From Hydrogenophaga sp. (lineage in GTDB: Bacteria; Pseudomonadota; Gammaproteobacteria; Burkholderiales; Burkholderiaceae_C), in contig NZ_JAOASO010000036.1 of assembly GCF_030158645.1 (NCBI RefSeq), forward strand, positions 1-64,000: a stretch of 64,000 nucleotides of DNA, read 5' to 3'. Positions 1-64,000 of this stretch are shown piece after piece. The notes beneath the pieces were generated by a model, which did no database searches, had not been told where the DNA came from, and saw nothing but the letters and a program-made list of their open reading frames with translations. The first letter of the stretch is position 1; each line of letters starts with the position of its first letter. The position numbers were made by a program, and so were the translations under genes.

Positions 1-1055
1 TGCCGTCGCCCGACGGCCGGCTGCTGGCCACCAGCGGGCGCGGCTCCAGCAACATTTATCTGATCGACGCCGAGCAGCGCCGCGTGATCGGCAACACACC
101 CAACCCTGCGTCTGGGCCCACCACCAACCCCGAGCGCCTGAGTAGTGGCCTGCTGCTGGGCCGCGAACCGCACGAGCCCACTTTCACGCGCAACGGCCGC
201 GAGCTGTGGGTCACGCTGCGCGGTGAAGACCGTATTGCCATCGTCGGCGTCGATCGTGCCGTTCGCCAGCTCAAGGGGGCCGACAGCCCGGGCTCCAGCG
301 CGGTTCGCCAATACCTGCCCACACTGAGCGGCCCGGCGCAGGTGTGGTTCAACCGTGAGGGTACGTTGGCCTTTGTGGCCAGCCAGAAGGTGTCGAAGAT
401 CGACGTGTTCCGCGTCAACCCCGGCGCGGATGGCCACAGCCAACCGCAGCGGCTGACCACGCTGGACATCAGCGCACAGGACAAACCCGGCTTCACGCCC
501 TTCATGAAGACCACACCCGACGGTGCCGAGGTGTGGTTCTCGCACAAGCTGGCTGATGCGGTGTCTTGCCGCTCGACGCAGGGTGGCTTCGACCTGATCG
601 ACACCGTGCCACTCGGCATGGGCGCTCGGCCCAACCACGTTGAGTTCGTGCGCAATGCGCGCGGCAGCGTGGTCTATGCCAGCCTGGCGCGCATCGACGA
701 TGGTGGCCCCGGCGGCGTGGCGTCGAGCCCGATCGCCATCATCGACCGCAGCGCTCCGGGCGGACAGCGCAAGGTGGTGGGCACCTTCTCCAGCCGTGGC
801 CGCGAGTCGCACGGGTTGTGGACCAACCCCGAGAACACGCTGCTGTATGTGGCCCACGAACAGGACGAGCTGCCCGGCACGCCCAACGCGGGCCAGACCG
901 TGTGCAGTGCATTTGATGTGAGCGACCCGCTGCGCCCGACCTTCATTGCGCAGATCCCCCTGGGCAATCTGACGCTGCCCTCTGGCGCGCTGCGCAACAA
1001 AAAGAGCATCAACCTCGTCTACGTGCGTGTGGGCGAGAAGGGCCAGACGGCATGA
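1..1055 (+). CDS. YncE-like beta-propeller protein (5' end outside window)
   Basis: The open frame is already running at base 3 and ends at a TGA at 1053-1055, so about 350 C-terminal residues are visible. The first residues (SPDGRLLATSGRGSSNIYLI) are a typical beta-propeller blade. Similar blades recur downstream, such as FTRNGRELWVTLRGEDRIAI and NPENTLLYVAHEQDE. This is the pattern of YVTN/YncE-type seven-bladed propellers, which are usually periplasmic. The substrate or partner is unknown. The stop codon overlaps the ATG of the next gene (ATGA), so the two are probably translationally coupled and belong to the sulfite-oxidation block downstream. The signal peptide cannot be judged because the start is missing. 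Confidence 0.85.
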   Translation, partial: PSPDGRLLATSGRGSSNIYLIDAEQRRVIGNTPNPASGPTTNPERLSSGLLLGREPHEPTFTRNGRELWVTLRGEDRIAIVGVDRAVRQLKGADSPGSSAVRQYLPTLSGPAQVWFNREGTLAFVASQKVSKIDVFRVNPGADGHSQPQRLTTLDISAQDKPGFTPFMKTTPDGAEVWFSHKLADAVSCRSTQGGFDLIDTVPLGMGARPNHVEFVRNARGSVVYASLARIDDGGPGGVASSPIAIIDRSAPGGQRKVVGTFSSRGRESHGLWTNPENTLLYVAHEQDELPGTPNAGQTVCSAFDVSDPLRPTFIAQIPLGNLTLPSGALRNKKSINLVYVRVGEKGQTA

Positions 1056-1411
1056 GCGGCGCGCACACCAGCCACGGCGCCAGCGCCGCGCACACCAGCG
1101 CATTCCAGCGGGATATGGACGAATCGATGGCCCGCATGATGCAGGCCATGCACAGCCCGGGCTACGCAGGCCAGGCCGACCAGGACTTTCTGGCGATGAT
1201 GATTCCGCACCACGCCGGCGCTGTGGACATGGCGCGGCTGGTGTTGCAGCATGGGCGCGATCCTGTCACCCGGCAGTTGGCCGAGGAAATCATTGCCGGG
1301 CAGACGGTGGAGATCCAGAGCATGCAACGCCGACTGCACACCCTGCAGCAGCGCACAGCCAAAGGTGCGGAAGCGGAATTTCCGTCGCTGGGTGGGACGC
1401 GGGGGCCTTGA
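1052..1411 (+). CDS. DUF305 family protein
   Basis: This 119-residue protein carries the DUF305 core DQDFLAMMIPHHAGAVDMA at about residues 44-61, including the paired histidines H53 and H54. Those residues and the Met/His-rich helix before them suggest a four-helix, ferritin-like fold and possibly metal binding; the biochemical role of the family is not settled. No signal peptide is visible at this start, although many DUF305 proteins are exported. The start overlaps the stop of the beta-propeller gene (ATGA), so the two are likely co-translated. A 70-base gap follows before the sigma factor gene. Confidence 0.85.
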   Translation: MSGAHTSHGASAAHTSAFQRDMDESMARMMQAMHSPGYAGQADQDFLAMMIPHHAGAVDMARLVLQHGRDPVTRQLAEEIIAGQTVEIQSMQRRLHTLQQRTAKGAEAEFPSLGGTRGP

Positions 1412-1481
1412 TCGACAGCCCTAGGGAAAGTACCAATGAGCGCCACGGAATGAACCAAGCCATGCAGCGCTCTTGATCACC

Positions 1482-2015
1482 ATGCTGTTCCAGTCTGCCG
1501 AGTCCCGCTATAACCAATGGGTGCGTGAGCACTACCGTTTTTTGCTGCGCAGTGCGTGGGCGCTCACTGGTTCGCGCGCCATTGCCGAAGACGTGGTGCA
1601 AGACTGTTTTGCCAACGCCTGGAAGCACCGGGAGCAACTGCGCGACGCTGCGCTGGCACGGGCTTGGCTCTTTCAGATCATGCGCCGCGCCGCCTTTCGC
1701 CAGGCCGCACCCAGCATGCAGTCGCTGGACGATGAAGAGCAGCCCGAGCAAGCGGCGCCCGACGCGGGGCTGGACGACAAACTCGATGTCGTCAAGGCGC
1801 TCGCGCGCCTGGCGCCCATCCACCGCGAGGTGCTGGTGCTGTTTTATTTCGACGACATGCCCACCGCCCAGATGGCCGAGGCGCTGGAGATCGCGCCCGG
1901 CACGGTGTTGTCGCGCCTAGCCCGTGCGCGCGACGCTTTGAAGCTGGCCATGGGGGTACCTGCGACACCCAAGGCCGATGTCAACGTTACCCCGTTTCGC
2001 AGGACCAAGACATGA
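1482..2015 (+). CDS. ECF-family RNA polymerase sigma factor
   Basis: This protein of about 177 residues has the two-domain ECF layout. Region 2 spans roughly residues 10-75 (motif AIAEDVVQDCFANAW). Region 4 spans roughly residues 115-165 (HREVLVLFYFDDMPTAQMAE, then the recognition helix GTVLSRLARARDALK). It would direct core polymerase to a small regulon. I chose ATG 1482; an in-frame TTG at 1473 is the alternative, and neither has a strong ribosome binding site. The stop overlaps the ATG of the next gene, which encodes a one-helix membrane protein and is its likely anti-sigma factor. The position just upstream of a sulfite dehydrogenase suggests the regulon includes that enzyme (inference). 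Confidence 0.9.
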   Translation: MLFQSAESRYNQWVREHYRFLLRSAWALTGSRAIAEDVVQDCFANAWKHREQLRDAALARAWLFQIMRRAAFRQAAPSMQSLDDEEQPEQAAPDAGLDDKLDVVKALARLAPIHREVLVLFYFDDMPTAQMAEALEIAPGTVLSRLARARDALKLAMGVPATPKADVNVTPFRRTKT

Positions 2016-2614
2016 GCCCCGATACCGACGCGCCTTTCCTGCCCGACAGCGAATTCGATTTGCGCGCGCGCGCCGAGTTGGCGATCGCCTTCGAGGCCAG
2101 CGACGCACCGGCACACCTGTACCGAAAGCCGCAGCCGCTGCTGGCGCGACGCGGCTTGCAGCGTTTTCTGGCTGCGCTTTTGCTGGCCGGTGGCACCAGC
2201 GGCGGGGTGCTCGCCGTGCGACCGCCAGCGATGGTGCGCGACGCGATCGACCACGAATACCACGAGCGCAGCTTGCGGGGCAGTTTCATGGAGCAGCGCC
2301 AGTTGCTCATGCACCTGGGCATGCGGGACGCCAACGTGGTGCCCGGGTTTCCCCAACTCATGCGGCCATGCGATATCGAAGGTCACCTCGCTTACCACCT
2401 CACCACGTTCTTCGAGAAGGGCGGCATGGTGACGGTGTATGCCTTTGACCAGTCTGTGGACCTGCGCGAGGCCAGCGGCTGGTGGAGCAACGTGCACTGG
2501 AAGGTGATCCGCTCGCGCGAGGGCAAGCCCTTGTTGCTGGTGGCCCAGAAAAAGAAGGCACTGGCGGTCGCGCAGACGGCACTGCAGGCACCTCCCGTGT
2601 CCGGGCCAGGCTGA
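2012..2614 (+). CDS. probable membrane anti-sigma factor (DUF3379-like)
   Basis: This 200-residue protein starts inside the sigma gene stop (ATGA). It has a soluble N-terminal segment of about 48 residues, one hydrophobic helix at about 50-69 (FLAALLLAGGTSGGVLAV), and a C-terminal domain presumably outside the membrane. The C-terminal part (RPCDIEGHLAYHL, with C120, H125 and H129, then GGMVTVYAF) resembles DUF3379 proteins, which are encoded next to ECF sigma factors. I infer that the N-terminus binds the sigma factor and the outer domain senses a signal. The single Cys and His pair could be redox- or metal-responsive, but this is not shown. Assignment rests mainly on context and topology. 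Confidence 0.7.
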   Translation: MSPDTDAPFLPDSEFDLRARAELAIAFEASDAPAHLYRKPQPLLARRGLQRFLAALLLAGGTSGGVLAVRPPAMVRDAIDHEYHERSLRGSFMEQRQLLMHLGMRDANVVPGFPQLMRPCDIEGHLAYHLTTFFEKGGMVTVYAFDQSVDLREASGWWSNVHWKVIRSREGKPLLLVAQKKKALAVAQTALQAPPVSGPG

Positions 2615-2699
2615 GGCACCGCGTCCCTGTCAACGAATCAACCGCTCACCCCTTTCACCCCAACCGGCGCACGACGCCCAACCACCGGAGACCCCAGAA

Positions 2700-3932
2700 A
2701 TGAACCAACAACCCACCTCGCTCCCCCGGCGCCACCTGCTGGCCGGCAGCGGCGCTGCTTTGGCTGCCGTTGGTCTGGCCAGCTTTGGCCGCACCGCAGC
2801 CGCTGCTGGTGAGACCGCGCCCGTCGCCTTGGCCGGTGCTGCCAAGCCTCTGCCAGCGTACGTGGGCTGGAAGGACCCGGCCAGCCTGATCGTGCACAGC
2901 AGCACCACCATTGAGACCAAGCGCAGTGTGTTCGGCACCAGCGTAATCACGCCGTCCGAGCAGCTCTACATCCGCAACAACCTGCCCGCGCCCGACGCCT
3001 CGATCCTGGGCAACCGCGATGCCTGGGAGATCAACATCGAGGGGGTGAAGAACCCGCGCAAACTCACGCTGGGCGACCTCAAGCGCATAGGCATCGAGAC
3101 CACGGCGATGGTGTTGCAATGCTCTGGCAACGGACGCGGCTACTTCCCCAACAAGCCCAGTGGAACGCCTTGGCAAGTGGGCGCAGCAGGCTGTGTGGTG
3201 TGGAGCGGTGTGCCGGTGCGCTGGGTGGTGGATGCCCTGGGCGGCGTGGAGGCCGGCATGGCCTACCTCACCGGCACAGGCGGCGAAAAACTCCCCGATG
3301 GACTGGACCCCAAGAGCGTGATCGTGGAACGCTCGGTGCCTGCTGCCGCACTCGCCGATGCCCTGCTGGCCTGGGAAATGAACGGTGTGCCGATTTCGCT
3401 GGCCCACGGCGGCCCACTGCGCTTGATCGTGCCGGGTTACACGGGCGTGAACAACATCAAGTACGTCAAACGCCTGGCCTTCACCGCTCAGGAGACCGAC
3501 GCACGCATCATGTCGCACGGCTACCGCATTTCACCGCCCGGCGCGAAGGGCGACCCGTCGCAGCCATCGGTGCAGGAAATGACGGTGAAGTCGTGGATCA
3601 ACGGTCCCGGCACGGACGGCGCCCCGCTTAAAGCGGGTGACACACAGATCCATGGCGTGGCGTTTGGCGGCATGAACGCGGTGGCCAAGGTCGAGGTTTC
3701 TCTGGACGGCGGAAAAACCTGGCAGCTCGCGCGCATGGTGGGGCCCGACCTCGGCCGCTTTGCGTGGCGGCAGTTTGTTTTTGCGGCGCGCCTGCCGGCG
3801 GGCCAGTTCACCCTGGCGAGCCGAGCCACCGACACCGCAGGCAACGTGCAGCCCGAACAACGCATGGAAAACGCGGGCGGCTACAACAACACCAGCTGGG
3901 CCGACCACGCCGTGAAAGTGAGCGTGGCATGA
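2700..3932 (+). CDS. sulfite dehydrogenase, molybdopterin subunit (SorA/SoxC-like)
   Basis: This 410-residue protein of the sulfite oxidase family probably oxidises sulfite to sulfate in the periplasm and passes electrons to cytochrome c. A Tat-type signal starts at PRRHLLAG (R10, R11) and is followed by an Ala-rich hydrophobic stretch to about residue 36. The molybdenum-ligating cysteine is C141 in LQCSGNGR. The C-terminal part has the family dimerisation domain (AKVEVSLDGGKTW). The gene overlaps by ATGA with a small monohaem cytochrome c gene, the arrangement of the SorAB sulfite:cytochrome c oxidoreductase. No other sox genes are present, which argues against a SoxCD role, although SoxC is the nearest alternative. 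Confidence 0.88.
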   Translation: MNQQPTSLPRRHLLAGSGAALAAVGLASFGRTAAAAGETAPVALAGAAKPLPAYVGWKDPASLIVHSSTTIETKRSVFGTSVITPSEQLYIRNNLPAPDASILGNRDAWEINIEGVKNPRKLTLGDLKRIGIETTAMVLQCSGNGRGYFPNKPSGTPWQVGAAGCVVWSGVPVRWVVDALGGVEAGMAYLTGTGGEKLPDGLDPKSVIVERSVPAAALADALLAWEMNGVPISLAHGGPLRLIVPGYTGVNNIKYVKRLAFTAQETDARIMSHGYRISPPGAKGDPSQPSVQEMTVKSWINGPGTDGAPLKAGDTQIHGVAFGGMNAVAKVEVSLDGGKTWQLARMVGPDLGRFAWRQFVFAARLPAGQFTLASRATDTAGNVQPEQRMENAGGYNNTSWADHAVKVSVA

Positions 3933-4276
3933 AGCGCACAATCCAAAAACACGCGTTGGTCGCTGCCCTGTGGTCGTTGGCATTCACAGTGCTGCCCGTG
4001 CACGCCGCCGACGATGCCGCGCAACTTCAACAAGGCAAGGTGTTGTTCGGCCAAGGCGCGGTGCCTGCCTGCGCCCTGTGCCATGCGCTCAAGGACGCGG
4101 GAGCCGAAGGCGCCGTGGGCCCCAGCCTGGACGAGCTCAAGCCCGATGCCAAGCGCGTGGCCACCGCGCTGCGCAACGGCATTGGGCAGATGCCGTCCTA
4201 CAACGGCAAACTCAGTGATGCGCAAATTGCCGCCCTGGCGGCCTACGTGGCCAAGGCTTCGGGTGGATCAAAGTGA
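3929..4276 (+). CDS. small cytochrome c, probable SorB subunit
   Basis: This 115-residue protein has a Sec signal peptide (hydrophobic core at about 9-23, likely cleavage after VHA, residue 26). It has one haem attachment motif, CALCH (C48, C51, H52), and a probable axial methionine M88 in GIGQMPSYNG. It would accept electrons from the molybdenum subunit encoded directly upstream and deliver them to the respiratory chain. The start overlaps the upstream stop (ATGA), so the subunits are co-translated. It is the last gene of the plus-strand block; no T-rich terminator directly follows. Confidence 0.9.
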   Translation: MKRTIQKHALVAALWSLAFTVLPVHAADDAAQLQQGKVLFGQGAVPACALCHALKDAGAEGAVGPSLDELKPDAKRVATALRNGIGQMPSYNGKLSDAQIAALAAYVAKASGGSK

Positions 4277-4350
4277 TGGCTGGTTGGCCACAGCGCTGTT
4301 GCGCCAACTGACAAAAAGGACGGGATCACCTGCAAACAGCGATCCCGACT

Positions 4351-4381
4351 GAGTGGCTGACCCAGGGCGGGTCAGCCACTC
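4351..4381. repeat. 13-bp perfect inverted repeat
   Basis: GAGTGGCTGACCC (4351-4363) and GGGTCAGCCACTC (4369-4381) form a perfect 13-bp stem with a 5-nt loop. A weaker pair, CGGGATC (4321-4327) with GATCCCG (4341-4347), lies just before it. There is no T-run on either strand, so it is not a classical Rho-independent terminator. It could still mark the 3' end of the sulfite block or be a protein-binding site. Confidence 0.6.
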
Positions 4382-4385
4382 ACCA

Positions 4386-4598
4386 TCACTTGCCTGGTTT
4401 GATGTCGGGGACCACCATCCAGCCAGCCCCCATCATCACAACCGCCGGGAACTTCTCGCCGGCCTAAGTCTTGCCCAGCATGGCCTTGTGCTCGCGGTAA
4501 GCCATCAACGCTGGCGACACGCCCAGGTGATTGATCGCACCATGCTTGATGCTGCTGCAGTCTTGCTCGTCGAGCTTGCAGATCTCTGCACGCTGTTG
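4386..4598 (-). pseudogene. remnant of an unidentified coding sequence
   Basis: On the minus strand one frame reads as plausible protein on both sides of a TAG at 4466-4464. Before it comes AEICKLDEQDCSSIKHGAIN, then HLGVSPALMAYREHKAMLGK. After it comes AGEKFPAVVMMGAGWMVVPD, then a TGA at 4388-4386. The upstream end also hits a stop and there is no start or ribosome binding site. This looks like the 3' part of a decayed gene with an amber mutation. I do not recognise the family. It could also be chance, as the stretch is only about 70 codons. Confidence 0.4.
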
Positions 4599-4862
4599 TC
4601 AACTCTCTAGCAATGTCAACTGCGCGCCTGAAACCTGTCTCTGCGCATTACCACGATGCATGAATAGGAGTGATCGCAATCCGGCACGCCAAGGGCATTC
4701 ACGTTGAAAACTCGAACGGCAGCAACCGCTGCACATAAGACATTGCCCGGGGGGCTAAAAGGAATAAGTTTGGGAAGAAGGTCGACAAGTTGCCCAACGG
4801 TCACTACTCCACTGGCAGACTTCTGTGACGACACTGACCTCGTCACAAACCTCGTCACAAAC
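4599..4862. other. intergenic stretch without a supported gene
   Basis: Open frames exist on both strands here, but none has a ribosome binding site or recognisable family. A short direct repeat CCTCGTCACAAA occurs twice around 4837-4860, next to the terminator of the ribosomal operon. The composition is more AT-rich than the flanking operons. The position beside a tRNA 3' end would suit an old integration site, but no integrase or att duplication is evident. Confidence 0.4.
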
Positions 4863-4888
4863 AAAAAAGCCCTCGTTTCCGAGGGCTT
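4863..4888 (-). terminator. Rho-independent terminator of the ribosomal operon and tRNA-fMet
   Basis: AAGCCCTCG (4867-4875) and CGAGGGCTT (4880-4888) form a 9-bp stem with a TTTC loop. Read on the minus strand, the hairpin is followed by six T residues (complement of 4863-4868). It sits 28 bases beyond the 3' end of the tRNA gene, so it would end the whole rplN-rplQ-tRNA transcript. Confidence 0.88.
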
Positions 4889-4915
4889 CAGTGACAAGCA
4901 AGTGCTTGATTTGGT

Positions 4916-4992
<77 letters not shown>

Positions 4993-5009
4993 TCAAGCCT
5001 TTGATTCTA

Positions 5010-5405
5010 TCACGCTTTGTCGGCGTCTGCGGCCGGCGCAGCATCTTCTGCGCGGTCGACCAACTCGACGAGTGCCATGGGGGCGTTGTCGCCCACGCGG
5101 TAACCCATCTTCAGGATGCGGGTGTAGCCACCGGGACGTGCGGCAAAGCGCGGGCCCAATTCGTTGAACAGCTTCACAACCACATCACGGTCGCGCAAGC
5201 GGTCAAATGCCAAGCGGCGGTTGGCCACAGTGGCCACTTTGGCCAACGTGATCATGGGCTCCACCACGCGGCGCAGCTCTTTGGCCTTGGGCACCGTGGT
5301 CTTGATGGCTTCGTGCGTGAGCAGCGAATTCATCATGTTGCGAAGCATCGCCAAGCGGTGCTCGCTGGTGCGGTTGAGTTTTCTAAGTCCGTGTCCGTGA
5401 CGCAT
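5010..5405 (-). CDS. rplQ: 50S ribosomal protein L17 (bL17)
   Basis: This 131-residue protein begins with the invariant L17 start [20 protein letters not shown] and contains the [20 protein letters not shown] segment. It is part of the large ribosomal subunit near the exit tunnel. It is the last protein gene of the alpha operon, 85 bases after rpoA, the normal order in proteobacteria. The C-terminal tail is Asp/Ala-rich, as in other betaproteobacteria. The initiator tRNA follows after 17 bases. Confidence 0.97.
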
Positions 5406-5490
5406 TTTTCATCCTTTCAGTTGTTTTGCCCACAGCCGTGTCAGGTACTGCGGGTTCGTCCGTGGCCGGCTTGCGCCAGCTTGCGGAATT

Positions 5491-6474
5491 TCAGTGCTTG
5501 TCCAAACCAGCCGGTGGCCAGTTTTCAAGCTTCATGCCCAAGGTCAGACCGCGCGAAGCGAGCACTTCCTTGATTTCGTTGAGCGACTTGCGACCCAGGT
5601 TGGGGGTCTTGAGCAGCTCGTTCTCGGTGCGCTGGATCAGGTCACCGATGTAGTAGATGTTTTCGGCCTTCAGGCAGTTGGCCGAACGCACCGTGAGTTC
5701 GAGTTCGTCGACAGGGCGCAGCAGGATCGGATCGAACTGCTGCGAGCTGCGCTGCGCGGGTGCTTCGAAGTTGAGTTCGGCGCCTTCGAGCTGCGCGAAC
5801 ACAGCCAGTTGTTCAACCAGAATCTTGGCCGATGCGCGAACCGCTTCCTCAGGACCAATGGAGCCGTTGGTCTCGATTTCGAGAACCAGTTTGTCCAGAT
5901 CGGTGCGCTGCTCAACGCGGGCGCTCTCAACCGTGTAGCTCACGCGCTTGACGGGCGAGAACGAAGCGTCCAGCACGATGCGGCCGATGGAGCGGGCTTG
6001 GTCGTCGTTGCGACGCAGGCTGCCCGGCACATATCCGCGGCCTTTTTCGACCTTGATCTGCATGTCGAGCTTGGCGCCGGCGGACAGCGTGGCAATCACG
6101 TGGCCGGGATTCACGATTTCGACGTCGTGCGGGGTCTGGATGTCGGCGGCGGTCACAAGACCTTCACCGTCTTTGCGCAGGCTCAGCGTGACTTCGTCGC
6201 GGTTGTGGAGCTTGAACACCACGCCCTTGAGGTTCAAGAGCATGTTGACCACGTCTTCCTGAACGCCGTCGATCGAAGAGTACTCGTGCACCACACCAGC
6301 GATGGTGACTTCGGTCGGCGCGTGACCGGTCATGGAAGACAGCAAAACCCGGCGCAACGCGTTGCCCAGTGTGTGACCATAGCCGCGCTCGAACGGCTCC
6401 AGCGTGACTTTGGCTTTGTTGGCCGAGACTTGCTCGACGTTGATGGTTTTGGGCTTCAGCAGATTGTTCAGCAT
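5491..6474 (-). CDS. rpoA: DNA-directed RNA polymerase subunit alpha
   Basis: This 327-residue protein has an N-terminal dimerisation domain (about 1-230, with [20 protein letters not shown] at about 28-47). A linker follows ([14 protein letters not shown]), then the C-terminal domain (about 245-327, [20 protein letters not shown] and [16 protein letters not shown]) that contacts UP elements and activators. The length is normal for the family. It lies between rpsD and rplQ, the standard alpha-operon order. Confidence 0.98.
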
Positions 6475-6568
6475 TCAAACTTCCTTCGGTACCCTCGGCT
6501 CGTTACACCGATAAGGCAGATGGAGCATGGCCCGGCCGCGCCCGCGAGGGCGCCTGCCGGGAACGAAA

Positions 6569-7192
6569 TTAACGGGAATACAGTTCGACGATCAACGATT
6601 CGTTGACGTCAGAGGCGAATTCGTCGCGGTCCGGCGACTTCTTGAACACGCCTTCAACCTTCTCCACCGACACGTCGACCCAAGCGGGAAAACCGATCTG
6701 CTTGGCCAGTTCCATGGCTTCGAGCACACGGCCTTGCTTTTTCGATTTCTCGCGAACGGCGATGACGTCACCCGCCTTGACGGAGTACGAAGGGATGTTG
6801 ACCGACTTGCCGTTCACCAGGATCGCTTTGTGCGAGACGATCTGACGGGCTTCGGCTCGGGTGGAGGCGAAACCCATACGGAACACGACGTTGTCCAGAC
6901 GAGCTTCCAGCAGGAACAACAGGTTCGCACCGGTGTTGCCGCGACGGCGATCAGCCTCTGCGAAGTAGCGGCGGAACTGGCGCTCGAGCACACCGTAGGT
7001 GCGCTTGACTTTCTGCTTCTCGCGCAATTGCACGCCGAAGTCGGATGTGCGCTGCCCCGAAGTACGACCGTGCTGGCCGGGCTTGGAGTCGAATTTGGCC
7101 TTGTCGCTGATCGAGCGGCGTGCACTCTTGAGCAACAGGTCGGAGCCTTCACGGCGGGAAAGTTTGGCCTTGGGGCCGAGGTAACGTGCCAC
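6569..7192 (-). CDS. rpsD: 30S ribosomal protein S4 (uS4)
   Basis: This is a primary 16S rRNA-binding protein. From the GTG at 7192 it is 207 residues, starting [20 protein letters not shown] as other S4 proteins do. The GTG has a good ribosome binding site (AAGGA, 7 bases upstream). Longer reading from a TTG at 7219 would add nine atypical residues. The S4 RNA-binding domain is at about 97-160 ([20 protein letters not shown]). Unlike the tightly packed genes upstream, it is preceded by a 161-base structured leader with a terminator-like hairpin, so its expression may be controlled separately. S4 is a known translational autoregulator in other bacteria. Confidence 0.97.
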
Positions 7193-7270
7193 GTTGATGT
7201 CCTTGTGTTTCTGCCGCAACCCGCATCAAACGATGTCGTTGCGGGAGCCACTCCTTGAATGAAGTGGCGG
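7193..7270 (-). promoter_or_regulatory. structured rpsD leader
   Basis: Two further inverted repeats lie between the terminator-like hairpin and the rpsD start. GCCACT (7247-7252) pairs with AGTGGC (7263-7268) and encloses AAGGAG. On the minus strand CCCGCA and TGCGGG enclose about 14 bases (around 7220-7245). Together with the upstream hairpins this could form a regulatory fold. A role as an S4-binding site is inference only. Confidence 0.45.
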
Positions 7271-7280
7271 TGGGCTTAGC

Positions 7281-7312
7281 AAAAAATGCCACCGCAGGCA
7301 ACTGCGGTGGCG
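7281..7312 (-). terminator. terminator or attenuator between rpsK and rpsD
   Basis: GCCACCGCA (7288-7296) and TGCGGTGGC (7303-7311) form a 9-bp GC-rich stem with a 6-nt loop. On the minus strand six T residues follow (complement of 7281-7286). This has the full form of a Rho-independent terminator, yet it lies inside the alpha operon upstream of rpsD, rpoA and rplQ. It must either be leaky, be controlled, or be compensated by an internal promoter. Confidence 0.75.
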
Positions 7313-7331
7313 CTCGAAAAAGCCTTCCATT

Positions 7332-7349
7332 GTACCGCGAGAGCGGTAC
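7332..7349 (-). repeat. 7-bp hairpin just after rpsK
   Basis: GTACCGC (7332-7338) and GCGGTAC (7343-7349) form a perfect 7-bp stem with a GAGA loop (TCTC on the transcribed strand), 4 bases beyond the rpsK stop. It is the first of a run of hairpins between rpsK and rpsD and may protect the 3' end or be part of the leader structure. Confidence 0.55.
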
Positions 7350-7353
7350 CGCC

Positions 7354-7758
7354 TCAAATGCGGCGGCGCTTCTGAGGGCGGCAGCCGTTGTGAGGCACTG
7401 GCGTCACGTCGGCAATGGAATTGATGCGGATGCCGAGGGCGCCCAGGGCGCGCACCGACGATTCGCGACCAGGACCGGGGCCCTTGATTTCGACGTCCAG
7501 GTTCTTGATGCCTTGCTCGATTGCAGCACGACCGGCCACTTCCGAAGCCACCTGGGCTGCGAAAGGCGTGGATTTGCGCGAGCCCTTGAAGCCCTGGCCA
7601 CCGGAAGACGCCCAGGACAACGCATTGCCCTGGCGATCGGTGATCGTGATGATGGTGTTGTTGAACGAGGCGTGCACGTGAGCGATACCGTCGGCAATGT
7701 TCTTGCGGACTTTTTTGCGGACGCGTGCGGATGCGCTGGTGGAGGGTGACTTGGCCAT
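7354..7758 (-). CDS. rpsK: 30S ribosomal protein S11 (uS11)
   Basis: This 134-residue protein carries the S11 core [20 protein letters not shown], the [20 protein letters not shown] segment and the end [17 protein letters not shown]. It sits on the platform of the small subunit near the mRNA exit. It follows rpsM after 18 bases. The N-terminal extension ([20 protein letters not shown]) is usual in betaproteobacteria. Confidence 0.97.
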
Positions 7759-7776
7759 GGGAATCCTTCGAACCGA

Positions 7777-8142
7777 TTACTTCTTCAGCGACTGCGCTGC
7801 CTTGCGGGGACCTTTGCGCGTGCGCGCGTTGGTCTTCGTGCGCTGACCGCGCAGCGGCAGGCCACGGCGGTGACGGAAACCACGGTAGCAACCGATGTCC
7901 ATCAATCGCTTGATGTTCATGGTGGTCTCGCGGCGGAGGTCGCCTTCGATCGTGAACGTGCCGACCTGGTCGCGAACTTTTTCGAGTTCAGCGTCGCTCA
8001 GATCTTTGATTTTCTTGGTGTAGTCGATGCCACATGCTTCACAGATCTTGCGAGCGCGGGTGCGACCAATACCGAAGATTGCCGTCAAGCCGATTTCAGC
8101 GTGCTTGTGCGGCGGAATGTTGATGCCTGCAATACGAGCCAT
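7777..8142 (-). CDS. rpsM: 30S ribosomal protein S13 (uS13)
   Basis: This 121-residue protein starts [20 protein letters not shown], has the helix-two-turn-helix [17 protein letters not shown], and ends in the basic tail [20 protein letters not shown] that reaches the decoding centre. It follows rpmJ by 20 bases and opens the alpha-operon part of the cluster. The length is normal. Confidence 0.97.
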
Positions 8143-8162
8143 GATGGTCCTCTAAACTTCAA

Positions 8163-8276
8163 TCAGCCTTGACGCTGCTTATGACGCGGATCGGTGCAAA
8201 TGACTCGCACAACACCGTGCCGCTTGATGATCTTGCAGTTGCGGCACATTTTTTTGACCGAAGCCGAAACTCTCAT
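8163..8276 (-). CDS. rpmJ: 50S ribosomal protein L36 (bL36)
   Basis: This is a 37-residue protein reading [20 protein letters not shown], then [17 protein letters not shown]. The zinc-binding set CRNC, one further Cys and a His (C11, C14, C27, H32) is intact, so this is the zinc-containing (C+) form. It lies between infA and rpmM-type gene rpsM, as usual. It is easy to miss because of its size. Confidence 0.96.
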
Positions 8277-8319
8277 AGTCTTCTCCTAGATATTCCAAAA
8301 ATATTCAACAACCAACCAC

Positions 8320-8538
8320 TCACTTCGAGCGAAACACGATTCGCGCTCGGGTGAGGTCGTAGGGCGTGAGCTCTACCTTGACCTTGTCGCCCGGCAGGAT
8401 ACGGATGTAATGCATCCGCATCTTGCCGCTGATGTGCCCCAGAACCACATGACCGTTTTCGAGTTTGACCCGGAAGGTCGCATTGGGAAGGTTTTCAACC
8501 ACCTCTCCCTGCATCTCGATCACGTCGTCCTTGGACAT
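8320..8538 (-). CDS. infA: translation initiation factor IF-1
   Basis: This 72-residue OB-fold protein starts [20 protein letters not shown] and ends [16 protein letters not shown]-1 occupies the A site during initiation. The ATG at 8538 is the canonical start; the longer upstream reading overlaps secY and lacks family similarity. It starts 8 bases after the secY stop. Betaproteobacteria often carry a second infA elsewhere; this is the ribosomal-operon copy. Confidence 0.96.
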
Positions 8539-8546
8539 ACACGAAC

Positions 8547-9866
8547 TCAACTGCCAGGTGATGTCTTGAAGTTCGCCTTCTTGAGCAGCGATTCGTACTG
8601 CTGAGACATCATGTAATTCTGAACTTGGGCCATGAAATCCATGGTCACCACCACAATGATCAGCAACGACGTACCGCCAAAGTAGAAAGGCACGTTGTAC
8701 TTGAGAATCAGAAACTCGGGCAGCAGGCACACGGCGGTGATGTAAACCGCACCAGCCAACGTCAGTCGCAGCAGAATCTTGTCGATGTAGCGAGCGGTCT
8801 GGTCACCTGGCCGAATGCCGGGGATGAAAGCGCCACTCTTCTTTAGGTTGTCTGCGGTCTCGCGGCTGTTGAAGACCAGCGCCGTGTAGAAAAAGCAGAA
8901 GAAAATGATGGCAGCCGCATACAGGGCCACATAAATCGGCTGACCTGGGGACAAGGCAGACGCGATGTCGCGCAACCAACGCGTGGAGTCTCCCGTGCTG
9001 ACCCAACTCACGATCGTGGTCGGCAACAAGATGATCGACGACGCAAAAATCGGGGGAATCACGCCCGCCATGTTCAGCTTGAGCGGCAGGTGCGACGACT
9101 GACCGCCATACACCTTGTTGCCCACCTGACGACGTGCGTAGTTCACCAGGATCTTGCGCTGGCCTCGCTCAACAAACACCACGAAGTAGGTCACGAGGAC
9201 CACCAGCGCAATGATGAAGATGGCGATCAGAATGTTCATCGCGCCAGTGCGCACGAGCTCCAACAATCCCCCCACCGCACTGGGCAGCCCTGCGGCGATG
9301 CCGGCAAAGATCAGGATGGAAATGCCGTTGCCCAGACCGCGCTCGGTGATTTGCTCGCCGAGCCACATCAGAAACATCGTTCCGGCCACCAAGCTGACCA
9401 CCGCCGTCAGGCGAAAGCCCATGCCGGGATCAATCACCAAGCCTGCCGAACCTTCAAGGGCGAGCGCAATGCCCATCGACTGGAAGATCGCCAGACCCAA
9501 CGTCCCGTAACGGGTGTACTGCGTGATCTTGCGCCGGCCCGCCTCGCCCTCTTTCTTCAGCTGCTCAAACGTGGGAACCACGTAGGTCATGAGCTGCATG
9601 ATGATCGATGCCGAGATGTACGGCATGATGCCCAACGCGAACACGGTGAAGCGCGACAACGCACCGCCCGAGAACATGTTGAAAAGGCTCAGAATGCCGC
9701 CCGCCTGCCCCTTGAACAGTTGTTCAAGTTGCGCGGGGTCGATGCCCGGGACCGGGATGTGCGCACCGATCCGGTACACCACCAGGGCGAGCAGCAAGAA
9801 AACCAGCCGGCGACGCAGGTCGCCGAATTTTCCGGTTTTGGCCAGGGACGTGGATCCAGTTGCCAC
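8547..9866 (-). CDS. secY: preprotein translocase subunit SecY
   Basis: This 439-residue protein has about ten membrane helices and the SecY signatures [20 protein letters not shown] near the N-terminus, [14 protein letters not shown] (plug/lateral gate region) and the cytoplasmic loop [20 protein letters not shown]. It forms the protein-conducting channel of the inner membrane. It lies between rplO and infA, as in most proteobacterial spc operons. Confidence 0.97.
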
Positions 9867-9889
9867 AGGTCGGTTCCGTCGCGTTCCGC

Positions 9890-10321
9890 TCAGGCGATCG
9901 AGCCGCCAGCGGCCTCGATCACGGCTTTTGCACCTGCGGTGACCGTCACGTCCTTGAAGGACACGGCACGTGTGAGCTCACCCGTCTTGATGACCTTAAC
10001 GCGCTTGGCGAGGTGCGGCACGAGGCCGGCCTGCTTGAGCACGAGCATGTCCACATCGGCCACGTTGAGTGCACTGATGTCGGTCAGCGTGACTTCGGCG
10101 TTGAACTGCAGCTGGGTCGACTTGAAGCCGCGCTTCGGCAAACGGCGCTGCAGAGGCATTTGACCGCCTTCGAAGCCCACCTTGTGGTAGCCGCCGGAAC
10201 GGGACTTTTGACCTTTGTGGCCACGACCTGCGGTCTTGCCCAGGCCAGAGCCGATGCCGCGACCCACGCGACGCTTGGCGTGCTTGGCGCCTTCAGAGGG
10301 CTTGATGGTGTTGAGTTGCAT
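9890..10321 (-). CDS. rplO: 50S ribosomal protein L15 (uL15)
   Basis: From ATG 10321 this is 143 residues, starting [20 protein letters not shown], with the Gly/Arg/Lys-rich segment [20 protein letters not shown] typical of L15. It binds 23S rRNA late in assembly. The frame is open further upstream, but homology begins at this ATG. It lies between rpmD and secY. Confidence 0.97.
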
Positions 10322-10335
10322 GTCCGTGACTCCGA

Positions 10336-10518
10336 TCAGAGTACTTTGACCAGGTAGCTGATCTTGTTGATCATGCCGCGCACGGCAGGCGTGTCCTGCA
10401 GCTCGCTGGTGCTGTTGAGTTTGCGCAAGCCCAGGCCACGCACGGTGTCGCGGTGGGATTGCTTGGTTCCGATGGGGCTGCGCACCAACTGAACCTTGAC
10501 GGTGTTTTGAGTGGTCAT
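10336..10518 (-). CDS. rpmD: 50S ribosomal protein L30 (uL30)
   Basis: From ATG 10518 this is 60 residues: [20 protein letters not shown] at the start, [20 protein letters not shown] in the middle and a short C-terminal helix. This is the standard small bacterial L30. It lies 11 bases after rpsE and 14 bases before rplO, so it is embedded in the spc operon. Confidence 0.96.
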
Positions 10519-10529
10519 GATCGCTCCAA

Positions 10530-11048
10530 TCAACCCAGGATGTCTTCAACGGACTTGCCACGCTTGGCAGCCACGTCGGACGGGGTGGTTGAATTCTTCA
10601 GGGCGTCCAGCGTGGCACGCACCAGGTTGTAGGGATTGCTCGAGCCGTGGCTCTTGGCCACGACGTCGGTGATGCCGAGCACTTCAAACACAGCACGCAT
10701 CGGGCCACCGGCGATGATGCCGGTACCTTTGGACGCGGGCAGCATCATGACGTTGGAAGCGCCATGTTCGCCGTGCACGCTGTGGTGCAGGGAACCGTTC
10801 TTGAGCGAGACCTTGATCATGTTGCGACGGGCCGCTTCCATGGCCTTTTGCACGGCCACGGGCACTTCACGCGCCTTGCCCTTGCCCATGCCCACGCGGC
10901 CATCGCCGTCGCCGACGACGGTCAGTGCTGCGAAACCGAGGATACGACCACCCTTGACCACCTTGGTCACGCGGTTGATCGCGATCATCTTTTCGCGCAA
11001 ACCGTCTTCGTTCGCTTCGTTCTTGATGTTTGCCGTAAATTTAGCCAT
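10530..11048 (-). CDS. rpsE: 30S ribosomal protein S5 (uS5)
   Basis: This 172-residue protein has an N-terminal double-stranded-RNA-binding-like domain ([40 protein letters not shown]) and a C-terminal S5 domain ([20 protein letters not shown]). It helps decoding fidelity and mRNA unwinding. It follows rplR by 18 bases, in the standard order. Confidence 0.97.
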
Positions 11049-11066
11049 TTTGTGGTTTCCGTTTGA

Positions 11067-11432
11067 TCAGAACTGCAGGCCGGCTTCACGCGCGGCGTCT
11101 GCCAGGGCTTTCACCCGACCGTGGTAGGCAAAACCGGAGCGGTCAAAAGCCACCTTTTCGATGCCGGCGGCCTTGGCCTTCTCGGCGATGCGTTTGCCGA
11201 TCAAGGCCGCGGCGCTGGCGTTGCCGCCTTTGCCGGCGCCGCCGATCTGGGCACGCACTTCGGCTTCGGCCGTGGAGGCCGAGGCCAGCACCTTGGCGCC
11301 GTCGTCGGAAATGACGCTGGCGTAGATGTGCAGGTTGGTGCGGTTCACGGTCAAGCGGACAGCGCCCTGCTGCGCGATGCGGATGCGCGTTTGGCGGGCG
11401 CGGCGCAGACGTTGCTCTTTTTTGGTCAACAT
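11067..11432 (-). CDS. rplR: 50S ribosomal protein L18 (uL18)
   Basis: This 121-residue 5S rRNA-binding protein starts [20 protein letters not shown] and ends with the family motif [20 protein letters not shown]. It forms the central protuberance with L5 and 5S rRNA. The length and position between rplF and rpsE are normal. Confidence 0.97.
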
Positions 11433-11443
11433 GATCCTGATCC

Positions 11444-11977
11444 TTATTTCTTCTTGGTTTCCTTGATCACGACCTTTTCATCCGCGTAGCGGATGCCCTT
11501 GCCCTTGTAAGGCTCGGGGGGGCGCACAGCCCGCACTTCGGAAGCGATCTGACCAACGCGCTGGCGGTCCGAACCCTTGATCAGGATTTCGGTCGGCGTC
11601 GGCGTTTCCACCTTGATACCGGCGGGCATGTCCATCACCACGGGATGGGAGTAACCCACCGTGAGGTTGAGCTTGGTGCCCTGCGCCTGGGCTTTGTAGC
11701 CCACGCCCAGCAGCGTGAGCTTCTTTTCGAAGCCCTTGCTGACGCCGTTGACCATGTTGTTGACCAGCTGGCGCATGGTGCCCGACATGGCGTTGGCTTC
11801 GCGGGACTCGTTCACGGGAACGAAGGTCAGCGCGCCGTTGTTGCTTTCGATCTTGACCAGCGCGTTTTGCGCCAGTGCCAGGGCACCCAGGGCGCCCTTG
11901 ACGTTGATCAGATCGTCTTTGACGGCGATCTCGACCCCGGCAGGGATGGAGACCGGCAGTTTTCCAATACGTGACAT
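11444..11977 (-). CDS. rplF: 50S ribosomal protein L6 (uL6)
   Basis: From ATG 11977 this is 177 residues, starting [20 protein letters not shown] and ending [20 protein letters not shown] plus a short lysine-rich tail. It has two L6 repeats. The upstream extension of the open frame has no homology and overlaps rpsH, so the ATG at 11977 is preferred; GGAG lies upstream. It sits near the factor-binding site of the large subunit. Confidence 0.97.
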
Positions 11978-11999
11978 TAATTGCTCCTCAATGCCCGCA

Positions 12000-12395
12000 T
12001 CAGGCGACGTAACACAGGACTTCGCCGCCGACACCGGTGGCGCGAGCCTTGCGATCGGTCATCACGCCCTGGGGCGTGGTGACGATGGCCACACCCAGAC
12101 CGTTCTGGACCTGGGGGATGGCATTGCGACCGCGGTAAACGCGCAGGCCGGGACGGCTCACACGCTCGATGCGTTCGATGACGGGACGGCCAGCGTAGTA
12201 CTTCAAGGCGATTTCGAGTTCGCTCTTGCCGTCGTTGTTCTTGACCTGGAATCCGTCGATGTAACCCTCGTCCTTCAGGACTTGGGCGATCGCGGCTTTG
12301 ACCTTGGAGGCCGGCATCGACACGGTGGACTTCTCGACCATCTGCGCGTTGCGGATGCGGGTCAACATGTCGGCGATAGGATCACTCATGCTCAT
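12000..12395 (-). CDS. rpsH: 30S ribosomal protein S8 (uS8)
   Basis: This 131-residue protein begins [20 protein letters not shown] and ends GEVLCYVA, the usual S8 termini. S8 binds helix 21 of 16S rRNA and in E. coli represses the spc operon mRNA. An in-frame ATG two codons later (MSDPIAD) is an alternative start. It follows rpsN by 18 bases. Confidence 0.97.
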
Positions 12396-12413
12396 TTGTG
12401 GTTCTCCTAGGGC

Positions 12414-12719
12414 TTACCAGCTGGCTTTGGTGATGCCGGGGATTTCGCCGGCAAACGCCATTTCACGGACCTTGGCGCGAGCCAGGCCGAAGTGGGCGAA
12501 GGTGCCACGCGGACGCCCGGTGATCTCGCAGCGGTTGCGCTGGCGGGTCGGGTTCGAGTTGCGGGGCAGCTTTTGCAGACCCAGGCGGGCCGCATCACGC
12601 TCTTCGTCGGACTTCTTGACGTCGTTGGCGACGGCTTTGAATTCGTTGTATTTCTTGGCGAACTTGGCGGCGAGTTTCTCGCGCTTGAGTTCACGTTGCA
12701 GTAGTGCTTGTTTAGCCAC
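12414..12719 (-). CDS. rpsN: 30S ribosomal protein S14 (uS14)
   Basis: From a GTG at 12719 this is 101 residues, reading [20 protein letters not shown] and ending [21 protein letters not shown]. The GTG is preferred over an upstream extension because it matches the family N-terminus (MAKQALLQR) and has GAGG a few bases upstream. It is the zinc-free (C-minus) long form of S14, with no CxxC pairs. It lies between rplE and rpsH. Confidence 0.96.
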
Positions 12720-12727
12720 GCGCCACC

Positions 12728-13273
12728 TCAGTTCTTGAACGGGAAACGGAAACCAGCCAGAAGAGCCTTGCACTCTTCATCGTTCTTGGCGGTCGTCGTG
12801 ATGCTGATGTTGAGACCGCGCAAGGCATCAACCTTGTCGTACTCGATCTCAGGGAAGATGATCTGCTCTTTAACGCCGACGTTGTAGTTGCCACGGCCAT
12901 CAAACGAGCGGCCGGAGATACCACGGAAGTCACGCACCCGGGGCAGCGCCACGGTGACGAAGCGGTCCAGGAATTCGTACATCTTGGCGCCGCGCAGGGT
13001 CACCATGCAGCCAATGGCCTGCTGTTCACGAATCTTGAAACCGGCGATGGCCTTGCGGGCTTTCGTGACCACAGGCTTCTGGCCGGCGATCTTGGTCAGG
13101 TCGCCCACGGCGTTGTCCATGACTTTCTTGTCGGCCACGGCCTCGCTCACGCCCATGTTCAGCGTGATCTTGGTGATGCGGGGCACCTCCATGATCGACT
13201 TGTAGCCGAACTTCTCCACCAGGCTGGGCGCGATGGTGTCGCGGAAAATGTCTTGCAAACGTGCCATGGTCAT
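12728..13273 (-). CDS. rplE: 50S ribosomal protein L5 (uL5)
   Basis: This protein has about 179-181 residues, with the L5 motifs [40 protein letters not shown] and a C-terminal GFRFPFKN. It binds 5S rRNA and contacts P-site tRNA. Two in-frame ATGs compete. The one at 13273 overlaps the rplX stop (ATGA). The one at 13267 matches the usual family start MARLQ and has a better spacing (10 bases) to AAGG. Either gives a functional protein. Confidence 0.96.
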
Positions 13274-13590
13274 GCCGCCTTGATTTCTTCGCCGCTGGAC
13301 TTGAAGACGCGCACTTTCTTGCCGTCAGCCAGGAGCTTGATGCCCACGCGATCTGCCTTGCCCGTGGCGCCATTGAAGATGGCGATGTTGGACTGGTGGA
13401 TGGGCATGGTTTTTTCGATGATGCCGCCGGTCACGCCCTTCATGGGGTTCGGCTTGGCGTGCTTCTTGACGATGTTCACGCCCTCGACAACCAGCTTGCT
13501 GTCGTCGGCACGGAGCACGACCTTGCCGCGCTTGCCCTTGTCGCGTCCTGCGATCACGATGACTTCGTCACCACTGCGAATCTTGTTCAT
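13270..13590 (-). CDS. rplX: 50S ribosomal protein L24 (uL24)
   Basis: This 106-residue protein has an N-terminal KOW motif ([20 protein letters not shown]) and the segment [20 protein letters not shown]. It is one of the assembly-initiating proteins of the large subunit. It follows rplN by 9 bases and its stop overlaps the first possible rplE ATG. Confidence 0.97.
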
Positions 13591-13599
13591 GATGATTCC

Positions 13600-13968
13600 T
13601 CAGAGAACCTCGGGCGCCAGCGACACGATCTTCATGAACTTTTCGGTGCGCAGCTCGCGCGTCACCGGTCCGAAGATGCGGGTGCCGATGGGCTCCAGCT
13701 TGGCGTTGAGCAACACTGCTGCGTTGCCGTCGAATTTGATGAGAGCGCCGTCTTGACGACGAATGCCCTTGGCGGTGCGAACCACCACAGCGTTGTAAAC
13801 CTCGCCTTTTTTGACGCGGCCACGGGGCGCTGCTTCTTTGATGGTGACCTTGATGACGTCGCCCACGCTGGCGTAACGCCGCTTGGAGCCGCCGAGCACC
13901 TTGATGCACATCACGGACTTGGCACCCGTGTTGTCGGCAACATCGAGTCGAGATTGCGTTTGGATCAT
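13600..13968 (-). CDS. rplN: 50S ribosomal protein L14 (uL14)
   Basis: This 122-residue protein starts [20 protein letters not shown] and contains [20 protein letters not shown] and [20 protein letters not shown]. It is the first gene of the ribosomal cluster in this window. The genes that precede it in E. coli (rpmC, rpsQ and the S10 operon) are not here. Instead a promoter and then glpD lie upstream, so the S10-spc superoperon is split at this point. Confidence 0.97.
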
Positions 13969-14118
13969 TTGATTTAAGTCCCAACTTGAATCCCCCCAGC
14001 CACCACGGCCGGGAGTGATCAGTCTTGGGCCCGTCGTCGAGAACCGGAGTGGCTTGATGCCAGCTCCAACTCTGTCCGAGTGGGCAGATTGCCTCGCTTT
14101 TTTAGAGCGAAGCCGCGC

Positions 14119-14147
14119 AGTATCACATGGTTTCAGCGCACTGTCAA
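14119..14147 (-). promoter_or_regulatory. sigma70 promoter for the rplN ribosomal operon
   Basis: On the minus strand a perfect -35 box TTGACA (complement of 14142-14147) is separated by exactly 17 bases from GATACT (complement of 14119-14124), a 4-of-6 match to the -10 box. Transcription would start near 14112, about 145 bases before the rplN ATG. The leader has an A/T-containing hairpin, TCGCT/AGCGA around a CTAAAAA-type loop (14095-14112). This is the best sigma70 match I found in the window. Confidence 0.8.
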
Positions 14148-14168
14148 CGCCCTCGCCTGCAAAATTCG

Positions 14169-15752
14169 CTAAATCGCGGGGGGCGCGGGCAAATACAAGT
14201 CGCAGAGCGCCTGAAAGGCTTGCAATGCCGGGTCCGCGCCCAATTCCTGCCGCAGGATCTCGGCCACCGCGGGCGCGAGGCGGGCCGCCTGGGCTGCGTC
14301 CAGGAACAGAAGGCGAGAACGGCGGGCGAGCACGTCCTCCACCGTCCGGGCGTATTCAAAGCGCGCGGCATAGCGCACCATGGCTTCGGTCAGTCCGGCG
14401 CCCAGCACGTGGTTCTGCCCCGGGCATTCGTTCACCCGAGCGGCGTCGGATCCATAGAGGTGCAGCCCGGGCGGGGCGTACAGGGGCGTGGCGGGGCTGG
14501 CCACGGCGGCACCTTTGAGCACATGCGATGCGCTCTGGCCACCGGCCCGCCGGGGCAGGAGTTGGCCGGCGAAGCAGCGCTCCAGCACATCCTCGGCCAT
14601 CGCACGGTAGGTGGTCCATTTGCCCCCGGTCACGGTGACCAGGCCGTTGGGATCGACCACGATGGTGTGCTCGCGCGAGAGCACCTTGGTGCCGCCTTCG
14701 GCCGCTTCGGGCGCCGCCACCAGGGGGCGCAGACCCACCCAGACACTCTTGATGTCTTCGCGGCGCACTGGCCGGCTGAGTGCCTGGCTGGCTTCACTGA
14801 GGATGAATTCGAGCTCTTCGGCAAAAGCGTCGGGCTCGCGCGCGAGGTCCTTGCGCGGGGTGTCGGTGGTGCCCAGCACCAGTTTGCCCAGCCAGGGCAC
14901 GGCGAACAGGACGCGGCCGTCGCGCGTCTTGGGCACCAGCAGCGCATGGCCGCCGGGCATGAAGTCGCGATCGACCACGACGTGCACACCCTGGCTCGGA
15001 CTGACCATGCGCGAGGGTGTGCCCGGATGGGCGGGCGGCTGGGTGTGGTCGCGCAGGGCATCGACCCAGACACCGGTGGCGTTGACCACGCAGCGGGCCT
15101 GCAGTTGCAACGTGGCGCCGCCCAGTCGGTCCACCACGTCCAGCGAGGACAGCGGCGCTTCGCCGCCGGCGAGCTGGCGCACGGCCGTGACCTCGACGTA
15201 GTTCAACACCTGGGCGCCCGCGGCTTCGGCGCTGCGGGCCAACGCGAGCGCCAGGCGTGCGTCGTCGAACTGACCGTCCCAGTACTTGACGCCACCGCGA
15301 AGGCCTTCGGGATTCACCCCGGGCAAGGCCTGAAGGGTTTGCGCGCGGCTGAGGAACTCGGTGCGGCCCAGACCGGCGCTGCCGGCCAGCATGTCATACA
15401 GCTTGAGGCCGATGCCGTAAAAAGGGGTCTGCCACCACTGGTAGGACGGCATGACGAAGGGCAAGGGTTGCGCCAGGTGCGGCGCGATGCGCAGCACCGT
15501 GGCGCGCTCGGCCAGGGCCTCGCGCACCAGCGCCAGGTTGCCCTGCGCCAGATAGCGCACGCCGCCGTGCAGCAGCTTGGTGGAGCGGGACGAGGTGCCG
15601 CCCGCGAAGTCGTGCGACTCCAGCAGCACCACCGAGAAACCGCGCAGTGCCGCGTCGAGTGCCACCCCGAGACCGGTGGCACCGCCACCGACGACCGCCA
15701 GGTCGTACACGCCGTGGCGGGGGAGCGATTCAAGCAGTTCTGCGCGTTTCAT
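14169..15752 (-). CDS. glpD: aerobic glycerol-3-phosphate dehydrogenase
   Basis: This 527-residue FAD enzyme oxidises glycerol 3-phosphate to dihydroxyacetone phosphate at the inner membrane and feeds electrons to quinone. The N-terminal Rossmann motif is at residues 17-33 ([17 protein letters not shown]), followed by [20 protein letters not shown], the DAO-family substrate region. The C-terminal domain contains the [20 protein letters not shown] signature. It is the last gene of the glpSTPQUV-glpD run, 70 bases after glpV. The length is typical. Confidence 0.96.
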
Positions 15753-15766
15753 GAAATGGGGAGTGG

Positions 15767-15793
15767 CCCTCCGCTCCGGAGTGGAGCGAAGGG
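15767..15793 (-). repeat. intercistronic hairpin between glpV and glpD
   Basis: CGCTCC (15772-15777) and GGAGCG (15783-15788) form a 6-bp stem, extended by CCCT (15767-15770) with AGGG (15790-15793) across single bulges. It is not followed by a T-run, so it is more likely an RNA-stability or processing element that sets the level of the abundant binding protein transcript relative to glpD. Confidence 0.45.
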
Positions 15794-15822
15794 CGGGTTG
15801 CTATAAAAAGCGATGCATCACA

Positions 15823-17556
<1,734 letters not shown>

Positions 17557-17647
17557 GTTTGTCTCCTCGATCGGTGTGCTTCCCCGGTGTGTGACAGGTC
17601 TCGGCCCCGGGGAAGCAACGGGCCGAATACCGGAGACCATGAAACGC

Positions 17648-17956
17648 TCAACCCTTGCGCAGCGCCAGCACCAGCCAGGCCATGGACGCGACGAAAGAGA
17701 TCCAGATGCTGGGCTCCTGCTCCAGCGACAGCCACTGCATGAGCCAGCCCGCCAGGCCGATGAAGGCGAGGTTGATGTAGGCCGCGCCCAGCAGGCCGAT
17801 GAAGAGGCGGTCGCCGCGCGTGGTGACCATCGGCAGGAAGCCTTTGCGCTCGACCGTGGGCGACTTGATTTCCCACACGGTCATGCCGATGAGCATGAGT
17901 GCGATGCAGGTGAAGAAAACGGCCACGGGTGTGGTCCAGACCATCCACTGAAACAT
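17648..17956 (-). CDS. glpU: DUF2160 small membrane protein of the glycerol transporter
   Basis: This 102-residue protein has three probable membrane helices (about 8-26, 51-71 and 82-98) and the DUF2160 pattern GMTVWEIKSPTVERKGFLPM then TTRGDRLFIGLLGAAYINLA. It lies between the permease gene glpQ and the binding-protein gene glpV, as glpU does in known glycerol ABC loci. Its exact role in transport is not established; an accessory or stabilising subunit is likely. Confidence 0.88.
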   Translation of the reverse strand: MFQWMVWTTPVAVFFTCIALMLIGMTVWEIKSPTVERKGFLPMVTTRGDRLFIGLLGAAYINLAFIGLAGWLMQWLSLEQEPSIWISFVASMAWLVLALRKG

Positions 17957-17974
17957 AAAACCCCCAGTCAGTTG

Positions 17975-18005
17975 GGGTCAGAGCACGCTGCGCATGGTCT
18001 GACCC
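17975..18005 (-). repeat. inverted repeat between glpQ and glpU
   Basis: GGGTCAGA (17975-17982) and TCTGACCC (17998-18005) are perfect 8-bp arms around a 15-base loop. It lies in the 57-base gap between glpQ and glpU and has no T-run. It may be an mRNA stability element. Confidence 0.45.
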
Positions 18006-18013
18006 ACAAAGTT

Positions 18014-18818
18014 TCAGACGCGGCCCATCGCGAATCCCTTCGCGATGTAATGCCGCACAAACCAGATCACGATCGCGCCGGGCACGATGGTGAGCACGCC
18101 CGCCGCAGCCAGCGTGGCCCAGTCCATGCCGCTGGCGCTCACGGTTCGCGTCATGGTGGCCACGATGGGCTTGGCGTTCACGCTGGTGAGCGTGCGCGCC
18201 AGCAGCAACTCGACCCAGCTGAACATGAAGCAGAAGAACGCCGCCACACCCACGCCGGCCTTGATCAGCGGCAGGAAGATGGTGAAGAAAAAGCGCGGGA
18301 AGCTGTAGCCGTCGATGTAGGCCGTCTCGTCGATCTCGCGCGGGATGCCGCTCATGAAGCCTTCCAGGATCCACACCGCCAGCGGCACGTTGAACAGCAG
18401 GTGCGCCATGGCCACGGCGATGTGCGTGTCCATCAAACCCAGCGTCGTGTAGAGCTGGAAAAACGGCAGCAGAAACACCGCGGGCGGTGTCATGCGGTTG
18501 GTGAGCAGCCAGAAGAACACGTGCTTGTCGCCCAGAAAGCGGTAGCGCGAGAACGCATAGGCCGCCGGCAGCGCCACGGTGAGCGAGATCACCGTGTTGA
18601 TGCCCACGTAGATCAGGCTGTTGATGTAGCCCGAGTACCAGGACGGGTCGGTGAAGATGGTCTTGTAGTTGGCCCAGGTGAACTCGGCCGGCCAGAGCGT
18701 GAACGAGGACAGGATCTCCTCGTTGGTCTTGAAGCTCATGTTGACCATCCAGTAGATGGGCAGCAGCGCGAAGACCAGGTAGGCGATGAGGAACAGCGTC
18801 CTCTTCTTGTACGTGCGG

Positions 18819-18826
<8 letters not shown>
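18014..18826 (-). CDS. glpQ: glycerol ABC transporter permease
   Basis: This 270-residue MalG-type permease has six predicted membrane helices; the first is FLIAYLVFALLPIYWMVNMS at about 11-30. The EAA loop (EGFMSGIPREIDETAYIDGY) contacts the ATPase subunits. Its start overlaps the end of glpP by 8 bases, so the two permeases are translationally coupled. The partner permease is GlpP, the ATPases are GlpS and GlpT, and the substrate is glycerol by locus context. Confidence 0.93.
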
Positions 18827-19708
<882 letters not shown>

Positions 19709-19712
<4 letters not shown>

Positions 19713-20784
19713 GTCACGAGTGCCTCGTCTTGGTAGAAGCAGGTGTGCTCGCCGAGCACCCGAAGGTGCACGGTGTCGCCCGCCAAGGGTGCGGCGGCTT
19801 CGGGCGCGAGGCGGCACTTGAGCCAGTGTTCGCCCACCTCGCAAGTCACCATCACGTAGGTGCCGATGTCCTGCACGCGGGTCACGGTGGCGGGCAGCGT
19901 GTTGGGCTCACTGGCCTGGCCTAGCGCGAGGTACTCGGGGCGGATGCCGAGCTTAAGCGGTCCTTCGGGCAGGGACTGACGGTTGGTGAGGGCCAGCGGC
20001 TGGCCCAGCACCACCAGACCGCCGCGCACGCTGGTCGCGGGCAGGAAATTCATGCCGGGCGAGCCGATGAAGTGGCCCACGAAGGTGTGCGCGGGCCGCT
20101 CGAACAATGCCTCGGCCGCGCCCACCTGCACCGCGCGTCCACGCGTCATCACCACCACCTCGTCGGCGAAGGTCAGCGCCTCCACCTGGTCGTGCGTCAC
20201 GTAGATCAGCGTGAGCTTGAGCTCGTGGTGGATCTGTTTGAGCTTGCGCCGCAGCTGCCATTTCAGGTGCGGGTCGATCACGGTGAGCGGCTCGTCGAAC
20301 AGCACCGCCGACACATCCGAGCGCACCAGCCCACGGCCCAGCGAGATCTTCTGCTTCTGGTCGGCGCTCAGGCCGGCTGCGCGCATGTCGAGCTGGTGGC
20401 TCATCTCCAGCATCTCGGCGATGCGGCCCACCTGCGCCTTGATTTCCGCCTCGGGCACCTTGCGGTTCTTCAGCGGAAACGCGAGGTTCTGCGCCACCGT
20501 CATGGTGTCGTAGATCACCGGGAACTGGAACACCTGCGCGATGTTGCGCTGCTGCGGGCTCTGGCGCGTCACATCCCGGCCGTCGAAGGTCACCGTGCCC
20601 TGCGAGGGCACCAGCAGGCCCGAGATGATGTTGAGCATGGTCGTCTTGCCGCAGCCCGAGGGGCCGAGCAGCGCGTAAGCGCCGCCGTCCTCGAAGGTCA
20701 TCTTCAGCGGCAGCAAGGCGTAATCCTCATCCCTGGTCGGGTTCGGCTTGTAGGCGTGCGCCAGGTCGAGTTCGATGCGTGCCA

Positions 20785-20785
<1 letters not shown>
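19709..20785 (-). CDS. glpT: glycerol ABC transporter ATP-binding protein (degenerate signature)
   Basis: This 358-residue protein has a normal Walker A (GPSGCGKTT, residues 41-49), Q-loop (Q87) and Walker B (VLFDEP, 161-166). In place of LSGGQ it has LSADQKQ (139-145). The C-terminal regulatory OB domains follow from about 240. GlpT and GlpS form an asymmetric ATPase pair. This glpT should not be confused with the unrelated major-facilitator glycerol-3-phosphate transporter also called GlpT. It overlaps glpS and glpP by single-base/ATGA junctions. Confidence 0.93.
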
Positions 20786-21861
<1,076 letters not shown>

Positions 21862-21902
21862 TCGAATCCCATTGTGAAAAACCGCACACCCATGAACGGA
21901 CG

Positions 21903-21996
21903 ACGTTTCGTTTGCGGGATTTTAAGGTTCGTTTATGTTCGTTTCTATTCGGTACTTACCCTGATCAGCGCCAAAAAGAATTCCGTTATGTTCGGG
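21903..21996. promoter_or_regulatory. glp control region with GlpR-like operator repeats
   Basis: The gap between glpS and glpR holds repeated TTCG-containing half sites: TTTCGTTTGCGG at about 21906, GGTTCGTTTATGTTCGTTTC at 21927-21946 with TATTCGG following, and TTATGTTCGGG near 21986. ATGTTCG is the half-site known for GlpR-type repressors of proteobacteria (TATGTTCG with an inverted GAACATA). On the minus strand TAAAAT (complement of about 21921-21926) is a possible -10 for glpS. The exact operator boundaries are inferred. Confidence 0.6.
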
Positions 21997-22023
21997 TGGC
22001 TTCCGCTGAACCCGCCCTCCCAG

Positions 22024-22806
22024 ATGAATCTCAACCCCCGACACACCCAGCTGCTGGACGAAGTGCGCGCGCACGGTCCGCAGACCATCGAGGCCCTGGC
22101 CGAGCGCTTCGGCGTCACCCTGCAGACGGTGCGCCGCGATGTGCAGCGCATGGCCGAAGCGGGTTTTCTCTCGCGCTTTCACGGCGGCGTGCGCCTGCCG
22201 GGCTCGACCACCGAGAACATCGCCTACCGCCAGCGCCAGGCCATGCAGGCCGACGCCAAGACGCGCATCGCCCGCGCCGTGGCGCGGCGGGTGCCGCACG
22301 GCTGCTCGCTGATCATGAACATCGGCACCACCATCGAGGCGGTGGCGCGCGAACTGCAGCACCACCGCGGCCTGCGCGTGATCACCAACAACCTGCACAT
22401 CGCCTCGCTCATGAGCACCCACCCGGACTGCGAGGTGATCGTGGCCGGCGGCGTGGTGCGCGGCGCCGACCAGGGCATCGTGGGCGAAGCCACGGTGGAC
22501 TTCATGCGCCAGTTCAAGGTCGACATCGGCCTGATCGGCATCAGCGGCATCGAGGCCGACGGCACGCTGCGCGACTTCGACTACCGAGAGGTGAAAGTGG
22601 CACGCGCCATCGTGGAGCAGTCGCGTGAAGTCTGGCTCGCCGCCGATCACAGCAAGTTCAACCGGCCTGCCATGGTCGAACTCGCGCGGCTGGACGACCT
22701 CGACGTGGTGTTCACCGACCAGCCACCTCCACCGCCCTTCTCCGACCTGCTCGCCGCAGGCAACGTCGAATGCGTGCTCGCGGGCAGCGACGCCGACCAC
22801 CACTGA
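22024..22806 (+). CDS. glpR: DeoR-family glycerol regulon repressor
   Basis: From ATG 22024 this is 260 residues. The N-terminal winged helix-turn-helix (about 8-60) includes ERFGVTLQTVRRDVQRMAEA and the DeoR signature around residues 30-50. The C-terminal effector domain contains NIGTTIEAVA and VIVAGGVVRGADQGIVGEAT. It probably represses glpS and the glp genes until glycerol 3-phosphate accumulates. The open frame extends upstream to 21874, but the family start fits 22024; the ribosome binding site is weak. It is divergent from glpS and 18 bases before glpK. Confidence 0.92.
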   Translation: MNLNPRHTQLLDEVRAHGPQTIEALAERFGVTLQTVRRDVQRMAEAGFLSRFHGGVRLPGSTTENIAYRQRQAMQADAKTRIARAVARRVPHGCSLIMNIGTTIEAVARELQHHRGLRVITNNLHIASLMSTHPDCEVIVAGGVVRGADQGIVGEATVDFMRQFKVDIGLIGISGIEADGTLRDFDYREVKVARAIVEQSREVWLAADHSKFNRPAMVELARLDDLDVVFTDQPPPPPFSDLLAAGNVECVLAGSDADHH

Positions 22807-22824
22807 TTTTTTCTGAAAGCCGAG

Positions 22825-24318
22825 ATGACCTACCTGCTGGCCCTGGACCAGGGCACCTCCAGTTCGCGCAGCATTGTGTTCGACCACGCCGGCCGCGTGG
22901 TGACCATGGCGCAGCGCGAATTCCCCCAGATTTACCCGCAGCCCGGCTGGGTTGAACACGACCCGCGCGACCTCTGGCAAACCCAGCTGGAGACAGCGCG
23001 GCAAGCGCTGAAGCAAGCCGGCCTGAGCGCCACCCAGATCGCGGCCGTGGGCATCACCAACCAGCGCGAGACCACCGTGGTGTGGAACCGCAAGACGGGT
23101 GAACCGGTTTACAACGCCATCGTCTGGCAGGACCGCCGCGCCGAAGCCACCTGCGCCGCGTTGCGCGAACGGGGCGCGAGCGACACCGTGCTGCAGAAAA
23201 CCGGCCTGCGCATCGACGCCTACTTCTCCGGCACCAAACTCAAGTGGATCCTGGACCACGTCGGCGGCGCACGCGCGCAGGCCGAGCGCGGTGAACTCGC
23301 CTTCGGCACGGTGGACAGCTGGCTGATCTGGCAACTCACCGGCGGCGCGCGCCATGTGACCGACGTGAGCAACGCTTCGCGCACCATGCTCTTCAACGTG
23401 CACACCCGCCAATGGGACGACGAGCTGCTGGCACTGCTCGACATTCCCAAAAGCCTGATGCCCGAGGCCCTGCCGTCGAGCGCGCATTTCGGCGACATGA
23501 AAGCCGAGTGGCTGGGGGCACCGCTGGAAATCGGCGGTGTGGCAGGGGACCAGCAAAGCGCCCTGTTCGGCCAGGCCTGCTTCACTGCCGGCATGGCCAA
23601 GAACACCTACGGCACCGGCTGCTTCATGCTCATGCACACCGGCGAGCGCTTCCAGATCAGCCAGAACGGCCTGATCACCACCGCAGCCGCGCAGCCGCCA
23701 GGACCCCAGCAATACGCGCTCGAAGGCAGCGTGTTCATCGGCGGCGCGGTGGTGCAGTGGCTGCGCGATGGCCTGAGCGCCATCGAGTCGAGCAGCGAGG
23801 TGCAGGCGCTCGCCGAAAGCGTGCCCGACGCCGATGGCGTGGTGCTGGTCCCGGCCTTCACCGGACTGGGCGCGCCTTACTGGCAGCCCGACACGCGGGG
23901 CAGCATCACCGGCCTCACGCGCGGCACCACCATCGCCCACATCGCGCGTGCCGCACTCGAGAGCATCGCCTTTCAAAGCGCCGCCCTGCTCGACGCCATG
24001 AGCCGCGACGCGGTGGCCGCCGGTGGCGTGCCGGTGAGCGAGCTGCGGGTGGACGGCGGCGCCTGCGCCAACGACCTGCTGATGCAGATCCAGGCCGATC
24101 TGCTGGGCATCCCGGTGGTGCGGCCGGCCGTGATCGAAACCACCGCCCTGGGCGCGGCCTACCTCGCCGGCCTGCACACCGGCCTGTTCGGCGGGCTCGA
24201 CGAACTCTCGAAACAGTGGCGCGCCGAGCGCACCTTCCACCCCACGCTCTCGCGCCAGCGCGCGGCCGAAAAAATGGCGCAGTGGGAACACGCTGTGCGG
24301 CAAACGGTGGCCCCCTGA
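22825..24318 (+). CDS. glpK: glycerol kinase
   Basis: This 497-residue FGGY-family kinase phosphorylates glycerol to glycerol 3-phosphate. The N-terminal phosphate-binding segment is [20 protein letters not shown], with [20 protein letters not shown] and the substrate region DRRAE further on. The FGGY signature region ([13 protein letters not shown]) and the C-terminal [20 protein letters not shown] are intact. It is transcribed with glpR. With GlpSTPQUV and GlpD it makes a full glycerol import and catabolism route. The length is normal. Confidence 0.97.
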
Positions 24319-24350
24319 AGCGGCGGGTGCAGGCGCGCGACAATGGCGCC

Positions 24351-25178
24351 ATGAACACCCCCACCCACCCCACCATCACCTTCATCGGCGGCGGCAACAT
24401 GGCCAGCGCCATCGTCGGCGGCCTGCTCCGCCAGGGCCACCCAGCGAGCGCTTTGCAGATCGTCGAACCCTGGGACGAACAGCGCACCAAGCTCGTGCAG
24501 CAGTTCCCCGGCGTCTCACTCCTCGCCGCCGCCAGCACAGACTTGCGCGCCTCGGACCTCGTGGTCTGGGCCGTGAAACCGCAAACTTTCAAGGACGCTG
24601 CGCTGGCCAGCCAACCGCATCTGGGCAGTGCGCTGCACCTGAGCGTGGCCGCCGGCATCACCAGCGACAGCATGGCCGGCTGGCTGCACACGCAGCGCAT
24701 CGTGCGCGCCATGCCCAACACCCCGGCGCTGGTGGGCCTGGGCATGACCGGCCTCTTCGCCCGCGACGGCGCCAGCACCGCCGACCGCGCGCTGGTCGAA
24801 GCCGTGGTGAAGACCACCGGCGAGCTGGTGTGGGTGAGCGCCGAGCAACAACTGGACGCGGTGACCGCGCTCTCCGGCTCGGGCCCGGCCTACGTGTTCT
24901 ATTTCCTGGAAGCCATGCGCGACGCCGGCACCCGCATGGGCCTGCCGCCCGAGGTGGCCTACCAGCTCGCGGTCGGCACCTTCATCGGTGCGTCGACCCT
25001 GGCGCAGCGTTCGGACGATCCACCGCAGGTGCTGCGGGAACGTGTGACCTCCAAGGGCGGCACGACTTATGCCGCGCTCACGTCGATGGAAGCGGCGGGT
25101 GTGAAAGCCAAGTTTGAAGAGGCTCTGTTTGCCGCGCAGCAACGCGCTGCGGAGCTGGGGCGGGAATTCGGGAAGTAA
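24351..25178 (+). CDS. proC: pyrroline-5-carboxylate reductase
   Basis: This 275-residue protein makes the last step of proline synthesis. It has an N-terminal NAD(P)-binding motif (FIGGGNMASAIVGGLLRQGH) and the P5CR signature (ALSGSGPAYVFYFLEAMRDA) with VTSKGGTTYAALTSME near the end. The open frame is continuous with a long shadow frame through glpK; only the part from ATG 24351 is homologous. GACAAT lies exactly 6 bases before the ATG and no Shine-Dalgarno sequence is seen, so a leaderless message is possible. Confidence 0.95.
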   Translation: MNTPTHPTITFIGGGNMASAIVGGLLRQGHPASALQIVEPWDEQRTKLVQQFPGVSLLAAASTDLRASDLVVWAVKPQTFKDAALASQPHLGSALHLSVAAGITSDSMAGWLHTQRIVRAMPNTPALVGLGMTGLFARDGASTADRALVEAVVKTTGELVWVSAEQQLDAVTALSGSGPAYVFYFLEAMRDAGTRMGLPPEVAYQLAVGTFIGASTLAQRSDDPPQVLRERVTSKGGTTYAALTSMEAAGVKAKFEEALFAAQQRAAELGREFGK

Positions 25179-25193
25179 TCCCTTGGCGCTCGG

Positions 25194-25295
25194 CTCGCGG
25201 ACGCGGTGCGCTCTGCTCCGCGGCTGTCCCCCGCCAAGGGCTTTGCCCTTGGCTCCTCCTTGATGCCGCTGCGCAGAGCGCACAGCATCCGCGAG
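25194..25295. repeat. palindromic intergenic repeat, copy A
   Basis: This 102-bp element has imperfect terminal arms of 20 bases that pair at 18 positions (left CTCGCGGACGCGGTGCGCTC; right end GAGCGCACAGCATCCGCGAG). The inner hairpin CCAAGGGC-TTT-GCCCTTGG lies at about 25233-25251. Copy B at 26314-26410 is the same element in the opposite orientation. The two share GCAGCGGCATCAAGGAGGAG and GGGGGACAGCCGCGGAGCAG as conserved blocks between outer and inner stems. The stem sequences differ but stay paired. It has no open frame of its own and no recognisable transposase. Confidence 0.85.
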
Positions 25296-25422
25296 CGGGA
25301 TTGGCGGGCAAAGACGGTAGCGACGTCTTTGTAGAAGAACAAATTTGACCGAGAGTAAAAGTCGAACCCACAGCTAGGGTCAGCCTACCAAGCGAATGAA
25401 GGCGCAGGCTGGAGCATCGGCT

Positions 25423-26232
25423 TCACCGCACAAGTGGGACTGCAGCGCTCTCGTTTATGAGATGAATCGCTATCGCAATGTCAGTGGCTACCAGTAGCCT
25501 CTTGTCTTTGTGGTACTCGGTCACAACTCCGACAGCAGGCGTCCGAGATGGATCGTTTCTACCTTGTTCATCAAACAGAAGCCACAGGGGCGATCCACTC
25601 ATGCCATGCGGGTCTGCGATTTTCCGCTGTGTCCCGTCGGGAAAAGTCATGTTTGCAATATCTAGCCCGAGAACGATGTGATGGTCTTCTTTGAGTTCAA
25701 GGCTTCGGTAGTCATCTGAAGACGCCGAAACAATGCGAAAGCCTGACGGCTCAGATCGAAGTTGGCGGCTATGTGGGTTGGCTCGACTACGAGACTGAGG
25801 AAAACCCGTGACGAGGTAATGCTTTCCTTGGCGCGGAAGCTGAAAGGCACGCAGAGACGCGAATGCAAGTGGAACCTTCCGGATGCTTATTCCTGGTGGC
25901 CGCGCGTCTGACGCCAACTTGACGACGGCTACGTCGTACCGGTCGTTTGAAGGGGGGTTTGAATGAGGCTGTGTATGCAGGATGCTTCCGTACAGGCGAT
26001 GCAACGTACCGCGTTCTACATAGTAGGAAAGACCGCCTTGGTCATGGGCGTGATCCATCACGTGTCTCGCCGAAACAAAATAGTGCGTCCCCGCCTTTTC
26101 TACGAGCAAGCTCGTGCCAATGAGGACTGGTCGTCTGCCAGGACGGACATTGAAGAGCGGAACCACGTGCCGAAGGAGCACGTTCGCGTAATCAACTATC
26201 GCTTGATTGAAGCGATCGTGAACATTCGACAT
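25423..26232 (-). CDS. trypsin-like serine peptidase domain protein, low GC
   Basis: This 269-residue protein has a trypsin-like triad: H57 in YFVSARHVMDHA, D100 in RYDVAVVKL and S212 in HGMSGSPLWLLF. The oxyanion-type glycines are present. No signal peptide or membrane helix is visible, so it should be cytosolic. The substrate is unknown. Base composition is visibly different from the neighbours (30 G/C of 60 bases at 25441-25500, against 49 of 60 in glpK at 24001-24060). The gene is enclosed by two inverted palindromic repeats. Both facts suggest acquired DNA. The pattern resembles trypsin-like modules seen beside defence genes, but no partner gene is present, so that is not claimed. Confidence 0.8.
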   Translation of the reverse strand: MSNVHDRFNQAIVDYANVLLRHVVPLFNVRPGRRPVLIGTSLLVEKAGTHYFVSARHVMDHAHDQGGLSYYVERGTLHRLYGSILHTQPHSNPPSNDRYDVAVVKLASDARPPGISIRKVPLAFASLRAFQLPRQGKHYLVTGFPQSRSRANPHSRQLRSEPSGFRIVSASSDDYRSLELKEDHHIVLGLDIANMTFPDGTQRKIADPHGMSGSPLWLLFDEQGRNDPSRTPAVGVVTEYHKDKRLLVATDIAIAIHLINESAAVPLVR

Positions 26233-26313
26233 TAGGTTGCCGTCCGCTTCAGGGTGTTATGCGCCATCGTACTGCGGCAAAACAGATGGCACACACGCCC
26301 AACCGCCACCCTC

Positions 26314-26410
26314 CCCACGGACGCGGCGTGTCCTGCGCAGCGGCATCAAGGAGGAGGCGGCACCAGCCGCCGGGGGACAGCCGCGGAGCAGGGCACGCCG
26401 CGTCCGTGGG
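26314..26410. repeat. palindromic intergenic repeat, copy B
   Basis: This 97-bp element is inverted relative to copy A. Its 20-base outer arms (CCCACGGACGCGGCGTGTCC and GGGCACGCCGCGTCCGTGGG) pair at 19 positions. The inner hairpin is GCGGC-ACCA-GCCGC. The two conserved blocks shared with copy A are present in full. Against copy A, at least five outer base pairs are changed on both sides so that pairing is kept, and the inner stem is entirely different yet still pairs. It lies in the gap between the trypsin-like gene and ubiA. Confidence 0.85.
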
Positions 26411-26443
26411 CACGCGAGGCACCACGACCGAAACCCAGCGCGA

Positions 26444-27316
26444 TCAAACCAAGCTGAGGACAACGCCCAAGAACACGGTGAACCCCAACCAGTGGTTGAG
26501 GCGGAAGGCCTTGAAGCAGCCGTCGCGGCTGCGGTCCTTGATGAGCTGGAAGTGCCACACCACCTGGGCCAGCGCCACCACCAGCATGGCGCCCCACACC
26601 CACGGGTTCACCACGCTCCACAGCGCGGCCGTCCAGACCGCGAGGTACACGAGGTAGAACGCGGTGACTGCGGGCACGTCGTACGCGCCGAGCGTGATCG
26701 CTGAGGTCTTCATGCCGATGCGCAGGTCGTCGTCGCGGTCGACCATGGCGTACTCGGTGTCGTAGGCCAGCACCCAGAACAGATTGCCCAACAGCAGCAC
26801 CCAAGCCAGCGGCGGCACCTGCGCCTGCACGGCGGCGAACGCCATGGGCACGCCGAAGCTGAACGCCACGCCCAGCACCGCCTGCGGCATGGACACGAAG
26901 CGCTTGGCGTAGGGGTAGATGAGCGTGATGGCCAGCGCCCCGAACGACATGAGCACCGTGAGCGTGTTGGTGGTGAGCACCAGCACAAACGCCGCCAGCG
27001 CCAGCACCGCGCCCACGGCCAGCGCCTCGCGCGTGGACACCTTGCCGGACGTGACAGGGCGCTGCGCGGTGCGCTTGACGTGTTTGTCGAACTCGCGGTC
27101 GGCCACGTCGTTCACGCAGCAGCCGGCGCTGCGCATGAGGATGGTGCCGAGCACAAACACCGCCACCAGGTGCCAGCCGGGGAACCCGCCGGCCGCCACC
27201 CAGAGCGCTGCCAGCGAGGGCCAGAGCAGCAGCAACCAGCCGGCCGGCCGGTTCCAGCGGATCAGGTCGAGGTACAGCGCAAGGCGCGAAGGCGCTGGGG
27301 ACGTCGCAGCGACCAT
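26444..27316 (-). CDS. ubiA: 4-hydroxybenzoate polyprenyltransferase
   Basis: This 290-residue membrane enzyme joins the polyprenyl chain to 4-hydroxybenzoate in ubiquinone synthesis. Both Asp-rich motifs are seen: [15 protein letters not shown] (residues 69-83) and [17 protein letters not shown] (185-201). About eight to nine membrane helices are predicted from the hydrophobic pattern. No chorismate lyase gene (ubiC) is adjacent. It is followed on the same strand by no near gene; dps lies 10 bases upstream of its start. Confidence 0.95.
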
Positions 27317-27326
27317 GATCCCTTGA

Positions 27327-27830
27327 TCAATCCTCGAGGATCGAACGCAGCATCCACGCGGTCTGCTCGTGCACCGTGAGGCGCTGCGTCAGCAGGTCGG
27401 CCGTGGGCTCGTCGCCCGCCTTGTCCACCACGGGGAACAGCTCGCGCGCCGTGCGCGCCACCGCTTCGTGGCCCTGCACGAGGATGCGCACCATCTCCAT
27501 GGCCTTGGGCGGCGTGGCGGGTGCGTCGGGCACCGAGCTGAGCTTGCCGAACTGGGCGTAGCTGCCAGGGGCGTCGTGGCCCAGCGAGCGGATGCGCTCG
27601 GCGACCGGATCCACGGCGGTCCACAGCTCGGTGTACTGCGTCATGAACAGGGTGTGCAGCGAGGTGAACATCGGCCCGGTCACGTTCCAGTGGAAGTTGT
27701 GCGTGGTCAGGTACAGCGTGTAGGTGTCGGCCAGCAGCTTGGACAGGCCTTTGGCGATGGCCGCGCGGTCTTTCTCGTTGATGCCGATGTTGATGCTGGG
27801 CGCGGTGACTTTGCTGGCGGTTTTGGCCAT
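27327..27830 (-). CDS. dps: Dps-family ferritin-like DNA-protection protein
   Basis: From ATG 27830 this is 167 residues: a four-helix ferritin-like protein that stores iron and protects DNA from peroxide. Ferroxidase-site residues seen are H47 (NFHWNVTG), H59, D74 and E78 (VDPVAERI). The acidic residue usually found four positions after the second His is a Met (M63 in LHTLFMTQY). AGGAG lies upstream of the ATG. It lies directly downstream of oxyR on the same strand, and OxyR is a known activator of dps in other proteobacteria. Confidence 0.95.
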
Positions 27831-27859
27831 GAAGAACTCCTGAAGAACGGTTGAAAAGA

Positions 27860-28819
27860 CTAAGAGAGACGCTTGACGCCCGGAAGTTCGCAGGCATAGA
27901 TGGCGTTGCGCAGCTCGGCAATGGCCTCGTAGCGCGTGAAGCTGCGCCGCCACGCCAGCACCACGCGCCGCGTGGGCGCCTCGCCCTTGAACGGCAAATA
28001 GCGCACGTACGACGAGTCGCCAAAGTCCTGTCCCGGCGTGGCGTGGCCTTCCAGCGCCGACGACGGCACCGACAGGCGCGGTACCAGGGTCACGCCCATG
28101 CCGGCGGCTACCATGTGCTTGATCGTCTCCAGCGACGAACCCTCGAAGCTCTTGCGGATGCCCTCGGCATCGTTGGAGAAACGTGCGAACTCGGGGCAGA
28201 CCTCCAGCACGTGGTCGCGGAAACAATGGCCCGTGCCCAGCAGCAGCATGGTCTCGCGCTTGAGCTCTTCGTTGGTGATGTGGTCCTGCCTGGAAAGCGG
28301 ATGCGTGTGCGGCACGGCGGCCAGAAAGGGCTCGTCGTACAGCGGCGCAATGGCCAGGTTGGTGTCGGGAAACGGTTCGGCCAGGATGGCGCAATCGATC
28401 TCGCCCAGGCGCAACTGCTCCAGCAACTTCACCGTGAAGTTCTCCTGCAGCATCAGCGGCATCTGCGGCGTGCGGTCGATGACGTTGCGCACCAGATCGG
28501 GCAGCAGGTACGGGCCGATGGTGTAAATCACACCCAGACGCAGCGGGCCGGCCAGCGGGTCCTTGCCGCGCTTGGCGATTTCCTTGATGGCAGCGGCTTG
28601 CTCCAGCACGGTCTGGGCCTGACGCACGATCTCTTCGCCCAGGGGCGTCACGCTGATCTCGTTGGCGTTGCGCTCGAAGATCTTGAGCTCCAGCTCTTCT
28701 TCGAGTTTCTTGATGGCCACCGACAGCGTGGGCTGCGAAACGAAGCAAGCCTCGGCCGCCTTGCCAAAGTGCTTCTCGCGCGCCACGGCCACGATGTATT
28801 TGAGTTCGGTCAAAGTCAT
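27860..28819 (-). CDS. oxyR: LysR-type hydrogen-peroxide sensor OxyR
   Basis: From ATG 28819 this is 319 residues. The N-terminal helix-turn-helix (about 18-40) reads [20 protein letters not shown]. The redox pair C199 (GTGHCFRDH) and C208 (EVCPEF) falls at exactly the positions used by E. coli OxyR, so peroxide sensing by a disulfide is very likely. ATG 28819 matches the family start [20 protein letters not shown]; the frame extends 17 codons further without homology. It is followed by dps after a 29-base gap and preceded by recG. Confidence 0.95.
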
Positions 28820-28874
28820 GGGGAGGTATTTTGCGCCCGCCGTTGAAACCGCCCCGCCAGGCGGGTTCAATGGC

Positions 28875-30974
28875 TCAGGCTTTCAGGAATTCCGCTCTGC
28901 CACCGAGCCAGCGGGCGATGTGTTTTTCAGCCTGCTGCGGGTGCTCCGCCAGCATCACCGGCGCGGCCGCACGGGCCCATTCGAGCAGGTGGGTGTCGGT
29001 GGCGAGGTCGGCGAAACGCAACAGGGGCGCGCCCGACTGTCGCGCACCCAGAAATTCGCCAGGACCTCGGATCTCGAGGTCGCGCCGGGCGATCTCGAAA
29101 CCGTCGTTGGTCTCCGCCATGGCTTTGAGGCGTTCGCGCGCGGTTTCCCCCAGGCGGCCGCTGTCGGGCGGCGTGTAGAGCAGCACGCAGGCCGACGCGG
29201 CGGCCCCACGGCCCACGCGCCCGCGCAACTGGTGCAGCTGCGACAGGCCAAACCGCTCGGCGTGTTCGATCACCATCAGCGAGGCGTTGGGCACGTCCAC
29301 ACCGACCTCGATCACCGTGGTGGACACCAGCACGCCCATCTCCCCGCCGGTGAACAGCGACATCACCGCTTTCTTCTCGGCCACCGGCATGCGCGAATGC
29401 AGCAGGCCCACGAGCACGCCGGGCAGGGACTGGGACAGTTCGGCGTGCGTGGCGGTCGCATTCGACAAGTCCAGCGCCTCGCTCTCCTCGATCAGCGGAC
29501 ACACCCAGTACACCTGCCGGCCCTGCGCCACCTGCGAGCGGATGCGCTCCACCACCTCGGCGCGGCGGCTGTCGGCCACCACCTTGGTGACGATGGGTGT
29601 GCGCCCGGGCGGCAGCTCGTCGATGGTGGAGACGTCGAGGTCGGCGTAGTAGCTCATGGCGAGCGTTCTGGGGATGGGTGTGGCCGTCATCATGAGGAGG
29701 TGGGGCTCGCCCTCCGTCATGCCCGATCCCATCTTGCTGCGCAGCGCCAGCCGCTGCGCCACGCCAAACCGGTGCTGCTCGTCGATGATGGCCAGCGCCA
29801 GGTTCTGGAACACCACCTGGTCTTGAATGACCGCGTGTGTGCCCACCACCAGCGCGGCTTCACCACTCGCAATCAGCGCGAGCATCTCGCCGCGCTGCTT
29901 TTTCTTCTGGCTGCCGGTGAGCCAGGCCACGCGTTTGCCCAGCGGGGTGAGCAGCGGCTCCAGCCAGCCGATGAGCTTGGCGAAATGCTGCTCGGCCAGT
30001 ATCTCGGTGGGCGCCATCAGCGCGCACTGCCAGCCCGCGTCGATGGCAATGGCGGCGGCCAGCGCTGCCACCACCGTCTTGCCCGAGCCCACGTCGCCCT
30101 GCAACAGGCGGTGCATCGGAATCTGGCGCATCAGGTCGCGCGCGATCTCCTCGCCCACGCGACGCTGCGCGGTGGTGAGCGCAAACGGCAACACGCCGAG
30201 CAACTGTTCGTGCAGGCCGCCCGGCTGGGCGATCAAGGCCGGGGCGCTGAGCGCCGCGCGCTCCTGCCGCGCGGTGAACTGCGAGAGCTGCTGCGCCAGC
30301 AGTTCCTCGGCCTTCAGGCGCTGCCAGGCCGGGTGGCTGCGGTCTTCGAGCGCGTCCAGCGACACGTCGGCGCCCGGGTGGTGCAGGAACTGCAGCGCAT
30401 CGCGCAGCGTCCAGGTGCCGCGCACCACGGCGTTCAGACCCCCCAGCAGCGCGGGCGGCAGGTTCTCGCCGAGATCGGCGCGGCGCAGGCCGCTGGCCAC
30501 CACCTTGCGCAGGTACGCCTGCGGCAGTTGTGCGCTGGTCGGGTACACCGGCGTGAGCGCGTCGGGCAACTCGCCGCCCGCCGCGTGAAACGCCGGGTGC
30601 ACCATGGTCCAACCTAGGAAGCCGCCGCGCAGCTCACCGCGCACGCGCACCCGCGCACCCACGGCCAGCGTTTTCTGGTGCGCCGGGTAGAAGGTGAAGA
30701 AACGCAGGGTGCAGGTGTCGGTGCCGTCGTCCAGCGTCACCAGCAGCTGGCGGCGCGGGCGAAAGCTGATCTCGCTGTTCGTCACCGTGCCCTCGATCTG
30801 CGCCAGTTGCCCGTCGCGCGCGCCGCGCAAGCTCACGATGCGGGTCTCGTCCTCGTAGCGCAGCGGCAGGTGCAGCGCCAGGTCGATGTCGCGCACCAGC
30901 CCGAGGCGGTGCAAGGCTTTCTGGGGGGCGGACAGTGCGGGCGCGGCTGTTTTGCCTTCGGCTTGGGCGGGCAT
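28875..30974 (-). CDS. recG: ATP-dependent DNA helicase RecG
   Basis: From ATG 30974 this is 699 residues. It has an N-terminal wedge (OB) domain that grips forks, Walker A GDVGSGKTVVAALAAAIAID, the DEQH box (AIIDEQHRFGVAQRLALRSK) and the C-terminal helicase motif VI (QLHQLRGRVGRG). It reverses stalled replication forks and processes branched DNA. A GTG at 30995 could add seven residues. It ends 56 bases before the oxyR start on the same strand. Confidence 0.96.
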   Translation of the reverse strand: MPAQAEGKTAAPALSAPQKALHRLGLVRDIDLALHLPLRYEDETRIVSLRGARDGQLAQIEGTVTNSEISFRPRRQLLVTLDDGTDTCTLRFFTFYPAHQKTLAVGARVRVRGELRGGFLGWTMVHPAFHAAGGELPDALTPVYPTSAQLPQAYLRKVVASGLRRADLGENLPPALLGGLNAVVRGTWTLRDALQFLHHPGADVSLDALEDRSHPAWQRLKAEELLAQQLSQFTARQERAALSAPALIAQPGGLHEQLLGVLPFALTTAQRRVGEEIARDLMRQIPMHRLLQGDVGSGKTVVAALAAAIAIDAGWQCALMAPTEILAEQHFAKLIGWLEPLLTPLGKRVAWLTGSQKKKQRGEMLALIASGEAALVVGTHAVIQDQVVFQNLALAIIDEQHRFGVAQRLALRSKMGSGMTEGEPHLLMMTATPIPRTLAMSYYADLDVSTIDELPPGRTPIVTKVVADSRRAEVVERIRSQVAQGRQVYWVCPLIEESEALDLSNATATHAELSQSLPGVLVGLLHSRMPVAEKKAVMSLFTGGEMGVLVSTTVIEVGVDVPNASLMVIEHAERFGLSQLHQLRGRVGRGAAASACVLLYTPPDSGRLGETARERLKAMAETNDGFEIARRDLEIRGPGEFLGARQSGAPLLRFADLATDTHLLEWARAAAPVMLAEHPQQAEKHIARWLGGRAEFLKA

Positions 30975-31069
30975 GCGCGCATTGTGCCCGGCCACACACG
31001 GTCAACAATGGCCTCGCACGAGCGCGTCCCGTAGCCCTCGCCTAGCATGGTGCGTCACTTCAACCCTCA

Positions 31070-31693
31070 ATGCTCATGGACGCCGCACACTTCTACGAAC
31101 CGTCGCAAGGCCACGGCCTGCCGCATGACCCGTTCAACGCCATCGTCGGGCCGCGCCCCATCGGCTGGATCTCCACCCGCGCCCACGACGGCGTGCTCAA
31201 CCTGGCGCCCTACAGCTTCTTCAACGCCTTCAACTACGTGCCGCCCATCGTGGGCTTCTGCAGCATCGGGCACAAGGATTCGGTGCGCAACGTCGAGGCA
31301 ACCGGCGAGTTCGTGTGGAACCTGGTGACCCGCCCGCTGGCCGAACAGATGAACCAGACCTGCGCTCACGTGCCGCCCGAGGTGGACGAATTTGCGCTGG
31401 CCGGGCTCACGCCGGTGGCATCCCGTGTGGTGTCCGTCCCCCGGGTGCAAGAGAGCCCCGTGAGCTTCGAATGCCGGCTGTCGCAGATCGTGCGGCTGAC
31501 ATCGGCGGCCGGTGCGCCCATCGACAGCTGGCTGGTGCTGGGTGAGGTGGTGGGCGTGCACATTGCACAGCACCTGCTGAAGGCGGGTGTGTACGACACG
31601 GCGAACGCCGGGCACATCCTGCGCGGCGGCGGCCCGGCCGACTACTTCAGCATCGGCCCTGAACAGCTGTTCCAGATGCACCGCCCTCGGTGA
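31070..31693 (+). CDS. flavin reductase-like FMN-binding protein
   Basis: This 207-residue protein has a single flavin-reductase-like beta barrel. The family motifs IVGPRPIGWISTRAHDGVLN (near 25-44), APYSFFNAFNYVPPIVGFCS and SWLVLGEVVGVHI are visible. It probably binds FMN as a dimer and may be an NAD(P)H:flavin oxidoreductase or an uncharacterised flavoprotein. No monooxygenase partner is adjacent. MLMD gives two possible starts (31070 and 31076). It is divergent from recG. Confidence 0.85.
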   Translation: MLMDAAHFYEPSQGHGLPHDPFNAIVGPRPIGWISTRAHDGVLNLAPYSFFNAFNYVPPIVGFCSIGHKDSVRNVEATGEFVWNLVTRPLAEQMNQTCAHVPPEVDEFALAGLTPVASRVVSVPRVQESPVSFECRLSQIVRLTSAAGAPIDSWLVLGEVVGVHIAQHLLKAGVYDTANAGHILRGGGPADYFSIGPEQLFQMHRPR

Positions 31694-31775
31694 ATCCGAA
31701 TCGCCCGCGCAGAACTGAGACAATCAAAGCCCTTGTTTCTTCACTTGGAACGGGCCTGTCCGGCCCTCAAGCTGC

Positions 31776-34047
<2,272 letters not shown>

Positions 34048-34288
34048 GACTGATCGACAAAACAAACACGCACGACGGCGGTCAAGCAGGGCCCGGCCCC
34101 CCCGCCTTGATCCCATGAACTTTCTCCCTTTGAACGACTCCATTGGCGTCCCGTACACAACCAGTCCCGCTGTGTCTGACAAACGCAACGCCGGGGCGCC
34201 GTTCGCCCTGTCCCTCGAACAAGCAGTCGCGGCCCGTGTGTTAGCATTTCCTGACTTTTAACCAGCTGGCGCAGATGGCGCCGTCAAC
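34048..34288. other. gap after tgt without a supported gene
   Basis: A 48-codon open frame at 34117-34261 (MNFLPLNDSIGVPYTTSPAV onward) has no ribosome binding site and no recognisable family; I do not call it. No clear promoter was found for the mini-ORF unit that follows at 34289, though TTAGCAT near 34244 is a weak -10 candidate. Confidence 0.4.
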
Positions 34289-34327
34289 AGGAGGATCTTC
34301 GTGAACGACAAAAAGCCTCGCATCTGA
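34289..34327 (+). CDS. mini-ORF with strong ribosome binding site
   Basis: AGGAGGA (34289-34295) is a near-perfect Shine-Dalgarno sequence placed 5 bases before GTG 34301. The frame reads only eight codons, MNDKKPRI, and stops at TGA 34325-34327. A strong terminator begins 18 bases later. The unit could be a leader peptide, the translated part of a small RNA, or the 5' scar of a deleted gene. No function is known; the translation signal is the only evidence. Confidence 0.4.
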   Translation, partial: RRIFVNDKKPRI

Positions 34328-34345
34328 TCTGGTTTGCCACACATC

Positions 34346-34378
34346 AAAAAAACAGCGCCCACCGGGCGCTGTTTTTTT
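34346..34378. terminator. bidirectional Rho-independent terminator
   Basis: AAAAAAACAGCGCCC (34346-34360) and GGGCGCTGTTTTTTT (34364-34378) are perfect 15-bp arms with an ACC loop. Seven T residues follow the GC stem on either strand. It would end the tgt/mini-ORF transcript on the plus strand and the membrane TPR-like gene (stop at 34395) on the minus strand. Confidence 0.92.
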
Positions 34379-34394
34379 GTGCGCGCGCAAGCAC

Positions 34395-35375
34395 TCAGGT
34401 GGTCAGCAGTTCGTATTCGGATTGCATGCGCTCACGCAGGATCTTCAGGTCACCTTCTTCGTTCATCATCTTGCTGGCGATGCTCTTGCTGTCTTCTTGT
34501 GCCACGTACTGCTTGGCATAAGAAAGCGCTTGGCGCAGCAGCCGGTTGGCTTCGAGGGGGTTCTTCTGCTCCTCGGCGATCTCTGCCATCTTGCTCAAAT
34601 AGCAAGCCGCGTTGAAGTAAGCATCGGTGTCACCGGCCTCCACCTCGATGGCTTTTCGAGCCGCCCGGAACGCGCTGTCATAAAGCTCCAGGCGGTAGTA
34701 GACATTGCCCAGAACACCCAGCACCTGCAATTTGATGGGCGTGCTGCAGTCGAGATCCTCCACGGTTTCCAGATGCTGCCGGGCAGTGTGCAGGTATTCG
34801 AAATACAACTCGCTGCGCATGGGGTTGGGCGAGCCGGTCTGCTTCAAAATGTGCAGTTGCATGTCGGTGATGTCGCGCAAGGCAGCTGCCATCACCACCG
34901 CCATTTCGGCGCGGTTGTCCCGCGGGTACTGTTTTTCCCAAAGCAATTCGTACCGACGCGCCTTTTCCACCGCGAGGCGCGCGCTTCGTTGAGCATCCAG
35001 CAGCGACTGCACACCCTTGAAGCCTAGGAAAGTGAGCAAGGCGGCCAGGGCAACGATGAGCGAAAAGAGCCGATCCTGCTCGCCCTTGATGGCGTCGTAG
35101 CGTTCGGTCACCGCCTCGAACAGTGCACTGCCGGGCGCTATCTGCGTCGCCTCCGGGGAGCCTTCGACTGCTGGAGCACGGGCAGCCAACACCTGAGGGA
35201 CGGCACGGGCGCAGTACTCGGGACTTAGGCGACATGCTGCTGCGTCCACCAGCGGTTTGGGCAGTGCGATGGCCGCCAGTGTCAAAACGATGGCAACCAT
35301 CCACAGATGCCAGAATGCCTCACCCAGTTTGGCCGACCAACGCAGTGCGTTTTCCAGAGACATGGCCTTGCTCAT
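34395..35375 (-). CDS. membrane protein with C-terminal TPR-like helices, unknown function
   Basis: From ATG 35375 this is 326 residues; GGGGAG lies upstream. Two hydrophobic helices flank a Cys-containing loop: about 22-42 (WHLWMVAIVLTLAAIALPKP) and 108-128 (LFSLIVALAALLTFLGFKGV). A charged, coiled-coil-like segment follows (SLLDAQRSARLAVEKARRYE), then helical repeats similar to TPR (VLGNVYYRLELYDSAFRAAR, DTDAYFNAACYLSKMAEIAE). I do not recognise a named family. Composition is lower in GC than its neighbours (28 G/C of 60 at 34441-34500), and the region upstream is AT-rich, so it may be acquired. Confidence 0.75.
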   Translation of the reverse strand: MSKAMSLENALRWSAKLGEAFWHLWMVAIVLTLAAIALPKPLVDAAACRLSPEYCARAVPQVLAARAPAVEGSPEATQIAPGSALFEAVTERYDAIKGEQDRLFSLIVALAALLTFLGFKGVQSLLDAQRSARLAVEKARRYELLWEKQYPRDNRAEMAVVMAAALRDITDMQLHILKQTGSPNPMRSELYFEYLHTARQHLETVEDLDCSTPIKLQVLGVLGNVYYRLELYDSAFRAARKAIEVEAGDTDAYFNAACYLSKMAEIAEEQKNPLEANRLLRQALSYAKQYVAQEDSKSIASKMMNEEGDLKILRERMQSEYELLTT

Positions 35376-35569
35376 GAGAACTCCCCTCGTTGAGTTTTCG
35401 AAGAAATTTGGTTGAACAGCAGCCGTTGCCTGACGACCTGCCAGCAAACATACTATTAAACCATTTTTACTACTTTGATACCTATTTTCCATTTGAAGTA
35501 ATTTCAAGGAATACAAATCAAACCACCGGCACCGTCCGACACAGTCGCAAGGCGCGGCGCTGAAACTTC

Positions 35570-36757
35570 ATGGATAACAACGTTCCCCGCCACATCCTGC
35601 CCATCCTGGTGCTCGCCCAGTTCCTGGGCACCTCGCTGTGGTTCGCGGTCAACGCGGTCATGCCCGACCTGCAACGCGAGCTGGGCTGGCCGACCAGCGC
35701 CGTGGGCACGCTCACCTCGTCGCTGCAGTTCGGCTTCATCCTGGGCACGCTGGTGTTCGCCCTGCTGGCCATCGCCGACCGCTTCGCGCCGCGCCGCGTG
35801 TTCCTCGTGTGCGCGCTGGCCGGCGCGGCCTGCACCGTGGGCGCGTGGTGGATGGTGCGCGACTACCCGGCCTTGCTGGGCTGGCGGTTTGCCACCGGCT
35901 TCTTTCTCGCGGGCATCTACCCGGTGGGCATGAAGATCGCCGCGCAGTGGTACACGCGCGGCCTGGGCGGTGCACTCGGCTTGCTGATCGGCGCGCTGGT
36001 GCTGGGTTCGGCCAGTGCACACGCGCTGCGCGCGCTCGGCGGTGCCCTGCCCTGGCCCACGCTCATGCTCGGGGTTGCGGCATTGGCTGCGGCCGGTGGC
36101 CTGCTGCTTTTCTTCGGCACCACCGACCCGCCACACGCCCAAGCCCGCGTCACGGTGTTGCAATGGCGCGCGTTGGCCACGCTGTGGACGGATGCGCGCG
36201 TGCGCAGTTCGGTGCTGGGTTACTTCGGCCACATGTGGGAGCTCTACACCATGTGGGTCATGGTGCCGCTGGTGCTGGCCACGCGCCTGCAAGGCGCGGC
36301 ACTGTCGTGGGCCGCGTTCTGCGTGCTGGGCGCGGGCGTGATCGGCTGCGCGGGCGGCGGCTGGGTGGCGCAGCGCTGGGGCAGCGCGCGCGTGGCCGGC
36401 ACGCAGCTGGCCGTCAGTGGCCTGTGTTGCCTGGCGGCGTTCTGGATGATCGACGCCAGTGACGTGTTGTTCTACGGCTGGTTGGTGCTCTGGGGCATCA
36501 CCGTCTCGGGCGACTCGCCGCAGTTCTCCACCCTCACCGCCCGCAACGCGCCGCCGCAGGCGGTGGGCAGTGTGCTCACGCTCACCAACAGCATCGGCTT
36601 TGCAATCTCCATCGTGAGCATCCTGCTGTTTGTCTCGCTGGCCGAGACGGTCGCGCTGGGCACCCTGCTGCCCTGGCTGGCGATCGGGCCGGCGCTGGGG
36701 CTGTGGGCGCTGCGTCCGTTGTGGCGGGAAGAACGTACTCAGGTTGGCAGCCGCTGA
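35570..36757 (+). CDS. MFS transporter
   Basis: This 395-residue protein has the hydrophobic pattern of about 12 helices. The first half holds ILVLAQFLGTSLWFAVNAVM and a cytoplasmic loop DRFAPRRVFLV of the MFS type (the GxxxDRxGRR motif). The substrate is not evident; the layout resembles small-molecule exporters or the CynX/NimT and YbfB-type groups. No regulator is adjacent. The gene is divergent from the membrane TPR-like gene across an AT-rich 194-base gap. Confidence 0.85.
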   Translation: MDNNVPRHILPILVLAQFLGTSLWFAVNAVMPDLQRELGWPTSAVGTLTSSLQFGFILGTLVFALLAIADRFAPRRVFLVCALAGAACTVGAWWMVRDYPALLGWRFATGFFLAGIYPVGMKIAAQWYTRGLGGALGLLIGALVLGSASAHALRALGGALPWPTLMLGVAALAAAGGLLLFFGTTDPPHAQARVTVLQWRALATLWTDARVRSSVLGYFGHMWELYTMWVMVPLVLATRLQGAALSWAAFCVLGAGVIGCAGGGWVAQRWGSARVAGTQLAVSGLCCLAAFWMIDASDVLFYGWLVLWGITVSGDSPQFSTLTARNAPPQAVGSVLTLTNSIGFAISIVSILLFVSLAETVALGTLLPWLAIGPALGLWALRPLWREERTQVGSR

Positions 36758-37551
36758 ACCGGCCCCGCCAGGCGCGCCCGCTCCAGCCAGTCGAAGACAG
36801 AATCCACCGTGATGGTTTCGATGCGATCGGAAAACCGCTTCTCGTTGGGGTGGTCGTCGAACGCGATGTGTGCCGAACTCACGCGCGCACCGAGCCGGGT
36901 GAGCGCCCCCAGTTGCAAGGTGGTGGGCTGGTAGCCCTTGAAGCGCAGCCAGGCCTGGGCCTGTTCGCGGGAGCTCACCCCGGGTTCGGCGGCTGAGGCG
37001 AGGGTCTCCAGCGCCCACTGGTTGGACTGCTGGTAACGCGTGGCCCACGGGTAGCTCAGCATGTTGTAGGCCCGCGTGTGCAAAGCGGTGCTGCGCGCCG
37101 GGTCGGTGAGCACGGCGTGCAGCGGCGCCTGCAGCGCGGGCGCGGGCACCATCCAGGCGGCCTCGAAGCGCCAGAGGTCGTCGAGAAAAAACTCGCCCAG
37201 ACCCTGCCGGTAAAGCGAGCCCTCGGCCGTGCCGCAGGCGTTGAGCTTGTGCAGCACGCGCCAAGGACCTTCAGCGGTTTTGTAGGCCCAGCCCAGATGC
37301 GAATAACGCAGCTGGTACTGGCTCAGGTCTTGCCCGGCGCGGGCCAGCACCACCACCCGAGCGCCGCTGCGGGCGTGTTCGGCGTCCAGCGCCTGCGAGG
37401 TGCGCAGGGCGAGGTTCATGCCCTGCTCGATGCCGCGGGCGGTGAGGGGTTTGGCTTCGCAGGAACGGCCGGCTTGGGCAGCGGGTGCGGCCAGCAAGGC
37501 ACAGGCGGTGGCGAGCCCCACCAGAAGCCGCGGCAGGAAGAGATGCGTCAT
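36739..37551 (-). CDS. DUF2145 family exported protein
   Basis: From ATG 37551 this is 270 residues, with a clear Sec signal peptide (FLPRLLVGLATACALLAAPA, cleavage after QA at about 26) and GAGGAG upstream. The mature part has the DUF2145 pattern: ARSGARVVVLARAGQDLSQY, RYSHLGWAYKTAEGPWRVLH and YNMLSYPWATRYQQSNQWAL. The layout resembles cysteine/histidine peptidase-like domains (YSHLGWA; N-W pairs), but catalysis is unproven. It follows an Ala/Val-rich exported protein gene by 10 bases and is probably in the same operon. Its 3' end overlaps the MFS gene by 19 bases tail to tail. Confidence 0.85.
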   Translation of the reverse strand: MTHLFLPRLLVGLATACALLAAPAAQAGRSCEAKPLTARGIEQGMNLALRTSQALDAEHARSGARVVVLARAGQDLSQYQLRYSHLGWAYKTAEGPWRVLHKLNACGTAEGSLYRQGLGEFFLDDLWRFEAAWMVPAPALQAPLHAVLTDPARSTALHTRAYNMLSYPWATRYQQSNQWALETLASAAEPGVSSREQAQAWLRFKGYQPTTLQLGALTRLGARVSSAHIAFDDHPNEKRFSDRIETITVDSVFDWLERARLAGPVQRLPT

Positions 37552-37561
37552 GACCGGCTCC

Positions 37562-38017
37562 TCAATGCGTGATGCGTTCGTTGTGCAACAGCGCACGGCC
37601 CAGCTCGTTCGGGATGAAGGCCAACACCTCGCCCGCGGCCGAGAGCAGCACGCCGGTGCCGATCACGCTGACCACCACCGCCGTGCCCACACCCACCGAC
37701 ACGGCCGAGGCAGCGCGCCCCGAAACCTCCACGCTGGCGCGCGCGCCGTCGGACACCCGCTCCAGCACATAGACCGTGCCGCTGGCTGTGACCTCCACCG
37801 CCTTCACCACCAAGGCGGCACCCGCCACCGAGAACGCCACCGGCACCACGCTCACCGCCGCCGCCCCCACCGAAGCGGCGCCCACCACCGAGGCCACGGG
37901 CAGGACGGACAGGGCCACCGAGGCCTCGCTCTGCGCGCGGGCCGGACTGGCTACCAGCGTCAAAGCCATCGCCACCGCTGCACTCAGGGCGCGCCAGGAA
38001 AAGTGTGTCGTGTTCAT
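37562..38017 (-). CDS. exported Ala/Val/Ser-rich protein of unknown function
   Basis: This protein of about 151 residues has a signal peptide (hydrophobic core at about 8-24, cleavage near ARAQ). The mature part is very rich in Val, Ala, Ser and Gly (for example SVLPVASVVGAASVGAAAVS). It has one more charged segment (TVYVLERVSDGARASVEVSG) and a second hydrophobic stretch. I recognise no named family. ATGs at 38023 and 38017 compete; the second has the better spacing to AAGGAG. The gene is 10 bases before the DUF2145 gene on the same strand, which suggests a joint envelope role. Confidence 0.75.
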   Translation of the reverse strand: MNTTHFSWRALSAAVAMALTLVASPARAQSEASVALSVLPVASVVGAASVGAAAVSVVPVAFSVAGAALVVKAVEVTASGTVYVLERVSDGARASVEVSGRAASAVSVGVGTAVVVSVIGTGVLLSAAGEVLAFIPNELGRALLHNERITH

Positions 38018-38049
38018 GTTCATGCTCCTTGAAAAAACGGGATGGATGG

Positions 38050-38550
38050 TCATTCGGCGGCGGCAGCGCGTTCGTTCAGCACCTGCTGACGACCCGCCAT
38101 CTCGCCACGCACGCGGGCCTCGCTCAGGTCGGCCTCGTGACGGTCGCGCAGCGTCTTGGCCAGCGTGAAGGCCGAAGTCACCAGGTACAGCCAGCTCACG
38201 CCGAGGTAAGCGCGGTAGGTGTCGTTGATCTCCATGCGCAGCAGGCCCCAGCCGGTCAGCCCCATGGCCACCGCAAATCCGCCCCACACCACCAGGCGCC
38301 ACATCGGCGTCTCGGGCACACCGGCGAGCGCGGCCTGGTGGCCGTCGCGCACCGCCTTGGACAACACGAACACGGTGGACAAACAGAACACATAGCCCAT
38401 CACCATGAAGGCGCGGTCCAGCGCCTGGCCCGGCAGATACGCAAGACCGGTGGCACAGAGAAAGACCGCCACGCCAAACGAAGCCCAGACCTGGAATTGC
38501 CAGGCGCGGGTGTCGCGCGTCACGATGAGGGGGGATCGGTTCGAGGCCAT
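38050..38550 (-). CDS. YiaA/YiaB-family inner membrane protein
   Basis: This 166-residue protein has four hydrophobic helices in two similar pairs: WASFGVAVFLCATGLAYLPG with VMGYVFCLSTVFVLSKAVRD, and LVVWGGFAVAMGLTGWGLLR with YLGVSWLYLVTSAFTLAKTL. Each pair ends in a charged RD.H segment, the YiaA/B repeat pattern. Function is unknown. It lies 32 bases before the Ala/Val-rich gene on the same strand, so YiaAB-like, Ala/Val-rich and DUF2145 genes probably form one operon. Confidence 0.85.
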   Translation of the reverse strand: MASNRSPLIVTRDTRAWQFQVWASFGVAVFLCATGLAYLPGQALDRAFMVMGYVFCLSTVFVLSKAVRDGHQAALAGVPETPMWRLVVWGGFAVAMGLTGWGLLRMEINDTYRAYLGVSWLYLVTSAFTLAKTLRDRHEADLSEARVRGEMAGRQQVLNERAAAAE

Positions 38551-38748
38551 GAAAAAACCTTTGCGGTTGTTGAAGGTGGCGCGATGGTGGGGCGCCACCC
38601 CGCCAGGAGACGCAAGATCCTGTTCCGGTAGATTGCAGGAAGCCGCCAGGTATCGAAATGCGCAACTTTTCGGGGCTGGGGCGGCGGTGGTGATCTTTGG
38701 TCTACTCGCCAGACAACTTTGCAGCCCGCGCGGTGTCTCATTGCACAT

Positions 38749-39243
38749 ATGAAAAAACTCCTGTTCTGCCTCACCTGCCTGCTGTTCACCGCGGGCGCAT
38801 CGGCGCAAGCGCTCTGGCAAGGGGTGCCCGTGGGCGCCACCCCCGCCGAGGTGCGGGTCCTGGTGCCCGAGGCCCAGCCCCCCGCCACCGCCCCTGCGCC
38901 GAGCGGCGAAGGCGTTCAATTGGAGATCCCGTCCTTCGAACTCGCCGGCGCCCGGTTCAAGGTGTCGTTTGTGTTCAAGGCCGACCAGCTGCAGCGCATC
39001 ACGTTGCTGGCCAACGCCGGCTCGGCCGAGGAAGCCCGGGCGCTCGGCCAGCGCCTCACCACCTCGCTGCGCTCGCGCTACGGGCTGGAGATGAGCACCA
39101 AAAGCCGCGGCGCCACCTCGTCGCTGACGATCGACCGCCAGTGGAATTTCCGGCGCACCGTCGTGCACCTGGAGGTGGTGGACGGCAGCTTCGTGCGGCT
39201 CGACTACAGCGGGCAGGCGTCCGTGCGCAACAACCGGCTGTGA
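38749..39243 (+). CDS. small exported protein of unknown function
   Basis: This 164-residue protein has a signal peptide (MKKLLFCLTCLLFTAGASAQ, cleavage after SAQ). The mature part begins ALWQGVPVGATPAEVRVLVP and ends with an acidic/beta-rich segment (TVVHLEVVDGSFVRLDYSGQ). The start region (GVPVGAT.AEVR...P) is a pattern seen in small periplasmic proteins of Burkholderiales. No family name is assigned. It is divergent from the YiaA/B-type gene and upstream of pyk. Confidence 0.75.
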   Translation: MKKLLFCLTCLLFTAGASAQALWQGVPVGATPAEVRVLVPEAQPPATAPAPSGEGVQLEIPSFELAGARFKVSFVFKADQLQRITLLANAGSAEEARALGQRLTTSLRSRYGLEMSTKSRGATSSLTIDRQWNFRRTVVHLEVVDGSFVRLDYSGQASVRNNRL

Positions 39244-39266
39244 GGGCCTGCGGCTGTCGCGGCCAT

Positions 39267-39303
39267 GTAACCGGTTTCACAGATAATTGAAACCAAATTA
39301 CAC
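39267..39303. promoter_or_regulatory. operator-like inverted repeat before pyk
   Basis: GGTTTCA (39273-39279) and TGAAACC (39288-39294) are perfect 7-bp arms. GTAA (39267-39270) and TTAC (39298-39301) add an outer pair. GATAAT (39282-39287), a good -10 box, lies in the loop. An inverted repeat centred on a -10 box suggests a repressor site controlling pyk. The regulator is unknown; HexR-type control of pyk is known in proteobacteria, but this is not a clean HexR site. Confidence 0.5.
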
Positions 39304-39349
39304 CCGGGTACGTTGAAGCCCGCTCATCCACCGACAGGAGACACACCAC

Positions 39350-40783
39350 ATGCCCATGCGCGCCACCAAGATCGTTGCCACCCTCGGCCCCGCCTCCAGC
39401 CACCCCGACCTGCTCGAAGCCATGATCCGCGCCGGGGTGAACGTGGTGCGGCTGAACTTCTCGCACGGCACGGCGCAGGACCACATCGACCGGGCCACGC
39501 TGGTGCGCGCAGCCGCGCAGCGCGCCGGGCGCGAGGTCGGCATCATGGCCGACCTGCAGGGCCCCAAGATCCGCGTGGGCAAGTTCGCCGAGGGCAAGGT
39601 CGTGCTGGTGCCGGGTGAAAAGTTCGTGCTCGACGCCTCGCGCACCGAGCCGGGCAACCTCGAAGGGGTGGGCCTGGACTACAAGGAACTGCCGCGCGAC
39701 GTGAAGGCCGGCGACACCTTGCTGCTCAACGACGGCCTGATCGTGCTGACCATCGACAAGGTGGTGGGCCCGGCGGTGCACACCACCGTCAAGCTCGGCG
39801 GCGAGCTCTCGAACAACAAGGGCATCAACAAGCAAGGCGGCGGCCTGACCGCACCGGCCCTGACCGCCAAGGACATGGACGACATCAAGACCGCCATGGG
39901 CCTGATAGCCGACTACGTGGCGGTGAGCTTCCCCAAGAACGCCACCGACATGGAGCTGGCCCGCCAGCTGTGCAACGTGGCCGGCGCGGCCACCGGCCAC
40001 AAGCCGGCGCTGATCGCGAAAATCGAGCGCGCCGAGGCCATTCCCGAGCTGGCCAACATCCTCAAGGTGTCCGACGGCATCATGGTCGCGCGCGGTGATC
40101 TGGCGGTGGAGGTGGGCAACGCGGCGGTGCCCGGCCTGCAGAAGCACATGATCAAAATGGCCCGCGAAATGGACAAGGTGGTCATCACCGCCACGCAGAT
40201 GATGGAGTCCATGATCGTCAACCCGGTGCCCACGCGCGCCGAGGTGAGCGACGTGGCCAACGCCGTGCTCGACGGCACCGACGCGGTGATGCTGAGCGCC
40301 GAAACCGCCGCCGGCAAATACCCGCTGGAAACCGTGATGGAGATGGCCAACATCTGCCAGGAAGCCGAAAAGGCCGAGTACAGCGAACTGGGCGCCGACT
40401 TCACCGGCAAGACCTTCAAGCGCATCGACCAGTCGATCGCCATGGGCGCCCTGTTCACCGCGCACCACCTGGGCGCCAAGGCCATCGTGGCCCTGACCGA
40501 CTCGGGCTCGACCGCGCTCTGGATGAGCCGGCACAACGTGCGCATGCCGATCTACGCGGTGACGTCCAACCTCTCGACCCAGCGCCGCATGACGCTCTAC
40601 CGAAATGTGCGCCCGCTGCTCATGGAAGCCAGCGCCGACCGCGACACCGCCCTGGCCGAAGCCGAAGACCAGTTGAAGAAACGCGGCATCGTGCACAGCG
40701 GCGACGTGTACGCCATCACCGTGGGCGAACCCATGGGCCAGCCCGGCGGCACCAACACGCTCAAGATCTGCCGCGCGAGCTGA
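39350..40783 (+). CDS. pyk: pyruvate kinase
   Basis: This 477-residue glycolytic enzyme makes pyruvate and ATP from phosphoenolpyruvate. It begins MPMRATKIVATLGPASSHPD; an ATG two codons later is also possible. Motifs seen are RLNFSHGTAQDHIDRA, ADLQGPKIRVGKFAEGK, the active-site signature around LIAKIERAEAIPEL and DGIMVARGDLAVEVG, and the C-terminal regulatory domain from about 350. GGAGA lies upstream. The gene is close to fba, with one unrelated gene between. Confidence 0.97.
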   Translation: MPMRATKIVATLGPASSHPDLLEAMIRAGVNVVRLNFSHGTAQDHIDRATLVRAAAQRAGREVGIMADLQGPKIRVGKFAEGKVVLVPGEKFVLDASRTEPGNLEGVGLDYKELPRDVKAGDTLLLNDGLIVLTIDKVVGPAVHTTVKLGGELSNNKGINKQGGGLTAPALTAKDMDDIKTAMGLIADYVAVSFPKNATDMELARQLCNVAGAATGHKPALIAKIERAEAIPELANILKVSDGIMVARGDLAVEVGNAAVPGLQKHMIKMAREMDKVVITATQMMESMIVNPVPTRAEVSDVANAVLDGTDAVMLSAETAAGKYPLETVMEMANICQEAEKAEYSELGADFTGKTFKRIDQSIAMGALFTAHHLGAKAIVALTDSGSTALWMSRHNVRMPIYAVTSNLSTQRRMTLYRNVRPLLMEASADRDTALAEAEDQLKKRGIVHSGDVYAITVGEPMGQPGGTNTLKICRAS

Positions 40784-40846
40784 ATCCGGGAGCGTCTGGG
40801 CTGCGTACCTGTCTCAACCACCCGATTCCCCAGTCCTGCGCAATCC

Positions 40847-41728
40847 ATGTCCAACACCCTTTCTCCACGCCGCCGCTGGCTCGCTGCGCTGGGCCTGGCG
40901 CCCCTGCTGCAGGCCTGCTCGCCGATCCGCCTGATCAACGCCACCGTGCCGTCAAACACCCACACCGTGCTGCGCGGCGAGGCCTACGGCAGCGCCGAGC
41001 GCCAGCGCATGGACGTGTATTTGCCGGTGGACAAAGCGCCCGATGCACCGATGGCGGTGTTTTTCTACGGCGGCAGCTGGAGCAGCGGAGAGCGCGCCGA
41101 CTACAAGTTCGTTGGTGAAGCGCTGGCTTCGCGCGGCATCGTCACCGTGATCGCCGACTACCGCCTGAGCCCCGAGGTGCGTTACCCGGTGTTCCTGCAG
41201 GACTGCGCGCTCGCCGTGCGCTGGGCACGCGACAACGCGCGGCGCCTGGGGGCATCGCCCTCTCGCTTGTTTGTCAGCGGCCACAGCGCGGGCGCCTACA
41301 ACGCCGCCATGCTGGCGCTCGATGCGCGCTGGCTGACCGAGGTGGCCATGGATCCGGGCGAACTCGCCGGCTGGGCGGGCCTGGCGGGACCCTACGATTT
41401 CCTGCCGATCGGCATTCCCGAGGTGCAGCTGGCGTTCAACTGGCCCGACACGCCCGCCAGTTCGCAACCGCTGTTTCACGCGCCTTCGGGCACGGGTCTG
41501 AAGCACAAGGTGCTGCTGCTGGCGGCCAAAAGCGACACGGCGGTGAACCCCCAGCGCAACACACTGGCCCTGGCACAGGCCCTGCAGCAGCGCGGAACAC
41601 CGGTGGAACTGGCGCTGTTCGATCGCGTCAACCACGTCACATTGATCGGCGCCATGGCCCCGCCGCTGCGCGGCCTGGCCCCGGTGCTGGACCGCTTCAG
41701 CCAGTTTCTGTTGCAGCGCACGACCTGA
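40847..41728 (+). CDS. alpha/beta-hydrolase (carboxylesterase-like), probable lipoprotein
   Basis: This 293-residue protein has an N-terminal signal with a lipobox-like LLQACSP near residue 23 (C24), so it may be membrane-anchored in the periplasm. The fold is alpha/beta hydrolase: oxyanion region FFYGGSWSSGERADYKF, nucleophile elbow VSGHSAGAYNAAM and a late His (RVNHVTLIGAMAP). It is close to the hormone-sensitive-lipase/BD-FAE esterase group. The substrate is unknown. It lies between pyk and fba. Confidence 0.85.
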   Translation: MSNTLSPRRRWLAALGLAPLLQACSPIRLINATVPSNTHTVLRGEAYGSAERQRMDVYLPVDKAPDAPMAVFFYGGSWSSGERADYKFVGEALASRGIVTVIADYRLSPEVRYPVFLQDCALAVRWARDNARRLGASPSRLFVSGHSAGAYNAAMLALDARWLTEVAMDPGELAGWAGLAGPYDFLPIGIPEVQLAFNWPDTPASSQPLFHAPSGTGLKHKVLLLAAKSDTAVNPQRNTLALAQALQQRGTPVELALFDRVNHVTLIGAMAPPLRGLAPVLDRFSQFLLQRTT

Positions 41729-41733
41729 AGCGG

Positions 41734-41763
41734 TTGAGCCCGGCGTGCCTCGCGCCGTAAAAT
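41734..41763 (+). promoter_or_regulatory. candidate fba promoter
   Basis: TTGAGC (41734-41739) and TAAAAT (41758-41763) are separated by 18 bases. A direct repeat GTTACCAAC occurs twice just downstream (41769-41788), before the fba ribosome binding site (AAGGGA). The repeat may bind a regulator. Only the sequence match supports this. Confidence 0.5.
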
Positions 41764-41805
41764 CGCGAGTTACCAACCGGTTACCAACTGACTTAAGGGA
41801 TTCTC

Positions 41806-42870
41806 ATGGCGCTCGTTTCCATGCGCGAACTGCTCGACCACGCCGCGATTCACGGCTACGGCATTCCAGCGTTCAACGTCAACAACCTCGAACAGGTGCA
41901 GGCTGTGATGGCCGCCGCCCACGAAGCCGGCGCGCCGGTCATCCTGCAGGCCAGCGCCGGTGCGCGCAAATACGCCGGCGAACCCTTCATCAAGCACCTG
42001 ATCCAGGCCGCGGTGGAGTCGTATCCGCACATCCCGCTGGTGATGCACCAGGACCACGGCCAGAACCCGGACGTGTGCCGCGGCGCGATCGACCTGGGCT
42101 TCAGCTCCGTGATGATGGACGGCAGCCTGGAAGGCGACGGCAAGACCATCGCCAGCTACGAATACAACGTCGACGTGACCCGCCAGGTGGTGGACATGGC
42201 GCACAAGCTGGGCGTGACCGTGGAAGGTGAACTGGGTTGCCTGGGCAGCCTGGAGACCATGCAGGGCGACAAGGAAGACGGCCACGGCACCGACGCGGTG
42301 ATGACGCGCGAACAGCTGCTGACCGACCCCGAGCAGGCCGCCGACTTTGTGAAACGCACCCAGCTCGACGCCCTGGCCATTGCCATCGGCACCAGCCACG
42401 GCGCCTACAAGTTCACCCGCAAGCCCACCGGCGACATCCTGGCGATCGACCGCATCCAGGAAATCAACCGCCGCCTGCCCAACACCCACCTGGTGATGCA
42501 CGGCTCCAGCTCGGTGCCACAAGACCTGCTGGCCGTGATCAACCAGTACGGCGGCAAGATCAAGGAAACCTACGGCGTGCCGGTCGAAGAGATCCAGAAG
42601 GCGATCAAATTCGGCGTGCGCAAGATCAACATCGACACCGACATCCGCCTGGCCATGACGGCCGCGGTGCGCAAGTTCCTGGCCGAGAACCCCGAGAAGT
42701 TCGACGCCCGCGAATGGCTCAAGCCCGCGCGCGAAGCCGCCAAGGCGATCTGCAAGCAGCGCTACATCGAGTTCGGCTGCGAAGGCCAGGCCAGCAAGAT
42801 CAAGGGCGAGAGCCTCCAGGTCGTGGCCGCCAAGTACGCCAAGGGCGAACTGGCCCAGGTGGTGCACTGA
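41806..42870 (+). CDS. fba: class II fructose-bisphosphate aldolase
   Basis: This 354-residue zinc enzyme cleaves or forms fructose 1,6-bisphosphate. Motifs seen are [20 protein letters not shown], the zinc-site region [20 protein letters not shown] and [20 protein letters not shown], and [19 protein letters not shown]. The length fits the class IIB/CbbA-like group, common in Burkholderiales. A terminator follows. Confidence 0.96.
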
Positions 42871-42895
42871 CCGGCATCCGGCTCAAACGCCCTTC

Positions 42896-42923
42896 AAAAC
42901 GCCACCCTCGCGGTGGCGTTTTT
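42896..42923. terminator. bidirectional terminator between fba and the IclR gene
   Basis: AAAACGCCACC (42896-42906) and GGTGGCGTTTT (42912-42922) are perfect 11-bp arms with a CTCGC loop. A T-run (42919-42923) follows on the plus strand, and T residues follow on the minus strand too. It would end fba transcription and the oppositely directed iclR-type transcript. Confidence 0.9.
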
Positions 42924-42926
42924 CAT

Positions 42927-43754
42927 TCAGTCCTCCCAACCCGCCGCCTGAATGGCGGCCACGATCTCGCGGCCCGTTTTCACCAGTGCCGGGCCAAAGT
43001 CGTCGTGCAGCATGGCGCCCTGCAGCCGCGAGGCCGGGCCGCCCACGGTGAGCGCCAGCGGCTCGCGGCCGTCGCCCAGGTCCAGGCCCACGCCGATGGC
43101 CGCGATCTCGCTTTCCCACTCCGATTCCGACACCGCGTAGCCGCGTTCGGCCCAATCGATTTCGGCGCGCTGGAGCCCCGCCTCACGAACGGCCCAGCGC
43201 TCGGGGTCTTGCGCCTGCAGGCGCCGCGCCATCACGCCGCGCATGCCCGGCGAGGCCGAGCACCAGATCGCGCGGCCCATGGCCGTTTCGGCGAACGGCA
43301 GGCGCGTGCCCACGTCGAGCCCCAGGATGAGCCGCGCCGTGCTGCGGCAGTGCGCCACGTAGACCACCGAGGTGTCGTGCCGCACCCCCAGCGAAATGGC
43401 GGCCTGGGTGTGCTCGGCCAGCGTTTCCATGAACGGCCTCGCGATGCGCCCGACCTGGAAGTTGGACAACACGCTGAAGCCCAGCGACAGCACCGCCGGG
43501 CTCAGCGCGTATTCACCCGTGGCGGCGCGGTGGCGCAAATAGCCCAGGCTGGTGAGCGTGAAGGTGAGGCGCGAGACGGTGGCCTGCGGCAGGCCGGTGC
43601 GCCGGGCCAGCTCCGCGTGCGCCAGCCAGCGGTCGGACGGGCTGAAGCATCGCAACACCGTGAGGCCACGCGCCAGCGCGGTGACAAAACGGCGGTCGTC
43701 GGCCGGGTCTTCTGCGGTCAGCGGGGTGGATGGTGTGTGGCGCTGGCGGCCCAT
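42927..43754 (-). CDS. IclR-family transcriptional regulator
   Basis: From ATG 43754 this is 275 residues. The N-terminal winged helix-turn-helix covers about 25-85 (AELARRTGLPQATVSRLTFT). The C-terminal effector domain follows (ISLGVRHDTSVVYVAHCRST, LPFAETAMGRAIW). It is divergent from an acyl-CoA ligase gene; three related palindromes lie around its start and the intergenic gap, so it probably controls both transcripts. The effector is unknown, likely the organic acid handled by the ligase and binding protein. The frame is open 17 codons further upstream, but homology starts here. Confidence 0.92.
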   Translation of the reverse strand: MGRQRHTPSTPLTAEDPADDRRFVTALARGLTVLRCFSPSDRWLAHAELARRTGLPQATVSRLTFTLTSLGYLRHRAATGEYALSPAVLSLGFSVLSNFQVGRIARPFMETLAEHTQAAISLGVRHDTSVVYVAHCRSTARLILGLDVGTRLPFAETAMGRAIWCSASPGMRGVMARRLQAQDPERWAVREAGLQRAEIDWAERGYAVSESEWESEIAAIGVGLDLGDGREPLALTVGGPASRLQGAMLHDDFGPALVKTGREIVAAIQAAGWED

Positions 43755-43768
43755 GGATGCGGTCCTTT

Positions 43769-43783
43769 TTCTGCAGATCGGAA
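43769..43783. promoter_or_regulatory. IclR-type operator, site 1
   Basis: TTCTGCAGATCGGAA is an imperfect version of the palindrome TTCCG-N5-CGGAA found at two other positions in the same gap. It lies 15 bases before the regulator ATG, so binding would block its own transcript. Confidence 0.5.
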
Positions 43784-43808
43784 TATGCGGCGACTCGGCG
43801 CCCATCGT

Positions 43809-43825
43809 ATTCCGCAGAACGGAAT
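43809..43825. promoter_or_regulatory. IclR-type operator, site 2
   Basis: ATTCCGCAGAACGGAAT is a perfect palindrome in its arms (ATTCCG/CGGAAT, 5-base spacer). It is 41 bases from site 1, close to four helical turns, so the two could be bound on one face. Confidence 0.65.
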
Positions 43826-43921
43826 TTTTGAATCACACGGGCAGGCATCGCATGCTCGCTTTCCCTGATCAGCGTTTACATGGGATAGGGGGCACCGTAT
43901 ATTGATCAACAAAGATATGTT

Positions 43922-43936
43922 TTCCGCCCAGCGGAA
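43922..43936. promoter_or_regulatory. IclR-type operator, site 3
   Basis: TTCCGCCCAGCGGAA has the same arms as site 2. It lies 24 bases before the acyl-CoA ligase ATG. Two -10-like sequences, TATATT near 43898 and GATATG near 43914, lie just upstream, so a bound protein would cover the transcription start. Confidence 0.65.
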
Positions 43937-43959
43937 TTCTGCAGCCCCACACCCCACGC

Positions 43960-45648
43960 ATGACGCCCCCCACCCCGGCCCACTGGCCGCCCGGCCTGCC
44001 GCAGCACCTCGCGCTGCCGCAGACGCACGTCTTCTACAACCTGGAGGTGTCGGCCCGGCGCTACCCCGACAAGCCCTTCATCGTGTTCTACGACTCGGTG
44101 CTGACCTACGCCGACTTCCTGCGTGAGACCGAACACCTCGCCGGCCACCTGCAGCAGGTCGGCGGCGTGCAGCCGGGTGACCGCGTGCTGCTGTGCATGC
44201 AGAACAGCCCGCAGTGGGCGCTGGCTTTCTACGCCATCCTGCGCGCGGGTGCGGTGGTGGTGCCGGTGAACCCGATGAACCGCGTGGAAGAGCTGCGCCA
44301 CTGCGTGGACGACAGCGGCGCTCGGATTGCGTTCGTGGCGCAAGACCTGCTGCCGCAGGTGCACCCGCTGCTCGCCCCGGAAGGCGAGGGCCTGCGCCAT
44401 GTGGTCGTGGCCACCTACAGCGACCACCTCCGCGTGCCCACCGATCTCCCCGTGCCCGACTTCGTGAAGGCACCGCGCGCGGCCCTGACCGAACCCGGTC
44501 TGGTGGCGTGGGCCGACGCCATCGCGCCGGAGCGAAGCCCCGGCCCGCTCGCCACCGGCCCCGACGACCTCTGCGCCATGCCCTACACCTCGGGCACCAC
44601 CGGTCTGCCCAAGGGCTGCATGCACACGCACCGCAGCGTCATGAGCACGCTGGTGGGCGGCGTGCGCTGGTTCGGCACCGCGTCGGATGCGGTCTGCCTC
44701 TCGGTGCTGCCCTTCTTTCACGTCACCGGCCTCACCGGCAGCCTGAACGGGCCGCTGTACGTGGGCGCGACCATCGTCGTGCTCGCGCGCTGGGACCGCG
44801 AGACCGCGGCCATCTGCATGCAGCGCTACTGCGTGACCATGTGGCAGGCCATCTCGACCATGGTGATCGACTTCCTCGCGCACCCGCAGCTCGACCGTTT
44901 CGACTTGAGCAGCCTGCGCTGCGTGCGCGGCGGCGGTGCGGCCATGCCCGAGGCCTTGGCTGCCCGCCTCAAGGCGCTCACCGGGCAGGATTACATCGAG
45001 GGTTACGGCATGTCCGAGACCATGGCCGCCACCCACATCAACCCCACGCACCGGCCCAAGCGGCAGTGCCTCGGCATGCCGGTGTTTGATGTCACCGCGC
45101 TCGTGGTCGACCCCACCACCCTGACCGAGCTGCCCGCAGGCGAGACCGGCGAGATCGTGGTGCACGGCCCGCAAATCATGCAGGGCTACTGGGGCAACGC
45201 AAAAGCCACGCAAGAGGCTTTCGTCGAGATCAACGGTCGGCGCTTCCTGCGCACGGGCGACCTCGGCCACGTGGACGAAGACGGCTACTTCTTCATGACC
45301 GACCGCTTGAAACGCATGATCAACGCCAGCGGCTACAAGGTCTGGCCCGCCGAGGTGGAAGCACTCATGTACCACCACCCCGCCATCCAGGAAGCCTGCG
45401 TGATCGGTGTGCGCGACGCGCGCCGGGGCGAGAGCGTCAAGGCCCTCGTGGTGCTGCGGCCTGAACACCGCGGGCAGGTGACCGAACAGGATGTGATCGA
45501 CTGGGCGCACGGCCACATGGCCGCCTACAAGAGCCCGCGCACCGTGGAATTTGTGGAGGCGCTGCCCCGCTCGGGCAGCGGCAAGGTGATGTGGCGCGAA
45601 CTGCAGGAACAGCAGGCGGTGCGCGACACGGCCAACCCTCCCCCTTGA
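43960..45648 (+). CDS. acyl-CoA ligase (ANL superfamily)
   Basis: This 562-residue AMP-forming ligase activates a carboxylic acid as an acyl-CoA. The P-loop-like motif is MPYTSGTTGLPKGCMHTHRS (about 207-226). Further motifs are GYGMSETMAATHINP, the hinge FLRTGDLGHVDEDGYFFMTD and RLKRMINASGYKVWPAEVE, and the catalytic Lys in SGSGKVMWREL. The chain-length preference cannot be read. The pairing with a TctC-type binding protein and an IclR regulator points to uptake and activation of an organic or aromatic acid (inference). Confidence 0.93.
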   Translation: MTPPTPAHWPPGLPQHLALPQTHVFYNLEVSARRYPDKPFIVFYDSVLTYADFLRETEHLAGHLQQVGGVQPGDRVLLCMQNSPQWALAFYAILRAGAVVVPVNPMNRVEELRHCVDDSGARIAFVAQDLLPQVHPLLAPEGEGLRHVVVATYSDHLRVPTDLPVPDFVKAPRAALTEPGLVAWADAIAPERSPGPLATGPDDLCAMPYTSGTTGLPKGCMHTHRSVMSTLVGGVRWFGTASDAVCLSVLPFFHVTGLTGSLNGPLYVGATIVVLARWDRETAAICMQRYCVTMWQAISTMVIDFLAHPQLDRFDLSSLRCVRGGGAAMPEALAARLKALTGQDYIEGYGMSETMAATHINPTHRPKRQCLGMPVFDVTALVVDPTTLTELPAGETGEIVVHGPQIMQGYWGNAKATQEAFVEINGRRFLRTGDLGHVDEDGYFFMTDRLKRMINASGYKVWPAEVEALMYHHPAIQEACVIGVRDARRGESVKALVVLRPEHRGQVTEQDVIDWAHGHMAAYKSPRTVEFVEALPRSGSGKVMWRELQEQQAVRDTANPPP

Positions 45649-45718
45649 GCACCCCGTGCGGTGCGCACCGCGCCGCAACCACCGCCAATACGGCATTCCC
45701 CCAGAAGGAGACAACCGC

Positions 45719-46729
45719 ATGAAGAACACACCGTCCACCCCCCGATCCAGCGGCCGCCGCGCGCTGCTGCTGGCCGCCGTCACCGCCACAGCCGCTGCCG
45801 GCGTGGCGCCCTGGAGCGTGGCCCATGCGCAAGCCCAGGCCTACCCCAGCCGCCCGGTCACGCTCATCATTCCGTGGCCCGCCGGCGGCTCCACCGACCG
45901 CCACCTGCGCACCCTGGCCGAGCTCGCGTCCAAGCACCTGGGCCAGCCCATCGTGGTCGAAAACAAGCCCGGCGCCGGCGGCACCCTGGGCCCGAGCACC
46001 ATGGCGCAAACCGCCAAGCCCGACGGCTACACCATCGCGCAGTTCCCGCTGGGCATGCTGCGCATGCCGCACATGCAGAAGACCAACTGGAACCCGCTGA
46101 CCGACTTCAGCTACATCATCGGCGTCTCGGGCTACACCTTCGGCCTCACCGTCAAGGCCGACTCGCCTTACAAAACCTTCAAGGACTACGTGGAGGCCGC
46201 GCGCAAGCAACCCGGCACGATCAACTACGGCTCCACCGGCACCGGCAGCAGCCCCCACCTGCTGATGGAAGAGGTGGCGGACAACGCCAAGGTGCAATTC
46301 GTCCATGTGCCGTTCAGGGGCAACGCCGACCTGCAGTCCGCCCTGCTGGGTGGGCACGTGATGGCACAGAGCGACGCCACCGGCTGGGACAAGTTTGTCG
46401 ACAGCGGCGAGATGCGCCTGCTGGTGACCTTCGGCGAGCAGCGCACCAAGCGCTGGCCCGACGTGCCCACCGCGCAGGACCTCGGCTACAACGTGGTGTC
46501 GACCTCGCCTTACGGCCTGGTCGGCCCCAAGGGCATGGACCCGGCCATCATGAAGACGCTGCACGACGCGTTCAAGAAGGCCATGGACGAACCCAAACAC
46601 CTGGAAGTGCTGGGTCAGCTCAACCAGGCCATGTGGTACCGCAACGGTGACGAGTACCGCCAATGGGCAGCCACCACGTACGCCAAGGACAAGGCCCTGA
46701 TCGAGCGCCTGGGCCTGGCCGCCAAATAA
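45719..46729 (+). CDS. Bug/TctC-family tripartite transporter substrate-binding protein
   Basis: This 336-residue protein has a long Ala-rich, twin-Arg-containing signal (SGRRALLLAAVTATAAAGVA, cleavage near AHAQ at about 38) and AAGGAG 9 bases upstream of the ATG. The mature protein has the Bug signatures YPSRPVTLIIPWPAGGSTDR, VENKPGAGGTLGPSTMAQTA and GYTIAQFP. Such proteins bind carboxylates in the periplasm. No tctAB membrane genes are nearby, so it is an orphan binding protein, as is common in Comamonadaceae. It is downstream of the acyl-CoA ligase and likely co-expressed. Confidence 0.93.
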   Translation: MKNTPSTPRSSGRRALLLAAVTATAAAGVAPWSVAHAQAQAYPSRPVTLIIPWPAGGSTDRHLRTLAELASKHLGQPIVVENKPGAGGTLGPSTMAQTAKPDGYTIAQFPLGMLRMPHMQKTNWNPLTDFSYIIGVSGYTFGLTVKADSPYKTFKDYVEAARKQPGTINYGSTGTGSSPHLLMEEVADNAKVQFVHVPFRGNADLQSALLGGHVMAQSDATGWDKFVDSGEMRLLVTFGEQRTKRWPDVPTAQDLGYNVVSTSPYGLVGPKGMDPAIMKTLHDAFKKAMDEPKHLEVLGQLNQAMWYRNGDEYRQWAATTYAKDKALIERLGLAAK

Positions 46730-46780
46730 GGGGGTGACCGGGGGATTCGCCGACTTGCGATAATCCCCTCGAATGGTTCA

Positions 46781-46810
46781 AAGCCCGTTGGCTGTTCAAC
46801 GGGCTTTTTT
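46781..46810 (+). terminator. terminator upstream of purC
   Basis: AAGCCCGTTG (46781-46790) and CAACGGGCTT (46797-46806) form a 10-bp stem with a GCTGTT loop, followed by a T-run to 46810. It probably ends the acyl-CoA ligase/Bug transcript. GATAAT (46759-46764) just upstream could be a -10 box for purC; in that case the hairpin would lie within the purC leader and act as an attenuator. Confidence 0.85.
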
Positions 46811-46838
46811 CTTGTCCCGCCTTTTCCCCGATCCGATC

Positions 46839-47747
46839 ATGACCACTGCCCTGCACACCTCGGCCCTCACCTCCCTGCCCTTGCTGGCGCGCGGCAAGGT
46901 GCGCGACAACTACGCCGTGGGCGACGACCGCATCCTGATGGTGGCGAGCGACCGCATCAGCGCCTTCGACGTGATCATGGGCGAGCCGATTCCGGGCAAG
47001 GGCGAGTTGCTCACAAAGCTCTCGCTGTTCTGGTTCGACAAGCTCGGCCCCAAGGGCCTCAACATCTGTCCGATCCACCTCACGGGTGACGCGCCCGAGA
47101 GCGTGGTCTCGGTAACCGAGGCGCCGCAGGTCACCGGCCGCTCGATGCTGGTGCAGCGCCTGAAGCCGATCCCGGTGGAGGCCGTGGTGCGCGGCTACCT
47201 CGCCGGCAGCGGCTGGAAGGAATACCAGGACAACCAGGCCGTGTGCGGCGTGAAGCTGCCCGCCGGCCTGCAAAACGCGTCCAAGCTGCCCGAGCCGATC
47301 TACACCCCAGCGGCCAAGGCCGAGATGGGCGAGCACGACGAGAACATCACCTTCGAGCAAACCGTGGCCATGATCGGCCCCGAACTCGCCGCGCAGATCC
47401 GCGACGTGTCGATCGCGCTCTACAAGGCCGCGGCCGACATGGCGCTCCAGAAGGGCATCATCATTGCCGACACCAAGTTCGAGTTCGGCCTGGACAAGGC
47501 CGGGAAACTGGTGCTCATGGACGAGGTGCTCACGCCCGACAGCTCACGCTACTGGCCGGCCGAAAGTTACGTGGTGGGGCAAAACCCACCCAGCTACGAC
47601 AAGCAGTTCCTGCGCGACTGGCTGGAGACCGCGCAGGTGGGCGGCAAGCCCTGGGACAAGACGCCTCCCGCGCCGCGTTTGCCCAAGGAAGTGATCGAGA
47701 AAACGGCCGCGAAATACCAGGAAGCGCTGACCCGGTTGATGGGCTGA
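46839..47747 (+). CDS. purC: phosphoribosylaminoimidazole-succinocarboxamide synthase
   Basis: From ATG 46839 this is 302 residues: the SAICAR synthase of purine synthesis. Motifs are [60 protein letters not shown] and [20 protein letters not shown]. The frame is open further upstream through the terminator, but homology starts at this ATG. purE and purK follow after a convergent thioredoxin-like gene. Confidence 0.97.
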
Positions 47748-47753
47748 AGCTGA

Positions 47754-48662
47754 TCAGCTCAGCACGACGCTCGACAAGCGGCGGCGGTAGGTCGCCACCG
47801 TCGGGTCTTCCGGCGGCACCTGGCCTTCGGCCACCTTGGGCTTGGGGGGGTCGATGATGTCGAGGATGGCAATGAAGGTCTTGCGCGCGAGGTCTTCGCT
47901 CCAGGCCTTGTCGCGCATCAGGATTTCCAGCAGCTCGTCCATGGCGGGCACCCACTGGCTGTGCGCCATGAGCAACTGGGCGAGGGCGAAGCGCGAGACA
48001 AAGTCGCGCTTGTTGGAGGCAATGGCGGCTTGCAGTTCGGCAGCGCGGGCTTGCGGGTCGGCCACATCGACGTTGGCATCGCGTGCGGTCATCCAGCGTT
48101 GCAACGAATCAAGCCGGCGCACGGCGGCGGCCTTGGCGATCACGGGCGCAAACGCCACCTTGGCGTCGTCGTCCAGGCCCAGCTCCAGCTGCAGCTTCAC
48201 CAGGTCGAAGCGCGCGTCGTCGTCGTTCGGGTCGGTTTTCACCGCCTCCTGCAGTTTCTCCAGCGCGCCTTCGAGGTCGCCCTCGGCGATGGCATCCAGC
48301 GCTTCTTCTTCCACCGCCACGGCTTCGAGCTCGTTGGCCGCGGGCAGGTGCTTGTCGAGGAATTCCTTGATCTGGCCTTCGGGCAGCGCGCCCATGAAGC
48401 CGTCAACCGGCTGGCCGTTCATGAGCAGCACGCAGGTGGGGATGCTGCGGATGCCGAAGGCGGCGGCGAGTTGTTGCTCCTGGTCGGAGTCGATCTTGAC
48501 CAGCTTGAAACGCCCGGCGTAAGCGGTTTCCACCTTCTCCAGCAGCGGACCGATCACCTTGCAGGGGCCGCACCACGGGGCCCAGAAATCGACCAGCACG
48601 GGTGTGTGGTGCGAAGCCTCGATGACCTCGGCTTCAAAATTGGCGATGGTGACGTTGATCAT
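47754..48662 (-). CDS. thioredoxin-domain co-chaperone, CnoX/YbbN-like
   Basis: From ATG 48662 this is 302 residues. An N-terminal thioredoxin domain (about 1-110) has an intact active site WAPWCGPCK (C31, C34). A C-terminal set of TPR-like helices follows ([40 protein letters not shown]). The layout is that of CnoX (YbbN), a chaperone and thiol oxidoreductase. E. coli YbbN lacks the CxxC pair, whereas this one keeps it. It lies tail to tail with purC and divergent from purE. Confidence 0.9.
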
Positions 48663-48799
48663 GGGGAAAGGGCCTGAAGGGAAAGCGGGGCACTGCGCAG
48701 CGCCCCGTAAAATCGACACTTTACCGGAGAGCGCCATGCCTGTTCATGCGCGCTACCGGGCACCGCTCCCGCCGGGGGCGCATTGGCCAAAGGCACTTC

Positions 48800-49288
48800 A
48801 TGAACCCCATCCAGGTGGGCGTGGTCATGGGCTCCAGCAGCGACTGGGACACCATGCAGCACGCCGTGCAGATCCTGCAGGACTTCGGCGTTTCGTTTGA
48901 CGCGCGCGTGGTCTCGGCCCACCGCATGCCCGACGACATGTTCAGCTACGCCGAGAGCGCGGCCGGGCGGGGCATGAAATGCATCATCGCAGGCGCCGGC
49001 GGCGCGGCCCATCTGCCGGGCATGCTCGCCGCCAAGACGGTGGTGCCGGTGCTCGGCGTGCCGGTGGCCAGCAAACACCTGAGCGGCGTGGACTCGCTGC
49101 ACAGCATCGTGCAGATGCCCAAGGGTGTGCCGGTGGCCACGTTCGCCATCGGCGCAGCCGGTGCGGCCAACGCAGCGCTGTTCGCCGTGGCCATGCTGGC
49201 CAACGAAGACCCGGCCCTGCGAGCGAAGCTCGAAGCCTTCCGCGCCCAGCAGACCGCCGCCGCACGCGGCATGACCCTTCCCCTGTGA
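48800..49288 (+). CDS. purE: 5-(carboxyamino)imidazole ribonucleotide mutase
   Basis: This 162-residue protein moves the carboxyl group of N5-CAIR to give CAIR in purine synthesis. Motifs are [60 protein letters not shown] and [20 protein letters not shown]. From the upstream TAAAAT at about 48707 to the ATG there is a leader of about 85 bases. It is followed by purK after 10 bases. Confidence 0.97.
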
Positions 49289-49298
49289 CACCACGCCC

Positions 49299-50534
49299 AT
49301 GAGCCTCAAGACCATCCTCCCCGGCAGCACCTCGCCCACCGGCCAGCAGATCACGCTCGGCGTCATGGGCGGCGGCCAGCTCGGGCGCATGTTCGTGCAG
49401 GCGGCGCAAGCCATGGGTTACTTCACCGCCGTGCTCGATCCCGATCCCGCCAGCCCGGCCGGCCTGATCAGCCACTTCCACATCCAGACGCCTTACGACG
49501 ACGAACAGGGTCTGGCGCAGCTGATGCAGCGCTGCGAAGCCATCACCACCGAGTTCGAAAACGTGCCCTCGCCCGCGCTGGTCACGCTCGGCGCACACCG
49601 CCCGGTCGCGCCCTCAGCGAGCTGCGTGGCGGTGGCGCAGGACCGCATCAAGGAAAAAGCGCACTTCGTGCAGTGCGCACCGGTCAGCGGCGTGTTCCCC
49701 GCGCCGTATGCCGCCATCACCACCGACGCGCTGCTCGCCGCCGTGCCGGCCGAGCTGCTGCCCGGCATCTTGAAAACGGCGCGGCTGGGCTACGACGGCA
49801 AGGGTCAGGTGCGCGTGTCCACGCGCGAAGAACTGGCCGCCGCCTGGGCCAGCCTGAACAAGGTGCCTTGTGTGCTGGAGAAGCTCATGCCGCTGCGCGG
49901 CGAGTGCTCGGTGATCGTGGCGCGCGGCGCCGATGGTCAGACGGTGAGTTTCCCGGTGCAGAAGAACACGCACCACGACGGCATCCTCGCCATCACCGAG
50001 GTGTATGAAGGCGCGCTGGACCCCACCCTGGCCGCGCGCGCGCAGGCCAGCACCGTGGCACTGGCCGACCACCTCAACTACGTGGGTGTGTTGTGCGTGG
50101 AGTACTTCCTGATCGACACCGCCCACGGCGTGGACCTGATCGTCAACGAGATGGCGCCGCGACCGCACAACAGCGGCCACTACACCCAGAACGCCTGCGA
50201 CATCTCGCAGTTCGAGGCGCAGGTGCGCACCCTCGCCGGCCTGCCGCTGCCCACACCGCGCCAGCACAGCCCGGCCATCATGGTCAACCTGCTGGGCGAC
50301 CTCTGGTTCGCGCCCAACGCCGTGCGCGAGAAGGTGAGCGAACGCGGGGTGTCGCCTCCGTGGGCGCAGGTGCTGGCGCTGCCCGGCACCCACCTGCACC
50401 TCTACGGCAAGCTGAGCGCGCGGCCCGGCCGCAAGATGGGCCACCTCAACATCACCGCGCCCACCGTGGCCGAGGTGCGCGAGACCGCCGCGAAGGTGTT
50501 GACGCTGCTCGGCCTGCCCCCACTGGACGCCTGA
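49299..50534 (+). CDS. purK: 5-(carboxyamino)imidazole ribonucleotide synthase
   Basis: This 411-residue ATP-grasp enzyme carboxylates AIR with bicarbonate. It has the start pattern TLGVMGGGQLGRMFVQAAQA, the ATP-grasp segment LKTARLGYDGKGQVRVSTRE and the metal-site NEMAPRPHNSGHYTQNACDI. It works with PurE, encoded 10 bases upstream. The N-terminus is longer than in E. coli by about 20 residues. Confidence 0.97.
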   Translation: MSLKTILPGSTSPTGQQITLGVMGGGQLGRMFVQAAQAMGYFTAVLDPDPASPAGLISHFHIQTPYDDEQGLAQLMQRCEAITTEFENVPSPALVTLGAHRPVAPSASCVAVAQDRIKEKAHFVQCAPVSGVFPAPYAAITTDALLAAVPAELLPGILKTARLGYDGKGQVRVSTREELAAAWASLNKVPCVLEKLMPLRGECSVIVARGADGQTVSFPVQKNTHHDGILAITEVYEGALDPTLAARAQASTVALADHLNYVGVLCVEYFLIDTAHGVDLIVNEMAPRPHNSGHYTQNACDISQFEAQVRTLAGLPLPTPRQHSPAIMVNLLGDLWFAPNAVREKVSERGVSPPWAQVLALPGTHLHLYGKLSARPGRKMGHLNITAPTVAEVRETAAKVLTLLGLPPLDA

Positions 50535-50541
50535 GCACCCC

Positions 50542-51555
50542 ATGCCGCTGCTGCTGAGCGCCGACCAGGCGTCTGCCGTGGAGCAGGCGGCGCAGCGGCT
50601 GGCGGCGGGCTCGCTGGTGGGCATGCCGACCGAAACCGTGTATGGCCTCGCCGCCGATGCCGACAACGCCACCGCGGTGCACCGCATCTTTGAAGCCAAG
50701 GGCCGCCCACCCGACCACCCGCTGATCGTGCACCTGGCGCCCGGCACGGGTGCGCAAGGCTGGCGCGCCGGGGTCGACCACTACGCGCGCGACGTGCCGG
50801 CCTTTGCCACCGCGCTCATGAACGCCTTCTGGCCCGGCCCGCTCACGCTGATCCTGCCGCGCCGCGACGGGGTGGCGGCGGTGGCCGCCGGCGGGCAGGA
50901 CTCGGTGGGTCTGCGCTGCCCGGCCCACCCGGTGGCGCAGGCGCTGCTCACGGCGGCCGCCGCGATGGGGGTGAGCGGTGTCGCCGCGCCCAGCGCCAAC
51001 CGCTTCGGCCGCGTGAGCCCCACCACCGCCGCCCACGTGGCCGGGGAATTCACGGCGCTGTCGGAAGCCGACCTGCTCATCCTCGACGGCGGCGCCTGCC
51101 CAGTGGGCATCGAGTCCACCATCGTCGACGCCACCCGCGCCTGGCCGGTGCTGCTGCGCCCGGGCATGGTCACGGCTGCGCAGATTGAGGCGGTGTGCCA
51201 GCAGCCGCTGCGCGGGCGCGACGACGCCGCGCCCCGCGCCTCGGGCACGTTGGAGTCGCACTACGCGCCACGCGCCAAGGTGCGGCTGATGGACGCCCAA
51301 CCCCTGCAGGCCGCGCTCGATGTGCTGGGCGCGGATGCGCGCCACATCGCGGTGTATGCCCGCACGCCCATCACGGCCGCACGGGGCGTGAACGTTCGAC
51401 GCATGCCGGCCGATGCCGTGCGCAGCGCACAGGAGTTGTTTGCGGTGCTGCGCGAGCTCGATGCCACGGGTGTGCGCCTGATCTGGGTGGAAACGCCGCC
51501 GCCCGACGCGGCGTGGGACGGTGTGCGCGACCGGCTGGTGCGCGCAGCGGCCTGA
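50542..51555 (+). CDS. L-threonylcarbamoyladenylate synthase (Sua5/TsaC)
   Basis: This 337-residue protein is the long Sua5 form: an N-terminal YrdC/TsaC domain (about 1-210) with SLVGMPTETVYGLAADADNA and APSANRFGRVSPTTAAHVAG, and a C-terminal Sua5 domain (about 230-337). It makes threonylcarbamoyl-AMP for the t6A37 tRNA modification. TsaB, which acts in the next step, is encoded about 2 kb downstream. It is 7 bases after purK, probably in the same transcript. Confidence 0.94.
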   Translation: MPLLLSADQASAVEQAAQRLAAGSLVGMPTETVYGLAADADNATAVHRIFEAKGRPPDHPLIVHLAPGTGAQGWRAGVDHYARDVPAFATALMNAFWPGPLTLILPRRDGVAAVAAGGQDSVGLRCPAHPVAQALLTAAAAMGVSGVAAPSANRFGRVSPTTAAHVAGEFTALSEADLLILDGGACPVGIESTIVDATRAWPVLLRPGMVTAAQIEAVCQQPLRGRDDAAPRASGTLESHYAPRAKVRLMDAQPLQAALDVLGADARHIAVYARTPITAARGVNVRRMPADAVRSAQELFAVLRELDATGVRLIWVETPPPDAAWDGVRDRLVRAAA

Positions 51556-51822
51556 TCAGTTTGAAGTGCTGCGCCCGTAGCGCAGCTTCATCACCAGGAT
51601 CGACAAGGCCAGCATCAGCGTGATCGTGTTGGCCACCACCACTGGCCACGCGCCCAACGTCAGGCCGTAAACCAGCCACAGCGCCACGCCCAGCGTGAAC
51701 GCGCTGTACATGCCCAGCGAGATCCCGCTCACGTCGCGCGTTTTGAAGGTGAGCCAGGCCTGCGGCACGAAGCTGGCCGTGGTGAGGAACGCGGCACTGA
51801 AGCCGATGAGATCGCCGGACAT
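51556..51822 (-). CDS. SemiSWEET sugar transporter
   Basis: From ATG 51822 this is 88 residues with three helices and the PQ-loop motif SFVPQAWLTFKTRDVSGISL, the layout of SemiSWEET, which dimerises to form a sugar pore. The Asn in VVVANTITL matches the conserved site residue. The substrate is not known. It is convergent with the Sua5 gene, with no bases between the stops. Confidence 0.9.
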   Translation of the reverse strand: MSGDLIGFSAAFLTTASFVPQAWLTFKTRDVSGISLGMYSAFTLGVALWLVYGLTLGAWPVVVANTITLMLALSILVMKLRYGRSTSN

Positions 51823-51838
51823 GGTCGGTGCGCTTCTT

Positions 51839-53353
51839 TCAGTCTTGCTGCGCGGCAGTCCACTCCACCAGCGCCTCCAGCGCTGGCCGGGCGGCCGGCG
51901 CATTGGGGTGGTTCACGAAGCCCACGACCACATAACGCGCACCATTGACGGCGTTCACATAACCGGCGATGCCGGTGACGTCCCTGAGCGTACCGGTCTT
52001 GAGCTGCGCGTTGCCGCGCGCCGCGCTGCCGGGCGCCCGGGCCATGCGGGCGGCCGTGCCGTTGACACCGGCCACCGACAGGGAGTTGGCGAAACGCTCT
52101 CCCTGCGGGTGGCGGCTGGCGTGGCGCAGCAGGTTGGCCAGGGCTTCGGGCGTGATGCGCTCCTCGCGCGAGAGTCCCGAGCCGTTGTCCATCACCGGCA
52201 TGGCGCTGCGGATGCCGAAGGTGCGTTTCCACCAGTTTTCAACCACCTCGCGCGAGCGCTCGAAGCGCGCCGGGCGCATGGGGATCAGGTGGCCAGCGAC
52301 ACCAGGCGTCATCCCCGGCTGAGGTGCCGGCGTGGGCACCAGGCGGCCCAGCGTGAGGTACACCTGCTGCGCCATCACGTTGTTGCTCCACTGGTTCACG
52401 TCCGTGATGATGTCCGAGAGCGGCAGCGACGCGGCCTCGTGCAGCAGCGTGGCGCCCGGTGGTGTGAGACCGGGGCGGGCGTGGCCGGTGATCGCACCGC
52501 CGCTGGTGCGCCACAGACCTTCCAGGGCACGCGACGCGTAACTGGCGGGGTCCTGGTAGGCCACGGGCCACTTGAGTTCGCCGCAGCTCTGGGGGTAACG
52601 GCCCTCGAAGCGGATGCTGTTGGCGTCGTCAAAGCGGGCTTGCAGGCCACTGCGCCAGTCACCGCAGCGCTCTCCCACGCGCGCCAGCGGCACGGTGGCG
52701 TCGATCGCGAGGCCGGCCATGGGCGGCTCGCTGATCACGCGCGCCACGCCGTTGGCACCGTCGGGCTGAAAGGTCAGCACGACCGACTTGAAATTCACCA
52801 GCAGCGCGTCGGGCGTGGCGTTGTAGGGACGCAGGGATTCGCCGTCAAACGCACCGGGATCGGTGGCGGCGATCTCGAAAGCGCTGTGGTCGAGCACGAT
52901 GTCGCCCAGCACCACGCGCACACCCTTGTCCTGCAGGGCAAAAAAGGCGCTCTGGATGCGTTCGAGCACGAACTTCGGATCGCCGTCACCGCGCACATAC
53001 AGGTTGCCGCGCAGCACACCCTGGTCGATGGTGCCGTCGGTGTAGAAGCGGGTGTTCCAGGTGTAGTCGGCGCCCAGCAGGTCGATGGCGGCGTAGGTGG
53101 TCACCAGCTTCATCACCGAGGCCGGGTTCACCGGGACGCTGGCGCGAAAACGCAGCCGCTCTTCGGCCCGGTTGTCGACCGACACCACCAGCGCCGACAA
53201 GGCGCTCGGCGGCACCTGCGCGCGCTTGAGCGCGGCCACCACCGTGGGTGGCAGGGCGCCGTATTCGCCGGGGAGCTGGGCGCAGGCGGGCAGCGCGACC
53301 ACGGCGGTGGCCAGCAGGGCGAACAAGGAGCGGGTGAGGGACATGTGTTTCAT
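51839..53353 (-). CDS. dacB: D-alanyl-D-alanine carboxypeptidase/endopeptidase (PBP4)
   Basis: This protein of about 504 residues, with a signal peptide (FALLATAVVALPACAQ), trims peptidoglycan in the periplasm. The three active-site motifs are S79-V-M-K82 (NPASVMKLVTT), SNN (VNQWSNNVMAQQVYL) and KTG (LKTGTLRDVTGIAGY). The insertion between SxxK and SxN is long, as in class C PBP4. ATGs at 53353 and 53344 compete. It is divergent from tsaB. Confidence 0.95.
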   Translation of the reverse strand: MKHMSLTRSLFALLATAVVALPACAQLPGEYGALPPTVVAALKRAQVPPSALSALVVSVDNRAEERLRFRASVPVNPASVMKLVTTYAAIDLLGADYTWNTRFYTDGTIDQGVLRGNLYVRGDGDPKFVLERIQSAFFALQDKGVRVVLGDIVLDHSAFEIAATDPGAFDGESLRPYNATPDALLVNFKSVVLTFQPDGANGVARVISEPPMAGLAIDATVPLARVGERCGDWRSGLQARFDDANSIRFEGRYPQSCGELKWPVAYQDPASYASRALEGLWRTSGGAITGHARPGLTPPGATLLHEAASLPLSDIITDVNQWSNNVMAQQVYLTLGRLVPTPAPQPGMTPGVAGHLIPMRPARFERSREVVENWWKRTFGIRSAMPVMDNGSGLSREERITPEALANLLRHASRHPQGERFANSLSVAGVNGTAARMARAPGSAARGNAQLKTGTLRDVTGIAGYVNAVNGARYVVVGFVNHPNAPAARPALEALVEWTAAQQD

Positions 53354-53441
53354 TATGAAACGGCACCGCGCCCGGCGCGGCATTGCCCTTGTTCAATGGG
53401 CCACAGGACGGACGACCGGCACGCTGGCCGATAATCCTGCG

Positions 53442-54230
53442 ATGCCCTCCACACACCCTGCTCATCAGCGCCTGCTGGCCATTGAAACCAGCACCGACGC
53501 GCTCTCGGTGGCGCTGGGGACGGGCGAGCCTGGCGCACCGCTGTGGCAACGCAGCGGCCCTGGCGGTGCCCAGGCGTCCGGCACGCTGTTGCCCATGGTG
53601 CGCAGCCTGCTGCTGGAGGCCGGCTGGTCGCTGGACACGCTGGCCGCCGTGGTGTTCGGGCGCGGACCGGGCTCGTTCACCGGCCTGCGCACCGCCTGCT
53701 CGGTGGCCCAGGGACTGGCTTACGGCGTGCAGGGCCTGGGCCGCGCGGGCGGTTTGCCGGTGCTGCCGGTGGACACCTTGCTGGCCCTGGCCGAAGAAGC
53801 CCGCCAGGCGCGGATGGACGCCGGGCAGCCGCTGCCGGGTGCGATCGTGGCGCTGCTCGACGCCCGCATGGGTGAGGTGTATGTGGCGCCATACGCTTGC
53901 CACGCCGGGGGTCCGGCGGGGTTGACACCGCTGGCGCCGGCCCGCCTGTGCACCCCCGCCGATCTGCCGGCCTATCTGCAAGAACGGACGCCGGGCGAGC
54001 GCCTGCTCGCCGGTAACGTGTTCGAGATGGACGCACTGGCCGCGCTGGCAGGCCAGCGCCACCCCGCCCTGCCCACCGCCGCCGCCCTGCTGCGCCTGGC
54101 CCCGGGCCTGCTCGCCGCCGGCCACGCCGTGGCCGCACAGGATGCGCTGCCCCTGTATGTGCGCGACAAGGTGGCGCAGACCACGGCCGAGCGCGAAAGC
54201 ATCCGACTGGCCGCCGAGGCGGGCGCATGA
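53442..54230 (+). CDS. tsaB: tRNA threonylcarbamoyladenosine biosynthesis protein TsaB
   Basis: From ATG 53442 this is 262 residues. It has ASKHA-type motifs: LLAIETSTDALSVALGTGEP at the start and VFGRGPGSFTGLRTACSVAQ. It supports TsaD in making t6A37. GATAAT lies exactly 6 bases before the ATG with no ribosome binding site, so it may be leaderless. The frame is open upstream to 53097 without homology. The stop overlaps rimI (ATGA). Confidence 0.95.
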   Translation: MPSTHPAHQRLLAIETSTDALSVALGTGEPGAPLWQRSGPGGAQASGTLLPMVRSLLLEAGWSLDTLAAVVFGRGPGSFTGLRTACSVAQGLAYGVQGLGRAGGLPVLPVDTLLALAEEARQARMDAGQPLPGAIVALLDARMGEVYVAPYACHAGGPAGLTPLAPARLCTPADLPAYLQERTPGERLLAGNVFEMDALAALAGQRHPALPTAAALLRLAPGLLAAGHAVAAQDALPLYVRDKVAQTTAERESIRLAAEAGA

Positions 54231-54865
54231 ACAGCCCGACCACCACCGGCACAGCCCCGAAAGTCGCCCCACCCGCCTGGGCCAGCGGCCTGTGGCCCGC
54301 GCCCACCGAACCACAGGTGCAGCCCCGCACGGCGTCGCGCCCCGAACGCCTGATCGTTTTCGAACCCATGCGCGAGTCCGACCTGGACGCGGTGCAGGCC
54401 GTGGAGTCGCAGGCATACGCCCACCCGTGGTCGCGACGGCATTTTCACGACTCGCTCAAGGCCGGGTATCCGGCCATGCTGTTGCTGTCCGAGGCGCTGC
54501 CCGGCGAAGTGCCGCACCCACCGCGCGCCGACGGCCGTGTGCTGCTGGGCTACCTGGTGGCCATGCCGGGCGTGGACGAAGTGCACCTGCTCAACATCAC
54601 CGTGGCCACCGCCCACCAGCGCCAGGGCTGGGCGCGCTTCATGCTCGACGCGCTGGCCTTGTGGTCGCGCGTCCAGGGCGCGCAGTGGGTCTGGCTGGAG
54701 GTGCGCCAGAGCAATGCACCCGCGCGCGCGCTGTACGAGCGGTACGGCTTCGCGCAGGTGGGCTTGCGCAAGGGCTACTACCCGGCGGGCCACTTCCAGC
54801 GCGAAGACGCGGTCGTGATGAGCCTGAACCTCGTGGCGGCGGCCGCGGTGGAGGGTTTGCCATGA
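54227..54865 (+). CDS. rimI: ribosomal-protein-alanine N-acetyltransferase
   Basis: This 212-residue GNAT protein probably acetylates the N-terminus of S18. The catalytic fold covers about 42-200: MRESDLDAVQAVESQAYAHP, then the acetyl-CoA loop LLNITVATAHQRQGWARFML, and NAPARALYERYGFAQVGLRK. The first 40 residues are a Pro/Thr-rich extension absent from most RimI. Both ends overlap neighbours by ATGA (tsaB and the uracil-DNA glycosylase gene). Confidence 0.93.
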   Translation: MNSPTTTGTAPKVAPPAWASGLWPAPTEPQVQPRTASRPERLIVFEPMRESDLDAVQAVESQAYAHPWSRRHFHDSLKAGYPAMLLLSEALPGEVPHPPRADGRVLLGYLVAMPGVDEVHLLNITVATAHQRQGWARFMLDALALWSRVQGAQWVWLEVRQSNAPARALYERYGFAQVGLRKGYYPAGHFQREDAVVMSLNLVAAAAVEGLP

Positions 54866-55680
54866 GCGACGCGCCCGACACCTCCTTCGTGCCCGAACTC
54901 GACGCCCGCCAACGCGCCATGCTGGCCGAGATGGGGGTGCGGGTGTGGGCGCCGAAATCTGCGCCCGCCAAGGCCCCGGCCCCCGTTGCCCAGGCACCCG
55001 GGCCCGCCGTGGCCCACCCCGCAACGGCCACGCCCAGGCCGGTGTCCGTGCAGGAAGCGGCACCGCCTTTTGCCCCCACCCCACCCGCACCGGCCAGACC
55101 CGCCAGCCCTGTGGCCACCCTCGACTGGCCCGCGCTGCGCGACGCCGTGGCGGGCTGCCAGGCCTGCGGGCTGTGCCAGGGCCGCACCAACACCGTGTTT
55201 GGTGTGGGAGACGAGCAGGCCGACTGGATGGTCGTGGGCGAAGCCCCGGGCGAAAACGAAGACCTGCAGGGCGAACCCTTCGTGGGCGCGGCCGGCCAGC
55301 TGCTCGACAACATGCTCCAGGCCGTGGGCCGCAGCCGCACCGGGAAAGGGGCGGAGGGCACCTACATCGCCAACGTGCTCAAGTGCCGCCCACCGGCCAA
55401 CCGCAACCCGCAGCCCGACGAGGTGGCGCGGTGCGAGCCCTACCTCGCGCGCCAGGTGGCGCTGGTGAAACCGAAGGTGATCGTGGCCATGGGCCGCTTC
55501 GCGGTGCAAGCCCTGCTCAAGACCAACGAGCCCATTGGCCGCCTGCGCGGCCAGGTGCACCACTACGAAGGTGTGCCCGTGATCGTGACCTACCACCCGG
55601 CCTACCTGCTGCGCACACCCACCGACAAAGGCAAGGCCTGGGCCGATCTCTGCCTGGCGATGGCGCAGTTGCCGGACTGA
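54862..55680 (+). CDS. family 4-type uracil-DNA glycosylase
   Basis: This 272-residue protein has a Pro/Ala-rich linker (about 35-80) between a short N-terminal helix and the UDG domain. The domain shows iron-sulfur cysteines (CQACGLCQGRTN, then LKCRPPANRNP and a Cys in EVARCEPYL), the catalytic loop VVGEAPGENEDLQGEPFVGA and the end motif YHPAYLLR. It removes uracil from DNA. It is in one coupled operon with tsaB and rimI. It could also be described as a Udg in the DNA-polymerase-related bacteriophage group, but the 4Fe-4S layout fits family 4. Confidence 0.93.
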   Translation: MSDAPDTSFVPELDARQRAMLAEMGVRVWAPKSAPAKAPAPVAQAPGPAVAHPATATPRPVSVQEAAPPFAPTPPAPARPASPVATLDWPALRDAVAGCQACGLCQGRTNTVFGVGDEQADWMVVGEAPGENEDLQGEPFVGAAGQLLDNMLQAVGRSRTGKGAEGTYIANVLKCRPPANRNPQPDEVARCEPYLARQVALVKPKVIVAMGRFAVQALLKTNEPIGRLRGQVHHYEGVPVIVTYHPAYLLRTPTDKGKAWADLCLAMAQLPD

Positions 55681-55686
55681 ATCGGG

Positions 55687-56571
55687 TCAGGCGGCGGAGC
55701 GTGAGGGCCACAGCACAGAGGCAATGGCCACCATCACCAAGCCCACCGCCGCCCAGTCCTGCCAGTGCAGCACTTCATTCAGCCACCACGCACCGCTGAA
55801 CACCCCCAGCACCGGGATGAACATCACCGACAAGGTGGACGCCACGGGCGGCAGGTCGCGCGCCATCATCAGCCAGGCCACCTGCGCAAACGCAAACACG
55901 CCCAGCGCGTTGTAGATGATCGCACCCCAGATGGCGGGTGTGGGGGCCACCCAGGCGGATCGCTCGAACAAAACCGCGGCGGCGGTCATCCACAGCGTGG
56001 TGATGAGCGTCATCCAGAACGAGATGGCCAACGTGGGCTGGGGCAAGGTGGTCCGGCGCAGCATCTGTGTGCCCAGGGCCCAGGCGGCCGCGGCGGTGAG
56101 CATCATCACCACGCCCACCGGTTTGCCGGTGAGCTGTGTGAGTTCGTGCCACAGCAGCAGCACCACGCCCAGCGCCGCTGCGGCCACGCCGCCCCAGGCG
56201 CGCGCACCGAGCCGCTGCCCGAACCACCAGGCCCCCACGATGGCCGAGAACACCGGCATGGTGTAGCCCAGGATCGCCGCCCGGCCGCTCGACAGGGTCT
56301 GGATCGCCAGCACCGCCAGCGTGTGCCAGATCAGCATGTTGAACACGGTCAGCACGGCCAGTTCGCGCCAGTGTTCGCGGCCGATGCGAAACGGCACACG
56401 GCGCCACACCAGCACCAGCGCGAGCACCGGCAGACCGATCCACATGCTGATGGTGCGGAACGTGAGCGCCGGGAACCCGGTGACACCGAGTTTCATGATG
56501 GGCCAGTTGATGCCCCACACCAGGGTGAGCAGGATCAGCAGGACGAGCTGTCGGCGCGAGAGGGCTTGCAT
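55687..56571 (-). CDS. DMT-superfamily (EamA) transporter
   Basis: From ATG 56571 this is 294 residues with ten predicted helices in two EamA repeats: QLVLLILLTLVWGINWPIMK at the start and PVASTLSVMFIPVLGVFSGA in the second half. It probably exports a metabolite such as an amino acid. The substrate cannot be read. The frame extends 11 codons upstream without homology. It is convergent with the udg gene and divergent from pyrF. Confidence 0.9.
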   Translation of the reverse strand: MQALSRRQLVLLILLTLVWGINWPIMKLGVTGFPALTFRTISMWIGLPVLALVLVWRRVPFRIGREHWRELAVLTVFNMLIWHTLAVLAIQTLSSGRAAILGYTMPVFSAIVGAWWFGQRLGARAWGGVAAAALGVVLLLWHELTQLTGKPVGVVMMLTAAAAWALGTQMLRRTTLPQPTLAISFWMTLITTLWMTAAAVLFERSAWVAPTPAIWGAIIYNALGVFAFAQVAWLMMARDLPPVASTLSVMFIPVLGVFSGAWWLNEVLHWQDWAAVGLVMVAIASVLWPSRSAA

Positions 56572-56621
56572 GGGGGGCGATCTTAGGGCCCGGCCAACGG
56601 GCACCCACCTAAAATCCTCGC

Positions 56622-57476
56622 ATGACCTTTCTTGACATGCTGCGCGGCGCCGAGCGCCAGAACCGCTCCCTGCTCTGCGTGGGCCTCGATCCCGACCCGG
56701 CGCGGTTTCCCGCCCAGCTCAAGGGCGATGCCAGCCGCATCTACGACTTCTGCGCGGCCATCGTCGACGCCACGGCCGACACGGCCATCGCCTTCAAACC
56801 CCAGATCGCCTACTTCGCCGCCCACCGCGCCGAAGACCAGCTGGAGCGCCTCATGGAGCACATGCGCCGCACGGCGCCCCATGTGCCCACGATCCTGGAC
56901 GCCAAGCGCGGTGACATCGGCAGCACCGCACAGCAATACGCCATCGAAGCCTTCGAGCGCTACGGGGCTGATGCGGTGACGCTCTCGCCTTTCATGGGTT
57001 TTGATTCGCTGCAGCCGTACCTGCAGTACCACGGCAAAGGCGCCTTTCTGCTGTGCCGCACCTCCAACCCGGGTGGTGACGATCTGCAAAACCAGCGCCT
57101 GGCTTCGGTCGATGGACAGCCTCTGCTGTACGAACACATCGCCCGGCTCGCGCAAGGGCCGTGGAACCTCAACGGCCAGCTCGGCCTGGTGGTGGGCGCC
57201 ACCTACCCCGCCGAGATCGAGCGCGTGCGCGAGATCGCACCCACCTTGCCGCTGCTGATTCCCGGGGTGGGCGCGCAGGGCGGTGACGCCGTGGCCACGG
57301 TGCGAGCCGGTCTGCGCACGCAGGGCGACGCCACCACCGGACCGGTCATCGTGAACTCGTCGCGCGCGATCCTGTACGCGTCCAACGGCGACGACTATGC
57401 GGCCGCGGCCCGGCGCGTGGCGCTCGCCACCCGCGACGAACTGCGGGCCGCCGCCACGGCGTGGGGCCGCGCATGA
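56622..57476 (+). CDS. pyrF: orotidine 5'-phosphate decarboxylase, long (type 2) form
   Basis: This 284-residue enzyme makes UMP. The catalytic region is [15 protein letters not shown] (K95), with [20 protein letters not shown] at the start and [11 protein letters not shown]. This layout is that of the longer PyrF subfamily, distinct from the short E. coli enzyme. TAAAAT lies exactly 6 bases before the ATG with no ribosome binding site, as in tsaB, so the message may be leaderless. The stop overlaps the next gene (ATGA). Confidence 0.95.
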
Positions 57477-58186
57477 TCGACCTCTACACCGCCGCCACGC
57501 CCAACGGACACAAGGTGTCCATCGCGCTCGAAGAGCTCGGCTTGCCTTACACGCTCAAGGTGCTCGATCTCGGCCGGAACGAACAGAAGACGCCGGCTTT
57601 TCTCGCCATCAACCCCAATGGCCGCATCCCGGCCATCGTCGACCACGGGGCCGATGGTTTTGCGGTGTTCGAGTCGGGCGCGTGCCTGATGTACCTGGCC
57701 GAGAAAACCGGCCAGCTCATGCCCACCGATGCCCGAGGCCGCTCGCTGGTGGTGCAGTGGCTGATGTTCCAGATGGGCGGCATTGGTCCGATGATGGGAC
57801 AGGCCAACGTGTTCTTCCGCTACTTCCCCGAGAAGATCCCGGCGGTGATCGACCGCTACCAGGGCGAAAGCAAGCGCCTGTTCCGCGTGCTCGACGAGCG
57901 GCTCAAAGACCACGAATTCCTCGCCGGTGACTACTCCATCGCCGACATCGCCAACTGGGCCTGGGTGCGCACGCACCGGTGGTCGGGTGTGGACGTGGAC
58001 GACTTGCCGCACCTGGTGCGCTGGCGCGACGCGATCCGCGCCCGCCCGGCGGTGCAACGCGGCATCGAACAACCGGCATCCAAGGTGGACCTCACCCGCG
58101 ACGGCGATGCCGGTGCCCAGCGCTTCGCCGAAGAAGCCCGCCGCATGGTGGAAATGGGCCAGAGCCTCAAAGGAAACACGCCATGA
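57473..58186 (+). CDS. glutathione S-transferase, YfcG/YghU-like
   Basis: This 237-residue protein has an N-terminal thioredoxin-like GST domain: [20 protein letters not shown] (T8/N10-type site), [20 protein letters not shown] (cis-Pro) and [16 protein letters not shown]-terminal helical domain follows. The TPNGHKVSI start matches the nu-class (YfcG/YghU), which can have disulfide reductase activity. It overlaps pyrF and the second GST gene by ATGA on both sides. Confidence 0.93.
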
Positions 58187-58800
58187 AGCTCTACGTGTCT
58201 CAACGGGCGCCCAACCCCCGGCGGGTGCAGATGTTCATCGCTGAGAAGGGCATCAAAGGCATCGAGCAGGTCGTGCTCGATCTGAACGCCCAGGAGCACA
58301 AGCAGGCCGCCTACCTCAGCAAAAGCCCGCTGGCCCGCGTGCCCGCACTCGAGCTCGACGACGGCCGTGTGCTCACCGAGACCCGCGCCATCTGCACCTG
58401 GCTCGAAGGCCTGCAGCCCGAGCCCAACCTGATGGGCCACAACGCACAGGAACGCGCCTTCATCGAGATGGCCGACCGGCGCATGGAGTGGTACCTGATG
58501 CTGCCGCTGGCCCACGCGGTGCGCCACACCCACCCGGGCCTCGCGCCGCTGGAGCAACCGCAGTTCCCGGATTTCGGGCAGTCTCAACTGCTCAAGGCGA
58601 AAGAAACCGCGGTATGGCTGGATGGCGAACTGCAACGCCAACCGTGGGTCGCGGGTGAGCGTTTCACCATCGCCGACATCACCGCCTTCTGCACCGTGGA
58701 GTTCGGCAAGCTGATGCGCTTCAAGCCCGCCGAGGCCGGCCTCGATGCGCTGCAGGCCTGGCGCGACCGGGTGGCCTCGCGGGCCAGCGCCAGCGCCTGA
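58183..58800 (+). CDS. glutathione S-transferase, second copy
   Basis: This 205-residue protein is a different GST class from the one upstream, with low similarity to it. N-terminal site: [20 protein letters not shown] (residues 1-20). The cis-Pro region is [20 protein letters not shown] and the C-terminal domain includes [20 protein letters not shown] (the FTIAD N-capping box). The ATG lies within the stop of the previous GST gene. The substrate is unknown. Confidence 0.92.
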
Positions 58801-58814
58801 GCAAGCACCCCTGT

Positions 58815-60389
58815 TCAAGCCCAGGGAGTGGGCGCTTTTTCCAGCGAACGCTCCATGGCGGGCAGCCCCGCCAAACCCGCCGCCAGCCGCGCCTGCAACG
58901 CCTGCTGCCAGCCCACCACCTGCGCAGACGTGGGGCCCGGGGGCACGGAAGCCAGCAATGTGTGCGCGGTGCTGAGGTCGTTGAGCTGGCCCAGCAGGCC
59001 CTGGGCGTCGGCCAGCACGGCCGTGCTGCGGGCCACACGCCTGGACGGCAGCACGCTGGCCAGAAACTCCTGCGCATAGCGCAGTTTCTTCAGCGCGATG
59101 CGCAAGGCGTGCCGCCCCTCGGGCCCCACACGCCGGGCGGCCCGCGCCTGCCGCCGCAGGGCCGCATGGCGTTCGCGCAAGGTGGCCTGGGCCCAATCGG
59201 CCAACGCATGGCCGGCAGCGGTCTCGTCCGCTGGCCGGTCCGGGGGCTGAAGACTCAGCACCGCGCGGGTGAAGGCCAGCAAGCGCAGCGCATGTTCACG
59301 GCTGCCCAGTGCATCTGCAGCGCGCCGACCGGCGCCACGCCGCTGTGCTTGAACCCAGTCCAGCAGCGCGGGCGTGGCATCGTCGTCGAGGCCGGCCGTG
59401 CCCGGGTGGTCCGCCATCAACTCGGGCAACCACTCGGTGGCGAACACATCCCAGTTGCGCGCATCACCCAGCTGGTTGGCCAGCGCCTTCCACTCGCCGG
59501 CCCAGTGGGCGGCAAACCGCGCGGGGAGGTGCGCGCGGAAGATGCGCAGCCCGGTGCGCAGGCGCCGCAGCGCCACCCGCGCCTGGTGCACAAACTCGGG
59601 ATCGGGCAGCGCACCCTCGGGGCCGGGGTGCAGCACACCGGCTTCGTTGGATTGCAGGTGGGTGAGGCAGCTCAGGGCTGCGGCGCGAAACGCCTGCACC
59701 GGGTGCATGCCAGGGTGCAGCTCCAGCGCTGACGCCTTCACCGGCTGCAAGCGCTCACCCATGAACAGCGCATAGCCACGCTCGGCCTTGCTGCGGTTGG
59801 CCGGCAGCAGGCGCAGCGCGCTGGCCACACGGCCCTGGGGACCCAGCGCGAGGGTGTGGGCCAGGTCCAGCAGGGCGTCCACCGGACCGTCGAGCAGTTC
59901 CAGCTCCAGCTCCAGAATCGGCTGGCGGTGGTTGCCCTGGGCGTTGCCGGTGCCGATGAAGCCCTGGTCCAGCGCCACCTCCACCCGGGCCGGTCCATGC
60001 TGCAACACCCAGCTGCGGCGCGTGAAGTCGGTGCGGAACACGGGCACCAGCTGCCAGGCCACGCTGGCCAGCTGCGCGGCCAGGGCCGGCTCACTCACCA
60101 AGGCGACGAAATCGAAGGCGCCCGGCCGGGTGGGCGCTTCCCACTCACCGCGCTGCGACAAGCCCCCCACCGACTGGCCCGCCGTCTTCACCGTGAGCAG
60201 CGTCTGTCGCCCCACGCGGCGCTCGCGCACGGCCATGCGCTGCTCGCGCAAGGCGAGCGTGGAGGTATCGAAGTAGGTGTTGAACAGGCGCTCACGCCGG
60301 GCGGGGCTGTTCTTGAGCAAGGGGTGTCGCAGCAGGTCCGCGAGGTCTTGCGGATGCACTTCGAGCTTGAGTTCGGTTTCTTGCGACAT
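58815..60389 (-). CDS. CYTH-CHAD inorganic triphosphatase
   Basis: From ATG 60389 this is 524 residues. The N-terminal CYTH domain (about 1-205) begins with ETELKLEV, the family EXEXK motif, and includes MAVRERRVG and ELELELLDGPVDALLDLAHT. The C-terminal CHAD domain (about 230-510) has conserved His-rich helices (VHQARVALRRLRTGLRIFRA, HALRIALKKLRYAQEFLASV). The layout is that of E. coli YgiF, a triphosphatase; CHAD is thought to bind polyphosphate. It is convergent with the second GST gene. Confidence 0.92.
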   Translation of the reverse strand: MSQETELKLEVHPQDLADLLRHPLLKNSPARRERLFNTYFDTSTLALREQRMAVRERRVGRQTLLTVKTAGQSVGGLSQRGEWEAPTRPGAFDFVALVSEPALAAQLASVAWQLVPVFRTDFTRRSWVLQHGPARVEVALDQGFIGTGNAQGNHRQPILELELELLDGPVDALLDLAHTLALGPQGRVASALRLLPANRSKAERGYALFMGERLQPVKASALELHPGMHPVQAFRAAALSCLTHLQSNEAGVLHPGPEGALPDPEFVHQARVALRRLRTGLRIFRAHLPARFAAHWAGEWKALANQLGDARNWDVFATEWLPELMADHPGTAGLDDDATPALLDWVQAQRRGAGRRAADALGSREHALRLLAFTRAVLSLQPPDRPADETAAGHALADWAQATLRERHAALRRQARAARRVGPEGRHALRIALKKLRYAQEFLASVLPSRRVARSTAVLADAQGLLGQLNDLSTAHTLLASVPPGPTSAQVVGWQQALQARLAAGLAGLPAMERSLEKAPTPWA

Positions 60390-60565
60390 GGTGTGGTGGC
60401 GATCGGTGGTTGTTGGGCGACAGACTGCACAGTCTGACAGCCCGTGAAGCCATGGCGCAACACGCAACCCCTGGGTACACACGTCGTCACCAGTGACGCA
60501 GCCCGCGGGGGCACAATTCTCTGCGGAGACTCTCCATTTCAACCATGCCACTCACCGTGCACACC

Positions 60566-61126
60566 ATGAAAAACTCGCTCAAACACAGCAGCCGCGCATT
60601 CGCGGTGGCCCTCGCCCTTGGCCTGAGCCTGGTACCCGCCCTGGCCGAGAAGCCCGACCATGCGGGCGGCGGCAAACACGGCAAGGGAGACAAGTACGAG
60701 CACAGCGGCAAGGGCGACAAAGGTGGCAAGAAGGACCGCGATGACCAGCCGCGCTACAGCCAAGGCTCAGGCGATCGCTCGTCCACCAACGTCGCGGTGC
60801 AGATCAACATCGGCGGCTACTTTCAAGACAGCCAGCGCGTGGCGGTGCGCGAGTACTACGAGCCGCGTTTCCGGGCCGGCAATTGCCCACCCGGTCTGGC
60901 CAAAAAGAACAACGGCTGCATGCCGCCGGGGCAGGCCAAGAAGTGGCGCAAGGGCTACCGCCTGCCGTCCGACGTGGTCTATTACCCCGTGCCCAACGAC
61001 ATCTCGATCCGCCTGGGCGTGCCGCCCTCGGGCTACAAGTACGTGCGCGTGGCGGCCGACATCCTGCTGATCGCCGTGGGCACCAGCATGGTGGTCGACG
61101 CCATCGAAGACCTGAGCCGCCTCTGA
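60566..61126 (+). CDS. RcnB-like exported protein
   Basis: From ATG 60566 this is 186 residues with a signal peptide (AFAVALALGLSLVPALAEKP). A long Gly/Lys/His/Asp-rich segment (HAGGGKHGKGDKYEHSGKGD) follows, then a C-terminal domain with the motif FRAGNCPPGLAKKNNGCMPP and GVPPSGYKYVRVAADILLIA. The CPPGLAKK and YRLP segments match the RcnB/CigR type of periplasmic proteins. RcnB itself acts in nickel/cobalt homeostasis; the role here is unknown. An ATG at 60545 is an alternative start. The next gene follows by 10 bases. Confidence 0.8.
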   Translation: MKNSLKHSSRAFAVALALGLSLVPALAEKPDHAGGGKHGKGDKYEHSGKGDKGGKKDRDDQPRYSQGSGDRSSTNVAVQINIGGYFQDSQRVAVREYYEPRFRAGNCPPGLAKKNNGCMPPGQAKKWRKGYRLPSDVVYYPVPNDISIRLGVPPSGYKYVRVAADILLIAVGTSMVVDAIEDLSRL

Positions 61127-61136
61127 GCGCATCGCC

Positions 61137-61961
61137 ATGGCCCGCTTTCAACTTTGCGCGTGCGCGTGGGTGCTGGCGGCATGGACCTCGGGGGGCCATG
61201 CGCAAAACGCCGAGCCGGTGGCGCTCGAAGCCAGCCGCGACTATTTGCTCGGCGCGTCGCTCTCCAGCGGACGCGACCCGTTCGGCACCAGCGAGCAGAA
61301 GCTCGGTCTGCGCCCGATCTGGGCCTTTCAACTGGGACGCTTTCGCTTCGCCACCTCGGGCGCCAGCGCACTGCTCGCGCAGGGTCGCGAATCGGTGGAC
61401 AGCGGCGTGAGCACGGTGCTCACCCGAAGCGACCTGGTCTCGCTGAGCACCTCGTTGTCCGTCGACGAAGGCCGTTCGTGGAAAGACGATCCGGTGTTCG
61501 GTGGTCTGCCGCGCGTGCGCGACACGGTGCGCGGGCGCGTCACCGCCGGCGTCACGCTCGGCCCGCGCTGGAGCGGCTCGCTGCGCGCCTCGCAGGACTT
61601 GCTCGGCCGCGGCGGCGGCCTGAGGCTCGATTCGGGCCTGAACTACCGCTACCCGGTGTCCCCGCAAACACATTGGGACTTGTCGCTGGGCATCGGCTGG
61701 GCCAACAGCACCTACCGGCAAACGCACTACGGCATCGCCCCCGATGCCGCCGCCACGAGCGGCTTGCCGGCCTACGCGCTGGGCTCGGGTTTTGACGGTG
61801 CATCGCTGGGTTGGCGCATGACGTCGGCGCTGAACCGCAACTGGGTGGCCTATGGCGGTTTGAGCGTGTACCAGCTGCAGGGCGCCGTGGCGCGCAGCCC
61901 ACTGGCCACCAGCACCACCACCTTCGGCGCGACGCTGGGACTGGCTTACCGCAACAACTGA
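61137..61961 (+). CDS. MipA/OmpV-family outer membrane protein
   Basis: This 274-residue protein has a signal peptide (CACAWVLAAWTSGGHAQ) and then alternating beta strands with aromatic girdles (GLRPIWAFQLGRFRFATSGA, THWDLSLGIGWANSTYRQTH). The last strand ends TFGATLGLAYRNN, a typical outer-membrane C-terminus. MipA in E. coli scaffolds murein enzymes, and OmpV types are porin-like; which applies here is unknown. It follows the RcnB-like gene by 10 bases, so the pair are probably co-expressed. Confidence 0.85.
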   Translation: MARFQLCACAWVLAAWTSGGHAQNAEPVALEASRDYLLGASLSSGRDPFGTSEQKLGLRPIWAFQLGRFRFATSGASALLAQGRESVDSGVSTVLTRSDLVSLSTSLSVDEGRSWKDDPVFGGLPRVRDTVRGRVTAGVTLGPRWSGSLRASQDLLGRGGGLRLDSGLNYRYPVSPQTHWDLSLGIGWANSTYRQTHYGIAPDAAATSGLPAYALGSGFDGASLGWRMTSALNRNWVAYGGLSVYQLQGAVARSPLATSTTTFGATLGLAYRNN

Positions 61962-61965
61962 GGCG

Positions 61966-64000
<2,035 letters not shown>

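Follow-up and report, generated by a model that had tools for sequence, protein, structure and literature searches.

Paired hairpin repeats with conserved pairing and variable stem sequence at the Hydrogenophaga proC–ubiA locus and in related bacteria

Two imperfect hairpins, here called copies A and B, lie in inverted orientation between the convergent genes proC and ubiA of a Hydrogenophaga genome, in a window that comprises the whole 64,000-nucleotide stretch of DNA analysed. They belong to a family of repeats whose arms pair and covary on one strand, which occupy some orthologous sites and not others and tend to lie at gene 3′ ends, and we judge, with a probability of about 0.5, that they form a REPIN-like element that an enzyme acting in trans recognises in the form of a single-stranded hairpin. 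A and B would be the halves of one such element of about 320 bp, built from two inverted imperfect hairpins of about 96 nt each.

Structure of the repeat unit

Copy A (25194..25295), the left half of the pair, has its purine-rich strand on the minus strand and copy B (26314..26410), the right half, on the plus strand; the initial annotation had taken them for one element in opposite orientations at these positions, with two blocks identical between them, CTGCGCAGCGGCATCAAGGAGGAG and CGGGGGACAGCCGCGGAGCAG, and this is what we find. Covariance-model matches cover 25197-25292 on the minus strand for A (98.1 bits) and 26317-26407 on the plus strand for B (87.9 bits), scores that are not independent because both copies sit in the 49-copy model. 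In the model alignment the outer stem is formed by arms of 20 nt, the 5′ arm at 25273..25292 and the 3′ arm at 25197..25216 in A (minus strand), and at 26317..26336 and 26388..26407, respectively, in B (plus strand). The pairing claimed for these arms holds, with Watson–Crick pairs at 16/18 positions in A and 17/18 in B in a fixed register, and the covariance-model alignment has one non-standard outer pair in A and none in B. Between the arms, the core pattern together with the alignment places a conserved unpaired block, AAGGAGGAG, at 25253..25261 in A (minus) and 26348..26356 in B (plus), and another, CGGGGGACA, at 25225..25233 (minus) and 26371..26379 (plus). These enclose a variable apical hairpin, CCAAGGGC..GCCCTTGG in A (25234..25252, minus) and GCGGC..GCCGC in B (26357..26370, plus); the two are unlike in sequence and each is still paired, as had been noted from A and B alone.

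Read along the purine-rich strand, the unit consists in its 5′ half of an outer arm of about 18-28 nt, GCA, a 5-bp stem, ATM, AAGGAGGAG and the variable apical hairpin, and in its 3′ half of CGGGGGACA, the 5-bp stem, GGA and the second outer arm. In 21/49 copies the 5-bp stem has non-standard pairs at its two middle positions, which appear, by eye, as two opposed G·A mismatches. Four main registers occur in the family, in 123, 56, 22 and 17 of 250 copies. Because the search patterns contained both blocks, the near-invariance of AAGGAGGAG and CGGGGGACA is partly imposed; the stems were absent from all search patterns, and their sequence and pairing were seen only by the copy-A BLAST query and the model searches.

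Covariation and the folded strand

Compensatory changes between A and B had been read as a sign of selection for a hairpin, a claim that the family bears out and narrows to the purine-rich strand alone. In an alignment of 49 copies, made up of 47 of the 49 non-redundant copies in the 11/8 register (L150 and L196 being left out) and the two window copies, covariation of the outer stem is 0.876, against 0.202 with shuffled partners and 0.09-0.14 with slid partners. Both sides have changed at 20/20 pairs, and 97.4% of cells pair, a percentage that is inflated because the copies had been pre-chosen for at least 14/18 pairs. Where pairing played no part in the choice, 237/250 copies reach at least 13/18 Watson–Crick pairs in their best register, whereas arms swapped between copies and re-registered do so in only 63/991 cases; the register was chosen per copy for best pairing and the same procedure was rerun on the swapped arms.

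On the purine-rich strand of 241 copies, i.e. the 250 minus nine with fewer than 10 pairs, G·T occurs 345 times against 21 for A·C, and G·A 97 and G·G 34 times against 7 for C·T and 5 for C·C; among 122 non-redundant copies there are 169 G·T and 14 A·C. A G·T on the purine strand is an A·C on the other, and the fold under selection is therefore that of the purine strand, as RNA or as single-stranded DNA. A cruciform would be expected to treat both strands alike. The G·T:A·C counts are 46:5 for copies sense to tandem genes (34 copies), 61:2 for antisense copies (41), 92:8 in convergent settings (69) and 15:1 in divergent ones (10); since the bias to one strand is present whichever way the neighbouring genes run, it argues for single-stranded DNA and against read-through mRNA, which is not a likely carrier.

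Copy number and distribution

Many copies with covarying stems were expected of a structured mobile element by the initial annotation, and they are present both in the host genome and in its relatives. The covariance model identifies 13 copies of the hairpin of about 96 nt in the own genome, arranged as six inverted pairs and one single copy, 11 of these 13 matches being already part of the model. BLAST with copy A places copies on five other contigs of the same genome, including several inverted pairs about 130 bp apart. The core pattern AAGGAGGAG-N(6-36)-GGGGACA has 12 matches in the own genome and its reversed control has 0; this contrast, together with covariation over 250 copies, counters the alternatives that A and B are the sole copies or chance palindromes. 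In a sample of 60 genomes (the own genome, 35 of the genus and 24 from other families of the order) the core pattern matches in 32, namely the own genome, 30/35 of the same genus and 1/24 of the others, with at most 46 matches in one genome, compared to a single match of the reversed control over all 60.

A class-wide draw, searched with the covariance model under stricter filters, gave matches in 3/185 genomes, these being the own genome, a further one in the genus and one from a different family. At least 120 stretches with matches came from a scan of named genomes, and the 80 titles among the matches listed are mostly Comamonadaceae and other Burkholderiales, with a minority of Xanthomonadales (Thermomonas, Luteimonas, Stenotrophomonas, Xanthomonas) and a handful of matches probably due to chance. 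One pair from the genome G027 partially matches three Variovorax plasmid records, in regions for which those records list no genes, and had no match when searched against phage. A record titled Bacillus subtilis SK7B5 (L160:1235-1265, 1549-1579) carries two copies whose type was otherwise encountered in Stenotrophomonas, and may be mislabelled or contaminated.

Pairs as mobile units

Copies arranged as ‘−/+’ pairs have less than 220 bp between their cores in 53/61 cases and more in 8/61, in a set of stretches mostly 3-8 kb long from which very wide pairs could escape; among 54 pairs pre-chosen for 60-220 bp, the cores lie a median of 117 bp apart. In G027 many of the pairs closely resemble one another. 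Nine pairs from this genome and one from elsewhere can be aligned over roughly 320 bp, beginning at about TTTC and ending at about GAAA, and their flanks are unrelated. Over all pairs these ends are weak, with GAAA in 53/108 outer flanks against 36 after shuffling.

The suggestion that the element is a non-autonomous mobile repeat is supported by pairs that are present at some orthologous sites and absent at others. When the flanks of four of the five other pairs of the own genome were searched against 40 genus genomes, element-free sites, recognised by a contiguous flank match, were seen among the matches listed in at least five genomes at site 4, at least two at site 3 and at least three at site 1. 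In other genomes among the matches listed the gap is near 315-365 bp, and in several it is about 60 to 210 bp, which may reflect remnants. In the five genomes with an empty site 4, the ends of the two genes are separated by 0 to about 40 bp (the second stop codon read by eye), and no target-site duplication was readable.

Pairs lie mostly at gene 3′ ends: 17 of the 36 with a resolved gene context are between convergent genes, 16 between tandem and 3 between divergent genes, with 6 further pairs unresolved. Where a single copy lies between tandem genes, its orientation is sense in 17 cases and antisense in 20. These gene calls follow a simple GC3 rule and are approximate, and copies near locus ends were skipped (10 in the genus, 30 elsewhere).

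A copy lies in frame inside a gene that by eye is mpl, at the same place in three genomes (L048:175-205, L123:1029-1059, L166:7590-7620), where the insert peptide is ..VRSAQ[IV]KEEPA.RAGDTE..; at L036:1501-1531 the mpl frame runs on the strand opposite to the copy and the insert is read in the opposite sense. In L046, L053 and L058 (1501-1531) a single short-register copy is located just upstream of a conserved frame starting MYELGVVYRNIT, away from gene 3′ ends. At L060:1970-2180 in G023 a pair seemingly lacks its middle, the left copy abutting, by eye, the 3′ arm and tail of a right copy.

The proC–ubiA locus and its cargo

In the window, the left neighbour of the pair is proC (pyrroline-5-carboxylate reductase; 24351..25178, plus strand) and the right neighbour, convergent with it, is ubiA (UbiA prenyltransferase family; 26444..27316, minus strand). 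The pair encloses an insert of 1011 bp (GC 0.54) with a gene for a 269-aa trypsin-like protein (25423..26232, minus strand), which matches Trypsin_2 of Pfam with an E-value of 1.5e-5 and 26.2 bits, below the curated cut-off of 27.6, and displays, by eye, a GxSGSP motif.

The proC–ubiA interval was read in 55 genomes of the genus, and ubiA was reached in 49. Sites empty of the element or of the gene, the latter named by the initial annotation as a sign of a mobile element, do exist: 21 gaps of at most 136 bp have no copy, and one of the 28 gaps of at least 204 bp (G011) holds the pair without cargo. Of the remaining wide gaps, six have A and B around cargo, three A only, one B only and 17 no recognised copy, among which G001, G010 and G023 start, by eye, with a cut copy A. 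The six inserts (G000, G024, G063, G065, G067 and G083; GC 0.47-0.63) have interiors that are unrelated by BLASTN. That of G063 contains a DDE transposase, a CcdB-family gene lies behind the cut copy A of G023, and the cargo protein of G024 has only weak beta-propeller matches in Pfam, where five other cargo proteins (from G083, G065 and G032 and two from G070) have no match. Considered as possible defence genes, seven cargo proteins gave no PADLOC match and six no NCBIfam match.

The borders of the inserts are partly kept. The inner border adjoining A (25296..25344) is like that of 2/5 other species with different cargo, and the one adjoining B (26230..26313) like that of 3/5. For the window's insert, likeness beyond 300/300 shuffles is found in the left 45 nt with G065 and G067 and not with G024, G063 and G083, and in the right 80 nt with G024, G067 and G083 and not with G063 and G065. 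Across the six inserts the left 45 nt are alike in 8/15 species pairs and the right 80 nt likewise in 8/15, judged against 300 shuffles, and two inner control stretches are alike in 0/30 comparisons. The border stretches detected by BLASTN are short and common only among the five inserts other than the window's. One border motif, considered as a general cassette end, was found once in 1.77 Mb of collected sequence, and the right border of G024, used as query against 66 genus genomes in a search insensitive enough to have missed the window's own border, gave four matches, namely itself, two at proC–ubiA and one that is chance-like.

In six species the inserts between A and B are unrelated, and in one the pair stands empty; the trypsin-like gene has therefore most likely been added to a pair that was already in place. 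The idea that the inverted pair mobilised the gene between them fares poorly, as 53/61 pairs are short and five of the eight wide ones are at proC–ubiA itself; the others are L174, L180 and L212, in which no transposase is seen by eye. Loci L060 and L061, considered as cargo pairs, turned out on reading to be separate copies, and the partner of the one in L060 has decayed. Cargo exchange would in principle need no more than homologous recombination in proC, ubiA and the borders. The proC–ubiA gap often takes up foreign DNA in the genus, with or without recognised palindromes (window 25178-26444 and loci L230-L282 and L349-L368), so that uptake need not depend on the pair.

Paired change at orthologous sites

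At site 3 of the own genome (contig C94), 19 orthologous stretches comprise five with both copies, ten with one recognised copy and four with none. Copy B of this site, compared in 14 species including the own, has a Watson–Crick fraction of 0.896 against 0.506 when shuffled within columns, with 20 G·T and 0 A·C, and at least two pair types occur in 20/20 columns, 3/14 rows being in another register, which mixes columns. One position is A-T in G000, G·T in G071 and G-C in G028, and this series, taken with the turnover of pair types, indicates that paired change continues at fixed sites and passes through wobble. At proC–ubiA, copy A is less variable in 10 species (0.880 Watson–Crick against 0.760 shuffled), and copy B in seven species has 0.864 against 0.587, with 9 G·T and 3 A·C, a weaker bias. 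Paired change in place on this scale is more than an inserted selfish copy would require; it hints that the element has a use for the host or that copies repeatedly convert one another.

Y1/RAYT genes

Transposases of the Y1/RAYT type are widespread in the genomes studied, PF01797 matching in 30/36 genus genomes including the own (32 matches at 30 loci; usually one gene, with two matches in two genomes) and giving 27 matches at 27 loci in 19 genomes behind 20 loci. The palindrome is beside 0/30 and 0/27 of these loci, which cover 57 of the 59 matches and about 1.5 kb on each side, less at contig ends. Three scanned proteins match NF047646, two of them above the cut-off, and that of the own genome scores 76.1 bits against 80. 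A tblastn search of 23 genus RAYT proteins against 120 named-genome loci gave one match, about 5 kb from a copy. A RAYT might act on the element in trans.

By motif search, 8/30 genus Y1 loci have their own inverted repeats of the type TAATYGGGGTCAGATTCCAATTA, unrelated to the element. Y1/RAYT-like genes bracketed by such repeats are present in L082, L084, L085, L086, L087, L088, L091 and L104 within the genus and in L290 and L295 outside it, and some adjoin, by eye, a gltB-like gene.

Relation to known systems

Among described systems, REPINs and the TIRYT-associated repeats (PMC3733652) are the nearest, and no paper describing the element was found in the open-licence literature. Like REPINs and REP/BIME repeats, it consists of two inverted palindromes at a set spacing, is non-autonomous, and lies at gene 3′ ends and sometimes within genes (PMC3733652); a single-stranded hairpin is also the substrate in the REP system (PMC6006769). 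It differs from REPINs in its units of about 96 nt instead of 20-40, in its two conserved internal-loop blocks and almost sequence-free outer stem, in having no copy near any of the 57 Y1 loci read, and in lacking a GTAG/GTGG tag. The REP rule (PMC6006769) calls for the tetranucleotide GT[AG]G at 0-2 nt on the 5′ side of the hairpin, whereas GGAG precedes the apical hairpin in 49/49 copies, all found by patterns that hold GGAG.

The inverted repeats associated with TIRYTs (TIRtrons; Di Nocera et al. 2013, PMC3733652) are unrelated to GTAG REPs, and some are self-complementary and in dimers, as at Stenotrophomonas ORF 1152. Their consensus GGGGWSAS resembles GGGGACA in the element core, although the last position of the consensus is matched by G or C in only part of the copies; unlike TIRtrons, the element flanks none of the 57 Y1 loci read, and 8/30 genus Y1 loci carry TAATYGGGGTCAGATTCCAATTA-type repeats instead. 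Stenotrophomonas also carries the element (L131), so the ORF 1152 repeats, compared here by description alone, could be the same, which would lower its novelty. Rickettsia palindromic elements (RPE), which end in a CGTC tag (PMC3733652), are likewise palindromic repeats in frame inside genes, as the element is in mpl, in a different arrangement. A MITE would have terminal inverted repeats and a target-site duplication; TTTC..GAAA ends are present in most of the ten aligned pairs, and no duplication was readable. Integron attC sites keep structure while sequence is free, have unpaired identity bases and are used as one strand; by eye, the element has no RYYYAAC/GTTRRRY pair, and its repeats are inverted, not direct. 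In Rfam 15, no family exceeds its gathering score over 24900-26800, the best being mir-4436 with 23.6 bits against 74. No terminator-like site lies at A or B; there is one at 25486-25499, inside the insert.

Mechanism and alternatives

TnpA-REP, the RAYT transposase that moves REPINs and REP/BIME repeats, uses one strand. In the REPIN-like reading, the hairpin toward the 3′ end of each DNA strand would fold once that strand is single-stranded, and an enzyme acting in trans would read the unpaired AAGGAGGAG and CGGGGGACA on the paired scaffold and cut or join there, so that the stems may drift while their pairing holds. A pair would have landed between the convergent proC and ubiA, foreign DNA would later have entered its central spacer, with cargo differing between species, and the trypsin-like gene would be a passenger in the window's species. 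Against this stand the failure to find a mobilising enzyme (0/57 Y1 loci with a copy, and other repeats at 8/30 genus Y1 loci), the fact that no transposition was observed, the weak ends over all pairs and the paired change at orthologous sites. More tentatively, the family may be an undescribed class of paired structured repeats across Burkholderiales and Xanthomonadales, with a purine fold selected per site and read by a single-strand-binding enzyme or a host protein, and with a pair centre that acts, at one locus or more, as a place where differing, mostly orphan genes are exchanged between partly kept borders.

A structured RNA, whose transcripts would carry the purine-strand hairpin as, for example, a 3′-end stabiliser or roadblock, could serve both genes of a convergent pair, because transcription entering the repeats from one side or the other meets a purine hairpin last. 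It would fit the tolerance of G·T (G-U) beside strong covariation, the favoured gene 3′ ends (17 pairs in convergent, 16 in tandem and 3 in divergent settings) and the structure kept at orthologous sites. It appears doubtful, because tandem single copies are 17 sense to 20 antisense and the antisense ones have the same bias, 61:2, on crude gene calls; within 25100-26500 neither a sigma-70-like promoter nor a terminator-like site lies at the palindromes, and no Rfam family is over threshold. Orthologous copies that stay paired while their arms turn over (0.896 against 0.506, with G·T 20 to A·C 0, for copy B of site 3) would also suit a DNA site used by the host, e.g. by a nucleoid or repair protein on the single strand, that spread in the past and is now selected at each place. 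We consider this rather unlikely, as the pattern is missing from 5/35 genomes of the genus and the element from several orthologous sites, so that no single site is needed, and G027 holds many alike pairs.

Template switching that corrects imperfect palindromes could maintain pairing by mutation alone and would fit arms that are long and nearly perfect despite sequence turnover; it has no evident reason to spare G·T over A·C on one strand, 12-16 fold, and the internal loops remain unpaired, making it very improbable. The least probable reading, a composite transposon that had A and B as its termini and brought in the trypsin-like gene, draws on the bracketing of the gene by inverted copies and on the insert GC of 0.54. 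It is largely refuted: 53/61 pairs have no gene, the eight wide ones comprise five at the same locus and three others, cargo pairs in the 61-pair set occur at proC–ubiA only and not at different places, and in other species the same A and B surround inserts unrelated to this one, and in G011 no insert at all.

Significance

The proC–ubiA interval offers a natural series of an empty site, a pair, and a pair around six unrelated inserts. Strong conservation of structure with free sequence, on a single strand and in both gene orientations, is a convenient marker for a signal in single-stranded DNA, or in an RNA made by the element itself. It renders several points testable, namely what reads the signal, whether a REPIN-like system needs GTAG or a neighbouring RAYT, and why orthologous copies re-pair.
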